A stretch of DNA of 64,000 nucleotides from Membranipora membranacea. Taxonomy: Eukaryota; Bryozoa; Gymnolaemata; Cheilostomatida; Membraniporidae. Below, one piece after another: positions 1 to 64,000 of the stretch; positions within the stretch are counted from its first letter, which is position 1; each line of letters starts with the position of its first letter. The DNA is taken from contig OU612074.1 of assembly GCA_914767715.1 (NCBI GenBank), positions 449,501-513,500 on the forward strand, given 5' to 3'. A program made the translations under genes and the position numbers. Under the pieces are notes generated by a model that ran no database searches, was not told the origin of the DNA, and worked only from the letters and a program-made list of their open reading frames with translations.

Positions 1-221
1 TGAGTTATCAGTAACAAAAATTAGCATCATAGATTTCTGAACGACATAAATAATAATAGCAGGCATTCCATTTTATTTATCGATTTAATCCAAAGATTTA
101 ATGAAAAAAAGGGCCTTTGTTTGACAATTGGGCGGTGCTGTCTGTCTCTATGAAATATTCTATACAATGACAACTGGTTTAACTTTTCTATTTGCTTGTA
201 GATAACACAAACCATATCACA

Positions 222-1707
222 ATGAAGGTGACACTTGCACTCGCTCTCCTAGTATGCGTGATCACACTCGCTGTCGAGGCACAAAACAACCCAAACTGCT
301 GCGCCAGATGTCCTTGTAATGTACCTGGAAGTAAATACTTCACAGGAAGTAGCCATACAGGGAACAGAGCTGGTAGCAGAAGAAATATCGGAGCTGGAGG
401 ATTTGTGTTCCCAGTAAGCGGAAGTCTTATCAATGGCGGACAGCTTGTTCATGGCGGTGGACTTATAAATAGCGGAGTTATCAATGGAGGTCTCATTAAT
501 GGCGGAGGTCTCATAAATGGTGGAGGACTTGTTAATGGTGCGGCACATATTAATGGTGGTAAGTAAGCAATATGTTCCTAGCTCGATATCATTTCAATGC
601 AATTTTCGGAAATAATATATTCCCATGGTATATTGTAACGAAGCCTTTAACCTGATTATCTCTACATTGTCATGGGAATCTTGAGTTCGATCTTAGCCAA
701 TGTAATTTGATGTCTCATCAATTTTTCAATTTATAATGTTCCGCTCAGTGTGGCAGCTGATCTCACAATTATCGGCGCAATCTGATACGAGGTCACCCAT
801 TAGTCTGAATAGCCAAGAAGTAGAATCCAAAGATCAGAGTTTAATTTTGTCCTGCAGCCAAGTGTGTTGAGTTTCCAGCTCAATCGCTAACCATAGATAA
901 GTTATCAGCTTTCTAGGGTGTGCCATGAGGTGTTAACTCAGTTAGATCACAAAAACAGAAATGTAGGGGATTTGAACCAAAGATCGTTTGCTGAGAGGAC
1001 AAAGTTGCTAAAACTTTGTTGTGACCAAATTATTCTTACTTCTAGGTCTGGGAGTTGGGCTAGGTAACAATTTGGCTACCAACAATTTTGTGAACAGCGC
1101 TAACTTTGCTTCAGGAAACCAAAATGCACATGTCAGCCAAAGCAGTTCAGTCAGTAAGTTATAATATCAAATTGAAATAATAAGAAATAATACCAACAAT
1201 ATCCTATCAATGAGTAACTGAACCAAAGACTGAATTATTTAACAATTATAAATCATTAACGCGTAATATGTCTATCTTTTTCTTGATTTAAAATCATTTT
1301 TCCTTTATTTTTCACAATGGCTGATTTTATAAAATATTTCCATCGAATGAAAAAAAACTCATTTTTCTTCGCAGAACTAAATTTCGCCGCTGATCACCAA
1401 CACTCTGCAGGTGTGAATACCAACTTTAATACTGGAAATACTTTCAATGCTGGCAACAGTCATTTAGTGGTGAGTTGACTTTTACCACAAAATTGTGATT
1501 CAAAGCTCTAATTCTGTGCCAAGACAAGTGGTTATTTAGGTCACTTTACTATTTAAAGAATACCAGTGTGTTGGCTTTTGTAATCAAATATGTGACTCTT
1601 TTTTGATGGAATCCAATGGTGCAAAAATCCATTCTTCAATGTGATTTACTTATTACTTATAATTTATCTTTTTTCAGAACAACGGTCATTTCAGAAAGAA
1701 GAAATAA
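222..1707 (+). CDS. Secreted Asn/Gly-rich repeat protein (4 coding exons)
   Basis: Coding exons are 222-558, 1046-1153, 1375-1469 and 1678-1707; all three introns have GT..AG ends and consistent phases (1, 1, 0), giving 189 aa. An AG at 200-201 right after a T-rich run looks like the acceptor of a 5'UTR intron, so the first exon lies further upstream. Residues 1-20 are a classical signal peptide, with likely cleavage after VEA. A short Cys cluster (NCCARCPC) follows, then a tract of about eight variants of the L/V-I-N-G-G-G motif, then Asn/Ala/Ser-rich exons (NTNFNTGNTFNAGN), ending in RKKK. The composition suggests an extracellular structural, matrix or mucus protein, but I do not recognise the family. 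A poly(A) signal follows at 1995. The exon model is strong; the function is unknown. Confidence 0.8.
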
Positions 1708-1994
1708 ACAGGTACAAAGCTTCTACAGGTGTTCTTCTACGCTGCTGCTGTTGCTGCTAGTCAAATTTATATGCTCTCCGAATGTTTAAAGGAGGTTCAG
1801 TGCGCTCACATATAATATTTGTTATACTTATTGTACCAGTATTGGACAGCCAGTGCAGTTGTTATTATAATTCAATATTTGTTTTTATTGAATTTGTTTG
1901 TAAATGTTGTAAGGCTGATCAGGGTCTGTATTTTAATCTTATTGTTTTGTTAGCGCTCAGCTTGATGACAATACATTTTTATAAATAATATTAA

Positions 1995-2000
1995 AATAAA
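1995..2000 (+). terminator. Poly(A) signal of the secreted repeat protein gene
   Basis: AATAAA stands 288 bp after the stop codon, in an AT-rich stretch with no competing coding sequence. Confidence 0.55.
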
Positions 2001-5000
2001 TCTGAAACATAATCTTTAACTCCGCAAGTTTCTTTAATGCCAGACTATTCATTTTCACTACGCTTTCCAGACCACCATTAAGGTTTGGCTGTTTTCAGCT
2101 CCATCACTTCATCGTCAGGATATTTTCATATGTGACGCAATTGGTATCAAGGATATTATAAAATTTTATTGAGATCATCAGCTTGTCATAAGACAAGCCT
2201 CTATGACCGGCACAACGGAAAGGCTTGATCAAAAATAGTGCACATGAACTGTCTATTCTTCAAACAAGGACCTGACGGTTACAGTGCGGGATGTGATGAC
2301 TACCAACCTATTAGTTAATTCTAGCCGTTATTTGGACTGGATAGATTCGATTCTTATTGTGTACAGCACATTTCAATGGTAAGGTATAGCTCTTTATGTT
2401 GCTATTTTTGCGATGACTGATTTATTTCAAGTTTACTATTCATAAAAATAAAATCTGAACTAAATATAAGAAATGCATCTCAACCATGAGTCAACAGGGT
2501 GGGGTAACTCAACAAAAACCTGGACATGTACAATAATGATTATTTGTACCCAAGTGGATCAAATATCCGAGTTATATTTATTGGCTCGAAGTTCCCTTCA
2601 GTCATTGAGAGTTGTCCACTTATAAATCATGGGGAAGTAACTCTAACTCTTATATTTACCTCCCATCAAGTTTATAATCTATTAAACCGCTGAGACTAAG
2701 ACTGAGATGATATGACATGATATGAAATCTGTTAAGCTTTTGGTTCCAAGAAGCAGTGAAGAGTGTCCATCACTGTTAGTAGGTATGACAGATTTGTATG
2801 TAGCGCCCAACTTTGACTTACTGGGACAAAGATAAGAGAGACTCATGATTGATCCGATCCCTCTAGCTGGCTTACGTACAGTTTTGGTCTTACCCCCCCC
2901 CCCCACTGTTTTTATCACAAAAAAGTCACATAATATTATTACAGTTGGCGTATAATTCACAAAGGATAATCTCATCACAGATCGAACTTCTAACCTGGTA
3001 AAGTCTATCTAGAGTTGAAAAAAAAGAGACAATTTGCCATGTGATGGCTGTCATGTTGAGAATTAACCCTCCTGTTTGTCGCTAGGACCAGAAGACTTGT
3101 TATTACAAGCTCTACACAGGATACTAGAACATTAACTAACCCTAAATATTTAATTGTGATACATGGCTGCGAGTTTGTCCTTTATTATGTCGCTCCATTA
3201 GGAGATTCCCTGAGGACATTTAAACCTTTGTCACGATTCACGAGTACATTTATTTATGACTTTGTGTCTTTGCCTTCGTCTGATTTTATTACGAGTGTAG
3301 CGGATAGAATTGCTCTTTACATGAAAATAATTTTTATTGCGCACAGTAATCCATCGAGATGCATCTTTAATAAATCAATGGAGCATGTATAATGTTTGTA
3401 ATGTAAAGTTTCTCAGGCGAAAAATGATAACATCTTATAGCCCTGTAATCTACCATACTTCCTGACTAAAACTGTTACCCACCCGTCACAGATGACTCTA
3501 ATATCTATATGCCCTCAGGCTAAAGTGTTTAATCTCTTACATCGCTCATTCACAGGGATGTCACATTGATGGTCAGGATTGAACACATTATAATCTTTTC
3601 TCTCTCCAGTATTCAGACACTGCTAATACAGCTAAAACTAGTGAGTAACATAACCGGAGCTAAACCTAGTAAGTTATATTACTGGTAACATTCATCCTCA
3701 GATTCTAAATCACAGCCTCCTCACCTGCTAGGGAAGCTAAGCTTATCTCCGGCGGCGGTAGAGGCAGTACAGGGGCAGTAAGTGTTTAATTGTAGATTAG
3801 AAGTAAACAGACGGGAGATTGGTGATACTAAACTAGACACATCTGTGTAAACAAATCAATCTTTCATCTCAGAGTAAACACTTTGTGGTGTTGATCAAGG
3901 AGCGGCGTAATCATTATTTTTAGTATCACCTTATCAAGGACCTAATATTTTCAGCATCAGGAGGTATATTATTAACTTTACCTGGACACACAGTGGATAA
4001 TACTCTCGAAGACGAAGGACGAGGGAGCTAGCAATCCAAATTCGAGGTAAGATATACGAAACTTCAAGCAGACCCTCCCGGAGGTTTATTTAAAACAAGT
4101 ACTGTGTCATCTAGACCAGAGGGAGGTTAGGATTATTGTTCTAGCTTAGTCTCTTTTGTAGCAAATTGTTGACTAAATTACGATAATCCATCGCAAAGGG
4201 TCAGGTAAAATCTTAAAGCGATCTTTGCGCACTAGACTTATCCCAGCTGCCCCATAACATATGTGGACAGGTCGGAGGCCCCTCAGAGGGGAGGCCCTCA
4301 GGGATGAGGTTTCTAAGCACACAGCAACTCAATTTCATGTTGGTAATTGCAAGAGACCTTTCTGATGCCCAATGGATTCACCATCACATTAAATTTGATG
4401 ATTTCGGTATGAATGGAAACCAAGTAAGTGTCATTTTAAAATGCTAAACACAGCTGCGTTACCAAGTAGACAAGAACTGCCAATGTGTGGTCAGAGGTAA
4501 CTATGGACACATGACACAACACATCCTAAAATAACCTGGCTGTCTCGCTGATCGAAAAAATTTTTTAGCCCAAAGCCCTTGGGATTTTGGTACCAGGTGA
4601 GAATAAACATACAGAGAGATGCCATCCGGCAGCCTATTGTAATTTTGTTTTTAACACTTTGAATGTCAGCGAGGCTGAGTAGCACACTGTGTTGACTGGG
4701 CAGCGTCCTTCGGAACACTCTGCTCATTAATTACATTTAGTAATAAGTCTATACAGCTAAAACTCAGCTGTCCCGGACATAAAATCATTAATTGTATCTG
4801 AGTGTTCCTGTATTCCTGAGCTCTTTACTTCACAAACTAAATCGCACCAATATATCAGCTCCGAGGATCTGACACCAGCCCCCATGTATCCCTACAGATA
4901 CTGGTAGGGCTACATATGATACACTCTCATAGACAAAGTGGCTATCTCAGTGCTGGAAATATTATTGAATAACGGTCGATTTGACACACGCTTCATAAAA

Positions 5001-5756
5001 TCCTGGATTATGACTCAAGCCGACACTAATCTTGTAGTAGTCTGCACGTAGTAGTCCTCTGTTGTTTGAGTAATGGCAGTTTTTGATGAGCATCGTATTG
5101 GGCTAAACTGTGAATTGAGGATTATCTGGGATTTAAAATTGTAATTACAATAATTGACCACTAAACTAGCTTCCTGCCCGAAGTTTAACTCAGCTGCTGA
5201 TGTTCTAAAGCTGTACGCTAAATCTCGTTTGTTCAACCAATGTTGTGTTGCCAGTAACAGAATGTTGGTTCAAACTGTTTTTTTTTTGCATCAAAAGCCA
5301 TAAAAGGTAATAAAAATGTAGGTACAAACCGTTTTTTTTGCGTTGAATGCTACAAAAAAGTAGTAGTTGAACTATACTATACTATAAAAGCGATTTCCCA
5401 TGAGCAAAGCAGTAGTCAAATAGGGCAAATCATAAATAATCAGAGTAAAACTGCCAGTGATAAATACACTAATGCTTTATTACAAGGAGCTCTTATTTAT
5501 ACAATGTTTATAAATCTCGAACGAGTGCCCCCCTCGGGTGGCCATGTGGGGCTCCTCCAGCCACCTGTTATTATACACTTGTCATCTCATTGTCATCTCA
5601 TCGTCATATCCAAGTCAGTATGTGCAGTGAGCACTTCAACCACTCAGCACTACTCAGTACTATCGTACTCAGTAGTATCGAGATTAAGAAGAACTTAATG
5701 AGAGTTGGCAGTGTGTAAAGATAATGTATCATGCTCAAGATTAGACAAACCTTCGG

Positions 5757-5843
5757 TAGTGGTAGTGGTGGTGGTAGTGGTGGTGGTAGCGGTGGCGGTG
5801 GTGGTGGTGGTGGTAGTGGTGGTGGTGGTAGTGGTAGTGGTGG
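5757..5843. repeat. GGT/GTA trinucleotide microsatellite
   Basis: About 87 bp of imperfect GGT repeats with GTA and GCG variants, in non-coding sequence. Confidence 0.9.
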
Positions 5844-6487
5844 TCAAAGTAGGCAGAAGTAATTAAATCACACTAAGGGTGCATACATTGTAAAGGTGTT
5901 AAAAAGTCCAGTCATACGGCCTCATGTAATAAAATCATGATCACAGCCGATACCAGTGAAGATCATGGTTGTGTTGTGCTGATGGCTGATTGGAGGTGGG
6001 GTTTAATTTATGGATAAATTTGGTACATCAATTAATAATTAAATCTGAAAGCTCGAAATTGATGGCCCCCTCATACACCGTTGGTAAAGTTTGTTACGCA
6101 GTATAGAAAGTTAATCAGCAGGCTGTGACACTTTCTGTCTGTTCTCGAACATAAGGAGCACATGTAAGGGGATGTCTTAATAACTCACCGGAGAGACATA
6201 GAGTTAGGTATATAATTACAGGCGTCTAATATTAGGGGTTCGCTAAACAAACTCAACCATGCGGCGTGTAATAATACATGTTGACACTTATGGGAACAGC
6301 GGTTGGCTGCTTTGCTCATTTTGAGTCCTCTTATCGAATCTATTTTCGAATGGCATTCACTTGGTCATCGCTATCCAGCACTGGGTCTCCGGCGTGTAAT
6401 ATAAAAACAGTGCCTTTCTAGCTTTAAATGTAAACATATTTTCAGCGGGAGATCAAACATTTCTAGTTGTGAACTTGGAAGCTGAAG

Positions 6488-6489
<2 letters not shown>

Positions 6490-6520
<31 letters not shown>
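6490..6520. repeat. (GTCT)n microsatellite
   Basis: Nearly eight uninterrupted copies of a tetranucleotide. Confidence 0.9.
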
Positions 6521-6712
6521 TGGTCTGGATCGAGACAGTACAATAATAAAGGAGCTTGATAGCAAGTAATTTTTTTAGACCAATATCTGTGTACTGCAGT
6601 TAGATTGCCTACCTTCTCCACACACCATCCTACAATAAAAGACTGTAGGACCTAAGGTTCAAAGCTTAGGGTTGTTATGCCCATTCCAATACACAGCTAA
6701 CAGCCCGACTCG

Positions 6713-7090
6713 TACCGTAATCCCTCACCTATAAGTCACCGGACTTATAAGTGAATCACCCCCCTCAGAAAAAATAAAAATGCTCCAGCTATAAGACACC
6801 CCACAGCTATAAGACACCCCACCGCTCTAAGACACTCACTACACTACACTCACTACAAATGAACTAAGTAGTTTTGGGAAAAAAACTGTCCTCAGTGGGA
6901 TTCGAACTCACAACTCCATGTTTACAAGTCGAACGCTCTACCACTGAGCTATTCATCTTCGGTGATTGTAAGTGGTTTTGGTCCAAAATAAATATAATAA
7001 TGCTTCAAATGATAGTCGCGTCTATATACTACTCTCTTATAGCCGCCTTCACTTATACGTCGCGCGATCTATAGGTGAGGGATTACGGTA
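6713..7090. mobile_element. TA-flanked MITE carrying a tRNA-like insert
   Basis: Terminal inverted repeats of about 20 bp begin CCGTAATCCCTCACC on the left and end GGTGAGGGATTACGG on the right, each flanked by TA. That is the target-site pattern of Tc1/mariner-type elements. The left arm also contains several degenerate copies of a TATAAGACACCCCAC motif. The 378-bp length and lack of a transposase frame make it non-autonomous. A tRNA-like sequence sits in the middle on the minus strand. Confidence 0.75.
6888..6960 (-). other. tRNA-Thr-like sequence (pseudo-tRNA or SINE head)
   Basis: Read on the minus strand it has a near-perfect D arm (TAGCTCAGTGGTAGAG), a plausible anticodon loop CTTGTAA (anticodon TGT) and a T arm with AGTTCGAATCC. 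The acceptor and anticodon stems do not pair properly, so it is not a working tRNA gene. It lies inside the MITE at 6713-7090. Confidence 0.65.
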
Positions 7091-7776
7091 GCTATGACCT
7101 TAATTCTATAGTAACATTCTCTAGTTCATACACAACTATTGAGCTTACATACAACATATTCATAGACATGGATTTCCCAACTCTTGACCAAATTTGTTTC
7201 TAGACATACTCTTAAATTGTCCATTATTACATGATCGGGTAATGAGTGACTAGTTGTCACCGATCCTTTGATCTGACCTGCTGAGTGTCATGACGACAGG
7301 CTTACAACCACCTGCTAACAGGTGTCAGTGGCTCTAGCTGCCATGGTCTCCAAACGGGTGACAGGTTTGTAAAATACGGTACAACTACCTGTTACCAATG
7401 CTAATAGATGCCTTGGCACGAGCAGGTAGCTCAATTGCTTGTTATCGTACACCATCTGGAAGCCTCTTTTGTCAAACACAGTTGGGTTTTATTTGGTTTA
7501 AGGATCAGATTTCTGTTGCATCATGGGATATATTTCATGCGAAAGAGATACAAAGAAGCCGTCAGACGGAGAGCAAGAGTTTAGAGAGATCAGACTAAGG
7601 ACTAACAGACGTTTTTTACCTAGGTTTCTTTTTAATTCTTTACATAATTATATGATTCACTTGAAATTAGCATAATCACCATTGTTTTGTATTGGTAAGC
7701 ATTATTGAATACAAAGTTCATACCACAAAATGAAAAAGAACCAGTGTGCCTTGGAGTGATACAACAACCTACACAC

Positions 7777-8177
7777 ACCCTAACTCTGAGTCTGGGAGGC
7801 TCAGACTGACCCTAACTCTGAGTCTAGGAGGCTCAGACTTACCCTAACTCTGAGTCTGGGATGCTCAGACTTACCCTAGCTCTGAGTCTAGGAGGCTCAG
7901 ACTGACCCTAACTCTGAGTCTGGGAGGCTCAGGCTTACCCTAACTCTGAGTCTGGGAGGTTCAGACTTACCCTAACTCTGAGTCTGGGAGGCTCAGACTT
8001 ACCCTAGCTCTGAGTCTGGGAGGCTCAGACTTACCCTAACTCTGAGTCTGGGAGGCTCAGACTTACCCTAACTCTGAGTCTGGGATGCTCAGACTGACCC
8101 TAACTCTGAGTCTGGGAGGCTCAGACTTACCCTAACTCTGAGTCTGGGAGGCTCAGACTTACCCTAACTCTGAGTCT
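7777..8177. repeat. 32-bp minisatellite, about 12.5 copies
   Basis: Tandem units begin ACCCTAACTCTGAG and include the short inverted repeat AGTCTG..CAGACT. Copies differ at only a few positions (GGAGG/GGATG, CTAAC/CTAGC, CTTAC/CTGAC). On the minus strand most units contain GGGTAAGTCTGAG, a good match to a 5' splice site. One related unit lies in the opposite orientation near 9409-9436. Confidence 0.95.
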
Positions 8178-11100
8178 CTATGCTGTTCTAACACCTCATA
8201 GACATAAAGATAGACATCTCAGAGGATTTAATATTCTGACATGGGATGCCAGACTCTCGAATGTATATTAACTGGTCAGTGATCCCTCGTAATATCCATA
8301 AAATAAACACACTAGGCCTGACAACCTATCATTGCGTCTCTGCGAGGTCTCTAGCAACACTGCGGAAATATATTTGGCTCATTGCCAAACATTAGTAATA
8401 AACAGCCAGGTTGAATCTCCCTGTCATGACAGAGTCAGACAGACAGATCATACGCTATTGTTACCTTTAACAGATCGCTCACTGACTCTCACTTCCTGAG
8501 AGGCGTCACTTTGATGAATGTATAATAAACAGTTAATATGCTGAGACAGGTCCTTGGACAGACAGAGGACATAACTCACTATTGTCGTTCACAATAGCGG
8601 ATTACCTGAGAGGTGTAAATTTTAGCCAGGGTTAAGTTCCGCCAGTTTCGAGGTGACTTTATGTAAGCCAATTACAATTGCAATTTTAGCTAGTCCAGGT
8701 TGGACGCCATATAGTAACGGTATTAGCTGGCCCTAAAATTAGCTATTCCAAGCGTGCGTGGAAATGGCTAACATTTCCTCCTGTGAATACTTAAAACTCA
8801 TCTAGGTATAGATTTTGTATATCGCTCAAGCAGATTGGTAGTATATATGAGGTAGATATTTGCCGGGGCCTCATCAGGGCTTTCTATTTCAGGGACAATT
8901 ACCTGCAAACTTTTCAACTACTAAAATTTTGGACTCCGTTGATTTCAAATCAATTACACCAGTTTGTTAGAAATCTATCATCAGTGATAATTAACTTTAT
9001 TGACAGCTTCTATGGAAATCTGTTATATATCACATAAAGGGTAACACCCTGTCAAATCTGACCATGACAGCCCCCTGCAGAGGTTAGTGGATCGGGGAAA
9101 ATTGAGCTCATAATGGGTATATTCCCTCTCCGGAGTAATTATCACACACGCCTTTGTAGAGTGAGTAACATATCACACAAATTTTACTAAGTTTTCTAGG
9201 CAAAGCAGAAACATTTCCACATTTATTATTATCACACTTTCCTTCATATGTCATAGCTTTAATGTGACACTAGATGCCCGGTTTCATTGTGTTAGTGTCT
9301 TACTAATAACGACATCACCTCTCAGGTGCCTGCTATGAATACAGAGAAAAAGACAATAATTGTTTTCTTTTATAAGAATTAATTATCAAGTCTACTGTAC
9401 CAGTTATGGTTAGTCTGAGCCTCCCAGACTTTTGACCCCGGCCGACGGACCCCCACCGGGTGTGTCTAGCTTGCTAGTTGGAAATCAACATCGACATCAA
9501 CATTAAAGTTTCAAGCGACTAAGAACTTTGTATCCAGTTGAGATTTTTTATTGCTTACTGAGAGGCCTAAGTCATGACAATGACGTTGTTGTCAGCATCA
9601 AATTTCAGTCATTGTGAATTCGTTCAGCACGATAATATCGCAATTGCGAGTGGGTGGGCTTCATTTCCGTTGAATCAACCATTTGTAAAGCTTTAAATTT
9701 ACGCAATGACTTGTGTAGACATAGTATCATTGTAAAGTTGTCATATTTTACTCACCGGCTATTGGATCATCCAAAGGTTCTCTTTTGCCCCATTTCCTGG
9801 ACAAGTTACAAACCTGATTTGTAATATATGACTTCTTGATTTGCTAGATTGATTGAAGGCTTGAAACTGCGCAACAGGCAGAGTCAAGTTCCATGTCGAT
9901 TCATTGAGTACTATGCACTGAAAGCATACATACAAGGGGACGCAACTCCAAAGTATAATCATTATCCATTAAACATCCCCGGAGCTTAGGAAATTTGTCC
10001 AAAACGCGCTGCCCGAACTAAACATCATAGATATGACATTGAGGCATATCCGGACTCTGTCTTAGCCGGCTGAATGTTGCCCACAGATTCATTTCTGGGG
10101 AGGAAATAGCTTCAGCCTGTCACTAGCCCTGACACTATAGTCCCGGCCATAGCCCTGGCCCTGACTGTAGCCATGCCACTATAGCCCTGCCACTATAGCC
10201 CTGGCGTTGTCATCAGCTGTCATTGAGGCATCATATCATATCAATCATCAGATTATATCTGCTGGTGAATAACTCTATTGATTTTAATTAAAGATTTACA
10301 AATCAAAGTTTGAGATCAAATGACATCATCGGTCATTGCTTTCCCTTCCTTTGTGTGCAGACAGCAATAGTGATGTATCAGCCTAGTGGTTGGAGATCAC
10401 GGCACGGACTTCACTTTCAACTTGCTTTGAAATGTTTAAATAGATTTCTTGTTAGTTCTCAGTCGCTATAGAGTTTCAGAGCAGGGAGGTTGATGTCTCC
10501 GAACTGAAAAGTTAGTTGTTTTAAGATCTTCGTTTTCCTAAATTATCAAACCAGAGACCTACATACATACCTACATACCATCTCAGATAAGTCTTTATTC
10601 AGTCTATGCCACCTGTGTATAAGGTTGACCTATTGATGTGATATCAGCTGGTCGCATGTTAATAAACTGGTCAATATTGGCTCACCTTGAGAACAAACTC
10701 GTAGTGTAGTTACAGGTCTTTGACCACTGCTGCTGTTACTTCAAAGCCACCTCAGCACGCGAGCCGAAGCAAAACTACTCACCTTCCATAAGATTAGGTT
10801 TTACTTTTATTCGAGGACATTGAACTGTTGATCACAGTGATGCAACTAAACATGCATGCATGGGAATTATCTATATTAGATATTTTCTCCTTTTCAACCT
10901 GTGGTAGTCCCAATGATTTGGACCAGATAAGAAGTTGTCAACACATGTAGCCGTAAATAATCTTATAAAACTTTCCATTACGATTTCGGTAAAAAGCCAT
11001 ATTATCATCATGCTACCTGATCTCAACGGCATGAGACCCAAAGCAAATCCTCACAAGCCGATCAACACTTTGGCCGACGCTGGTCCTTAGGCTTTCCGCA

Positions 11101-11850
11101 ACAAGCAACAAAGTAATAATCAGTTCTAGTCTCTGTACATACTTTTCTGTACAAAGTGTGTACATAAAAAAAACTAATAATAGCCGTGCAGTTTGACACC
11201 GCCAGTCACAGCGTCTAGGGTTATACAAGAGAGCACTGTCAATCACCGGGTACGAGAAAACAGCTTCTTTTACTATTCAGGAAATTATCTGAAAGATTTC
11301 CTCCACTCAGGAAGGTGCTCGTATCAATATAAAACTTTGTCAATATTTACAAGCTCAGTGAGCAATCTATACGTCATGTCATATATGGGATCAGTCCGCT
11401 CTCAAAGGCTCTCAAAAGCAATGAACGATGCCAGTGTGTTTATATTTATAAATCTTTAGGTTTTTATAATGATGATATAACAGCACAAGAGACTATAATT
11501 TTGCATAATTAATCTGGTAATCAATGCAGAAGCCTGGAGCGGCAGCATGTAACGGCAGCATGTTACAGCGGCAGCATGAGAGAGAAAGCTCAATCTGCTG
11601 AGTAAAATATTATCATAATAATACTGTATCATAGCTTAGTGTGGCTAAACTTGTTTGTCGTTGTGTCTTTTGCAGAGCTGCTGACTTGTAGAACAGATGC
11701 TGCCTAGCAGAATGTAATAGAGCTCTGAAGCAGGGGTTACACTGAGAAACGCTCTCAAAGCAGCAGAACTACCCGATCTAAGAGAATATCTGACTAGCAG
11801 GTGTAGTTAGCTGACTTTGAACCGAGCCGAAAGCAATAATTTTCCCAAAC
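8178..11850. other. Intergenic, no gene recognised
   Basis: No domain-bearing frame was seen. A degenerate tandem repeat of a CCACTATAGCCCTG-like motif occurs at about 10120-10205. A single inverted unit related to the 32-bp minisatellite is near 9409-9436. Confidence 0.55.
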
Positions 11851-11860
11851 ATTAATCTTA

Positions 11861-12000
11861 TATAAAATGAGCTGATGACGTGATGGATATATAACATGGC
11901 GTGACGTCACCTCTGGTGAGCTGACCTGCTGCTGACACTGAAGCAGTTTTTAAATCTGGACAGAAGCTGAATTTCTTGAGCAGCAAATCAGACCTCAGGT
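11861..12000 (+). promoter_or_regulatory. Possible promoter and 5'UTR exon of the synaptotagmin gene
   Basis: TATAAAA lies at 11861, a second TATA-like TATATAAC near 11887, and a full palindromic CRE (TGACGTCA) at 11902-11909. About 90 bp later a good donor (CAG then GTTAGT) occurs near 12000. The first coding exon of the synaptotagmin gene is preceded by an acceptor at 15299-15300, so a 5'UTR exon must lie upstream and this is a plausible location. This is inference from motif spacing; no transcript evidence is available. Confidence 0.3.
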
Positions 12001-13239
12001 TAGTTCAAATAGTCGTATCAGTGTACAACAGGGGGGGGGGGGGGGATCAACCCATCAGACAGGGACAAGAGACTTGGGGGCTTTGACTAGTGTACACATA
12101 GAGGTAAATCGGGATAATAAACTTTGGCATGTTTTTAATTTAAAATTGCGCATTCAGATGTGAGGTGAGGATGAGGTGAAGCGCTGGTAACCTGAATAGC
12201 GAACTTGAATATTAGATATGCGATGCTGCTCCCACTGGGTTTGATTCCCTGTCCTGGCCCTAATCAGTGACATGGTAATATAATCTGCTCATTACACATG
12301 CTGCTGGTGGAGTTCGAATATGCTGATACTAGGTTAGTTCCTGTTCCCTCTGACCCCGGACGCCACCTAGCACTTGTAAAACAGACAGACTCAATCAGGA
12401 TTTGGATTGATCCGGTGCCAGATGCTGTTGACTGTTAGTATATTGGCCCAGGATATCTGATTAATTATCTATCACGGTACATGGAACAAGTTGTATCAAT
12501 GCTGGTACTGATACACGCTCTGCACGGTCTGTTACTGCAGCCAATTTTCAAAATAAGAGACAAACCAACATCAAACATCAGCCCACAATCATAGATAAAA
12601 TAGACAGTGTAGTTGATGGAAGGATTGCCTGCACTGTCATGCAGCTAAATGAGCTAGGTATGTTTTGATATGAAAATTTTTTCCGTTATTAGTTTTCACT
12701 AAAATTATAGAGTTGCTCGCCATTGAAAATGACCTAAACAGAATCCTGATTCATTTGTTAGCAAAATAGACAGCAGAATATATCAGTAATGGAAAGCTCT
12801 GATTAAGTAAGAGCTCTTATTTAACAAGATGCAGTCACAGCTGCAGAAAACTGGATAAATTATAGTAAGCATGACAACCGGCAGCAAATCTGTCACAATC
12901 GTACAGAACTTTCTGTGTCTAAAAATAAGCCAGGTTCGATCACACTAAGGAATAATATCTGATTCTTAGAATCTGACATCGTGTATAAATTAAAATCTTC
13001 ATAGTGACTGAGTAAGGGTATATATCCTTACTCTGTGATATAGTCAATGTTTGCAACAAAGCTATAGTATTATCACCTTAGGTTAGAAATGAAAGGGCTG
13101 AAATAATTTGCTTGATTTGTGATCAGCCTGACATCCAGCTCACTATGTGGCTACGATCCAAACAAGCCTAGCTGACATCAAAGTCTCATGATTATAAATC
13201 TTTTACCCATAACGATACATTACGTTAGCTGCTGCCGAG

Positions 13240-13263
13240 CTGCTGCTGCTGCTGCTGCTGCTG
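13240..13263. repeat. (CTG)n microsatellite
   Basis: Eight uninterrupted triplets in non-coding sequence. Confidence 0.9.
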
Positions 13264-14170
13264 CCCTAACTCAAGTCTAGGTAATCAAAAGATTTTAATT
13301 ACTTGGATTATTTTTATTCAGGCTATTGATTATATTTGAATCTATACAGTAATATAAAACCTACAGTGGGCATGCTTCACTGCTGCTTTTATTAAATTGA
13401 CCCACTTCTATTTGCGAATTATTATCTTGGTCACTATCAAGTTTTGTTGGTCAATTCAAGTCTACATTCTGCTAAAGACAAATGAAATGTAAGTTTATAA
13501 ATGTCATCTTGTATAGACAGTCTCATTGTTGGGTCATTCAATTCCAAATTTTAGTTTTCTCATATCTGCAGACATATTTAGATATCGCTGGTTATTCTTA
13601 TTTCATTATTCATGCTTCGGAGACTGAATATTTTATGATTTTTTTATTTGGATCGTAGAGTGGATATTCAATCCATTTGTTGAGTTCACAAATATAGATT
13701 TCTAGACACATTATGTTTAAATAGATGTGCTCCAGAATGCATCTGTAGTTATTTTATCATCAAACTTCACGTACGGCTAAACACATAATTGAGTTCATGT
13801 GTATGTGACATCCAAGAGTTGAGTGGTTCTAGTCTCATCTCATCATGATCAATTCTGAGTGCAGCGCAATCAATGCTTCAGTCGTACATCTAGTGACAGG
13901 GGAGATGACCGGGGTCGTCCTTCACCCTTCAGCTGTCAATGTTCAGTTAGTCGACTTGATACATCAAGTTCAGAAATCAAGCACTATTATCACAATTATT
14001 GATGAAGTTTCTTATTAAAGGCAGTCATTTTATGTTCAGTTCAGTACGTCAGCAGCTCAGGGAGGCAACAAGACACGCTCTGTCAGCCCAGAGATTGAGA
14101 GATCGTATTTAATTTTGAATCAAATTTACCAACAAGGTCAGATAATTCCATTATCTGTGAAATTAAACTC

Positions 14171-14460
14171 GGATTGTTATTCTCTAACACTCACAGGTAG
14201 ATCAAGTTTTTCTTTCTGATTGCCTGCATTCCAGTCGCTCCCCTCCACTGGTCATGCCTGCATTCCAGTCGCTCCCCGGACTGTTATTCTCTAACACTCA
14301 CAGGTAGATCAAGTTTTTTTTCTGATTGCCTGCATTCCAGTCGCTCCCCTCCACTGGTCATGCCTGCATTCCAGTCGCTCCCCTCCACTGGTCATGCCTG
14401 CATTCCAGTCGCTCCCCCTCCACTGGTCATGCCTCAGACCAGTGAAGGGGGAGCAAATCT
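14171..14460. repeat. Nested minisatellite, 34-bp unit in a ~107-bp duplication
   Basis: A unit of about 34 bp containing GCATTCCAGTCGCTCCCC recurs five times. The block starting near 14171, including TTCTCTAACACTCACAGG, is itself duplicated at about 14278. The array ends in a partial inverted copy (GACCAGTGAAGGGGGAGC, near 14437), so the 3' end can fold into a hairpin. Confidence 0.85.
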
Positions 14461-15317
14461 AAGTGCAGGCAAATGGACCAAACTTGGTCTACTCTCACAG
14501 TGGTGCTTGATTCCGCGTACATGATTGCTGAAGTTCAGCACTCTGTACGCTTTCTTACTAATTACTACTCTCTCCCCACTCCAAACAAAGACCACAATTA
14601 CATCGGGGTCAATAATCTAGTTATGCTAGGCTGCGGCTTGTTTCTCCACCAGGTCATAATAAACAGGTGCCACTTATTCGGTTTCTTGACCAGACGGCAA
14701 ACACACTTAGCTTGTGCATTTGACACATCCAGGGGCAGACAATACTCCTGTTACTAGACACACAGGAATAAATTGCTGTTTAGCTCTAGTTCCGATAAGT
14801 GAATACAAAAACCTTTCACCACTGACATGTATAGGGTTTAACAATTACATTCTGTCAAACAAAAGCATTGTTACCACTCTTGTGACTGGGTAACATGCTA
14901 TGAACTCGGTAAAGGGACGCATACAAATACTCACATGGGCTGAAAACTTCGTATAATCAACCCTACACCCAGTAAGGATCTATACTTACTCTGTGGTACA
15001 CACTTTCATTGTTCCTCGACCACATCTGGGTAGCTGTGTGATGGTGTTAGATCACTACCAGTGATTATGTGATGTGAGTCTGCCACGAAGTGAACTCCAT
15101 TCTACTGGTACCAGCAATATCAGAAATTCTAAGCATTTCAATAGAGTGATCAAATGAAGCTTATCTTAACAATATCTAATGGGACATGACAAGTGAATCA
15201 GTGCTCATGATGCTTGTGACGACTTCATCTTTATAAATTGGAGGTTGCGATTTTGGTTCTGTAAAGAAAGGCTAATGACTGAAAACATTACTATTTACAG
15301 TATCTATTTGGATAAAC

Positions 15318-18300
15318 ATGGATTCCACAGTGCTGATAGTGATAATAATCTGTATAGTTGGAGTAGCTGTTGGGGCGGTGATCTTTAGCCTATGGTTCTA
15401 CATGAGACAGAAGAAAGCCAGGCTGAAGTTGGCGGAAGCTGAGGCTATGTACGGAGCCAAACAGGAAGCTGAACGTCTGAAGAAAGCGAATAAGAAGAGC
15501 TGGAAGCAGAGGCTGATAACTCGTAAAACAATTAGGTATGTGTCTAACTCTGCAGACAACTCTCATTGGACAGTAATTTGTTCTGATGTAACACTTATCG
15601 ACATACAAACTGTACCGAACATTTCAAGACTCAAACTGATGTATCCCATCCTCAATTAAGTGATAGGCAGGCATTGGGATACAAGTTTTCACCTATACAG
15701 TCATGAAATGGCAAATTTTAGTTTAAGGGCTATAACTGTGCTGGGATAGCTGGTAGTAGCATTTCAATGACAACCATTCAGGTGGGGAAAGTGGTTGCCA
15801 ATGAAATGCCAGCTATCCCGGCGCAGTGTGAGCGCTTAAACTAGGCGATTTTATACACACTAATTTCTTGTTTGAGACCACAATGATGTTGTATATTACT
15901 ACAATTCGCAACTGGTGTTGCCGAGCACAATTCAAAATGAGGAGTCAACTACTAAGATTCATGATATTTTTAGCTTCAGGTCGGCTTGTAGGTTTACCTT
16001 AACTCATAGAGTAACTTGTCTAAAGCAGAGTTAACCTGATGTTTGATTTGTTTGAACAGTCACCCACCCAGACATGCCTCCATTTTGGAAGAGCCGCCCG
16101 TCGTGCCTAATGAGGCCAGGAGACAAACATTTCCATGCTTGTTGAAAGACTGGTATGCTGCTGAAAGCATGTGCAATAAATCCACCCCTGTCTCAACAAC
16201 ATCCACCCCTGTCCATAATCTGTCCTGTCTAATCCACAAGCATCAGAAAACGTACCTAGAAATGCTCTCACATTGCATGTGTTTATATTCAGGATGAATG
16301 ATAAACTATAACGGTCAATATGACCGTTCCATCAGGGAGAATAGAACCTGGTTCCATGCACCTTCACAAACAATTTTTTAATCTGTGAAATTTCCATTAG
16401 CAAACTAAGAAACAGTGATGAGTTAATGTATTGGTATGTTTTGAGGTCAGGTTGCTCTGGGCTGAGGCAATTTTTTAAGAGATGATGCCGAAAACTTTCT
16501 AAAGATTATGATATGCAGTGAACTCCTTCCAGCAGTGAAGTCATTATATGAGAAGTGAGCGCCACTCATTGACAAAAGCTAGAAAGCAAAATGTGTGTGG
16601 GTTTAAGTTTGATCCAGTGCCAGAACAGGGTCTCATTACAACTGATGGTTTTATCACCTACAGGAAAATGTTATTTATACTTTATTTTAGTCTATACTAC
16701 TAATTGTGTATCATGACTTGATGTACAAAAAACCTAAAAATAGGCACTAGGGTGATATCATTGCAGTTTGGTATCCAACAATATTTGAAAATCATTGATG
16801 TGAATGAACCACGATGGATGCTGCAGATTGAAATTCTATTCCATCAAGCCCCTTAATTGTGTAGCCTTGCCGTGATATTGGTCACAACAAATTGAATTTT
16901 TGAACTTACTGCATAAACTCTGCATCAATACATATCATCTCGATGCCAGAAATGATATCCAATATCAAGATTTTGCGCTTTGATCATCTTTTGATCAGGG
17001 CTTAGGTTTGTCAATCTTGGCGGGAGTACAGTAAATGCTCATGAGCTGGTTTGAAGGCAAAAAACGCCAACTATTAAAATATGTATTCCAATGATGAAAG
17101 GAATAATGAATTTATGCCAGCAAGGAGTAGCTAACTCCGTAGTTACTTGATTTTTTTTTCCAAGATGGATATCACAGATAAATGTTCTTATTTTTAGCAT
17201 AAGTGAATCACGGTAATAATGTCTAAATGCTTTCTCGCTTCCGATTCAAAGGTTACCCAGAATGCCCTGCTATAGTTTTGATATTCTCCCAGGGTTTGCT
17301 AACATCTCTCCGAACCGTCGTTTTTTTTAAGATGGGGGGTCAAGTCTCCATTTATAATTGAGATAATTTTTTATCTCCTTCAGTCCGAAGTCTGTATCCC
17401 TATGAGCTACATGCTCTGTCTAGTCAATAAAAGTCGTACATGTGGTATGAAAGTGTCTGCATGTTTGGTCTAACCAAAACCAGGCAAAAAGTGGTCAACA
17501 GACAGTTCCTCCAAAAATGGTTATTGTGTCTGAAGCATGCCTCGCTTTTGTTGTGCTTATCGACAAACATTGAATTACTAGCCAGTTGTGATAATTAACA
17601 GTCTAATGTATGATGGGTATGTGTAAATGTCCATAGTACATAACTTACTATTATTTTAGAGGTTTTTATAAGTTTTGGGTAGTCAATAGAAATCGATCAC
17701 CTTTGCAGTCTTGTCTTGTCAGCTTTATCACATCAGCGAAGCTTATCCCACTCTCAGTATAATACCGATTGTCCGCTCACCGACTAACTTAACTATATAT
17801 ATTGTTTTCTCAGCAATTTACCTACGGATTATGAACGTCAGCGTTATGGGGAGACAACCCCTCAGAAACCTGCTGAGTATAGAAGGGCAGTGTCTGTGCT
17901 CACAGCTAGTGATGTGCTCAGCTCCATATCTAGGTATCAATGTGTAGATAACTCCACAACCCCACCACACTACTATACCCACTCAGTGCACACACACTGT
18001 GTTTTTGTTGTCGGATTTTGATTGTTGATAATCACGTAGATCTGTTCATTCCTTTCCCTTTATATCTCAGGCCATCATCATTGAGATTCTTCTCTCTCAA
18101 AGCTTCATGTCCTTGATTTTTTGTCCTGGTATAAGAAAGCCCAGCATACTCCTCAGGATTTGAGTACATTCAATCCTCATAGGTAGATCATTGCTAAATC
18201 AGCCAAATCAGCCAGATCAGGCAATACACTTTTTAGTATCAAGCAATGCAATCCACAGAAAATTGTGTCTGTGTGTTTCATTAAATACTGTTTCCACCGG

Positions 18301-21300
18301 GTGCACACCAAGCTCTTGTGTCATCTCTGCATCATTCCATTCTTGTACAAAATCTAGTTTTCCCGGAAAGGGCAGGCAATTTCAATGTTTTGATTTCCCT
18401 TTTGTGTTCTGAGAAGCTGACTTGATTACCCTTTATAGAAGAGAACCCTTATATTTCAAACCTCGGTATCCCTACCAATCACCAGCCGATCATTGGAATG
18501 AATAATTAAATGTTAGCTCTTGGAAAAAATTAGTGTATTCAAATTTTGCATTTTGCTGTTTCTGATGATTTGCTTCCACCATTTTTCGAAAGGCTACAGG
18601 TGAGAAGTGACGATAGGAGTAGTCTGCTGTCACACTGATGTGTTCGGGGACTGATAGTTTGTGGAATGTCTCATTGAGATGAGTTTGACACCAAACAATG
18701 AGGTCCTTTTGATTGGTTCCACCATGAAGTTTATTCTCTCCTTGTAGTTTTTCTGAGTTTTCCACGTAAGGACAAATAGCCATAGAGCTAGCCTTAGACC
18801 TTGGTTACCTTTTGGAAGGGGGTCATGCCCTAAATACCATCCTGCATTATTATAACACATTACCACTTTTTATGACCGGGACAATTCCATTTTCTCCTCA
18901 CACGACACAAGCAAGGTTGGATTTACTCGAGTAGAAAAATTAATTTTTTCGGTTATGGACAACTTCCTTTCCCATGGACCTGGGTGCTTTAAAGGACTTG
19001 GGAAGGTCTTTACCACTATAAGTGACATCTTATTTTCATGTTTCTGATGGGTTGGTGGTCTGTGGTTAAATAGTTTCCAGCATTTTGCTCAGTGTTAGTC
19101 GCATAAAGACGTATCAATGCACGTATTTAACTGGGGAGTTATTTATTTTAAAGATAGATATATGATTGACTGTTTTCCCCCTTCCTTTGGTTTCTGTTTT
19201 CTATGTTTAGATTTAGCGATTGGCATGGAGCTGTCTGGTTGGTGTAAATCAGGACCCTCAGTATACAATATAACCAAGGAGTAACAGTTAACAGTATAAC
19301 AAGGAGTACCTGTTACTCCTTGTTATAACATATCTATCCCTGTAGCGTAGTTACATGTAACATGTACCATTAGAATCCATTACTACCCTCAGCGATGTTA
19401 TCATAATATATCTATCAGGAAAAAGTTGGGAATCGCAAAGATTTGGCAAGGTGGTTTCACAGATACCTGAAAAAATATGTTCTGAATGTACAAAACGGAT
19501 GACTGTATGAGACTAATATGTGTTTATAGATATACTATTATTCTCATCAGGTTCATGTCCCCAACTTCTCAGGGAGATATGAGAACTGAGGCTGTGCAGC
19601 CTGACGCCCTCAAAGCGGGAACTAAAATTAACCAGCAACTCGGCTACAGCGGTCAAGATCCTCAAAAGGTCAGTATTGTCCTATTGTCCTCACCAATAGA
19701 ACTGAATCAGATTAATCAATGCGCCCACAGAGCTACCAATATGTTTATTTTGAATAAAGACAGACAACCCAAGTGGATGCGTGTTTCCGTGATTTAATTA
19801 TAATATACCATTATCTATAACAGTGGAAAGTTCTGTGGTTTGTGAGTATAAAGAGTGACCAAAAAATAGGAGTTGTCCTCACTGTACTAAAGAGGAGATA
19901 ACTCACATTTTGGGACTATTATATTAGGACAATGAGAAACTAATCAAAAACAATAGTTGTGGAATTGTTCAATACATACTAAAATCTTGCAACTGTGTGT
20001 GATTATGCCTACTTTAAACTATTCACCAATGTGTACCTAATACTGTTTTACTCACCCAGCGTTACACAAAGAAGTGGCCGCCTGGCAAGGCTACTGTTTT
20101 ACTATGGAAAGTTTGCATATATACATGGCACTGACAGTGTGTTGTTAATAAACTCAATTTTAAATTAACTTTGTGATTTATAGCTTCAACACATCATCAT
20201 ATAAGCTTGTGATATACCTAATATTGATTTGGAGAAGGGATGTTCCATTAATAAATACTTTGATGATTACTATAAAATATGATTTCAATTAAATATTTGC
20301 TTACTCTGACTCTCAATATAGATGAAAGTTCTGGGTCATGTTGATTTCCTCTCAGTGCTTGTAACTATTACAACTTTCATACAGTACAGATACCCAGGTT
20401 ATCCTTGTACTGAAATGTATTAATTTTCTACTAACCTTATTGCCTTTTGTAGCAACCATTGCTGAAAAGGAATACCCTGAGTTCCATAAACTCTGATGAC
20501 TTTGGAGGGGTGGATGTATCACAGTACCAATCTCTTCTTAACTATAAACTAGAATCTGCCGATGATTCTGAGCTGGAGGCTAAAGGCAAAGACAATGTAA
20601 GTTTTTAAGTAACCTCAAATAATTTATCTGATACTGTTAGTGCTGTGGATTGGATGTACTCTGAAAGTCAGTAGATATAATTAGTTTGATTACCTTTCTA
20701 TATTTATAAAATCTGTAAAAATTAGCAGGGATAATATAATATATAATCAATTGAAATTACATAATCTGATTTCGTGCTTGGGTTTTGGGTTTTGACTAGT
20801 TTATGCGCTTTAACGGTGTACAACGGTTAGCTGGTAGTAGTATTTCATTATCAACCACTTTCCCAACCAAGTGGTCGATAATGAAATACTACTACCAGCT
20901 ATCCCGACACAGTTTAAGCGCATAAACTAGGTTTTGACTAATGATGTTTTACGATCCACACCTATCTATACTTAAAAGGGATTTGAGAGTATGTCCAGCA
21001 AAATTACAGTTTAAGGTGAAAATGCAGGAGAAACTAAGGATAAATTGACAAGGATCCACTGCTAATAATGTTTTGAATCACTCTCTCTCTCTCTCTCTCG
21101 TTACAGCACCTAGGCTCCATACTATTCGCGCTCAAATATGACTTTGAGAATCAGAACCTGGAGATCAGAATAGTAAGATGTTACAAGTTACAAGCTAAAG
21201 ATGTGGGCGGTACCAGTGATCCGTATGTCAAGGTCGTGATAACACCAGGCAGCAAAAAATATTATCTGGAGACAAAAATAAAAATGAAGACACTTTTTCC

Positions 21301-24300
21301 AGAGTGGAAGGAAACTTTTTATTTTGAAGGTATCTGTTTTAGGTTTTAATAATATCGTCTATTGAGTCACAATAAGTTGAATCTCAGCCTTGATATGAGA
21401 GAATTTAGCATGTCAGAATACTCATACAAAGCATTTTGGAATTCAGTCAAAATGTGGTAGAAACCATAAACTGTGTTGCTTTTCTTGTTTCCTAATTGAT
21501 AACCAACTCAATTCAATACTCTGCCTTTAGAAAGTAACTCAAAGTTTAAAAATTTGCATTCTTTATGTTTTGAGGAAAGCATCATATCAATTACAGCCAT
21601 GTCTATTCTTTGACCAGTCCAGCTTGGAAAAGGTTGCATTATTTTTATCTGCAGCTAGAATAACAATTTATAATTAGCATGGTGAACTAGAATTAATAGA
21701 GGTTATATAAGTCCCATCCTATGTTTTTGAAGGTTTCCCTCTCTCGAAGTTAGAGAACAGAACTTTAGTTCTCCAAGTGCTTGACTTTGATCGATTCTCC
21801 AAAGATGATCCGATAGGAGAGGTTGAGGTACAGCTGGGAGAAGTCAACTTCTACGAGCCTAATATATTCCACTACTATCTCAGTCCATGTACCGGTGACC
21901 GGGTAAGGGTGCTTAGCATAGACGCCTCACAATACAGTAGGTACCTCAACACTGAAGAGCTTAGGCTAATGGAGTAATGTAAAAATTGAATATGACAGCA
22001 ATCAAGTTGATTCATTTTACTGGAATTTTATATAAGAAATGTTTTATATCGGCCACGATCCAGTCGACAAATATATCTTTGTTGATAACTTGTAAGATTA
22101 TCACTAGGTTGGCTCCAAATATGGGTTCCCTAGCAGAGTAAGGCACTGGTTGGCTCTTTGTTTGGATGACCTTGTCCTTGCTCAGTATTGTTTCTGTGTT
22201 ACCAGCAGACCAGGCTAGAGTTCAATCACCTTAGCATCTCTCTCAATGTTTACAGAAAGGATTAAGCGGACCTCAGGCAGGAAATTGACATTGTGTCTTT
22301 ATTTTGCAAAAATTAAGTTTTACTGTTTAAACTTCTTTTTATGCCTTTGCATATAAACCTTTCCGGTACATAGGATAGATCATTATCCCCAGTAAATTGG
22401 CTCCCTGTCATGTTGTGGGTTGGCAATCTCACCTTTTAGTGTATGACAAAATCAAACAAAAGATATGAGGGTTGTGTAGGGTAGCGAAATCCTCCTGGTG
22501 CTACCGATCTCTTGTTAAAATTTTACCAGCACAGCTCGGCACTAAGAGTAAGTAGTATGTAGCTATCTGATGGTAGAGGGTAAGCCATTGGGGTCTGCTG
22601 GTTATATCTTCACCACAAGTATGAGTATGAGGTAGTGGGGCTCAATGGCTTACTTTCTGCGATGCTACACTAAGCTTGTCAAACAAAATACTGTATGTCC
22701 AATTTAATCAAATCTTAAGGTTTACTCTCCTATGACTCCTTTTTAAGATATGACCAAGTTGTTCAGTTTGAAATGTTTAGTTCAAGACGCCTCTGTCACA
22801 ATGCAAGGAAATATCCTAGACATGGTCGGCACTGGCTGGACACCCTTTTTACTTTTCGATTTAGTTTAAAATGCCTGCAGTTTTGATTTTAAACACTTAC
22901 TTCTAAAAGTAGAAAGCCATCTTTTTTTAGCTTGAACTTCAATTATTGTAGGCAAGCTCTGCTCTTCTATGTTGATGTATCTGCTATTATTTTACTGCAC
23001 AAATACTCAGTTAATCTAGTTTAATTGTTTAAACTCTGCCCAAGTTGGCCTCCTGACCCCTAGTTGATATCGGTAACCAAAGACTCACAATTCATATACA
23101 CACCTATCGACCTCTGTGGCCATAACCCAAGGTCATAATCTTTCACTTTTTTTGCTGGTTGCTGAACTCTCTAGGCCTTTGCTTAATGTGTAACACAATA
23201 TTTCATTTATGATTTTCTTTCCTTTGATTCGGACTAACATATGTTACAGGCAAGGGAACCTGGTGGCTTGGTAGGTATTGCGTTTTGTCGGACAATTTAT
23301 CATGTAGGCCAGTCTCCCATGATGCAATATTTCGGAAATTTACAGTAATAAGGTCAATATAGCCAACATATTATCAATATGGACCTCAGATCATCGTTGG
23401 CACTCCTTTTGTAGTTGCATTGTGGGAGTGCTGTTACACAATCAATCGGATATTTTTTTACAAAATTTTGCAATAATTGAAGCCATGATCACCATTAGCC
23501 TTTCGTACAGAGATGAGCGGGTTATAGGCTAAAGCTTCACTCGTCAGACAATGAATATAATTTGACGTGATAATGACCTGTAGAGACATGACTTTGCAGA
23601 TGAGGCTCAAACTTTGCTATGAAATACAGGCACCATTTCGAAGTTGAGATCAATAATTTGCCTGCTCTTGCCTTCACTACCTATCTATGAAATAACACTA
23701 TGTGCTGAGTGATGCTGAAATATCTCATAACGCGGTGAAAGTCATGTGATGCCTTCTAAAGAATGAAAAATTTTCTGTGATAGAAGTTAGGCAGAATCCA
23801 AATTGCTGTGTGTTGAATTGTTTGCTCCGTATGAACCTGAATTCTACCTGTCACTTGTACAACTGTGTTTTGGCAGCATAAGGCGGTGCTGTCATATTTA
23901 CTGGTGATTGCACCTTTGGTTTTTTACACTTACATGTTGATAAATTTCCCCTTCTCAGCCTTTGACACTTCAACAAAGCAAAAATGATATTTGGTTCTCT
24001 TCTATTATTTGATGGGAGATTTCAGGTTGTTCTCATAGCATGCAACATGTACAGGAAATAATCTATTCATCTTTTCAGGACTTCTGAACTGTCGGTCATT
24101 GGTACACAATCAGGTTTCTACTCAAACTGTCGCCTGAATTACATCTAAAATAACCTCTCAGCTGAACACCACGGATAAAGCAATCAGTTGAATAGGGACG
24201 TTGACCAGGGGTGCATGAGATGGCCCCTCGCATGCGCCCCTTAGTATGTATCCAGTGTCCAATGATAAGTATTGTATCACAGTGATATCTTCTAACTGTT

Positions 24301-25147
24301 AGGTTGTTTTCTTGCAGCGAGGATTAGGAGAGATCATGGTATCACTGAGTTACAACGATTCAAACAATCAGCTGACTGTAGTCATAGTTAAAGCACGAAA
24401 TCTGAAAGCAAAAGATATCAACGGATTATCTGGTGAGTGATCTGTGTAGCTTGCTTTCCTCAGAGGGGTTAATAGCAGTTAGAGTAAACCAGTTTTTGGT
24501 GACTTAATGTCGGCTAGCATTGAAATTTGATATATTGTTTTAATTTATATAAGCTAAAAAGGGTGAGCGAACTTTTCAAACCAATATGCGTGCGGAGAGG
24601 CAAAATTTTCCTTCTATGGTGACCTCTCTTGACCTAGAAAGTAGGTGGTGGCTGTCAACCAATCTTTGGCAGACCAGATTAAAGGATCGCCCGGATACTT
24701 GTGTTATGGAATGACAACTCCTTTCCAAAGCTTATCATTTTAATGTTTGGTTTCTTGAACATTTTCACCAATGTGCTGCAATTTGATGTATTTTCAGATC
24801 CATATGTGAAAGTTTATCTGCTCTATCAGTCACAGAGAATCGACAAGAAGAAGACGACTATACGCATGCGTGACCTTAATCCGACCTTCAACGAATCATT
24901 CCAGTTTACTATTCCCAGAGCTAAACTCAAAGACAGTGGCCTTCATATAGTAGTAAACGATTACGATAAGTGGGGTAAGAATGAACTGATAGGGGAGCTA
25001 ATCCTGTCAAGTCGCAGTGGTACTCAGGAGATAAAACACTGGAACGAGACGCTGTATAAACAAAATCAGATGGTGTCAGAATGGCACGCGCTGAAAAAGA
25101 TCAAAGAAAGATTTCAGAGGACTTCTTCTTCAAGCAAACCTCCCTGA
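15318..25147 (+). CDS. SYT7: Synaptotagmin-7-like calcium sensor (9 coding exons)
   Basis: Exons 15318-15535, 16060-16152 (donor less certain; 16251 also keeps frame), 17814-17933, 19551-19668, 20453-20596, 21107-21329, 21733-21902, 24318-24432 and 24798-25147 join in phase to about 516 aa. Residues 5-28 form one membrane anchor after a four-residue luminal end, followed by a basic Ala/Lys/Glu helix and a Ser/Thr-rich linker. C2A spans about 232-360 and has all five calcium aspartates (D263, D269, D323, D325, D331; LDFDRFSKDDPIGE). C2B spans about 363-500 and has D395, D401, D455 and D457, but Glu463 at the fifth site. The C-terminus carries KHWNE and WHALKK. The closest match I recall is SYT7, a slow high-affinity sensor for vesicle and lysosome exocytosis. 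An acceptor at 15299-15300 implies a 5'UTR exon upstream. Confidence 0.88.
15719..15843. mobile_element. Foldback MITE, copy 1 (family shared with 20796)
   Basis: Ends TAGTTTAAG and CTTAAACTA enclose inner inverted repeats (GGATAGCTGGTAGTAGC against CCAGCTATCC) and a short loop. Flanks GGCAAATTTTA and GGCGATTTTA may be a decayed target duplication of about 10 bp. It lies in the first coding intron of the synaptotagmin gene. Confidence 0.7.
18484..18870 (-). other. Unidentified minus-strand open region in a synaptotagmin intron
   Basis: Two overlapping minus-strand frames of 97 and 78 codons occur here. I do not recognise either, and no flanking splice sites or repeat ends are convincing. They could be remnants of an inserted element or chance. 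Confidence 0.2.
19294..19328. repeat. Short palindrome
   Basis: A near-perfect hairpin with arms GTATAACAAGGAGTA / TTACTCCTTGTTATAAC and a 4-base loop. A similar AAGGAGT..ACTCCTT hairpin occurs inside the MITE at 26790. Confidence 0.7.
20796..20930. mobile_element. Foldback MITE, copy 2
   Basis: Arms start CTAGTTTATGCGCTT and end AAGCGCATAAACTAG. Inner arms GCTGGTAGTAGTATTTCATT and its reverse complement match copy 1 at 15719. GGTTTTGACTA flanks both sides, an 11-bp direct repeat that fits a long target-site duplication of Mutator-like type. It lies in the intron before the first C2A exon. Confidence 0.8.
21081..21099. repeat. (CT)n tract at an acceptor
   Basis: An uninterrupted CT run ends 7 bp before the acceptor AG of the first C2A exon and serves as its polypyrimidine tract. 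Confidence 0.85.
21903..24317. other. Synaptotagmin intron 7, nothing recognised
   Basis: A 2.4-kb intron between the C2A and C2B exons. No coding exon, element ends or tandem array stood out. The C2A exon frame stays open into the intron for 25 codons, to a stop at 21975-21977. Confidence 0.5.
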
Positions 25148-25920
25148 TGAGGTGACTCCCCCTAGATTCTTATTTTGGAAGTTTGTCAATCATAAAAGTA
25201 GAAGCAATCGTAATGTAATTGAAAATTATCACGACCTCCTCGAAAGTTTTACCGGTAATCTCTATCGTGTCCTCTTTATAGACAAAGTATCGCAATAGCC
25301 AACATGTTTTATGGGCTATTTATATTTATACATATCGTTGTATTGTTAATCAAACTTGATGATTTATTTTTCTCTTTCCTTGTACATTTAGGAAAGAAAG
25401 TTCATTCTGTATGTGAAACATTTAGTTTTAGATTTCACCTCAATCAATGTGGGGAAGCCCCGTTTTAGTTGATATTATACCCATTAAATATTTATTGAAG
25501 CAAAAATCACAACTGATAAGTGAATAACAGCTGATAGTTAGTGGTTTTCTTTTGATCTTAGTAAGTGATCATATGTAAGTGTAAGTGGAACAGTATCGTG
25601 GCATTAGCAACTTCTGCACTCTGCAAGCAGAGTTCCTCAGTCTACTTCTCATCATGTTGCTGGTTCTGCTTTCACGGCAATCTGTATTTCTTGGTATATC
25701 CAATGATCTCTAACAGCCTGATCTGTATTATTTGTGAATATCATTCTCGTGAATCGGTACATAAGAGTAACACTCTGGATCTTTAATTGTGGATTGTCCA
25801 CCTCAGAGAAGTACAATCTAGCAGAGTCTTCACCATATAAGATGCTTTGACCTTTAGTTTGAACCGTGCTAAAAGTTTCTCCCTTTCTATCATCTAAATT
25901 TGGTGTAAGCAGCTTAAATC

Positions 25921-27568
25921 TTATATCATGTGCTGTCTAAATAACTCGCAAGTGTTCATGACTGACAAAGCTAGAGTAGTGAGAACAATAACGACCACAC
26001 CGAGCAGGCAAGGCAAAAGTAATGTTCTCTTTTTATTAATTAGATAAGCTCGACTCTGCTGCTGGTCACTCCTTCTGTCCCTTATTATAGAACACTGGTC
26101 TCTTCCATATGCTGATAAGTTACTACCCAGCCGATGTTCGTCCAAGTTAGGCGAGTTGATCTGGAATTGAGTAATGATAGTCATAGTGAAGACTGTGGTT
26201 AGGGTATGATAATCAACCCGGTATCTAGACATACAAGACAAGGTTATTTGTATTTAACATTTATAAACCAAATAGCGGACCACTGTCTGGAGACCCGTAC
26301 CATTCACATCACAGTTTGTTTATGATCACCCATAATGCACTACCTTAGCTTAGCTTATTGTAACATAACTGGAAAAAGTGCAATTTAACCAACCCCTGAA
26401 TATATGAGTTGGTGGTTTTGGCACCGAGGTGTTGTGGACTATGGTACCTACGTACAATCAGAGTTAGAAGTGAACTGAGTACCCACGAAGAAATATAGAG
26501 AGGGGAACATGTTGAAAACAGCTCCCACTGGATTCTGTGCAAAGAACTGTGTGAAAATGTTTCTTTTTGTCCAAATAACAATAATTTATTATCAATCATA
26601 CTATTATTGATCTAAATTTCTGCATGATTATGTTATATTTGATATAGATATTGCAAACAGCAATGTTCGACCTGGTGTGTAGAGTAGCCACAGATAAAAA
26701 GTCCAGAAGGTAGTTCAGCAAACATTGACTACTATAACAATGACAGTAGTAACAATTACAGACCAGCTGTGTGTCTACCGTATACAAACTTAAAGTGACA
26801 GTCCTACCAAGGAGTCTTTTACTCCTTGGTCCTACTCATAAACATATAGTAGTTTCCAGTCTAGAGTATTTATATGTTTATGGTCCTACTAGATCATGTT
26901 TGGTATGGTTTTAAAGATCTCAGGCTGAAAAGTCACTAGGGCATATGAAATGAAATAGTTGCAGTGAAACTGCTGCAAAGTCTGAAAATTGGGATCATAG
27001 TGGATCATAGTGATTTATTGCCTCCCCTTGACCACTATGATCCACTATGATCCTTGCTAAAATATTTAGAAAAAACTAAAATGCTATTTTCCACAATTTC
27101 CTTTTTTAATTTTTTTTATTTGCCCTATGAACTTACAATATTCGAGTTACTGGTGTAATGTAATATATCCACTTTTCTAATAGGACTGTCACTTTAACAT
27201 ACAGGGCTGGATCTCATTGAGAATGTGACATGTAAGCAGACTGAGGATTCTATTATTCAACTTACCAAGTTATCTCTGACTTCAGTGAGAGAAATCATCT
27301 GCTCCTGTTCTAGTGATGCCCTCTGACAGTACCAGTAAGGAGGTGGGTAGTCTCCCTCTCCAACGGCTGACTGATCAGCTGACTGACCTATGTATGATGT
27401 CTCTTCTGCTCTGTATGTTTGTGAGGGCAGTAGCTCTTGGAAGTCATAGGATGGTCTTACTGAAACAGATGTACTTACAGGGTCCGCGTCAGACATGCTG
27501 CCTACGCTAGCCACTGGTGGTCGGTCAGCAATCAATGGTAGAGTTGTCTCTCTGTTTGAAAAAGGCAT
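25921..27568 (-). CDS. Small single-pass membrane protein with PPPY motif (2 exons)
   Basis: On the minus strand, exon 1 (27568-27266) ends at a clean GTAAG donor and joins in phase 0 to exon 2 (26160-25921), giving 180 aa. The N-terminal 145 residues are polar and Ser/Asp/Gln-rich, with YPPPYW near residue 75-80, a PPxY site for WW-domain proteins such as Nedd4-type ligases. One hydrophobic segment at about residues 150-168 (LLLPCLLGVVVIVLTTLALS) sits after a basic NKKR, so the N-terminus is probably cytosolic with a short C-terminal tail. The start is uncertain, because a CCTTTTTCAAACAG just inside the frame could be an acceptor for an upstream exon. The family is not recognised. The gene converges with the synaptotagmin gene, and its intron contains a MITE. 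Confidence 0.6.
26790..27197. mobile_element. TTAA-flanked MITE, copy A (piggyBac-like)
   Basis: Terminal inverted repeats AAAGTGACAGTCCT / AGGACTGTCACTTT are bounded by TTAA on both sides. An internal hairpin is built of GGATCATAGTGGATCATAGTG-type arms around 26990-27055. It is the same family as 43062-43394, in reverse orientation, with an extra insert of about 75 bp near its left end. It lies in the intron of the minus-strand PPPY gene. Confidence 0.9.
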
Positions 27569-27835
27569 CCCGAGTATTTATCAGTCTCTTGATAGATCCT
27601 GGACGATAATAGCAGAGCTCAGGATATGAAGTGAGGTAAAAGTTGGACACTAAATAATACTTCTAATGGATGGAGAAGCTAATTGATTTACCCTCCTGGT
27701 AGTGGTACTACCTGGACTGTCACCAGCGGTCTGATTGATACTCAACAGTTGTTAATCATACACTTCTGCTTCACTTATTACAGTTACAGAAGTAAGAATA
27801 TCTTCATCACAAGCCTGATGACCTCATGTATTTAT

Positions 27836-27862
27836 ACGTAACGTAACGTAACGTAACGTAAA
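27836..27862. repeat. (ACGTA)n microsatellite
   Basis: Five perfect pentamer copies. Confidence 0.9.
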
Positions 27863-29455
27863 GCGCAAAGAGCTGAGATATATCCCCATGTCAGTCAGTT
27901 ATAAAAGGAAGTTCTGCCATTCAGGTGAATCATTATGCAATGATTTTCCATAATATTACCGTAGTTACAGAATCCCTGTGAGATGAATGCATAATGTAAT
28001 GTGGTAAGGATGTTTTTTACTATCATTGTGCTGGCTAGAAAAAAAATGAAATTGCGCCATGCGCACTAAAGAATAATAACAAACGCGCAAAAAAATTGTG
28101 TCCTTGAAAGTCAAAATTACCTTGTCGCTTTTGCAACATTTATATTCGCTAGGGAACAAATTCCCAAAAACTTCCTCACAAAATTATCACACATATGGGA
28201 GTCAGAAGCGAGTCAGAAGCGGAATGATGTTAAGTATGAAGGCTTTTATCATATGACCTTGGTTCGATTTCTAAAGGTGTTGTTTCTGATCCGCTACTAT
28301 AACATATTAATAATGTTGCTGTCCGCCTATGTAGGCAATGACTGCATCGTGGTGCTTGCTTGGAAGAGGTTTTTATAGTGACGACTAGGTTTCCAAGTCG
28401 TGGGTGGCCCCTGATCACTGACAGCTTTAACCCAGCGTGAAGCATAGAGCTACAAGGCCGGACCTGCAGTGGTTGATGACAGGGTCCAGGGTTTGTTGTA
28501 CATACACAAGACCTCCATTATTTTCAAGTCCTGATCCGAAGAGACTATGTTTTGGTCCCGGTTGGGGTTTGAGCCCGGCTGGTCAATCGGTAGACGCGTT
28601 TAAAACTTTTTTTCCTGGTCTCATGGAAAATATTACCCTTTGGTAAAATCAGTTATAACTAATCCCCTGTACCCACTGTTGAAACATATGAATGTGGGAC
28701 AAAAAATTGTTATTTCTCCAACAACAAAATCCATATTACATTTTATTATTTCTGATTATCAGAGTTGCCTTCTCTTTGATTAGGGCGACACGATTCCTAC
28801 AACTATGTTATAGAAACTTCACTGAAATAAAATTTTATGTGTAACTAGCTATTCACCAATGTGCTGGTGAACTTGTGCACAACTTGTGTACCACATGTAC
28901 CCGAACTATATATTGATTCTCTATGTGCTTAGACATAATGCCTGCTACTCACTACCCGAAGACCCACAGATTCCACCTGTTGTATCACATTGTATGTGTT
29001 ACGGTTATTAGCCTTTCATGGCTCAGCGTTGGGACCCCTTGCAATGTTGGTCTTTCCAGCTTGACAGCACTTTCGTCTCATGTCATTCCTTGGGTTTGTC
29101 AGTAGAATGAAATTCAGCAGTTTCAGATAGTAAGCTCGTGTTTGTTATTTGGTCTTCTTGTTCAAACTTATCCCTCATGGAGTTTAGAAAAAAAATCATG
29201 TTTGCACCGAAAAATTCTGTAGTTGCCTTTTTCTTCCTTATAATTAGAAAGATATGGGCAAAAATATTGGTATGCTTCATGCGTCCCCACTGTAATATTT
29301 TGTACGGCAGAAAAGAGACCTGCCATGATTTAGATGTTAATGTGGCGCATAATTGACGAACAAATGAACACCATCACTTTACTCATAACGTTAAACGAAT
29401 GCATTTCTCTAGACTGAACGAAGGATCTAGACACAATAGGTGTATCTCAGCTGTG

Positions 29456-29605
29456 CTACCATCACAAATCATCAACACCATGACATGCTATATAGTGTTT
29501 TACATACCTGTTCAAAATTTCATTGAATTTGAATTAAACAAGTATCACTTGGAACCTCCTCAAATAATCCAATGTCTGGCTGCAGCCTCAAAAACATGCC
29601 ATAGC
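29456..29605 (+). repeat. Solo arm of the foldback element found at 48163
   Basis: Aligns collinearly with the left arm at about 48180-48323. Shared landmarks are AACACCATG, TTTTACATA.CTGTTCAAA, TTTCATTG and GCCTCAAAAACATGCC. It is more diverged than the 48-kb arms are from each other and has no second arm nearby. Confidence 0.75.
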
Positions 29606-31089
29606 TAATTTTTTACATCACAGAGAAAGTTTACTGTTCACTCAGGGAGTTTTCAAACTCATTGGTTCACTATGAGACCACCTTTTCATGAGAGGATTTG
29701 AGTTCTAATTTTTGTGATCTCAAATGATTGTTAGTTAAGGCTAAAAGCTACAATTGATTTATCATTTGATGCTTCCAGCTTGCAGATCTGGTTCACAGCG
29801 GCGCGTGGCGCAAAGTTTGAAAGATTTAATGGCGACAAAATCTGAGATACCTGAACATTTATTGGTTTGCCTTAACCATAAACTTAATAATTCTATGGCC
29901 TTAACTCATATTTGCATGATGAAATGACCTTCTGTGCCTTCTGAGTCTTGATTATTATTGAATTTTGAGAATTTTTGGGAATTTTTGTTATTTATGACTC
30001 AATCAGTAGTACTGATAGATTCAAACCAGCATCCTTAAAACCTTGCGCAATTTTTCTAGTCTAGCCTGAAAACTGATATAAAAATGTTCTTGAAAATCAA
30101 AGGGAAAAACTAATCAACGAATACAGATGAGGTGCGAGTCACAATGATTGATGTAAGTTTAACAGGGCGAAGTTAAAATATACAAACATTATTGAAAAAA
30201 TGACTGTGGAAAGAATTAGGCTAGTCTAAAGAATTAGGCTAGTCTTACACTAATTTAATACACAATAATCAGGGTCGTAGTAAAGGAAAGTTGGTAGGGG
30301 AGGCGCAAAAAACCCTGAGGGTGTGAAATAATTAGGCTGGATATTGTTAGCAGCCTCAGTTTTAATGATATAAATAGCAATTTGATACTGAATGCTTCAA
30401 CAAACTAAACCAGCACCATCTTAACTAAACTAAGGTTCCTGTACTAGAATGTTCTTCAAGCTACAAGAACAATGGCAAACACAGACAAGTAAAGGTCAAG
30501 GACAAGATGTAATCGGAACTCACAGGCTGCGTCATCTCCTTCTCCCTGACGCGGTTCTGACTATAGTTTAGCTCCATTCATGAAGTAGTTATTTGGGGCA
30601 GCTGAAAGTTTACCCCATTGACCGTTATCTCGGCAATGGGACTCGATTACCTCCTGTAGAGGTGATATATGGTCTATACTGTAGACTGAAGAAATCAGAT
30701 TTCAAAATGTACTTTTAACTCCAGTGTACTTATCATGACTTAATGACTCTGTGCACTACTTGTATCTTTGGAACCATTTCCCATGTAAATGAGAAATCTG
30801 TTTCGTTGAAGGTTTTTAATTCAGATTTTCAATCAATTTTCCATTCAATGAATAGTATAGTATATGCATAGTAAGTAAAAAATTATCTTCTTGAATATTT
30901 GAAGAAGGTATTTTAAACAGAGATTTATTGTGTAAGCTCATGATCGGCCTAAAGGGTTATAACCTCATAACCTTATGGTTTTTTAAGCATAAAACATCAT
31001 AAACCTTATAGCCTTGTAACATGTAACCTGTAGCCATTTTTTGCTAGATTGACCACCAATCTACCTTCTGTTCTTGTTTATTATCATAG

Positions 31090-31297
31090 GCTGCTGCGGT
31101 GAGAGATTGGACAGGCCCTGTACTACCTGAGCTGATAGCACAGACAGACCCTGTACTACCTGAGCTGATAGCACAGACAGACTCTAACTATGAGACTATG
31201 TTACAGGCTGCGGTGAGAGATTGGACAGGCCCTGTACTACCTGAGCTGATAGCACAGACAGACTCTAACTATGAGACTATGCTACAGGCTATCGGTG
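31090..31297 (+). repeat. In-frame tandem duplication in the transporter exon
   Basis: A 33-bp unit (11 codons, PVLPELIAQTD) is repeated. A larger block of about 100 bp that starts GCTGCGGTGAGAGATTGG and ends near ATGTTACAG is repeated after it. Copies are nearly identical, so the event is recent. Confidence 0.9.
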
Positions 31298-33634
31298 TGA
31301 GAGGGTGGGGGGGGGATCTCACTGGAAATAGTTGAATAGATGAATTTTACCATATTCAACGTTCTAACAGTGAGTGGTTGACCATTTGTTCGAGTGCTGA
31401 GACTTTATTTATTAGCCGGACCATTTCAATCACAGTTGGAATAATTGTGTTTACAGGAGCCTCACTGATTGACCGCCTGTTTGAGTATATAGACTTAGTT
31501 AGTGCAGGGACAGCATCACTATATACTATCTGTGGGGTGATCACAGGATATGTGAAGAGTATAGAGTTCATGTTTATCATTCTACTGGCACAAGGGACGC
31601 TAGAGACAGTCCTCAATATAGGTAAGAATGAGACTAACCTGACACAAGTGGAAAACAATTTTAAACCCCTTTTCTTGGGTATTCCAGTTTATGAAGATGA
31701 TTTTGTTTGTTCGTTTTCAATTTCAAATTTTATAATTTTAAGGGGTTTCCAGAGGTCACCAAGTAACTATTCTGATCAGTTTTTGAGTTTTGAAGTTTCT
31801 TCAAAGTGTAAGTTTTCTCCACCCCAAATTGTGAACAAAATTAGGTTCACGTACCTACCAAAACTGAAAAACTGAATGCTTACTGTGAATAGTGAATAGT
31901 TACTACTGCAGGAATCATAAATTAACTTTTTTTATAATTTATTCTCAAGCTGGATACAGGATTATCTTCACCACATTTAAAGAAGACTCAGCTGCCGCAT
32001 GCAATGTGATACAGTTTGGATACACTGTCGGGGGATCATCGCACCCGCCGTAATGTCTCACCGTAATGTCTCACACCATCGATGGTAGATTCATTCACAT
32101 CAGATCTGGATTTGGAAATTTTGACAACCCAGTGGTAAAAAACTCAACTTCCTCAATCAAAACTACCACGGAAATCCCTTTGGAGAACCAGCGATGGGCT
32201 TTTTGATAGTCCATCTGACTGATAGCCTTCACTTCTATGATAAAAAAGCCCCAACAAATCTGGCAAGGACACATCATTCAAAGAGGAGTTGTCCCCTCGT
32301 TCCTGCTCACCTTCACACCTAGTGATAGGATCGCTATTTCTACTGATGATGTTTCTACATGTTGGATGTATGTTTCCCTGAATAGAGTTTGCAGTAAGAT
32401 AATATTCTCTTATGTTAGAGACAGGCTGGGGCTATCTGTTGAGAATTCTAGCCTGATGACCTCAGCTAGGTTCTTAGGCTTTGTTGATGAGATTATTATC
32501 TTCCTGACTCCTACTATCTACTTTCACGTGAAATACCTACTACAGGTGAGACTAGATTATCTACTATATCTCAGGATATTCAACACTTTGTTTTATGTGT
32601 TTTGCTCTGAAATCTAACGCTCCTTTAACTTTGTAAGGTTGCTGAAAACCATTTATAGGAATACTTGTCTCCTTTAACTCAGACAGAAGTTAGAGAATCA
32701 GTAGATCTATATAACGTTAGTTACCATTTTTTGCTATCATTAATTTAACTATTAGAAATTTCTCAATCGATCAATCAATCGTAAATAAGTCAATCTGTCA
32801 TGCGAATGTGGGTCGATTATCCGTATCTTTGGATATAGGAATACGGGAGACACTGCAACATGATAGATGCGAGATCTAGCAGTTTTTGAAACTAGATCAA
32901 ATTTTCTGTGAACAACAATAACTTTTGTGTTGGCCTGATCGTGCCTTATCAGTCAATTATGACATAATTTTTACCCTAGATGTGCATATTATGTGGAGAA
33001 GGAAAAGTTCGCTTTTCAGGCAGGCTTGAAATAGCTAATGGTATAGCTAGCTAACATTAAGTCATCCTCTTTAATTCAAATAGACTCTCACGTAGCTAAA
33101 CCAAAATTAGTGTTAACATTCATTATGCCACCTCGAAACTAGCTGAATAATTAACTTATGCCCAATATTTACTCCTCTAGTTTATATTGTTGATATGTAC
33201 CAATCATTCATACATTGTAGTGCTGGACAGCTCTAGTTATACACAAAGTTGTGTTTTCTTGTTTATTTCAGGTGCAGGCAGCTCTACTCCTCATGATCTC
33301 CATACTTATGTATCTCTTTCTCTTCTACTCTAATATAACAGCCTTATGGATACTCTATGTCTCCTTGGGGGTGGTGAGCGGACCTCTGACTGGGTCAGGC
33401 TTTGGAATGGTGAACCGATATATTAAACTAAACGCCGTCGCGCAGAGTGTACCGCAAATAGGTGCTGCTGTTGGTGACACGATCCATCATGTTTGCTGTC
33501 GGGAATAGTTACGAGAATCACGGACCGTATAGTATATGGTCTTACTTGCTGGGGATTGGTGTTGTGATTTTTTCTGTAGCAATTACAATGCAAGTGTTGA
33601 GATATTTCCACCGCGATCGATTTGATAAAAAGTA
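31099..33634 (+). pseudogene. MFSD4/NaGLT1-type sugar transporter, decayed
   Basis: Collinear pieces of a 12-helix major-facilitator protein are present. An N-terminal TM1 segment has GPVLPELIAQTD (family pattern GP.LP.L..QT). Exon 31457-31621 (GASLIDRLFEYIDL..) has good splice sites. Exon 31950-32053 is followed by pieces at about 32280-32544 and 33272-33634, ending RYFHRDRFDKK. Damage is clear. After YTVGG near 32030 one G is missing from a G-run, shifting the frame and giving a stop at 32051. A second shift near 33480 separates VPQIGAAVGD from MFAVGNSYENHG. The TM1 exon is internally duplicated and runs into a stop at 31333-31335. The family call rests on motif order and hydrophobic pattern. 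Assembly errors could explain single shifts but not the duplication. Confidence 0.6.
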
Positions 33635-34744
33635 ATTTTTACTACCAAAGCTTTTTGTATTTACTGATTTTTTTGGAATGTCTAAATAACACAAGCGTTT
33701 ATTCTGTGTGCCAGCCATGTTATTTAATTGTTATATTATTCATTTTATAGAAATGTATTGCCACTTGCTATCAAACAAAGATTGGAATTATGACCCATGA
33801 ATTATTCATTGTCATAGTATCAAATTTTATTTTCAATTTGATGGCATATTGTCAAGCACTTGTCAAATCACTTTATCACAAGCTAACAAAAAACTGGCAG
33901 GATGGAAAGGCATTTCCTGTCAGACTATGTCATGGTTTGAGTGGAAATTGTTACGTGCCTTCACTGATGGCTAATTGATTATCAAATCTAATTGATTTTC
34001 TTTTTTTGTTTTTATTTCGCCACATGACTTAGGCACTACACTTACTCCTTCTAAACACCATAATCTGTCAAATTGAATAAAAAAAATACGATTGGTAGGA
34101 ATTGAGAGGTTATTGATGTTTGAAAAACACATTTGTTTATTCTGAGATATCAAGGAAACTAAATGAAAATTATTAGGACACCCATCAAATTCCTGCGGAT
34201 ATCAATGATGATTGTCCACCATAGTTCTTCCCACGTCATTTTTGGTTTCTCTTCGATTCAATGTTTTTAAGGAAAACCAACCAATCCCTGTATTCGATTG
34301 GGTATTAATATTCGCAACTTCGATGGCAGTCCGGTTTTCATACATTGTTGTATGACCATATTTGAAAGCACAACTTTTCATGTCATAAAGACACAGGGAA
34401 GTCATTTATTGCTACTCATTATTGATTGGAACTGCTGCTATTTCGATTGTGGACATTTAACAATATTTGCACACTGAAGTGATGGATCCCAGCAGCTGGA
34501 AACCCCTAAAGGACTCAGGTGTATCAGATGTCAAGAATTGACAAAGGGGGATCGCTAGATGCTATGTAACTGCACCTAACCAGCATCATATGCAACATTG
34601 TATTACTGAATGACGTAAAGTCTGTCTTGATCTGAGTATAAGGTGTTAACTGTCTTGTTTTAGTTCAGCAACTGTCTTTCTTTTCAAGAGGAGTTTATCT
34701 TAAACCAAATAAACTAAGATAAGATTTTTAGTCGATCAGAAGAT
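33635..34744. other. Intergenic, nothing recognised
   Basis: AT-rich sequence without domain-bearing frames, tandem arrays or element ends that I can identify. Confidence 0.5.
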
Positions 34745-35130
34745 GTTGCAACCAGTGTCAATGGAAAACAGTACACCTTATCTAACAAAAATAGGGTGTA
34801 GATGAAACTAGGATCAAACTTTATTTATCCTTTGGCTTAATTGTTATAGAATAAACATAAAACTAACAACTGTCGCTTCCAAACTATTATAAATATGGTA
34901 ACATCTTTATATCCCTATAATATTACATATATTACATCTCCCCAGTACCCGGAGGAGCTCCAGCGGGAAATCAGGCTTAATGTCATTAATATGTTATGAT
35001 GACTCAAGATCAGATTATTACTACATGGAAGTTGTTATCAAAGCTGCATCTATTCAAAAACAAATTAAAATGTAGGCAAATTTAAGATTTTTCCTTCTTG
35101 AGCATAATTTTCATATAATACTAAAAATAA
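34745..35130 (+). repeat. Dispersed repeat, copy 1 of a direct pair
   Basis: About 75-80% identical by eye to 36093-36435. Shared landmarks are ATAGGGTGT, ATCAAACTT, TTATCCTTTGGC, ATTGTTATAGAATAAA, CCCGGAGGAG, TCAGATTATTACTACATGG and AGCATAATTTTCAT. The pair is about 1.33 kb apart, so long terminal repeats of a small decayed retroelement are possible. No primer-binding site or gag/pol frame was seen. Confidence 0.8.
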
Positions 35131-35191
35131 AAATTGCGTCACCACTCTATCATTACAGGAAAAGCCAAGAGAATATGGCACTATGTATTTG

Positions 35192-35290
35192 TCTTCTTCG
35201 GATTATACCACACAGAATGCCCAAAACAGCCAATTTAAGGGGCTTTTCAAGGTGTTTTTCGGCATTCTGTGTGGTACAATTCGAGGAAGA
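35192..35290. repeat. Inverted repeat between the direct pair
   Basis: Arms of about 30 bp containing ACCACACAGAATGCC and GGCATTCTGTGTGGT flank a loop of about 40 bp. Confidence 0.8.
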
Positions 35291-36092
35291 CTAAAACATG
35301 GTGTCATATTCTGTTGGCATTTCCTGTTTTTACTATGCTTAATCAAAGCGGCTTCGTATATGAGAATTTTCAAAATAAATTTGTCTGGCCTAAGTGCTGG
35401 ACCTTTTGACAGCATGTTTGACGTTATTGATAAATGGCGCAAAACGTATCTACCTTTGATGGTCTATGCTGATATTGGTACAATTGATATACTGCTGAAA
35501 TTTGTGGTGTGTGTCATTTAAACAGCAATATAGTGGAAAAAAGCAAAAAGTTTGGCCCTTTTTTATTCGAACTGTCTCAAATTGTTGCTTAAAATTTCGC
35601 ATTATATCATCAAAGTTAAAAAACCACACGCATTATGACATGACGTGAAAAGCCACATTGGGCTCATCAAATATTATTTTCAACCTAAAATTAGGATGAA
35701 CTATGTCAAACAAAATGGGACAAAACAAGGGTGGAAATATACACACTATGTAGAGCTTTGCCTAATTTCAACAAATGATGGAATACCTGATTAGACACGC
35801 ATTCATTGGAACAGAAATTCAGAAGTGCCAATGCTGATACACCAACCTCAAAAATGTCTGTTTTCGATAATTATGATTATTTATAATGAGACATTGTGTT
35901 AATTTACGTCCCTGTGTCGAGCTGCACCTTATTGGGGGTGCGGAGATGCTTGACATGTTCAGACATTGACATGAACCTATTTACATCTGCCTGACAGGAT
36001 TCCTTCGTATTTCTAAAACAATTGATGGATATGAGGAGAGACAGGTTTTTGTTTTATGTAAGAGGCAAATTATTTATTTAACACTTGGACAA

Positions 36093-36435
36093 AGTTGCAT
36101 CTATAAAAGATAAATAGGGTGTTGACAAAACTGTGATCAAACTTCATTTATCCTTTGGCATAATTGTTATAGAATAAATGTAAAACTAACAACTGCCGTT
36201 CCCACACTATTATAAATCTGGTAGCCTTTCAATATCACACATATATTACACCTCCCCAGCTGTGCCCGGAGGAGTTCCAGCAGGAAATCTAGATTTATCT
36301 TATAGATATCTTGTGATGAGTCAAGGTCAGATTATTACTACATGGAAGTTATAATCAAAGCTGGATATATTTAAAAACAAATTAGGATGTAGGCAAATTT
36401 GAGATTTGTCGCTGAGCATAATTTTCATTCATTCA
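36093..36435 (+). repeat. Dispersed repeat, copy 2 of a direct pair
   Basis: Second copy of the repeat at 34745-35130, with the same orientation and landmarks. The roughly 960 bp between the copies contain the 35.2-kb hairpin but no recognisable protein frame. Confidence 0.8.
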
Positions 36436-37920
36436 TATAAACTAACAACAAATTACCACACCATCATCGATAGCGTTACTATGTCCTCAAATATAGCTTC
36501 CAGAAAATCCCAATGCTGTCTAATGTCAGAGGGAGACATTGAAGGGGATAATGTATTACATATTTCATGGCGTTCATAATCAAAATCACACATAAAAAAC
36601 TGAGGCGATAGATGTAAAAGGGAGGATAATATCAATAACAACTTCCCTCAAACATAAAGCTTAGATATAGTCACACATTAGGCCTGCATTGAGCGTGCCT
36701 ACGGACTGCATAAGGTCTCCAAGATTACTCTGTAGTATTTATATATGGGCGGCCTCAGGCCTGAATGATTCAGGATGTAATTTACTTGCACCATCCACTT
36801 TATATTAACAACGTAATAGCCAATAACATTTCTTTTTGCCTTTTGATGTTAATTTAGTCATGTTTATACTACTTGCCAATGCACCTCCTCATATTTGGTA
36901 TCATAATGAGGATCCCAGTGCAATAACAATAACATTTTAAAAAAGCTGAAGTTGAATCTACTTTACTGGAGAGCTTCTATACTTCAGAACTTTTCTCTCT
37001 TTTCACGTAATGCAAGGGGGCCGTCAGACGAGGAGCAAGAGTCTGGGGGGCAAGAACCTCTATAATTGAGGCAAAACTGTGAAGCTTTGATTTTTGATAT
37101 ATACATTGCCAGATTTTCTTTTCACGAGCAAAATTTCACATACCCACAAGTGATACTATAGCTTATTTGATAGTTTTAGTGAGTGTTAGGGTAAGAAACA
37201 CAAACAGATGTTAAATGTAGGTGCTGTCAGTGCTGCAGCAGAATTTGGCACCTTGAGGTTCTCAGTCAACAAGCTAATGATTGATACAACAATCACCAGC
37301 TTTTCTAAGAAGGATAGATTTAGGGAGACGGTCATGGATGACATGGTTTACATAGTGACTAACAATCACCATCAATAGTTTCAGGAAACGAGTATGTTTC
37401 CAAATTGTGTCCATATTCATCTTTTAATCATTGTACAAAATATTATAATGATATCTTCATTTTCTTTTCATTCATCATTCATGTAATAATTCCAAGAACT
37501 AAGCAGCTGTTTTTCCTTTTTTTCTCTGTGCAAGACAATTTATTAGCAAAAAACTCACCCTGCAAAAAATCATTTTAATTTTGCATACAGCTGCATTTGA
37601 TGCTTTGATTGTGCAAAAGAAATTGATCTGATTGTCTGTGCTGAATATCAAGTGTTCTCATCACAGCTGGACATTGAATGATTAGGAAGCCTGTCAGATA
37701 ATTGAGTGATGTCCGCTACCAACACAAATAGAAGAAACGCCCATGTAGATCTTCCTCACAGGGTAGATTAGATAGCAACTTTCATATTGTATCTGATGAT
37801 CACAATGTGGACTATAAGCCATTTTTTGCTTTCATAAATAGGAAATAAACAATTGAAATGATATCCTATCTCGAAATAATGATCATATCCATTCCTCTAG
37901 CAGAACTGCAAAATTTTTCA
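36436..37920. other. Intergenic, nothing recognised
   Basis: No coding exons with support. It ends at the TATA box of the small peptide gene. Confidence 0.5.
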
Positions 37921-37957
37921 TATATAAGGCAGCTCCAACTAACATAGTCAATCAGTT
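37921..37957 (+). promoter_or_regulatory. TATA box plus initiator of the small peptide gene
   Basis: TATATAA at 37921-37927, with TCAGTT at 37952-37957. The 31-bp spacing is ideal for a focused core promoter. A 5'UTR exon of about 44 bp follows, up to a perfect GTAAGT donor at 37997. Confidence 0.65.
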
Positions 37958-38156
37958 TTCTACATCCAGAATTATTCACTGATCTCTAATTTAACTGTAA
38001 GTATACACTGATTGTTAATAATCCTATATTCATAAACACAATCCTCTTATCAACCAAGGACCGGTACATGTAGCTTATTTTATATTTGAAATTTCGATAC
38101 CAAGTACAGTTCCAATCGACAGTTGATATACGTTTTTCTGTTTGTCAGAGAGGAAA

Positions 38157-38791
38157 ATGAAGGTATTTGCTATCATCTCCCTGCTAATCACTGCTCTCGG
38201 TAAGTTCGAAAAAGTTTCCAATTGAATTCAGATAACTCAGAGATTATTCAAAATAAATTATTCTTTACGTTGACGCTAATGTCAATATGTCTATCTTTTT
38301 TATCTTCCCTTCAGAAAATACAACCGCAAAAAAATTTTTACGCGGATGGTTCATCAACTTACTGTAAAGAGAGGTGAATCTTTGTTTGCCTTGCATTAAA
38401 GTAAATTTGTTGTTGATTAAAATGATTAAAAACACTCGCCACATACTGAAGAATGGGCGGCTAAATTTTAGTGCCTTAACGGGAGGCGGCAATATCTGCT
38501 CCAGGTTGCTCTCTGTTTGCAGGCAGGTCGGAGCACATCTAGGGGCCAACCAAACCCCAGTAGTCTGTGGACAGCAGTGGGATTCGAACCCTCAACGTTC
38601 AACATGTGCATGTTAAAGGATGGCACTCTAACCAACTGAGCCACCTCCTACTCCTAAACGTAATGCTCCGATGACGATGATCTATACACATGATGTTGCT
38701 CACCAATTTTCTTTTGTTTCCAGCTGTTACACAAACACAGGCTGGCAAGGTTAAACCACATCCGGCTGCTCCCCCACAGCCATTTGGTTAA
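38157..38791 (+). CDS. 36-residue secreted Pro-rich peptide precursor, possible amidated peptide
   Basis: The transcript model has exons 37953-37996, 38149-38199, 38724-38800 and 39023 to about 39150, with consensus splice sites and a poly(A) signal at 39122. Coding parts are 38157-38199 and 38724-38791. The product begins MKVFAIISLLITALAVTQTQ, a signal peptide of 15 or 21 residues, followed by GKVKPHPAAPPQPFG and the stop. A final Gly directly before the stop is the usual donor for C-terminal amidation, which would give a basic, proline-rich peptide ending in Pro-Phe-amide. A neuropeptide/hormone or a short proline-rich antimicrobial peptide both fit. There are no cysteines or dibasic sites. 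The stop lies 9 nt before the last junction, so nonsense-mediated decay is not expected. The ORF is tiny; the promoter, splicing and poly(A) signals carry the case. I do not recognise the family. Confidence 0.6.
38571..38651 (-). mobile_element. tRNA-derived SINE fragment
   Basis: On the minus strand the A-box region GTGGCTCAGTTGGTTAGAG and B box GGGTTCGAATCCC are both excellent. The anticodon arm is replaced by a palindromic stretch (TTTAACATGCACATGTTGAA), so it is not a functional tRNA. It lies in the second intron of the small peptide gene. Confidence 0.7.
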
Positions 38792-39121
38792 CAAAGACAG
38801 GTAACTCTAAAGGACAAATACTTGTTCACCCACTTTTATTTACAAGGAATGCTGTCAGAAAATGCTTAAATTCGCTGGGTACCCATCACACAGCCAATAT
38901 CACATATTTCCTTTACAAAGAGGCATTGATATTCGTTATGGTTTACTCATAAATATAAGCTAATTTGGAAGTCATAGATAAATACAATCGACTTATTCAT
39001 TGAATATCATTTTATCTTCCAGGTACAATATATTGACAACCACAGAACAATGATCAAGCCTCCACCAACCTTTCCAGAGACAAACTTCCAAGCAATTTGA
39101 AACTTAACATCAATTTTTCCT

Positions 39122-39127
39122 AATAAA
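39122..39127 (+). terminator. Poly(A) signal of the small peptide gene
   Basis: AATAAA about 100 bp into the last exon, 331 bp after the stop codon. Confidence 0.6.
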
Positions 39128-39379
39128 ACTATGACTTGCTAATCAGACATCACTTAACATTCTGCTTATGTCCAACGGAATGGAACGCTCAGAATTTGAT
39201 ATCTGAAGTGATAATATAACCTTCTGAGTACACATTCCTCTTAGATAGAAGTCATATTCTGTTTGAAGGTTATCAGCAGCATTTAGCTATAGCATACAAA
39301 CTGTTTTCTGTGTTGCAAATCTACTTCACCTAATTCACAAGTGCATTTCAGTGCTCTATTCATACCACAGAACAGGGAG

Positions 39380-39533
39380 TGACTGTCGAGCAATGGGAAG
39401 GGCATGGAACTTTTGAACAAGAGGTCCAGTGTTTGATTCCGTGCAGATCGCAGAGGTGTCAGGAAGGACATCCGACCTTAATTCTTCCTGTGCCACAACA
39501 GTGTATAGACCCATACAGCAATAGAAAAAAAAA
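39380..39533 (+). mobile_element. SINE with tRNA-like head and V/Meta-type core
   Basis: The head has a weak A box (GTCGAGCAATGGGAAGG) and a B box (GTGTTTGATTCC). The following segment contains TCAGGAAGGACATCCGACC and TGTGCCACAACAGTGTATAG, resembling the conserved core of V-SINE/Meta-type elements (AGGAAGGGCATCCGG..TGCCAAA) known across animals. An A-rich tail ends at 39533. It is about 154 bp and appears full length. Confidence 0.65.
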
Positions 39534-39539
39534 CGAGAT

Positions 39540-40938
39540 ACATCAAGGTTCCTCACAGATCAACATTGGGTGGCGGGGCTATAAATGAAAACTATTTTAT
39601 TCTTTATTCACACGATGCAACAATGGGAGAACTTTAATCTTATCAAATATATGTATATTAGCACATTAAAAACTATTTAATTGCAAGGCCAACGGGAATG
39701 CATATAATTCTCAGCCTGCCTTGAACAAACTACGCCAATATCCGCAGTGGTATACATGCTATTGTCTCTTATTTTGCTCATTTCCATCGCCCTGACGGAG
39801 CTTTCGTTCACAAGTTGTAGAATAGTACTTTTGCTACCATACCAAAAAATATCAAGCTTTGAGATGTTCTAGATTTTAAATCTCCGCCCGAAACAATCAT
39901 TTAAGTTTTCAACTTTTTGTGTTGTTTTGTACGATATGTAAGGATCCCAAGCAGTGAGGAGAAACTTAAAAAGCTACCAACAACATTGTTCAAGTGTTTT
40001 TTTATTCTTCATCGAAACAATAGAGATCATGTAACTGTAGAGCCATCATAATATGCACTGTATGATGGTTAGACAACAATTATAAAATTGGCGGAAAATT
40101 CAAGGGTAATTATTAGATTACTGTCCACTACAGAGGGGCTGTAAGTTAGTTATTATCTTGAGTGAATAGTGTTTGTTATGGCGTGGTGTGATTTATATAG
40201 TAGAGAAGGCCTCAAAACAGCGCTTGACTCATGGTTTCTAGCTGAAGACTTGTGTGTTGTGCAGTGGAATGCGCACCACTCTATGTTATATCAGTGGTTT
40301 GCCTTTTAGTTAGCACTTTGTTGCCGCGGGCCAGCGTGCTGCTATAAAAATTTGTAAGAACATAGAATCTTTACATTATTATGAGATCTTCTGAATTCAA
40401 GGTATGCATTTTGCGGACTCCTACGCCAAACCACGATGAAAGCACAGCTGTGATTTTTATCAAAGTATGTATATTGCGTTGTTTATCTTCTGACTGCTTG
40501 TGATTGTAACAGAACACAAGCATGGAGGTATGAGGTCTTGCGTAACTCAGTTATTAAGGCACATCTCTACCTCTAGTTAGTTTGTTTTTGTAGTAACCCT
40601 GAGTAAATAAAACATTGATAAAACACCCCGATATCAGAGAAAACATATAAAATAATAATTGTCTATTATTGCCATATTCATGTTCAAATTCTTTTAACTC
40701 TACAGACACTAGGGCCATTTCCCTAATCCAATCACCGTTGTCTATCGCCCTATACCAGCTGCTTGGATATGCGACTATGATATTATCTTTAACATTTGAT
40801 GTAGATTTATGATACAGAGAGCATTAAGTTAGGAGTTTCACAAACAATATTCATAGGCACTCAGTTTCGTATTTAAAAAAATAAATTTCAGGACTCCGTG
40901 ATGAAAAGAGGAGTTTTTAAACTTATTATTTTTGGATT
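39540..40938. other. Intergenic, nothing recognised
   Basis: No supported exon, array or element end was found. Confidence 0.5.
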
Positions 40939-40939
40939 T

Positions 40940-41006
40940 CAAAATAACATTTCAAAAAATTATACTGCCCCGAATGGGCAGTATAATTTTTTGAAATGTT
41001 ATTTTG
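40940..41006. repeat. Perfect 67-bp hairpin
   Basis: Arms of about 30 bp (CAAAATAACATTTCAAAAAA then TTATACTGCCC, and its reverse complement) with a loop of about 5 bp. Confidence 0.9.
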
Positions 41007-41191
41007 ATGGGCTGCACCAACAAGGCCTCTACAATGATTTTTTTCAGAAAACTGGCTATTGCCCATACAGAACTGGACTTTTTCGGTAATAACTAGAGTA
41101 CAGGAAACGGATATATGAGATGCAAATTGATGTATTCACATATCATGTGTGACATTGTGTTTTTGAAGAAAATGTAATTAGTTATGTTTTA

Positions 41192-41510
41192 GGCCACACC
41201 AAATTAATGTCTTGATCTAGATGACGAGCAAGAAGGAATTTTGGAGGAGGGGGGAGGTATATTATTTTTCATTTTATGCCAAAATACTAGAGGAGGTTGG
41301 ATGGAATTCCATTTTATTGTTTTATTTTTGGCACTTATGGAGAGGACGCTGGAGGGAAGTTCATTTTATCACACATTTTGTGTTATTTTTACAATAATTT
41401 AGAGAATGATCAGCTGGAGGCTGGAGGTAATTTTAGTTTATTTCTATGATCCAGATAATATTTTAGAGGAGGGAGGTAAATCTAGATCAAGACATCAATT
41501 TGGTGTGGCC
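41192..41510. mobile_element. PIF/Harbinger-like MITE
   Basis: Terminal inverted repeats of about 31 bp with a single mismatch begin GGCCACACCAAATT and contain GTCTTGATCTAGAT. TTA flanks both ends (41189-41191 and 41511-41513), the TWA target duplication of Harbinger elements. The 319-bp interior is rich in GGAGG and ATTTTAT blocks and has no transposase. Confidence 0.85.
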
Positions 41511-41610
41511 TTATTGATGTGCAGATCTGTAACTAATATCCAATCACAGGATTTATATTATATCATTACCAGAAGAGGTATACAACGAAGGGTGCTGGAA
41601 CGATCAACCA

Positions 41611-41702
41611 TGAAAGCTCCCCCAATGGGATTCAAACCCACAACTCTTGCAGCACTAATCACCTGGCAGTGAATAGCAAGCGCGCTAACCGACTGCGCCT
41701 TC
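41611..41702 (-). mobile_element. tRNA-like SINE fragment with long variable arm
   Basis: On the minus strand: AGGCGCAGTCGGTTAGCGCG (A box) and GTGGGTTTGAATCCCA (B box), separated by about 35 bp, longer than in a class I tRNA. The acceptor ends do not pair. Confidence 0.6.
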
Positions 41703-42836
41703 TCACCATCCCTAAAAGGGAATGGGTTGATGGCGATAATTAGCATGCCCGCTACTCACTACTTAGAGTTGTGTGCTCTCTCTGGTCCCATAGTACATTC
41801 CACTCAACCATGGCCACCCTATGCAATTATATAACTAGGATATATAACTGTTCACCACATTATCATTATTATGATCACCTCATCGTAGACTCATAATATA
41901 AATCTATTCATAAATAAAAGATAATTAACTCTATTGTAAATTACTACAAGTCTGCATGTGTACACTTTGCAATACTGAAGCTTTATTGTTGGTTGGTGTT
42001 GAATTCCAGCCAAATCTGGCCATTTCAACACTCGGATTCGTACAGGCATATACGCGCCTTTTGTGTTATGATCTTTTGGATAGCCATTAGCAGAAAATGG
42101 GCGTCAAAACCAGAGAAACACCTTAGTGATGACATGGAGAGGTAAGAGAGATAAAACGCTGAAACGTCAGTCATGAACTTTGTTCACAGATTTAAATCAT
42201 TCATAATTTCAATGATTTTCTGTAGTTTTAACTTTTCACCAACACACACCCAACCTTACCTCTAGTATAAATCGATATCTTACAAGCAAATAAGTCCAGC
42301 GATTGTCTCCTCATTTATCAGACAAAGAATTAGTTTTACTGAATTCATTTCATAACATAAGAGGTATATAGAAAAATATAGTCTGAGAACCTGTACATCA
42401 GCAGCAGTGTACGCTTAACAACAAAACATAATCATAACTCAGTCTATATTACAGCTGGTATAATATAGAGCTTAAACAGAATGTGTGGTATTTACAGCGA
42501 TAAATCAACTACTATTAACTCAGGCTTTTTACAATGATTATCTCATCATAGCAACTCGAATAGAGATCCAACAGTAACCACAGATAATATACATTCATTT
42601 ATAAAATCAGACATACAACACAAACAAAACATTAAACAGAGCAACTTAAACGTAACATGGAATAAATTGCGACAGTGACTTGGGATATTGCAGGTTTCCC
42701 TCTCTAACTGACTGAGACTCCATATTCTTGTGCTGTGACAACTCCTGACTTCTCCAATTCAATCAAACTAAGCACTGAGTATAACTCCTGATCATCATCG
42801 TCTTTATTCTTTCAACTGTCAGCTCTGCCGGCTCAA

Positions 42837-45800
42837 TCACAAAGCATCTTCAGCTTTGTGAAATACAAACATCGGTCGACGAAATCCTACAACATTAAGT
42901 AATAATAAAAATCTATATAACAGGCGCGGTAAAGAGTGTAGTTGTAGAGGCACTAGCTGCGCAGGCGCTACTATAAAACACATTGCCCTGTGTCGTGTAT
43001 TATGCAGTGTAGTTATGTCATGTAACTCATCATTGTTCCCTCGTATGGATAAACATAATCCTTAAAGTGACAGTCCTATTAGAAAACTGGATATATTACC
43101 CCAGTAACTCGAATATTGTGAGTTCCAAGGGCAAATAAAATTAATATAAATAAAAATTGTGGAAAATAGAATCTTAGTTTTATTTAAATATTTTAGCAAG
43201 GATCATAGTGGATCATAGTGGTCAGGGGGAGGCAATAAATCACTATGATCAACTATGATCCCAATTTTCAGACTTTGCAGCGGTTTTACTGCAACTAGGT
43301 TCACAGGCTGTTTCAATTCATATGCCCTAATGACTTTTCAGCCTGAGATCTTTAAAACCATACCAAACATGGCCTAGCAGGACTGTCACTTTAATGTCTG
43401 AGATTACATATTTTGTCGGTTTGACACAGTGTGATTGATAAGACGATTAGCAAGACGCTATCTGGATTGGCCATAAATTTGTGGTCATTATTGCCTACAG
43501 GTTCAACTCTCCTATATTCCCTAACTAACTCACTATGACATCATTTGTTGATATTTTCCAGTGGGCCTACTTACTTGGGACCCCCAAGATTTTTCAAAAA
43601 TATTACACACAGGATACACAACTCTTATACACAAACTATATCAATCCTGATCTCAATGCAGACACATCATGTGTGTATACCTATAGTTGCTGGGGACACT
43701 AGTTGTGGAGGTAAAAGTCGCGGAGGCACTGGTTGTGGAGGCACTAGTTGCGGGGGCGCTAGTTTTTGAGGCACCGATCGCGGAGGCTCTACTTGTGGAA
43801 GCCCCTAACTTACCTTTAGCCTGATGGTTTTGTACACCGAGCCTCTCACATGTAGTAAATCCCACATCAGCAGATAACAGATACTCAGTAAACTGATCGG
43901 GCTTTAGAGTTATCTCTGAGAAGTGATTCCTTATCTTATCCTGCCAGACATGAAATTATAACCATTAAATACTTCTCTCCACAGCCAATTAGAAATGACA
44001 CCAGATAGAACTTCCCCGATTCCATTTGTAGAGGTATGACATAAAATAGTCACTGAGGACCACACTTCCTAGGATTCATTTTAATTTATTTGTAGTGATT
44101 GTGACACAACAAGGTTTTTGGTATCATTCTAGAGTTCTCAGTCTAATTTAGATTGCTGCTGTTATTTCACAAACAGTCCGTGGAGAAATTTAAAGAGATT
44201 TCCACTCAAATTTGAGATGAAAAGTTGCTAAAAGGGTACAAAGTTCATCATGTTATGTACAATATAGTAAGTTTTTAGTACCTTCTCATCTCAACTATGA
44301 GTGAAAATCAGGGCCACAGGCTGTAATAAACTTTATAGTAGTTTCATAAATCAGACTGAGAACTCTAGAATGATAACAAAAACCTGATTTTTGACAATCA
44401 CTTTAGGCTAGTTTGGGGCTGTCTATGTGTTAGTGGTATGGCGAACTTTGCCTGCCGTAATTACTTCGCTCTTAATGATCATTATTATTTTCATTTTTCA
44501 TGTAATTTATTTGTATTATAAGCATACTCACGGTTAGATTTGTATTATAAGCATACTCACGGTTAGATTTGTATTATAAGCATACTCACGGTTAGATTTG
44601 TATTATAAGCATACTCACGGTTAGATTTGTATTATAAGCATACTCACGGTTAGATTTGTATTATAAGCATACTCACGGTTAGATTTGTATTATAAGCATA
44701 CTCACGGTTAGATTTGTATTATAAGCATACTCACGGTTAGATTTGTATTATAAGCATACTCACGGTTAGATTTGTATTATAAGCATACTCACGGTTAGAT
44801 TTGTATTATAAGCATACTCACGGTTAGATTTGTATTATAAGCATACTCACGGTTAGATTTGTATTATAAGCATACTCACGGTTAGATTTGTATTATAAGC
44901 ATACTCACGGTTAGATTTGTATTATAAGCATACTCACGGTTAGATTTGTATTATAAGCATACTCACGGTTAGATTTGTATTATAAGCATACTCACGGTTA
45001 GATTTGTATTATAAGCATACTCACGGTTAGATTTGTATTATAAGCATACTCACGGTTAGATTTGTATTATAAGCATACTCACGGTTAGATTTGTATTATA
45101 AGCATACTCACGGTTAGATTTGTATTATAAGCATACTCACGGTTAGATTTGTATTATAAGCATACTCACGGTTAGATTTGTATTATAAGCATACTCACGG
45201 TTAGATTTGTATTATAAGCATACTCACGGTTAGATTTGTATTATAAGCATACTCACGGTTAGATTTTTCTTTTTGACATAAGATGGCCACATCTGTGGCT
45301 CCATTACCAGGATACCTCCAGGTTTTAGCTGAAGGAACATCCTCTTAAAACATCTCTTCAGTCCAGCATCACCTATCAAACAATACATAACATTAAACCA
45401 ACGCCGCCGCACAAGCAAATGTGTGCACAACTGATCATAAAAATCAGGGCATGACATTTATTATCTACCGTATCATGTGACGTTGCTACCGTCTCTCTAG
45501 TGGATATTAATGACATCATCGGCTAGTTCGTCAATCTCGTACCCTGATTTTGAAGATCAGTTCTTGCTAATATTTTGCTCATTAGGTGACGATTCTGAGA
45601 TTAAAGCCTCAATAAGTTATCTGAGTGGCAGCAGTAGTTTAAGCACAATATTGTGAATTAAGATAAGAAACTTTTTTCTTTAAATGTTAATTGGCATACA
45701 AAAATTTTGAATAACAAGTTGTTTTTTAAACTCAAACAGAAGTAATCATTCTCAAATTGGCAAAAGTGAAAGTAACCAATGTGATACAATTTGATACTTT

Positions 45801-48800
45801 AAAATGAAACAAATTTGGTAGATCAAATTTATGTTGGTGGAGTTCAAACTTGAAGCAACGGTAGGGGCCAACAAATCATTTGGGCGGAAAAGTGAAAATA
45901 TTTATCCCTTTGGTTTTATATTATAATTCAGAAGAGTGGTCTCAATATAGAAGTAACGCCAGCAACAGTTTATGAAGCGTAGCTAGCCTTATTGCGTAAG
46001 AAATAACTGCATATTACTCTAAATAAGATGCCATAGAGCTTTGCACCCCGAAAAAAAGTGAAAACATTGAACAATTAGGAGTTGTCCCCTCTTTGATGGT
46101 GTACAGATAACTCCCACCTTCATTCATAATTATGGAGCCTTCACAGAGTTTGCTACAAACTGCCAGTTATCACCAACAGCTGATGGGAGAGAATGTTTGT
46201 TTCAATTTTAGTCCCCTGCTGTTTAGACTCAAAATGAGTCCGGAGTAACTCGGCTCATCAACATTTTGTTATTACTGAGAAACAAATGAATTCTTTCTTG
46301 CATCCATATAAGAATCATGGTAATGACCTCACCACAGTAAGAATGATAAAAGTGGAGGGTAGCTAAGAACAGATACATAAAACTCTTACTCACCATTGTT
46401 GAGGTGCATCCATTTGGTGACACTGAATGCCAGTATAACATTGAACTCTGGTCTGACTGTAGCCAGGAGAGCGTCAGACTCTAAACAGTAGTTACCCTGC
46501 AAAATAACATTATACACAGTGTATTAATTACATCAATTACAATCAATAGATAGAACTGCAGCAGTGATTGAGAAGGTCAGTGCAGTTTAGTCAAATCCAA
46601 ACAAGCAGATTGTGGTAAAAATTCAACAGGGTTACGACAGACTAGAGGGGCTTTGATAGAGTAGTAGATCACATCTCAAGCTTTAATACTATCATTATTG
46701 CTACTGTGTTTACACTTGGCCTCCATTAACTGATTAGATTTAAAGGCCCGTAAGAATAAGAATTTATTGAAACTCTCGCAGAAACCATGGAGATGTTTTA
46801 AAATACAAAAGTGTAGTATGACAAAAGAACTAGATAGCCCATTTGTCAAAACACCTTTTGGCCTACTTTGCAGTTCGGCACCCAGTGAGAGCTACATACC
46901 ACCAGGGAGGGGGATGTTCCCTGATACCTCTCCCTCCCCCATCCTGTCTTGACAAGCTATACCTTTATCCGATAGATTAATCATAAGATTCTAAATTTGT
47001 TGTGCAGTTCAAGAGATACTCACATGGTAAAAGGATATGTTGTCAGGAAATGAATTCCTCACAGACTGTTTTGTGATTGGTTTTGATTGAGAGCTTGTGG
47101 TGTCCTGAGGACTAGACTCATCATCAAGTGCAGGAGCACTTATAGGGCCAAATGTGGAGGAGCAGCCGGCGGGAAACGGCTTGTAATTCTGTAAATCCTA
47201 GAAGGAAAAACTCAAGATCTCAATTAATCCCACAATGTAAGTTTCAATATCATATATTCTCTTCCTAAACAAAGCTTACAGCAGCAAACTTTAGGCAAAG
47301 AGTCTGATAACATGTCAAACTTATCTACAATATGAAAATGTGAACAAAATTTCAAAAACTTTAGTTCAGCAAATTCTTGGTTTGCAAAATCAAAGTTGCG
47401 CGATTATAGATTTTTATATGTTGCATGAACATGTATAAATACTAATATTTTTAGTTATCATAGTATTTATACTTTAATGGTTGGGTGTTTATGGAATTAT
47501 AAACTGTGCTGAAGTTATATGGATGGACATACCTGGGTTCCTACCTGGTAATGACGGATATTTTTACGGGCTATGCTGACTAGTTTACTGTCTATATCTA
47601 CCCCTACCACTCTCTCTGGAGCGTAATCACGGGCTATCGTCAATGTGACGTGGCCTACAAGGTAGATACATAGTCAGCTGAAAGTTAGTGATGAGAGGAA
47701 TATCAGAAGATAAGATCAGCAACAAAAGAAACAAGCTTACTAACAGCACAGTTAGAAGGTAGCAGCTTTTAGAATTTGCAGAATTTGTTCTCAATCCAAT
47801 AATGTATCCCTTATCTGACAGAATTAACTATGGTCAGCGCCGTGTATACATGAGCTCTTAGACCAGTGCTGCCACACAGCCAAATGTGAGCTTATAGTAT
47901 AATAAATAATTTGCACAAACTGATCGTCAATTTAGGGTATGAAGTTAATTATCTGCCACAACAGGTGACGTAGTTACCGTCTTACTAGTGCAAATTGTAC
48001 ACTTCATAAGCTGGTGGTAGATTTCATGTCCTGATTTTGAAGATCAGTTTGTGCAAATTATTTGCCCATTAGGTGACAATTATGAGATTGAAGTCTCAAT
48101 TAATTATCTTGGAGCTACGCAGATTTCAATGACCACAAATTTCCATGAGTGGCAGCAGTAGATCTCCTAGCAGGATTTCATTCAAGACAAATCAGCAACA
48201 CCATGTCGTGCGCAAGAGTCTTTTACATAACTGTTCAAATTTTCATTGCATTTGAACAAATAGGGGCTCCTTGGCAGCTTCTCAAATACACCCATGTCTA
48301 TCAGCCGCCTCAAAAACATGCCTCAGTTGATGAAGGCTTTTGATGATGCGTGTTATTTCCTCATGATTATATATACCATAATTACCGAGTTCCTATTGGC
48401 TAATAACTAAGCATAAGTCATGTGACATTATGGCTTATCAACTCATATTCAAAACTGAATTTTGCACTAAACTGTGGTATTTTTAATGTATCAGTTGATT
48501 TAATCCTCAACATTTATGTCTGTATTCTCATTTTAAACTCACCAACACATTCTGGATAATGAAATAATCAAATTATATCTGATTTTAACCAGGCATTATA
48601 CCCCAAAGGTCACATGACTTATGCTTATGACTTATTAGCCAATAGGAACTCAGTATGAATGGTATATATAATCATGAGGAAAAAACACGGATCATCAAAA
48701 GCCTTCATCAACTGAGGCATGTTTTTGAGGCGGCTGATAGACATGGGTGTATTTGAGAAGCTGCCAAGGAGCCCCTATTTGTTCAAATGCACTGAAAATT

Positions 48801-51800
48801 TGAACAGTTATGTAAAAGACTCTCGCGCACTACATGGTGTCGCTGATTTGTCTTGTATGGAACCCTGCTAGGAGATCAGATATTATGATAGTGTGTGTGT
48901 GAGGCAAATTAGCTGAAAAACTCACCAATATTGCAGCCAATATCAAGTATAGCTTTATTGCAGAGCCACGAGGGTTTGATAGCTTGAAGTCTCGGGTCTG
49001 TCTCCATCTTATCTGTTGAGCGATAACCGTAGTATCTATTATAGTTACCTGTCAGAAGATAATGATGATAATATACAAGTACTGGTCATATTAATTCTGA
49101 GCCCCCCCCCCCCCCCCCAGACTATGCCCCACCCGACGGCACCCGGCCGGGGAGTATCATATTACATACATTAAACTATTAAAAATTCAGTTCAGGTCTA
49201 GAGGGGGTACGCGGATTGGCCAATACCGGTTATATTTGTATTGAGTGAGGCAACAGTAGAACAGTTATCTTTGTCAATAGGACGTACGAATTTATTGAGC
49301 TGTTATGAGGATGGGTTAGCTTTATACATACATCACACAAAATATAAATTCTTAAAAACACAATTTGACAGTACAGAGACACAGCCACAGCAGCCCGCAC
49401 ATACCATGTATGAAGAGGGGCGGAGGTCTCTTCTTCTTGTCTTGTTTCCCTCTGTACTGCGAATGTTGTGGTTGTGTCTGAGCTGACACTTCACCACCAG
49501 TAGTAGTAGTAGTAGTAGTAGGTTTAGTAGACTTAGGCACCGCGGAGGAGGAGGAGGATTGTTTGCTAACTGAGCTGTTGATCTGTTTACTGTGAAGGCT
49601 TTTTTGACTGTGCTGATGTTTCAGATTTCGATTATTAGCTGTGGAGGATTTCTGTGAGTGTAAGTTAGATTTGTGCTTAGCAGGCATCTCTAAAATATAA
49701 AATAATACAGTGCGGTTGTCTGATCACAAGATAGCAGCCTCATCTCGAAGTATCATCAATTGTCAAGTTAAAATTGGGCAGCGAGATTGATCGCCGGAGA
49801 ATATCCCTACATCCAAGATAAGAAACAAATAACACAGGCTACAGGATGACCGGTTGTAATATTTAAATTCGCTGGATTGTATCATTCGATTTCAATGTAT
49901 CACAAAACCAATGCTTGGTGTCTCATTTTTTCAACATTACCTGTTGGTTTCTCTTTGACACGACTACCTTGGCCAGTATCAGGTCTTATTTCTGCTTTCT
50001 GTACATCAGCTGTCTCCGTCTTAGGTGTGTCTGTCTTTAAAGACTCTGTATCATACAATAAAAAAGCACATTAGTTACACAGGAGTTGTCTTTTCCGGAG
50101 ATTGTTCTCCAAAGAGCAGACAACTTTGGACTGCGAGCGGGATTTACACTCATAAACTCCCTCTTTATTACAAAGTTACTGACACTGAATCAATTGCAAA
50201 AACTAGGCTGTTAGCCTTTTCTGCTTAAGCACATATTTATGTCCAAGTTACAATTTACCATCTGATTGTTTGCCATTAGTAGAAGGTACTCCACTCGGAT
50301 CCTCTCCGGTCTGTTTTGTCTTCTCATCGATAGGGTGAGCTAACCTGTCCATAAGCTCATCTAAAATCAGCGAACATGTCAACAGCTCAGACACCACAGG
50401 CATCAACAACATTATCAATAATAGAAGCTGCAGAGTGCATAGCAAAACAAAGAAGCTTCCCAAATACAAACAAATGCTGAGGGAAAAATCATTGGAAAGC
50501 TTCGTTGGGTTAGTCAGTATTGAGGGGGGGGGGGGGGGGGAAAGGAGTGGACGGGTTGGGTTGGGTTGGGTGCTATGACTTAATACTTAATACCAATGTC
50601 TCTCAATTCATATGGCATGGATAGTCAGATTTGATTAGGGCACCACACACTACCTGATGAGTTGTACGGACCTGTTTGAGCAGCAGTTTTGTCACTACTT
50701 AGTTTAGCAGCAGCACCCTTCACCTCCCCATCAGAATCACTGAAGTCTATCTCTAACTTCTGTAGTAACTTCTTAGATACTCTCTTTCTCTTGTATCGCA
50801 TCTGAGCTGTAAAAAACAACACAATGACACTTTCGGCACAAAATTTCCTCCATATCCACAATGGAGTGACAACACCAAACATTGAAGTCATGGAGTCCTT
50901 GAGTACACAGAATAGAGTCAGGGAGGTGGGAGGGTATATATCATCTCCCTTATACAGTCTGGGAGGTGACACTGACAGATCTTCTGCCATTTCAACTTTG
51001 TTTATTCATTAGTATGGGTAAATCAAAGTACTGACAGAGTCTGTGCACCCTAGAATTATAATGAAACAAGCCAAGTGAGCAAATCGATAGCAAACAGATC
51101 ACGTAGACGTACCAGTTGGACTGAGTAACTCAGCAGCGGCAGCTCCATCATCTCCTGACATCGTGGCGGCAGCAGCAGCAATATCAACATTCAGATTCAG
51201 AGGATCCGTTATATTAGTAATCTTAGGTACATTCCTAGGCTGAGTTCTTGCATTCTCTGTGGCAATAGCATTAGGGGAAGGTACAGGTGACGGCCCCGTA
51301 CGGTTCTCAAGATTAGATAAGTTGAGTGGATCCTTCACACTTCCGCCCTGGTAACAGATGAACATAACATTGTAATATATTGTGATATTTTCACGTCAAA
51401 GGCTAATGTTTAGCAAATACCGAAAATCTAAAACCGATTTAAGTTTATTCCTGGAGGCTGATGTTTGAGCACTGCAGAAGCAATTGTGTCAGTTACATCC
51501 TGGAAAATACCTTCAGTAATGGGAGATGAACCTATTCAGACAAACCCACATGATACGAGGTGATAGTGGGATTCATTTTGTGGTAATATATCGGTCTCAT
51601 AAGCACTTTACTTCCACAAAAAGGCATTTTTTTTCCTTCAAAGACAAAACACCTGCTATAAAATACGTCATATATAGATTGGGGAAGGAAAAAAACTTTG
51701 CATTGCACATTGCATAGCTTCAGCTATAAAACTTATGCTGTGAGTTAGTAACTCTTTAGAAAAAAAAACTCAAGTCTTCTGGTATGATCAATGATTTCTA

Positions 51801-54800
51801 GGACACCTACCATCTTTTCTGTCGAATACTATTCGCTTAGGGACAGTAAGTGTACAAGAAGACAGAGGTCAAAGATCTGATGCCGCTTTTGATGACACGT
51901 TACGGAACAGTACATACATTGAGTTACTGCTTACCAGCCTACAGAATTACTTCACTCACTTACTGCAGCTTCAGAGATACACCCATACCTTATAAAAGCT
52001 AGGCATGATAGGACGAGGTCGGGATGCTGAATATCGTCTCTTCTTAGCCGATCCCGGAGCTCCGCCTCCATGTCTCTCATCTGGAGTGTGACTCTGTCTG
52101 TAAACGAGAAAAACACTCTCTGTTACATCATTACTAGGAGGGTTGTAGGCCACTCTCTGTTACATCATTACTAGGAGGGTTGTAGGCCACTCTCTGTTAC
52201 ATCATTACTAGGAGGGTTGTAGGCCACTCTCTGTTACATCATTACTAGGAGGGTTGTAGGCCACTCTCTGTTACATCATTACTAGGAGGGTTGTAAGCCA
52301 CTCTCTGTTACATCATTACTAGGAGGGTTGTAGGCCACTCTCTGTTACATCATTACTAGGAGGGTTGTAAGCAACTCTCTGTTACATCATTACTAGGAGG
52401 GTTGTAGGCCACTCTCTGTTACATCATTACTAGGAGGGTTGTAAGCCACTCTCTGTTACATCATTACTAGGAGGGTTGTAGGCCACTCTCTGTTACATCA
52501 TTACTAGGAGGGTTGTAGGCCACTCTCTGTTACATCATTACTAGGAGGGTTGTAGGCCACTCTCTGTTACATCATTACTAGGAGGGTTGTAGGCCACTCT
52601 CTGTTACATCATTACTAGGAGGGTTGTAAGCCACTCTCTGTTACATCATTACTAGGAGGGTTGTAGGCCACTCTCTGTTACATCATTACTAGGAGGGTTG
52701 TAGGCCACTCTCTGTTACATCATTACTAGGAGGGTTGTAGGCCACTCTCTGTTACATCATTACTAGGAGGGTTGTAGGCCACTCTCTGTTACATCATTAC
52801 TAGGAGGGTTGTAGGCCACTCTCTGTTACATCATTACTAGGAGGGTTGTAGACCACTCTCTGTTACATCATTACTAGGAGGGTTGTAGGCCACTCTCTGT
52901 TACATCATTACTAGGAGGGTTGTAGGCCACTCTCTGTTACATCATTACTAGGAGGGTTGTAGGCCACTCTCTGTTACATCATTACTAGGAGGGTTGTAAG
53001 CCACTCTCTGTTACATCATTACTAGGAGGGTTGTAGGCCACTCTCTGTTACATCATTACTAGGAGGGTTGTAGGCCACTCTCTGTTACATCATTACTAGG
53101 AGGGTTGTAGGCCACTCTCTGTTACATCATTACTAGGAGGGTTGTAGGCCACTCTCTGTTACATCATTACTAGGAGGGTTGTAGGCCACTCTCTGTTACA
53201 TCATTACTAGGAGGGTTGTAAGCCACTCTCTGTTACATCATTTCTAGGAGGGTTGTAGGCCACTCTCTGTTACATCATTACTAGGAGGGTTGTAAGCCAC
53301 TCTCTGTTACATCATTACTAGGAGGGTTGTAGGCCACTCTCTGTTACATCATTACTAGGAGGGTTGTAAGCCACTCTCTGTTACATCATTACTAGGAGGG
53401 TTGTAGGCCACTCTCTGTTACATCATTACTAGGAGGGTTGTAGGCCACTCTCTGTTACATCATTACTAGGAGGGTTGTAGGCCACTCTCTGTTACATCAT
53501 TACTAGGAGGGTTGTAGGCCACTCTCTGTTACATCATTACTAGGAGGGTTGTAAGCCACTCTCTGTTACATCATTACTAGGAGGGTTGTAGGCCACTCTC
53601 TGTTACATCATTACTAGGAGGGTTGTAGGCCACTCTTTGTTACATCATTACTAGGAGGGTTGTAGGCCACTCTCTGTTACATCATTACTAGGAGGGTTGT
53701 AGGCCACTCTCTGTTACATCATTACTAGGAGGGTTGTAAGCCACTCTCTGTTACATCATTACTAGGAGGGTTGTAGGCCACTCTCTGTTACATCATTACT
53801 AGGAGGGTTGTAGGCCACTCTCTGTTACATCATTACTAGAAGGGTTGTAGGCCACTCTCTGTTACATCATTACTAGGAGGGTTGTAGGCCACTCTCTGTT
53901 ACATCATTACTAGGAGGGTTGTAGGCCACTCTCTGTTACATCATTACTAGAAGGGTTGTAGGCCACTCTCTGTTACATCATTACTAGGAGGGTTGTAGGC
54001 CACTCTCTGTTACATCATTACTAGGAGGGTTGTAGGCCACTCTCTGTTACATCATTACTAGGAGGGTTGTAGGCCACTCTCTGTTACATCATTACTAGGA
54101 GGGTTGTAGGCCACTCTCTGTTACATCATTACTAGGAGGGTTGTAGGCCACTCTCTGTTACATCATTACTAGAAGGGTTGTAGGCCACTCTCTGTTACAT
54201 CATTACTAGGAGGGTTGTAGGCCACTCTCTGTTACATCATTACTAGAAGGGTTGTAGGCCACTCTCTGTTACATCATTACTAGGAGGGTTGTAGGCCACT
54301 CTCTGTTACATCATTACTAGGAGGGTTGTAGGCCACTCTCTGTTACATCATTACTAGGAGGGTTGTAAGCCACTCTCTGTTACATCATTACTAGGAGGGT
54401 TGTAGGCCACTCTCTGTTACATCATTACTAGGAGGGTTGTAAGCCACTCTCTGTTACATCATTACTAGGAGGGTTGTAGGCCACTCTCTGTTACATCATT
54501 ACTAGGAGGGTTGTAAGCCACTCTCTGTTACATCATTACTAGGAGGGTTGCAGGCCATTAATATATCATGACATACATCATACACACTGAGTTAATCTGT
54601 AGGTCAAGTCTAGTAGGATGATAAATGAAATGGAAAAATGCTCTGAAAGCCTAAAGTGTCTGGGTCATCCAGCTGCTACCAGAGATGTTAACTTACAAGA
54701 TCACTTTAATTTAAGATATTTACACCCACCTGCGTTTCTTAGCAGAACCCGCGTTATTGGAGCTGTTTTGTCCTCCACCAGTTGATTTGCTCGCTGAGAA

Positions 54801-54890
54801 TGTGACATTAGTACCAGCACCACTACCAGACGGTGCAGCACTGTCAAACTGAGTCGTGTGAGTCGGTGTCTTCACCTCGACACTCATCAT
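42837..54890 (-). CDS. MEPCE: 7SK/snRNA 5' gamma-methylphosphate capping enzyme, MEPCE/Bin3 family (14 exons)
   Basis: Minus-strand exons: 54890-54730, 52097-51989, 51347-51113, 50806-50654, 50360-50259, 50045-49941, 49689-49405, 49048-48926, 47654-47545 (or 47533), 47197-47024, 46496-46394, 45372-45257, 43940-43814 and 42886-42837. All phases fit, giving 650 aa (human about 689). The enzyme methylates the gamma-phosphate of 7SK RNA with SAM and stays in the 7SK snRNP that restrains P-TEFb. The N-terminal 380 residues are disordered and basic, with the family motif DPLNL. The methyltransferase domain starts at [10 protein letters not shown] (384-393). SAM motif I is [10 protein letters not shown] (417-426) and the acidic motif is VGVDID (442-446). 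It continues with [22 protein letters not shown] (571-582), LKPDQF and [11 protein letters not shown]. Exon 12 ends inside a 29-bp minisatellite. A poly(A) signal reads in from about 42808. Confidence 0.93.
43062..43394. mobile_element. TTAA-flanked MITE, copy B (piggyBac-like)
   Basis: Same TIRs as 26790-27197 (AAAGTGACAGTCCT), bounded by TTAA, in the opposite orientation to copy A. It has the same internal GGATCATAGTGGATCATAGTG hairpin. It lies in the last MEPCE intron. Confidence 0.9.
43690..43800. repeat. Degenerate 18-bp GC-rich tandem repeat
   Basis: About six imperfect copies of GGCACTAGTTGTGGAGG-like units. It lies 14 bp downstream (gene sense) of the exon 13 donor of MEPCE, so it is also next to a 5' splice site. 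Confidence 0.7.
44513..45266 (-). repeat. 29-bp minisatellite, 26 near-identical copies, containing the exon 12 donor
   Basis: Exactly 26 units (754 bp), identical as far as I can read. On the gene strand each unit contains AAATCTAACC then GTGAGTATGC. The copy nearest exon 12 includes the last 10 coding bases of that exon and its 5' splice site, so the other 25 are clones of the exon-intron junction. Extending the exon by one unit reaches an in-frame stop after eight residues. Confidence 0.97.
45415..45640. mobile_element. Repeat family with internal inverted arms, copy 1
   Basis: Matches 47890-48158 along most of its length (CTGATTTTGAAGATCAGTT, CATTAGGTGACRATTMTGAG, AGTGGCAGCAGTAG). Each copy also carries an inverted CTGATC..AAATCAGG arm pair. 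Located in MEPCE intron 11. Confidence 0.7.
47890..48158. mobile_element. Repeat family with internal inverted arms, copy 2
   Basis: Second copy of the family at 45415. It ends at GTGGCAGCAGTAG, directly against the long foldback palindrome at 48163, suggesting nested insertion. Located in MEPCE intron 8. Confidence 0.7.
48163..48874. mobile_element. 712-bp foldback (palindromic) element
   Basis: Arms of about 260 bp begin GATCTCCTAGCAGG and contain TTTTACATAACTGTTCAAA, GCCTCAAAAACATGCCTCAG and CATAAGTCATGTGAC. They are inverted around a spacer of about 180 bp (48424-48606), with a few mismatches. A diverged solo arm exists at 29456. It is located in MEPCE intron 8, only 52 bp from the exon 8 donor. 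No transposase. Confidence 0.88.
52114..54555. repeat. 37-bp minisatellite, 66 copies, in MEPCE intron 1
   Basis: Exactly 66 units fit 2442 bp. Most differ only at a G/A before CCACTC (TAGGCC/TAAGCC), plus rare changes (AGAAGG, TTTCTAGG, GACCAC). The array fills nearly all of intron 1 and stops 16 bp before exon 2. On the gene strand each unit holds CTAGTAATGATG (branch-point-like) and GTAACAG (acceptor-like). Confidence 0.97.
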
Positions 54891-55904
54891 CCAGTCTCAA
54901 GTGTTCAACTCTCCACTCGCTAGAGACAACCACTGTGGGGTTGAAGAGCTATCAAATAAAATACAATTTACTGACTGAAAATAAAAACCTACTGAACTTC
55001 TGACATCATCAGAACTGACTAAGCAATCAACTCCCTCAGTTCATTATAATTATTGCACTGATAGCAAGCAAATATATATCACCCCAGGCCTGTCATGTAT
55101 GATCAGGCATGTATGTACAGTACAAACTCAATAATGAAGTTAGTCAGTAGAGACACCCACAACCAGACAATTACATTCAGAGTGAATAGTTCTAACATAC
55201 ATACACAAAATGTTTAAGGGCATGCTTAGGCATGTATTTATCTTTTGAGTTGAACCTGTTCGATTTGTATACATACATATGCACGTGCATTTGTTTACTT
55301 GCTGTGCGCCACCTGGCGGAAATATAATAATGTCCTTTCTTCCTCTTTTACACTCTATGAAGCTATTGTTGAGCGCAAACATCCCTAAATTAGCTATTTT
55401 AAATCATGATACCCATTATGCATTGCAAGGCGGTCCTCATCAAGGGCTTACCTGCAAGTTTTTGATGTTTATCTGCTGTTCTTTCAATTTTCCACGACTT
55501 TTTAGACTGAAGAAACGTTGGGATTTAAGGGTAGCAGTAGACTTGAAATTAACGACAGGTTTCACACTGACATCGAGATTACACTATTAACATGTGTATA
55601 CATGCAATAGTATATCACGTGATCAGTGTGGACAGGTTTGTCAGCTAAATGAATATATATATTACTGGATTTTGTGATATAAAATATTATAATTATTTTA
55701 GAATTCTGGAGTTTGTATTTTCTGGGAATAAATTTTATCGTTTCATCATTTACAACACAAAGTATCACCAAAATTCTCAACTTCATGTACCATATTATAA
55801 CACGTGATCACTTAGCAGACGGGAATGAGTTTATTCACTTATCCAACAAGTTGGTAACAAGTTTATCAAACTACTACTCCTACTGAACATACATTCATTG
55901 AAAC
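54891..55904. promoter_or_regulatory. Bidirectional promoter region, MEPCE / ZCWPW1
   Basis: 1014 bp separate the two divergent start codons. Two perfect CACGTGATCA motifs (E-box core at 55616-55621 and 55801-55806) lie 185 bp apart on the ZCWPW1 side. CACGTG is the site for USF/MITF/TFE-type bHLH-ZIP factors. No TATA box is placed sensibly for either gene. Noncoding first exons may lie here. Confidence 0.55.
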
Positions 55905-58900
55905 ATGAAGAAATCATTTAAGACCGCTTTCAAACCACCCCTCGGGGAAAATTCCAATACAACAGCAACACAGAAGCCAAAGGAACCAAGTAAACAGGTA
56001 TGTTCACCATACATGACAAGTTGTTGTTGGCAGACCCAAAAATAAGGAGATTTTCCGCGGACAACCTCCTGATCCGGAGTACCACTCTGCGTCCCGCAGT
56101 ACGAGTGCAATTTGGCCCGCGCTTGTCATATTTCTAAGCTAAAACTTGAGTGTTCATATTATGAATCGCGTCATTCTACCTGATTTTACAAATTAAATAG
56201 TTGTAATTTATCCGAACTATAAAAGAATAGTGTGGCGAAAAAGGAAATACATAGGTATATGTACTGTTTCCCATGCGAAAATAAGCTTCAAAAATTTTCT
56301 TAGTGAAGAGAGCTGTAAAAAGGGAGATCGGGAGGTGGTGGAAAATACCCCTAAAAACTGGGAGGCTCCCTACCAAAAAGGGAGACTTGTCAGGTATGAT
56401 TTTCACAGAGTTGTGTTAGAATTACTGCTTTGTTGTTGTTTTTGTTGCTGTTAGTGTTAGTCAGTGATAATAAGTCATAATTATTATAAAAATAGTCATG
56501 TATCATAGTGTTAGTTAGTGTTGTCATGTATGTCATGCATGCATGCATGTTGTTGAGTGAGGCATAGCAGCTTAAGGTAGCCTGTCTGGACAAGCTTGTC
56601 AAGATAGGCGAAGTGAGGCATATATATAATTTATTTATATCATGTATATATATATAGATGGACTACTAGTAGGTAGAGTAGCAGTGGAGTGACTCACTGC
56701 ATGGGCCCCTGGGACTTACATGTCTTTACTTTGCCAATGTCCACTATCGACCACCCAAAAAACTGGTGTTTTTTGGGTGGTTGATAGTGGACATACATTG
56801 GCAAAGTAAAGACATGTTAGTCCCAGGGGCCCATGACTCACTGTTGTCACTCCACTGTGACGTGAGTGTGAGCACAGACAGCAGGTCACTGACAGTTAAT
56901 TTGATGAGTTGCAGCCTTGTGTGTGTGTGGTTTGTGTTTGTTGTGGTGAAGATGGGAAGCTGTGCATGAACCATGTTATCGCGGCTGCGCAGCTTTTGTA
57001 CCCGCCAAATGCGTTGCTCAGATGAGTCACTTCTCTCTCATCGGTCAGAATAATATTAATATTCTGACCAATGAGAGAGAAGTGACTCATCTGAGCAACG
57101 CATTTGGCGGGTACAAAAGCTGCGCAGCCGCGATAACATGGTTCATGCACAGCTTCCCATCTTCACCACAACAAACACAAACCACACACACACAAGGCTG
57201 CAACTCATCAAATCAACTGTCAGTGACCTGCTGTCTGTGGTGTGAGTGTTTGTTAGAGTTACTTACTAACAAAATAAGACTAGAGGTGGGCTCTCCTCCT
57301 TTTGCAGCAGGCAGCTCCTGTTATCATGATTGACAAACTATTCAAAATCATTCATCATAATCATCAATCAATTCATACTTACACAACAATAAGCTGCAGT
57401 TAGGGGTCTAGACAAGTCTACTCTAGTCTAGTGCTAGTAGTGGCTCTCTTCATCATTCATGAAAGGAAAATAATTCTCAGCCACTAGCATAGACACACTC
57501 ATCATCTTTCTGTGTTTTGTTCTAAAAGTGTGTTGTTGTTTACACTCACAGAGTATCAGCATATTCGCAGACCTGCCACATTAAGTCCTATCTACTAGCT
57601 CATTGGCAAGCGTTCAAAGAAAAATTGCGATAAATCTGCCTCTTATTATTCCAAATTATTTTCCAAATCCTTGCCTACTACTAGTTTTCAATGGTGCTGA
57701 TGCTGATCAAAAAACATTTTTTCATTATGATGAGCGATTTTCAAGATATGCCCAGATCAGCTACGTTTTCCTATGCTGCTGTGTGTGTTCAAGACAACTC
57801 TGGGAATAGGTTCAAATTCAAGCGCAGAAAACTGTCTATATGTGCTCAAGCGTTTTGCAGGGAATACTTGTGGATGTAGTTACATCACTTCCACTCCCTT
57901 GGTAGTTAACAGCTGTCAGGAATGCTATGCAGTTCAGGATCAATCAGGTGCTCACATTTTCTGATCTGGTCAGGACCAGAGGATTTATTATTCGTTAGTT
58001 TATTAGTCAGATTTTGCTCACCTTATGGAGATACGTCTTCTGCCCTGGGAGGAACACAGCTAATGTGGGACATAGGCCTATCATTTTTTTAAATCACGTC
58101 TAGTGAAATTCATTTCAAAAAAAGAGGTGAACTGGTTAGCGAAGTAAATTTTGAAAACTTACAAACAGCTCGACCACCCAATAGCGCACTGCCTGGGGCA
58201 AAGATTGCTTTTTGAGACACATGTGCATTTATATTAATAATAAAATTGTTTAACTACTTTTTAATTATACTATTTTTGCGTGCAAGGTAACTTCATTATT
58301 TTTTAGCAGAGTACGTCTACCAGCAAACTTTTTCTCGCAACTTATATAAATAATATAAATCAGTCAATCAGTAAACGTGTGAAATATTATCAGTGTGAGG
58401 TTTAGGTAGCCATTAAGTCCAGTTTTTATTTTGTAGAATGCCTTGACAGTGCGTTCTCTGACAGATGAGGAATATGACTCACTGTTTGATAATGTGCTGA
58501 AGAGGATGAGAGATGAGTATCCATCACAACATTCCACACAGGGTGAGGACGAGGAGACCTGTCACCCCAGTCAGGTAACAAAGCTAGTCAGGTAACACGT
58601 CACAAAGCTAGTCAGGTAACATGTCACAAAGCTAGTCAGGTAACACGTCACAAAGCTAGTCAGGTAACACGTCACAAAGCTAGTCAGGTAACATGTCACA
58701 AAGCTAGTCAGGTAACACGTCACAAAGCTAGTCAGGTAACACGTCACAAAGCTAGTCAGGTAACACGTCACACAGCTAGTCAGGTAACACGTCACAAAGC
58801 TAGTCAGGTAACACGTCACAAAGCTAGTCAGGTAACATGTCACAAAGCTAGTCAGGTAACACGTCACAAAGCTAGTCAGGTAACACGTCACAAAGCTAGT

Positions 58901-61900
58901 CAGGTAACATGTCACAAAGCTAGTCAGGTAACACGTCACAAAGCTAGTCAGGTAACACGTCACAAAGCTAGTCAGGTAACACGTCACACAGCTAGTCAGG
59001 TAACACGTCACAAAGCTAGTCAGGTAACACGTCACAAAGCTAGTCAGGTAACACGTCACAAAGCTAGTCAGGTATGACATACCACAATGAATCTCTCATA
59101 CCAGTTCTACTATAGGTCATATCTGTAAGAATTCAATAAAAAATTTTCTTATCTGAGAATACAGCTGATGCTCTGAAGCCATCATCCATCACTTCTGCCC
59201 ATAGTCAATTGCCTGCTGATAATGTTAAAATAAATGTTGTACCTTTGAGCGTGTTGGCGAGCTGCTCTGAACCAATTGAAGGGTGATTTTAATCTCTGCA
59301 CAAAATATGTCTCTATTTGACACTACGGAGGGCACATAGAGCCCTGCATAATGTGTTACCAGTCAAAGAAACATTCTAAGTGTCTGTCTTGTCTGCATTT
59401 CCCGCATTGGAAGAATAATTAGCAGTTGTGTATTTATTACTGCAGGGCTCTAACAAAGAGTATGCTACACTTGAGCCAGTGCGTCCTGATCATGAGCTCA
59501 ACACTGTCATCGAGTAAGTTACATTACAACTATAATCACTGCTAACTGAACCAACCTATTGTTAGGCAATGGCTCATTTCAAATCCCACCAATTTTATGA
59601 TAACCCATTAAAATTGTCTTTCAGGCTTAAATATCAGTTGAATTCTCAAAATAAATCCTTCATTTCTAGAACAGCGGCTCTTACTGTGTCCGACTGCCAT
59701 CACCTCTTACGCAAAAATATTTTGAATCCTTCTCTTTCTTATACCAGGAATTTCTTTCTAATCAAAATACAAGAAATTACTTTTAACTTGCAGAGCCGCC
59801 CTCGATATGGGAGAGCCAACTGGCACTCAGCAGATAGCATCTCCACCACAATCTTCAGTAACACCTTCGAGCTCTCAGTCTAAGTTACTCAGCACACCAT
59901 CTCAGTCTAAGCAGGAGATATGGCGGGCAGTCAGCCCCGTCCCGCAGATAAGAGAGAGTAATCAAAGGAAAAAAGAGAAGACGAAAAAGTCAAATGAGGG
60001 GAAACCTTCTTTCAGGTAAAGTAGAGTATCTGTTTGTCTAGTGTTTTTTCACATGATACACTCTTTATAATGTGAGCAACTACTTATCACTATTTACCAG
60101 TATAGCTTTGGTTATGAGATAAACATAGGCTCAAGGCAATGTCACCATCCTGCAACAGCATTTATCACCAATATAATTTTAACAGTAACACTGTTATAGC
60201 TTCTATTCTATTTGTGTTTTAGTCTAAAAAGCTTTCGCCAAGAGGAAAAGTCTGAGAGAAAGGCCATTAGGTAAGGAAGCTTCATACTGACTCTCGTGAT
60301 CTGACTGGGCATGTAGATCACTGATAAACTAGGCTATAGTTACCACAAAGTAGATGTCGTAAGGCTAAGTATAAATCATGCGTGACTTTAAATTGCGCAT
60401 GTGCAAGAACAATGAGTTTAGTCTAGGTTCTGAGAGAAAATTTGGTCAGGGAGAATGGGATAGCCCCTGCATGAACTGCCAATCAAAATCAGCTAATAGC
60501 GACAAGAGAGAATAACTATCAATATCAATCCCGCACGCATCGAAGAGCATACCACCAGAGCAGGTAGCCAATCAGATGGCTTCGGAATTCCGAGGCTCAA
60601 TTTTGCAGAGATCAGCTCATGCCCAGAGCTGAGCATGCGCAGAATGAGGAAGCTTAGGTGTTGTAAAGCTTTGGCAAATGGCCAGGATAGCTATACAGGC
60701 TAAACGGGTACAGACCTAACCATACAAACAGTTTAGACCAGGATTTGTGCCCTCATGGCCAGAAGGAGGACAACTCTAATAAACGCTGATTTAATGTTTC
60801 CTATTATTTAACTGGAGAAGCATAACCATTGAGGGTTACTGGGCATAACTGAATGTAATAATCATATAATGTATACTATAGTTTATTTAGGACCATTCCA
60901 TTTAGAAATAGTAGAGTACTTCTAATGAGTTTTGCTTGCAATATTCCCTCTTATTGACAATACAACCCAAAAATGTAACTCTCTGAGTCATTCTAGGGGG
61001 TCTTTCAATTAGAAACAGCTAAAATCGCAATATTATCGCTCACTCACTGAGTGAGCGATACTTGCTAGGGGTCTCGCTTTCAGATCGCTCAGTCACTTGA
61101 TGGAACTATATACATTCTGAGTGAGCGATTTGGGAGCGATTTTCTCTAATTGAAACACCAAGTGAGTGATAATTTTGAGCGAAGTGATAGTGATGTGATA
61201 GTGATAACTTGCTTTAGGAAAGGATCACTCTTTCTAATTGAAAGACCCCCCCCCCCCCAGCCTCATCCAAACCTTTATTGCTTCGTTTATACAGAAAACC
61301 GAAAGGTTTGGGTGGCAGCACCTCCTCAAACATTGAAATCACCTCGAAGCAGCCCACCAAGAAGAAAAGTAAACCTCCTCAGAAGAGCACTGCGACCAGT
61401 AAGCCGGCGATCCCTCGGAGTGTGCCACAGTCACCACAAGCCTGGAGCCTAACTCAGGAGTGCTCAAAAGGTAATATATCTGCGTCACAGGTGGGTGGAG
61501 CTCATCTGTGCCATATAGCATTGTAGCCCAGCGCTTGCGGCTCTTGCTTTATATCTCTATGAACATCTATTTACAAACATGGCATTTCTGAATTCTTTTA
61601 GAGCGAGTAGAATACCTTATCGAGAAGACTTTCTAGGTTTCTAACCGGCTGGCCAAAAGCGATTCATCTTCAGCTTCATACCTATATATTTTTTTTAACT
61701 AACAATATATCATATTTAACAGGTAAAGCTGTTTCCTGTAGTATGTGATGCTCAGACATATATAAGTTTCTATATTACAGGTGTGTGGATACAGTGCGGT
61801 AATGTAGAATGCTGTAAGTGGAGATATATAGATTATATACACGATCCGTCTCAGCTAATGGACGTCAAATGGAGATGCTCTGATAATCAAGGTAATCCAA

Positions 61901-63209
61901 AAAATAAGGAATGAGGACTATAGATGCGGTTTCTCTCCATGTGAATTCAGCACAGAACTTCTGACAGCGGAGGTCATCCGATTAATGCATTATCAACAAA
62001 CATTTTGGACAGTTTGCATGGGGGGACAATCATAGGTATCACATTGTTGTCATCCCTTACCTAATAGCTATATGAATATTATAGATATGACGTTTAACTC
62101 ATGTGATATACCGATGCAGCATTGGGAGGAGACTGCCTCCTGGATATATAACTCATACACAGAAGGATCAATAGTCTGGGCTAAACTAGACGGACATCCC
62201 TGGTGGCCTGCTATGATAGAAGTAGATCCAGATATGAAAGCTTTTGTTTTCTGTTATGATCATCGAAAATATACTCCAGTAAGTGCTAACACCATCACTT
62301 GCCGTCTGTATTGTGTGATATTAAGTATGATTGACATTCTAGAGGAGTAAATCGTTAATACCTAAAGTTTAACTGTACAGTTGTGAATTTATGTCAGCTA
62401 GCACCTATTTTGACAAGCTACCTTGCTAAAGCGACGGGGTTTTGTAAATGTTCGTGTCTGCGGGAAAAAAAGAAAAATTTTCTATCCACAAACACTTCTC
62501 TCCTCAGGTGTTTAAAAAAAAACATTGGATTTAATCTCGAACATCCTTCTATCTAGTAATTATCATATGCTCACTTGTTGTCAGCTCATGTTTATGATAA
62601 TCAAGTCAATTTTTTTATTGCTGTTATTGGGTAATGATAGATCACAGGCAGCAGTTTAGATTTTATGTGTGTAAATGTTCGTACTAGACCCTACAGACTG
62701 TTTGTAATTACAGGTAGAGTATCACGTAACATTCTTTGATACAGACAAACCCACCAGATCCTGGATATCACCTCAGTGTATCAGATCTTATGATAATCAG
62801 AAAATCATTCAGGTGAGTGTGAGAGAAAAAGTATGTACTGTCCAAGAGAAGGCCTAGAGGTTACAGGTATAGGAGCGATTAAATCAATAATTCAACTGCA
62901 TAAAAGATGTTCTATGTTGCTTATTTTAGATGCAATTTGTAAAGTATACTTAAATATTACAGGTTGAGAAGATTGATAGAATCAGTTAATTTTCTTTGTC
63001 TTGCAAGTTAGTTTTAGAGTGAGCAGTGATCCAGCTAGGTTTAAAAGACTTGGTTTGAGGCTGCTATTTTGTATCACCTCCATATTTTATTCTATCATGT
63101 GAGCGAATTCCAGCTTTAGGATCCAAATATTGAGGAAGTTATGGCCTCTCAAATTTCCAGGATGATCGCCTTCAATCGGCATTGGGAATAAGAGGAAGCA
63201 TGCCCAGTG
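55905..63209 (+). CDS. ZCWPW1: ZCWPW1-like histone reader (CW zinc finger + PWWP), 3' end outside window
   Basis: Exons 55905-55997, 58437-58574, 59446-59513, 59794-60015, 60223-60270, 61295-61470, 61781-61891, 62085-62278, 62714-62812 and 63161-63209 join in phase (399 codons so far); the gene continues past the right edge. The N-terminus is basic and Ser/Pro-rich, with LTDEEYDSLFDNVLKRM in exon 2. The CW domain at about 249-296 has WIQC..C.KWR and zinc cysteines C254, C259, C281 and C292, with W251 and W262 as cage candidates. The PWWP domain begins GSIVWAKLDGHPWWPAM (313-329) and runs to about 383. The human protein reads H3K4me3 with CW and H3K36me3 with PWWP at PRDM9-marked meiotic break sites. 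Exon 2 ends at a donor replicated by a 24-bp minisatellite. The last listed exon is less certain. Confidence 0.88.
56700..56835. repeat. 136-bp hairpin in ZCWPW1 intron 1
   Basis: Arms of about 60 bp start CATGGGCCCCTGGGAC and mirror to GTCCCAGGGGCCCATG-like ends; the loop is around 56760-56772. Imperfect homology continues outward (CAGTGGAGTGAC on both sides). Confidence 0.9.
56873..57239. repeat. 367-bp near-perfect palindrome in ZCWPW1 intron 1
   Basis: Arms of about 183 bp with few mismatches are centred at 57056 on AATAATATTAATATT, with essentially no spacer. The arm starts CACAGACAGCAGGTCACTG. Open frames on both strands are mirror images of each other and not genes. Confidence 0.93.
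58572..59080 (+). repeat. 24-bp minisatellite replicating the exon 2 donor of ZCWPW1
   Basis: From the end of exon 2 (58574), AGTCAG followed by GTAAC recurs at 58572, 58589 and then every 24 bp to 59069: 22 donor-like CAG|GTA sites, the last being CAG|GTATGA. Units differ mainly by C/T (AACACG/AACATG) and A/C (CACAAAG/CACACAG). Only the first donor keeps the frame. The second shifts it by 17 nt, and each later one includes an in-frame TAA. Confidence 0.95.
60996..61250. mobile_element. MITE with GGGGGTCTTTCAATTAGAAA termini
   Basis: Terminal inverted repeats GGGGGTCTTTCAATTAGAAA and TTTCTAATTGAAAGACCCCC enclose several copies of an inner ATCGCTCACTC motif in both orientations. About 255 bp, no coding capacity, in a ZCWPW1 intron and ending 45 bp before the next exon. 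A poly-C run extends the right end. Confidence 0.8.
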
Positions 63210-63232
63210 GTACGTCACTACCATAATACTTA

Positions 63233-63920
63233 TTAAAGGGATAATACACTTCTGATCTCTGTTTGGCAGCCAATGGAGCACAGAAAAATGTATGTACATA
63301 CAAAAACTCCTTATTTGTAATTCAAAACCCCTTGTTCTGCTCAAATAATGTGCATTCTAAATTGTAGTTGTGCATCTCCAACAAGAAATAAGACAACTAA
63401 CAGAATTGCTTGTGATCTGAAAAAAGCTGATTTTGTGAGCAGTTGTGTGCTCCTACCTCTTGGTTAGTGTTTCAATTGTCCAGATACTCAAAGTGCGCAT
63501 GTGCAATAAGGATGACCTTTTGACTTTAGCTTGTTATTTTCTAACAGCCCAGCTTAACACTTTTATTACCATAACCGGATATGGTAATAAAAGTGTTAAG
63601 CTGGGCTGTTAGAAAATAACAAGCTAAAGTCAAAAGGTCATCCTTATTGCACATGCGCACTTTGAGTATCTGGACAATTGAAACACTAACCAAGAGGTAG
63701 GAGCACACAACTGCTCACAAAATCAGCTTTTTTCAGATCACAAGCAATTCTGTTAGTTGTCTTATTTCTTGTTGGAGATGCACAACTACAATTTAGAATG
63801 CACATTATTTGAGCAGAACAAGGGGTTTTGAATTACAAATAAGGAGTTTTTGTATGTACATACATTTTTCTGTGCTCCATTGGCTGCCAAACAGAGATCA
63901 GAAGTGTATTATCCCTTTAA
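63233..63920. mobile_element. 688-bp near-perfect palindrome flanked by TTAA
   Basis: Arms of about 340 bp, centred near 63576 (ATAACCGGATAT), match almost base for base. Ends read TTAA AGGGATAATACAC and GTGTATTATCCCT TTAA, so it is bounded by the same tetranucleotide as the AAAGTGACAGTCCT family. It sits 24 bp downstream of the last visible ZCWPW1 exon. Confidence 0.92.
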
Positions 63921-63969
63921 GAGTTATTAAACTAATAATCACACAGATAAGATGATGATCAAAATTCAG

Positions 63970-64000
63970 AGATATGCAGGACTCGAACTTGGGTTTACAT
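63970..64000 (-). other. Possible tRNA-like T arm cut by the window edge
   Basis: On the minus strand AAGTTCGAGTCCTGC fits a B box (GTTCGANTCC). The rest lies outside the window. Confidence 0.3.

What the first reader, a model, noticed from the sequence alone, without database searches (positions are those of the whole stretch)
44513..45266. Minisatellite built from an exon-intron junction: 26 tandem 5' splice sites at MEPCE exon 12
Each 29-bp unit on the gene strand holds the last 10 coding bases of exon 12 (AAATCTAACC) plus the donor GTGAGTATGC, and the exon's own end is the first unit. The spliceosome therefore sees 26 identical donors in a row with identical exonic context. Using any but the first adds 29 nt and a stop codon inside the catalytic domain region (after PQMW, before LKPDQF). 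Copy number could act as a tunable regulator of productive splicing of a 7SK capping enzyme. The exonic 10 bp are also locked to the repeat, so array homogenisation could rewrite codons. The geometry is read directly; the regulatory role is inference.
Basis: partly seen in the sequence, partly recalled or inferred. Interest (0 to 1): 0.9.

Follow-up and report, generated by a model that had tools for sequence, protein, structure and literature searches.

The report
Repeated splice-donor ladder in bryozoan gene
In a sea-mat (bryozoan) gene, the short stretch of DNA that marks where an exon ends has been copied 26 times in a row, and similar ladders sit at several other exon ends in the same genome, giving a natural test of how the splicing machinery picks one of many identical exits.

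Summary
A perfect 29-bp x 26 array (44509-45266) begins inside exon 12 of a 14-exon MEPCE gene: the last 10 exonic bases plus the donor GTGAGT are the first of 26 identical units. The window is bryozoan; assembly size points to Membranipora membranacea. It is not alone. A second donor ladder (24 bp, 58569-59074) ends an exon of a neighbouring ZCWPW-like gene. Genome-wide, three tandem MAG|GTRAGT donors gave 549 matches against 8 for the reversed motif; of the 15 clusters listed, 8 start at the end of an open coding exon. A tandem acceptor pattern gave 40 matches against 15. This matches the 'mirages' of amphioxus and recalls the human IFI6 donor minisatellite, so the kind is known; new here are the phylum, the genome-wide recurrence and the donor bias. 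Best reading: recurrent tandem amplification of 5' splice junctions, tolerated because the first donor is used; any later donor in MEPCE adds 8 residues and a stop. The 'tunable regulator' idea is untested; published mirages are reported to splice normally. I saw no RNA data.

The parts
44509..45266 (-). Donor-ladder minisatellite: 29-bp unit AAATCTAACC|GTGAGTATGCTTATAATAC, 26 full units, no mismatch
45257..45372 (-). MEPCE exon 12 (116 nt); its last 10 nt (45266-45257) are the exonic part of unit 1
44509..45256 (-). Intronic part of the array: 748 of 1316 nt of intron 12
43814..43940 (-). MEPCE exon 13 (acceptor TCTGGCAG, in frame with exon 12 through the first donor)
42837..54890 (-). MEPCE-like gene, 14 modelled coding exons, 644 aa
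58569..59074 (+). Second donor ladder: AGTCAG|GTAACA at 21 places; first spacing 17 nt, the next 11 shown all 24 nt; the last 6 nt of the exon are in the repeat
58437..58574 (+). Exon of the neighbouring gene whose end seeds the second ladder; the first four modelled exons (55905-60015) read through in frame; zf-CW and PWWP ORFs lie further downstream on the same strand

Best explanation
This is a 'mirage'-type minisatellite: a short tandem duplication across the exon 12/intron 12 boundary of MEPCE that later expanded, probably by slippage or unequal exchange, to 26 copies kept identical by recent expansion or homogenisation. The first (exon-side) donor is the productive one; the other 25 leave with the intron. 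Such ladders persist because extra copies downstream of a working donor leave the protein intact as long as the first donor wins, whereas a later donor would truncate it. The same process has acted at other exon ends in this genome, with a bias to donor over acceptor junctions. Shown: geometry, reading frame, poison consequence in MEPCE, recurrence, and enrichment of tandem donors over the reversed motif. Inferred: first-donor use in RNA, the mutational route, and tolerance as the reason for the donor bias.
For: Perfect array and 10 shared exonic bases. First-donor product aligns without gap to MEPCE homologues. Second donor ladder in the window and a third in a 200-kb sample (C2:5097535-5097629): 3 of the 11 arrays with period >=10, >=3 copies and >=80% match in 264 kb. 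Genome-wide triple MAGGTRAGT: 549 matches against 8 reversed. The 8 form 4 clusters in the whole genome; the 100 listed of the 549 form 15 clusters on C1, C2 and C3 up to 34.6 Mb. CAGGTAAGT x3: 33 matches in 11 clusters against 0 reversed. Single-motif counts in 200 kb are 15 (6 inside one ladder) and 10, so abundance does not explain it. Of the 15 clusters, 8 start at an open coding stretch with an acceptor. Acceptor pattern TTTYNCAGG x3: 40 matches in 7 clusters against 15 reversed matches. Placement test: 2 of 3 large arrays in the MEPCE-ZCWPW span begin at a donor in gene direction, reached in 0.5% of random placements (2.4% without the direction rule; span, tolerance and 17 donors chosen after the fact).
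Against: No RNA evidence for which donor is used. From memory, tests of two identical donors in one transcript often favour the intron-proximal copy, which here would be poison. Across 86 arrays of >=1.9 copies in 264 kb, only 4 had a donor score at p <= 0.05 against random stretches, about the chance number, and MEPCE's own unit had p 0.18. Of the 15 clusters, 3 share one 17-bp unit (2 seen to lack an open exon, the third not fetched), 1 shows no exon (L049) and 3 are unresolved (L053, L055, L057). The donor and acceptor patterns are not matched for how often real sites fit them. Only the ITPR exon has a strong homology score; four others score below Pfam's cut-offs, three of the eight have no Pfam match, and the phosphatase one is weak (E 0.09).
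Confidence: 0.72

Rival explanations
1. Copy-number-tunable splicing regulator: the ladder diverts part of MEPCE pre-mRNA to later, poison donors, and copy number sets MEPCE output.
For: Donors 2 to 5 lead to a stop after 8 added residues and the later ones read through the same stop; units are identical, so local donor strength is equal. A C. elegans intronic minisatellite is reported over-represented near multiple alternative splicing decisions (passages of PMC4039745).
Against: Mirages in amphioxus are reported not to disturb splicing. The same architecture occurs at other genes. With shuffled units repeated in tandem as null, the RNA fold of the MEPCE repeat is not unusual (p 0.09).
Confidence: 0.1
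2. The array came first inside coding sequence and one unit was recruited as a donor, creating or shifting an intron (intron gain or sliding from tandem repeats, as proposed for amphioxus globins).
For: The model exists for mirages. In L054 about 22 of the 26 bases of the unit resemble the exon end by eye, 7 of them contiguous and identical.
Against: In MEPCE only 10 of 29 bases are exonic and the two homologues aligned show no missing or extra residues at the junction.
Confidence: 0.1
3. Donor junctions are a mutational hotspot (for example through transcription-linked structures or breaks at exon ends), and the bias is mutational rather than a matter of tolerance. This can hold together with first-donor use.
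For: Enrichment of tandem donors although arrays elsewhere in introns should be tolerated equally.
Against: No mechanism observed; some donor-motif arrays carry no evident exon; no enrichment across all 86 small arrays.
Confidence: 0.25
4. Assembly artefact.
For: Perfect repeats can be mis-sized in assemblies.
Against: 66-fold HiFi reads (if the species match is right) should span 758 bp; the same architecture recurs with different units at other loci.
Confidence: 0.03

Closest known systems
Amphioxus 'mirages' (Adh3, globins BflGb6/BflGb9, troponin C, PGBD5)
   Same: Minisatellite-like tandem duplications spanning exon-intron boundaries, many units carrying splice signals, reported not to disturb normal splicing; Adh3 units of 10-72 bp cover the size seen here (passages of PMC3087553 and PMC3902484).
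   Different: Those are lancelets and the passages describe single genes; the two globin cases have units of about 150-160 bp and both donor and acceptor boundaries are duplicated. Here: Bryozoa, 26 identical 29-bp units, a genome-wide count, acceptor arrays rarer.
Human IFI6 (6-16/G1P3) minisatellite giving multiple splice donors
   Same: A minisatellite supplies repeated donors (title of Turri et al. 1995 and an introduction sentence in PMC4526556; the 1995 paper is not held).
   Different: In IFI6 two downstream repeat units are used as donors and give isoforms; here use of a later donor in MEPCE would truncate the protein.
Intron gain by tandem genomic duplication
   Same: Tandem duplication involving splice-type sequence (search listing and start of abstract of PMC4974935).
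   Different: Here the intron exists and only its donor edge is multiplied; no new intron is shown.

Membership tests
Mirage (minisatellite of an exon-intron boundary) | Tandem repeat unit spans an exon-intron boundary and includes exonic bases | tested here: met
   10 exonic bases identical to unit 2
Mirage (minisatellite of an exon-intron boundary) | Units carry the splice signal | tested here: met
   26 of 26 full units carry ACC|GTGAGT
Mirage (minisatellite of an exon-intron boundary) | Within-array homogeneity | tested here: met
   0 mismatches over 758 bp; recent expansion and homogenisation cannot be told apart
Mirage (minisatellite of an exon-intron boundary) | Normal mRNA is spliced from the authentic junction | not testable with these tools
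   No transcripts available; frame and homology favour donor 1
Mirage (minisatellite of an exon-intron boundary) | Length polymorphism or somatic instability | not testable with these tools
   Only one haplotype held
IFI6-type donor minisatellite producing isoforms | Downstream donors give alternative protein isoforms rather than truncation | tested here: not met
   Donors 2 to 5 give a stop after 8 residues; later ones read through the same stop
Tunable splicing regulator | Copy number or donor choice changes output | not testable with these tools
   Needs RNA and several genotypes

The most novel reading that the evidence does not exclude
In this bryozoan an active, genome-wide process preferentially amplifies 5' splice junctions into ladders of identical donors, so that exons in many genes end in many equivalent exits. 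Splicing must then rely on position (first donor out of the polymerase, or exon definition) rather than on site strength, and homogenisation of the ladder can overwrite the last codons of exons.
Probability: 0.35. Interest if true: 0.78.

Novelty: new member of a known kind. Interest (0 to 1): 0.55.

Why it matters
Identical donors in identical context, 29 nt apart, form a natural competition experiment: whichever donor is used reveals whether splicing reads position or strength. RNA-seq for the presumed species is public (accession), so the question is directly testable. The recurrence across the genome suggests that exon-boundary minisatellites are not a lancelet curiosity, and the scarcity of acceptor ladders suggests that the two ends of an intron tolerate duplication differently.

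Tried and rejected
Structural hiding of later donors: the array RNA folds with donors of different units paired (-36.6 kcal/mol, z -4.09 against ordinary shuffles), but with shuffled units repeated in tandem as null the MEPCE unit is not unusual (p 0.09) and 0 of the 16 units tested reach p < 0.05. Rejected.

Donor strength inside array units: against random stretches of equal length, 4 of 86 arrays in 264 kb reach p <= 0.05, about the chance number; MEPCE p 0.18, ZCWPW-like p 0.06 (weight matrix recalled, from no call). This test gives no support for a general enrichment among small arrays. One of the 4, the 48-bp repeat at C2:5020463, lies in a long open frame on the other strand and was set aside as a coding repeat.

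Purifying selection on donors inside arrays: changes per site are lower in the donor 9-mer than in the rest in 5 of 5 donor-bearing arrays tested, but 4 of the 5 were found by a search that required intact donors, so this is biased and not used. The sixth array in that call (intron 1, 37 bp) has no donor and was set in an arbitrary phase.

Array 7777-8177 as a further exon ladder: its minus-strand unit holds AGG|GTAAGT (p 0.035), but I saw no open exon upstream. Not counted.

A modelled exon of the ZCWPW-like gene started one base too early and gave stops; with the acceptor moved the first four exons read through. The search for a tandem AAGGTGAGT pattern did not complete and was dropped. The 1995 IFI6 and 2002 Adh papers are not held. 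The search for earlier reports in Bryozoa showed 20 of 152 papers, each with zero occurrences of 'bryozoan'.

Full report
What was checked. TRF gives one array, period 29, 26.1 copies, 100% matches, score 1516. A script found 758 bp (44509-45266) with no departure from period 29 and 26 full units AAATCTAACC|GTGAGTATGCTTATAATAC. The unit has 26 exact matches in the whole genome, all here.

The gene. A model of 14 coding exons on the minus strand, all 13 introns GT-AG, translates to 644 residues without a stop. It carries the Bin3 domain (E 1.5e-39) and aligns over its catalytic part to human 7SK methylphosphate capping enzyme (5una, 6dcb; E about 1e-71). The best of 165 protein hits is from the bryozoan Watersipora subatra (65% identity over 61% of the query region). 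The genome held for this window has 339,339,785 bases in 18 contigs; the published Membranipora membranacea assembly is 339.4 Mb in 21 scaffolds, 11 of them chromosomes (abstract start and passages of PMC10290214). The species name is therefore an inference from size and phylum.

The junction. Exon 12 ends ...KKNLT and exon 13 begins DKIRN; both alignments cross this point without a gap. Donor 1 is thus the protein-consistent exit. Donors 2 to 5 each add VSMLIIQI and a stop; every later choice reads through the first extra unit and meets the same stop, after residue 586 of 644.

It is not alone. On the other strand 13 kb away, the exon 58437-58574 ends AGTCAG|GTAACA and that junction is repeated at 21 places, first spacing 17, then 24 nt. 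The first four modelled exons of that gene read through in frame, and ORFs with zf-CW (9.5e-8) and PWWP (1.1e-7) lie further downstream on the same strand, so the gene looks ZCWPW-like; I did not link all exons. Of three large arrays in the MEPCE-ZCWPW span, two begin at a donor in gene direction; random placement reaches two or more in 0.5% of trials, or 2.4% without the direction rule (17 modelled donors, settings chosen after seeing the arrays). A 200-kb sample of two other contigs held 7 arrays under the filter, one of them a 14-bp donor ladder at the end of an exon resembling purple acid phosphatase (weak: 1xzw E 0.09, neighbouring Metallophos ORF E 0.003).

Genome-wide test. Three tandem MAGGTRAGT with gaps of 4-34 gave 549 matches; the pattern read backwards gave 8, in 4 clusters. 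The listing shows 100 of the 549; these form 15 clusters (grouped by eye) on C1, C2 and C3 up to 34.6 Mb. The exact pattern CAGGTAAGT x3 gave 33 matches in 11 clusters on eight contigs, 0 reversed. Single occurrences of the two motifs in 200 kb are 15 (6 inside one ladder) and 10. A tandem acceptor pattern gave 40 matches in 7 clusters, 32 of the 40 at one place on C9, against 15 reversed matches. The donor and acceptor patterns are not strictly comparable, but donors dominate. Against this, scoring the units of all 86 small arrays in 264 kb showed no excess of strong donors (4 of 86 at p <= 0.05). The enrichment is thus seen for arrays with consensus donors genome-wide, not for short tandem repeats in general.

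Are these exons? DNA was fetched for 14 of the 15 clusters (not C3:6.93M; L057 covers only array sequence). Eight begin at the 3' end of an open coding stretch with an acceptor upstream, exon starts picked by eye: L029, L032, L050, L051, L028, L052, L054, L056. Homology: ITPR strong in the PDB search (E 6e-32), though Pfam showed nothing relevant for it; asparagine synthase 8e-4, Csf1_N 6e-4, DUF4149 2e-4 and PHD 5e-3 are below Pfam's cut-offs, as expected of short exons; L028, L029 and L054 have no Pfam match; L028 is weak in the PDB. Of the rest, L033 and L046 share a 17-bp unit and show no open exon, C3:6.93M carries that unit and was not fetched, L049 shows none, and L053, L055 and L057 are unresolved.

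Consequence of later donors. Of ten exon ladders, the script could follow nine (in ITPR the second unit is mutated and the count stopped). Donor 2 gives a stop in 2 of 9, a frameshift without a stop in the added piece in 6 of 9, and an in-frame VSLYHQ insert in 1 of 9 (PHD-like). Donor 3 gives a stop in 8 of 9.

Mechanism. Most likely a tandem duplication across the donor, then expansion, tolerated because donor 1 still works. In amphioxus, mirages were reported to leave splicing undisturbed and to be unstable in length; neither could be tested here. Why the first of 26 identical donors should win is open: from memory, laboratory competitions of identical donors often favour the downstream one. 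A regulatory role is possible but has no direct support yet.

Novelty. Exon-boundary minisatellites are known as mirages in lancelets and as the IFI6 minisatellite in humans. My searches (open-licence library only, capped listings) showed no report in bryozoans and no genome-wide census. I file the array as a new member of a known kind; the genome-wide donor bias is the part that may be new.

Noticed in passing
52114-54557: A 37-bp x 66 array fills 93% of MEPCE intron 1 and ends 16 nt before exon 2, so the likely branch-point region is itself repeated.
   Followed up: partly
7777-8177: A 32-bp x 12.5 array whose minus strand holds AGG|GTAAGT in its consensus unit, without an evident exon upstream.
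   Followed up: partly
L033, L046 (C1:1.89M, C1:10.37M) and C3:6.93M: A dispersed 17-bp donor-like repeat (CAGGTGAGT + STGTGTAG); no open exon at the two places fetched.
   Followed up: partly
G000:C9:25497119-25497984: One large tandem array of acceptor-like TTTTACAGGGTAATGAC units, the main exception to the donor bias.
   Followed up: no
L052: At a PHD-like exon the 18-bp ladder is in frame: each later donor would add VSLYHQ, a potential repeat-length protein isoform.
   Followed up: no
44119-44376: Intron 12 also holds an inverted repeat (GACTGAGAACTCTAGAATGATA and its complement), possibly a small mobile element (by eye).
   Followed up: no
L028: Two similar phosphatase-like ORF sets lie head to tail on the minus strand, suggesting a local gene duplication (by eye).
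   Followed up: no
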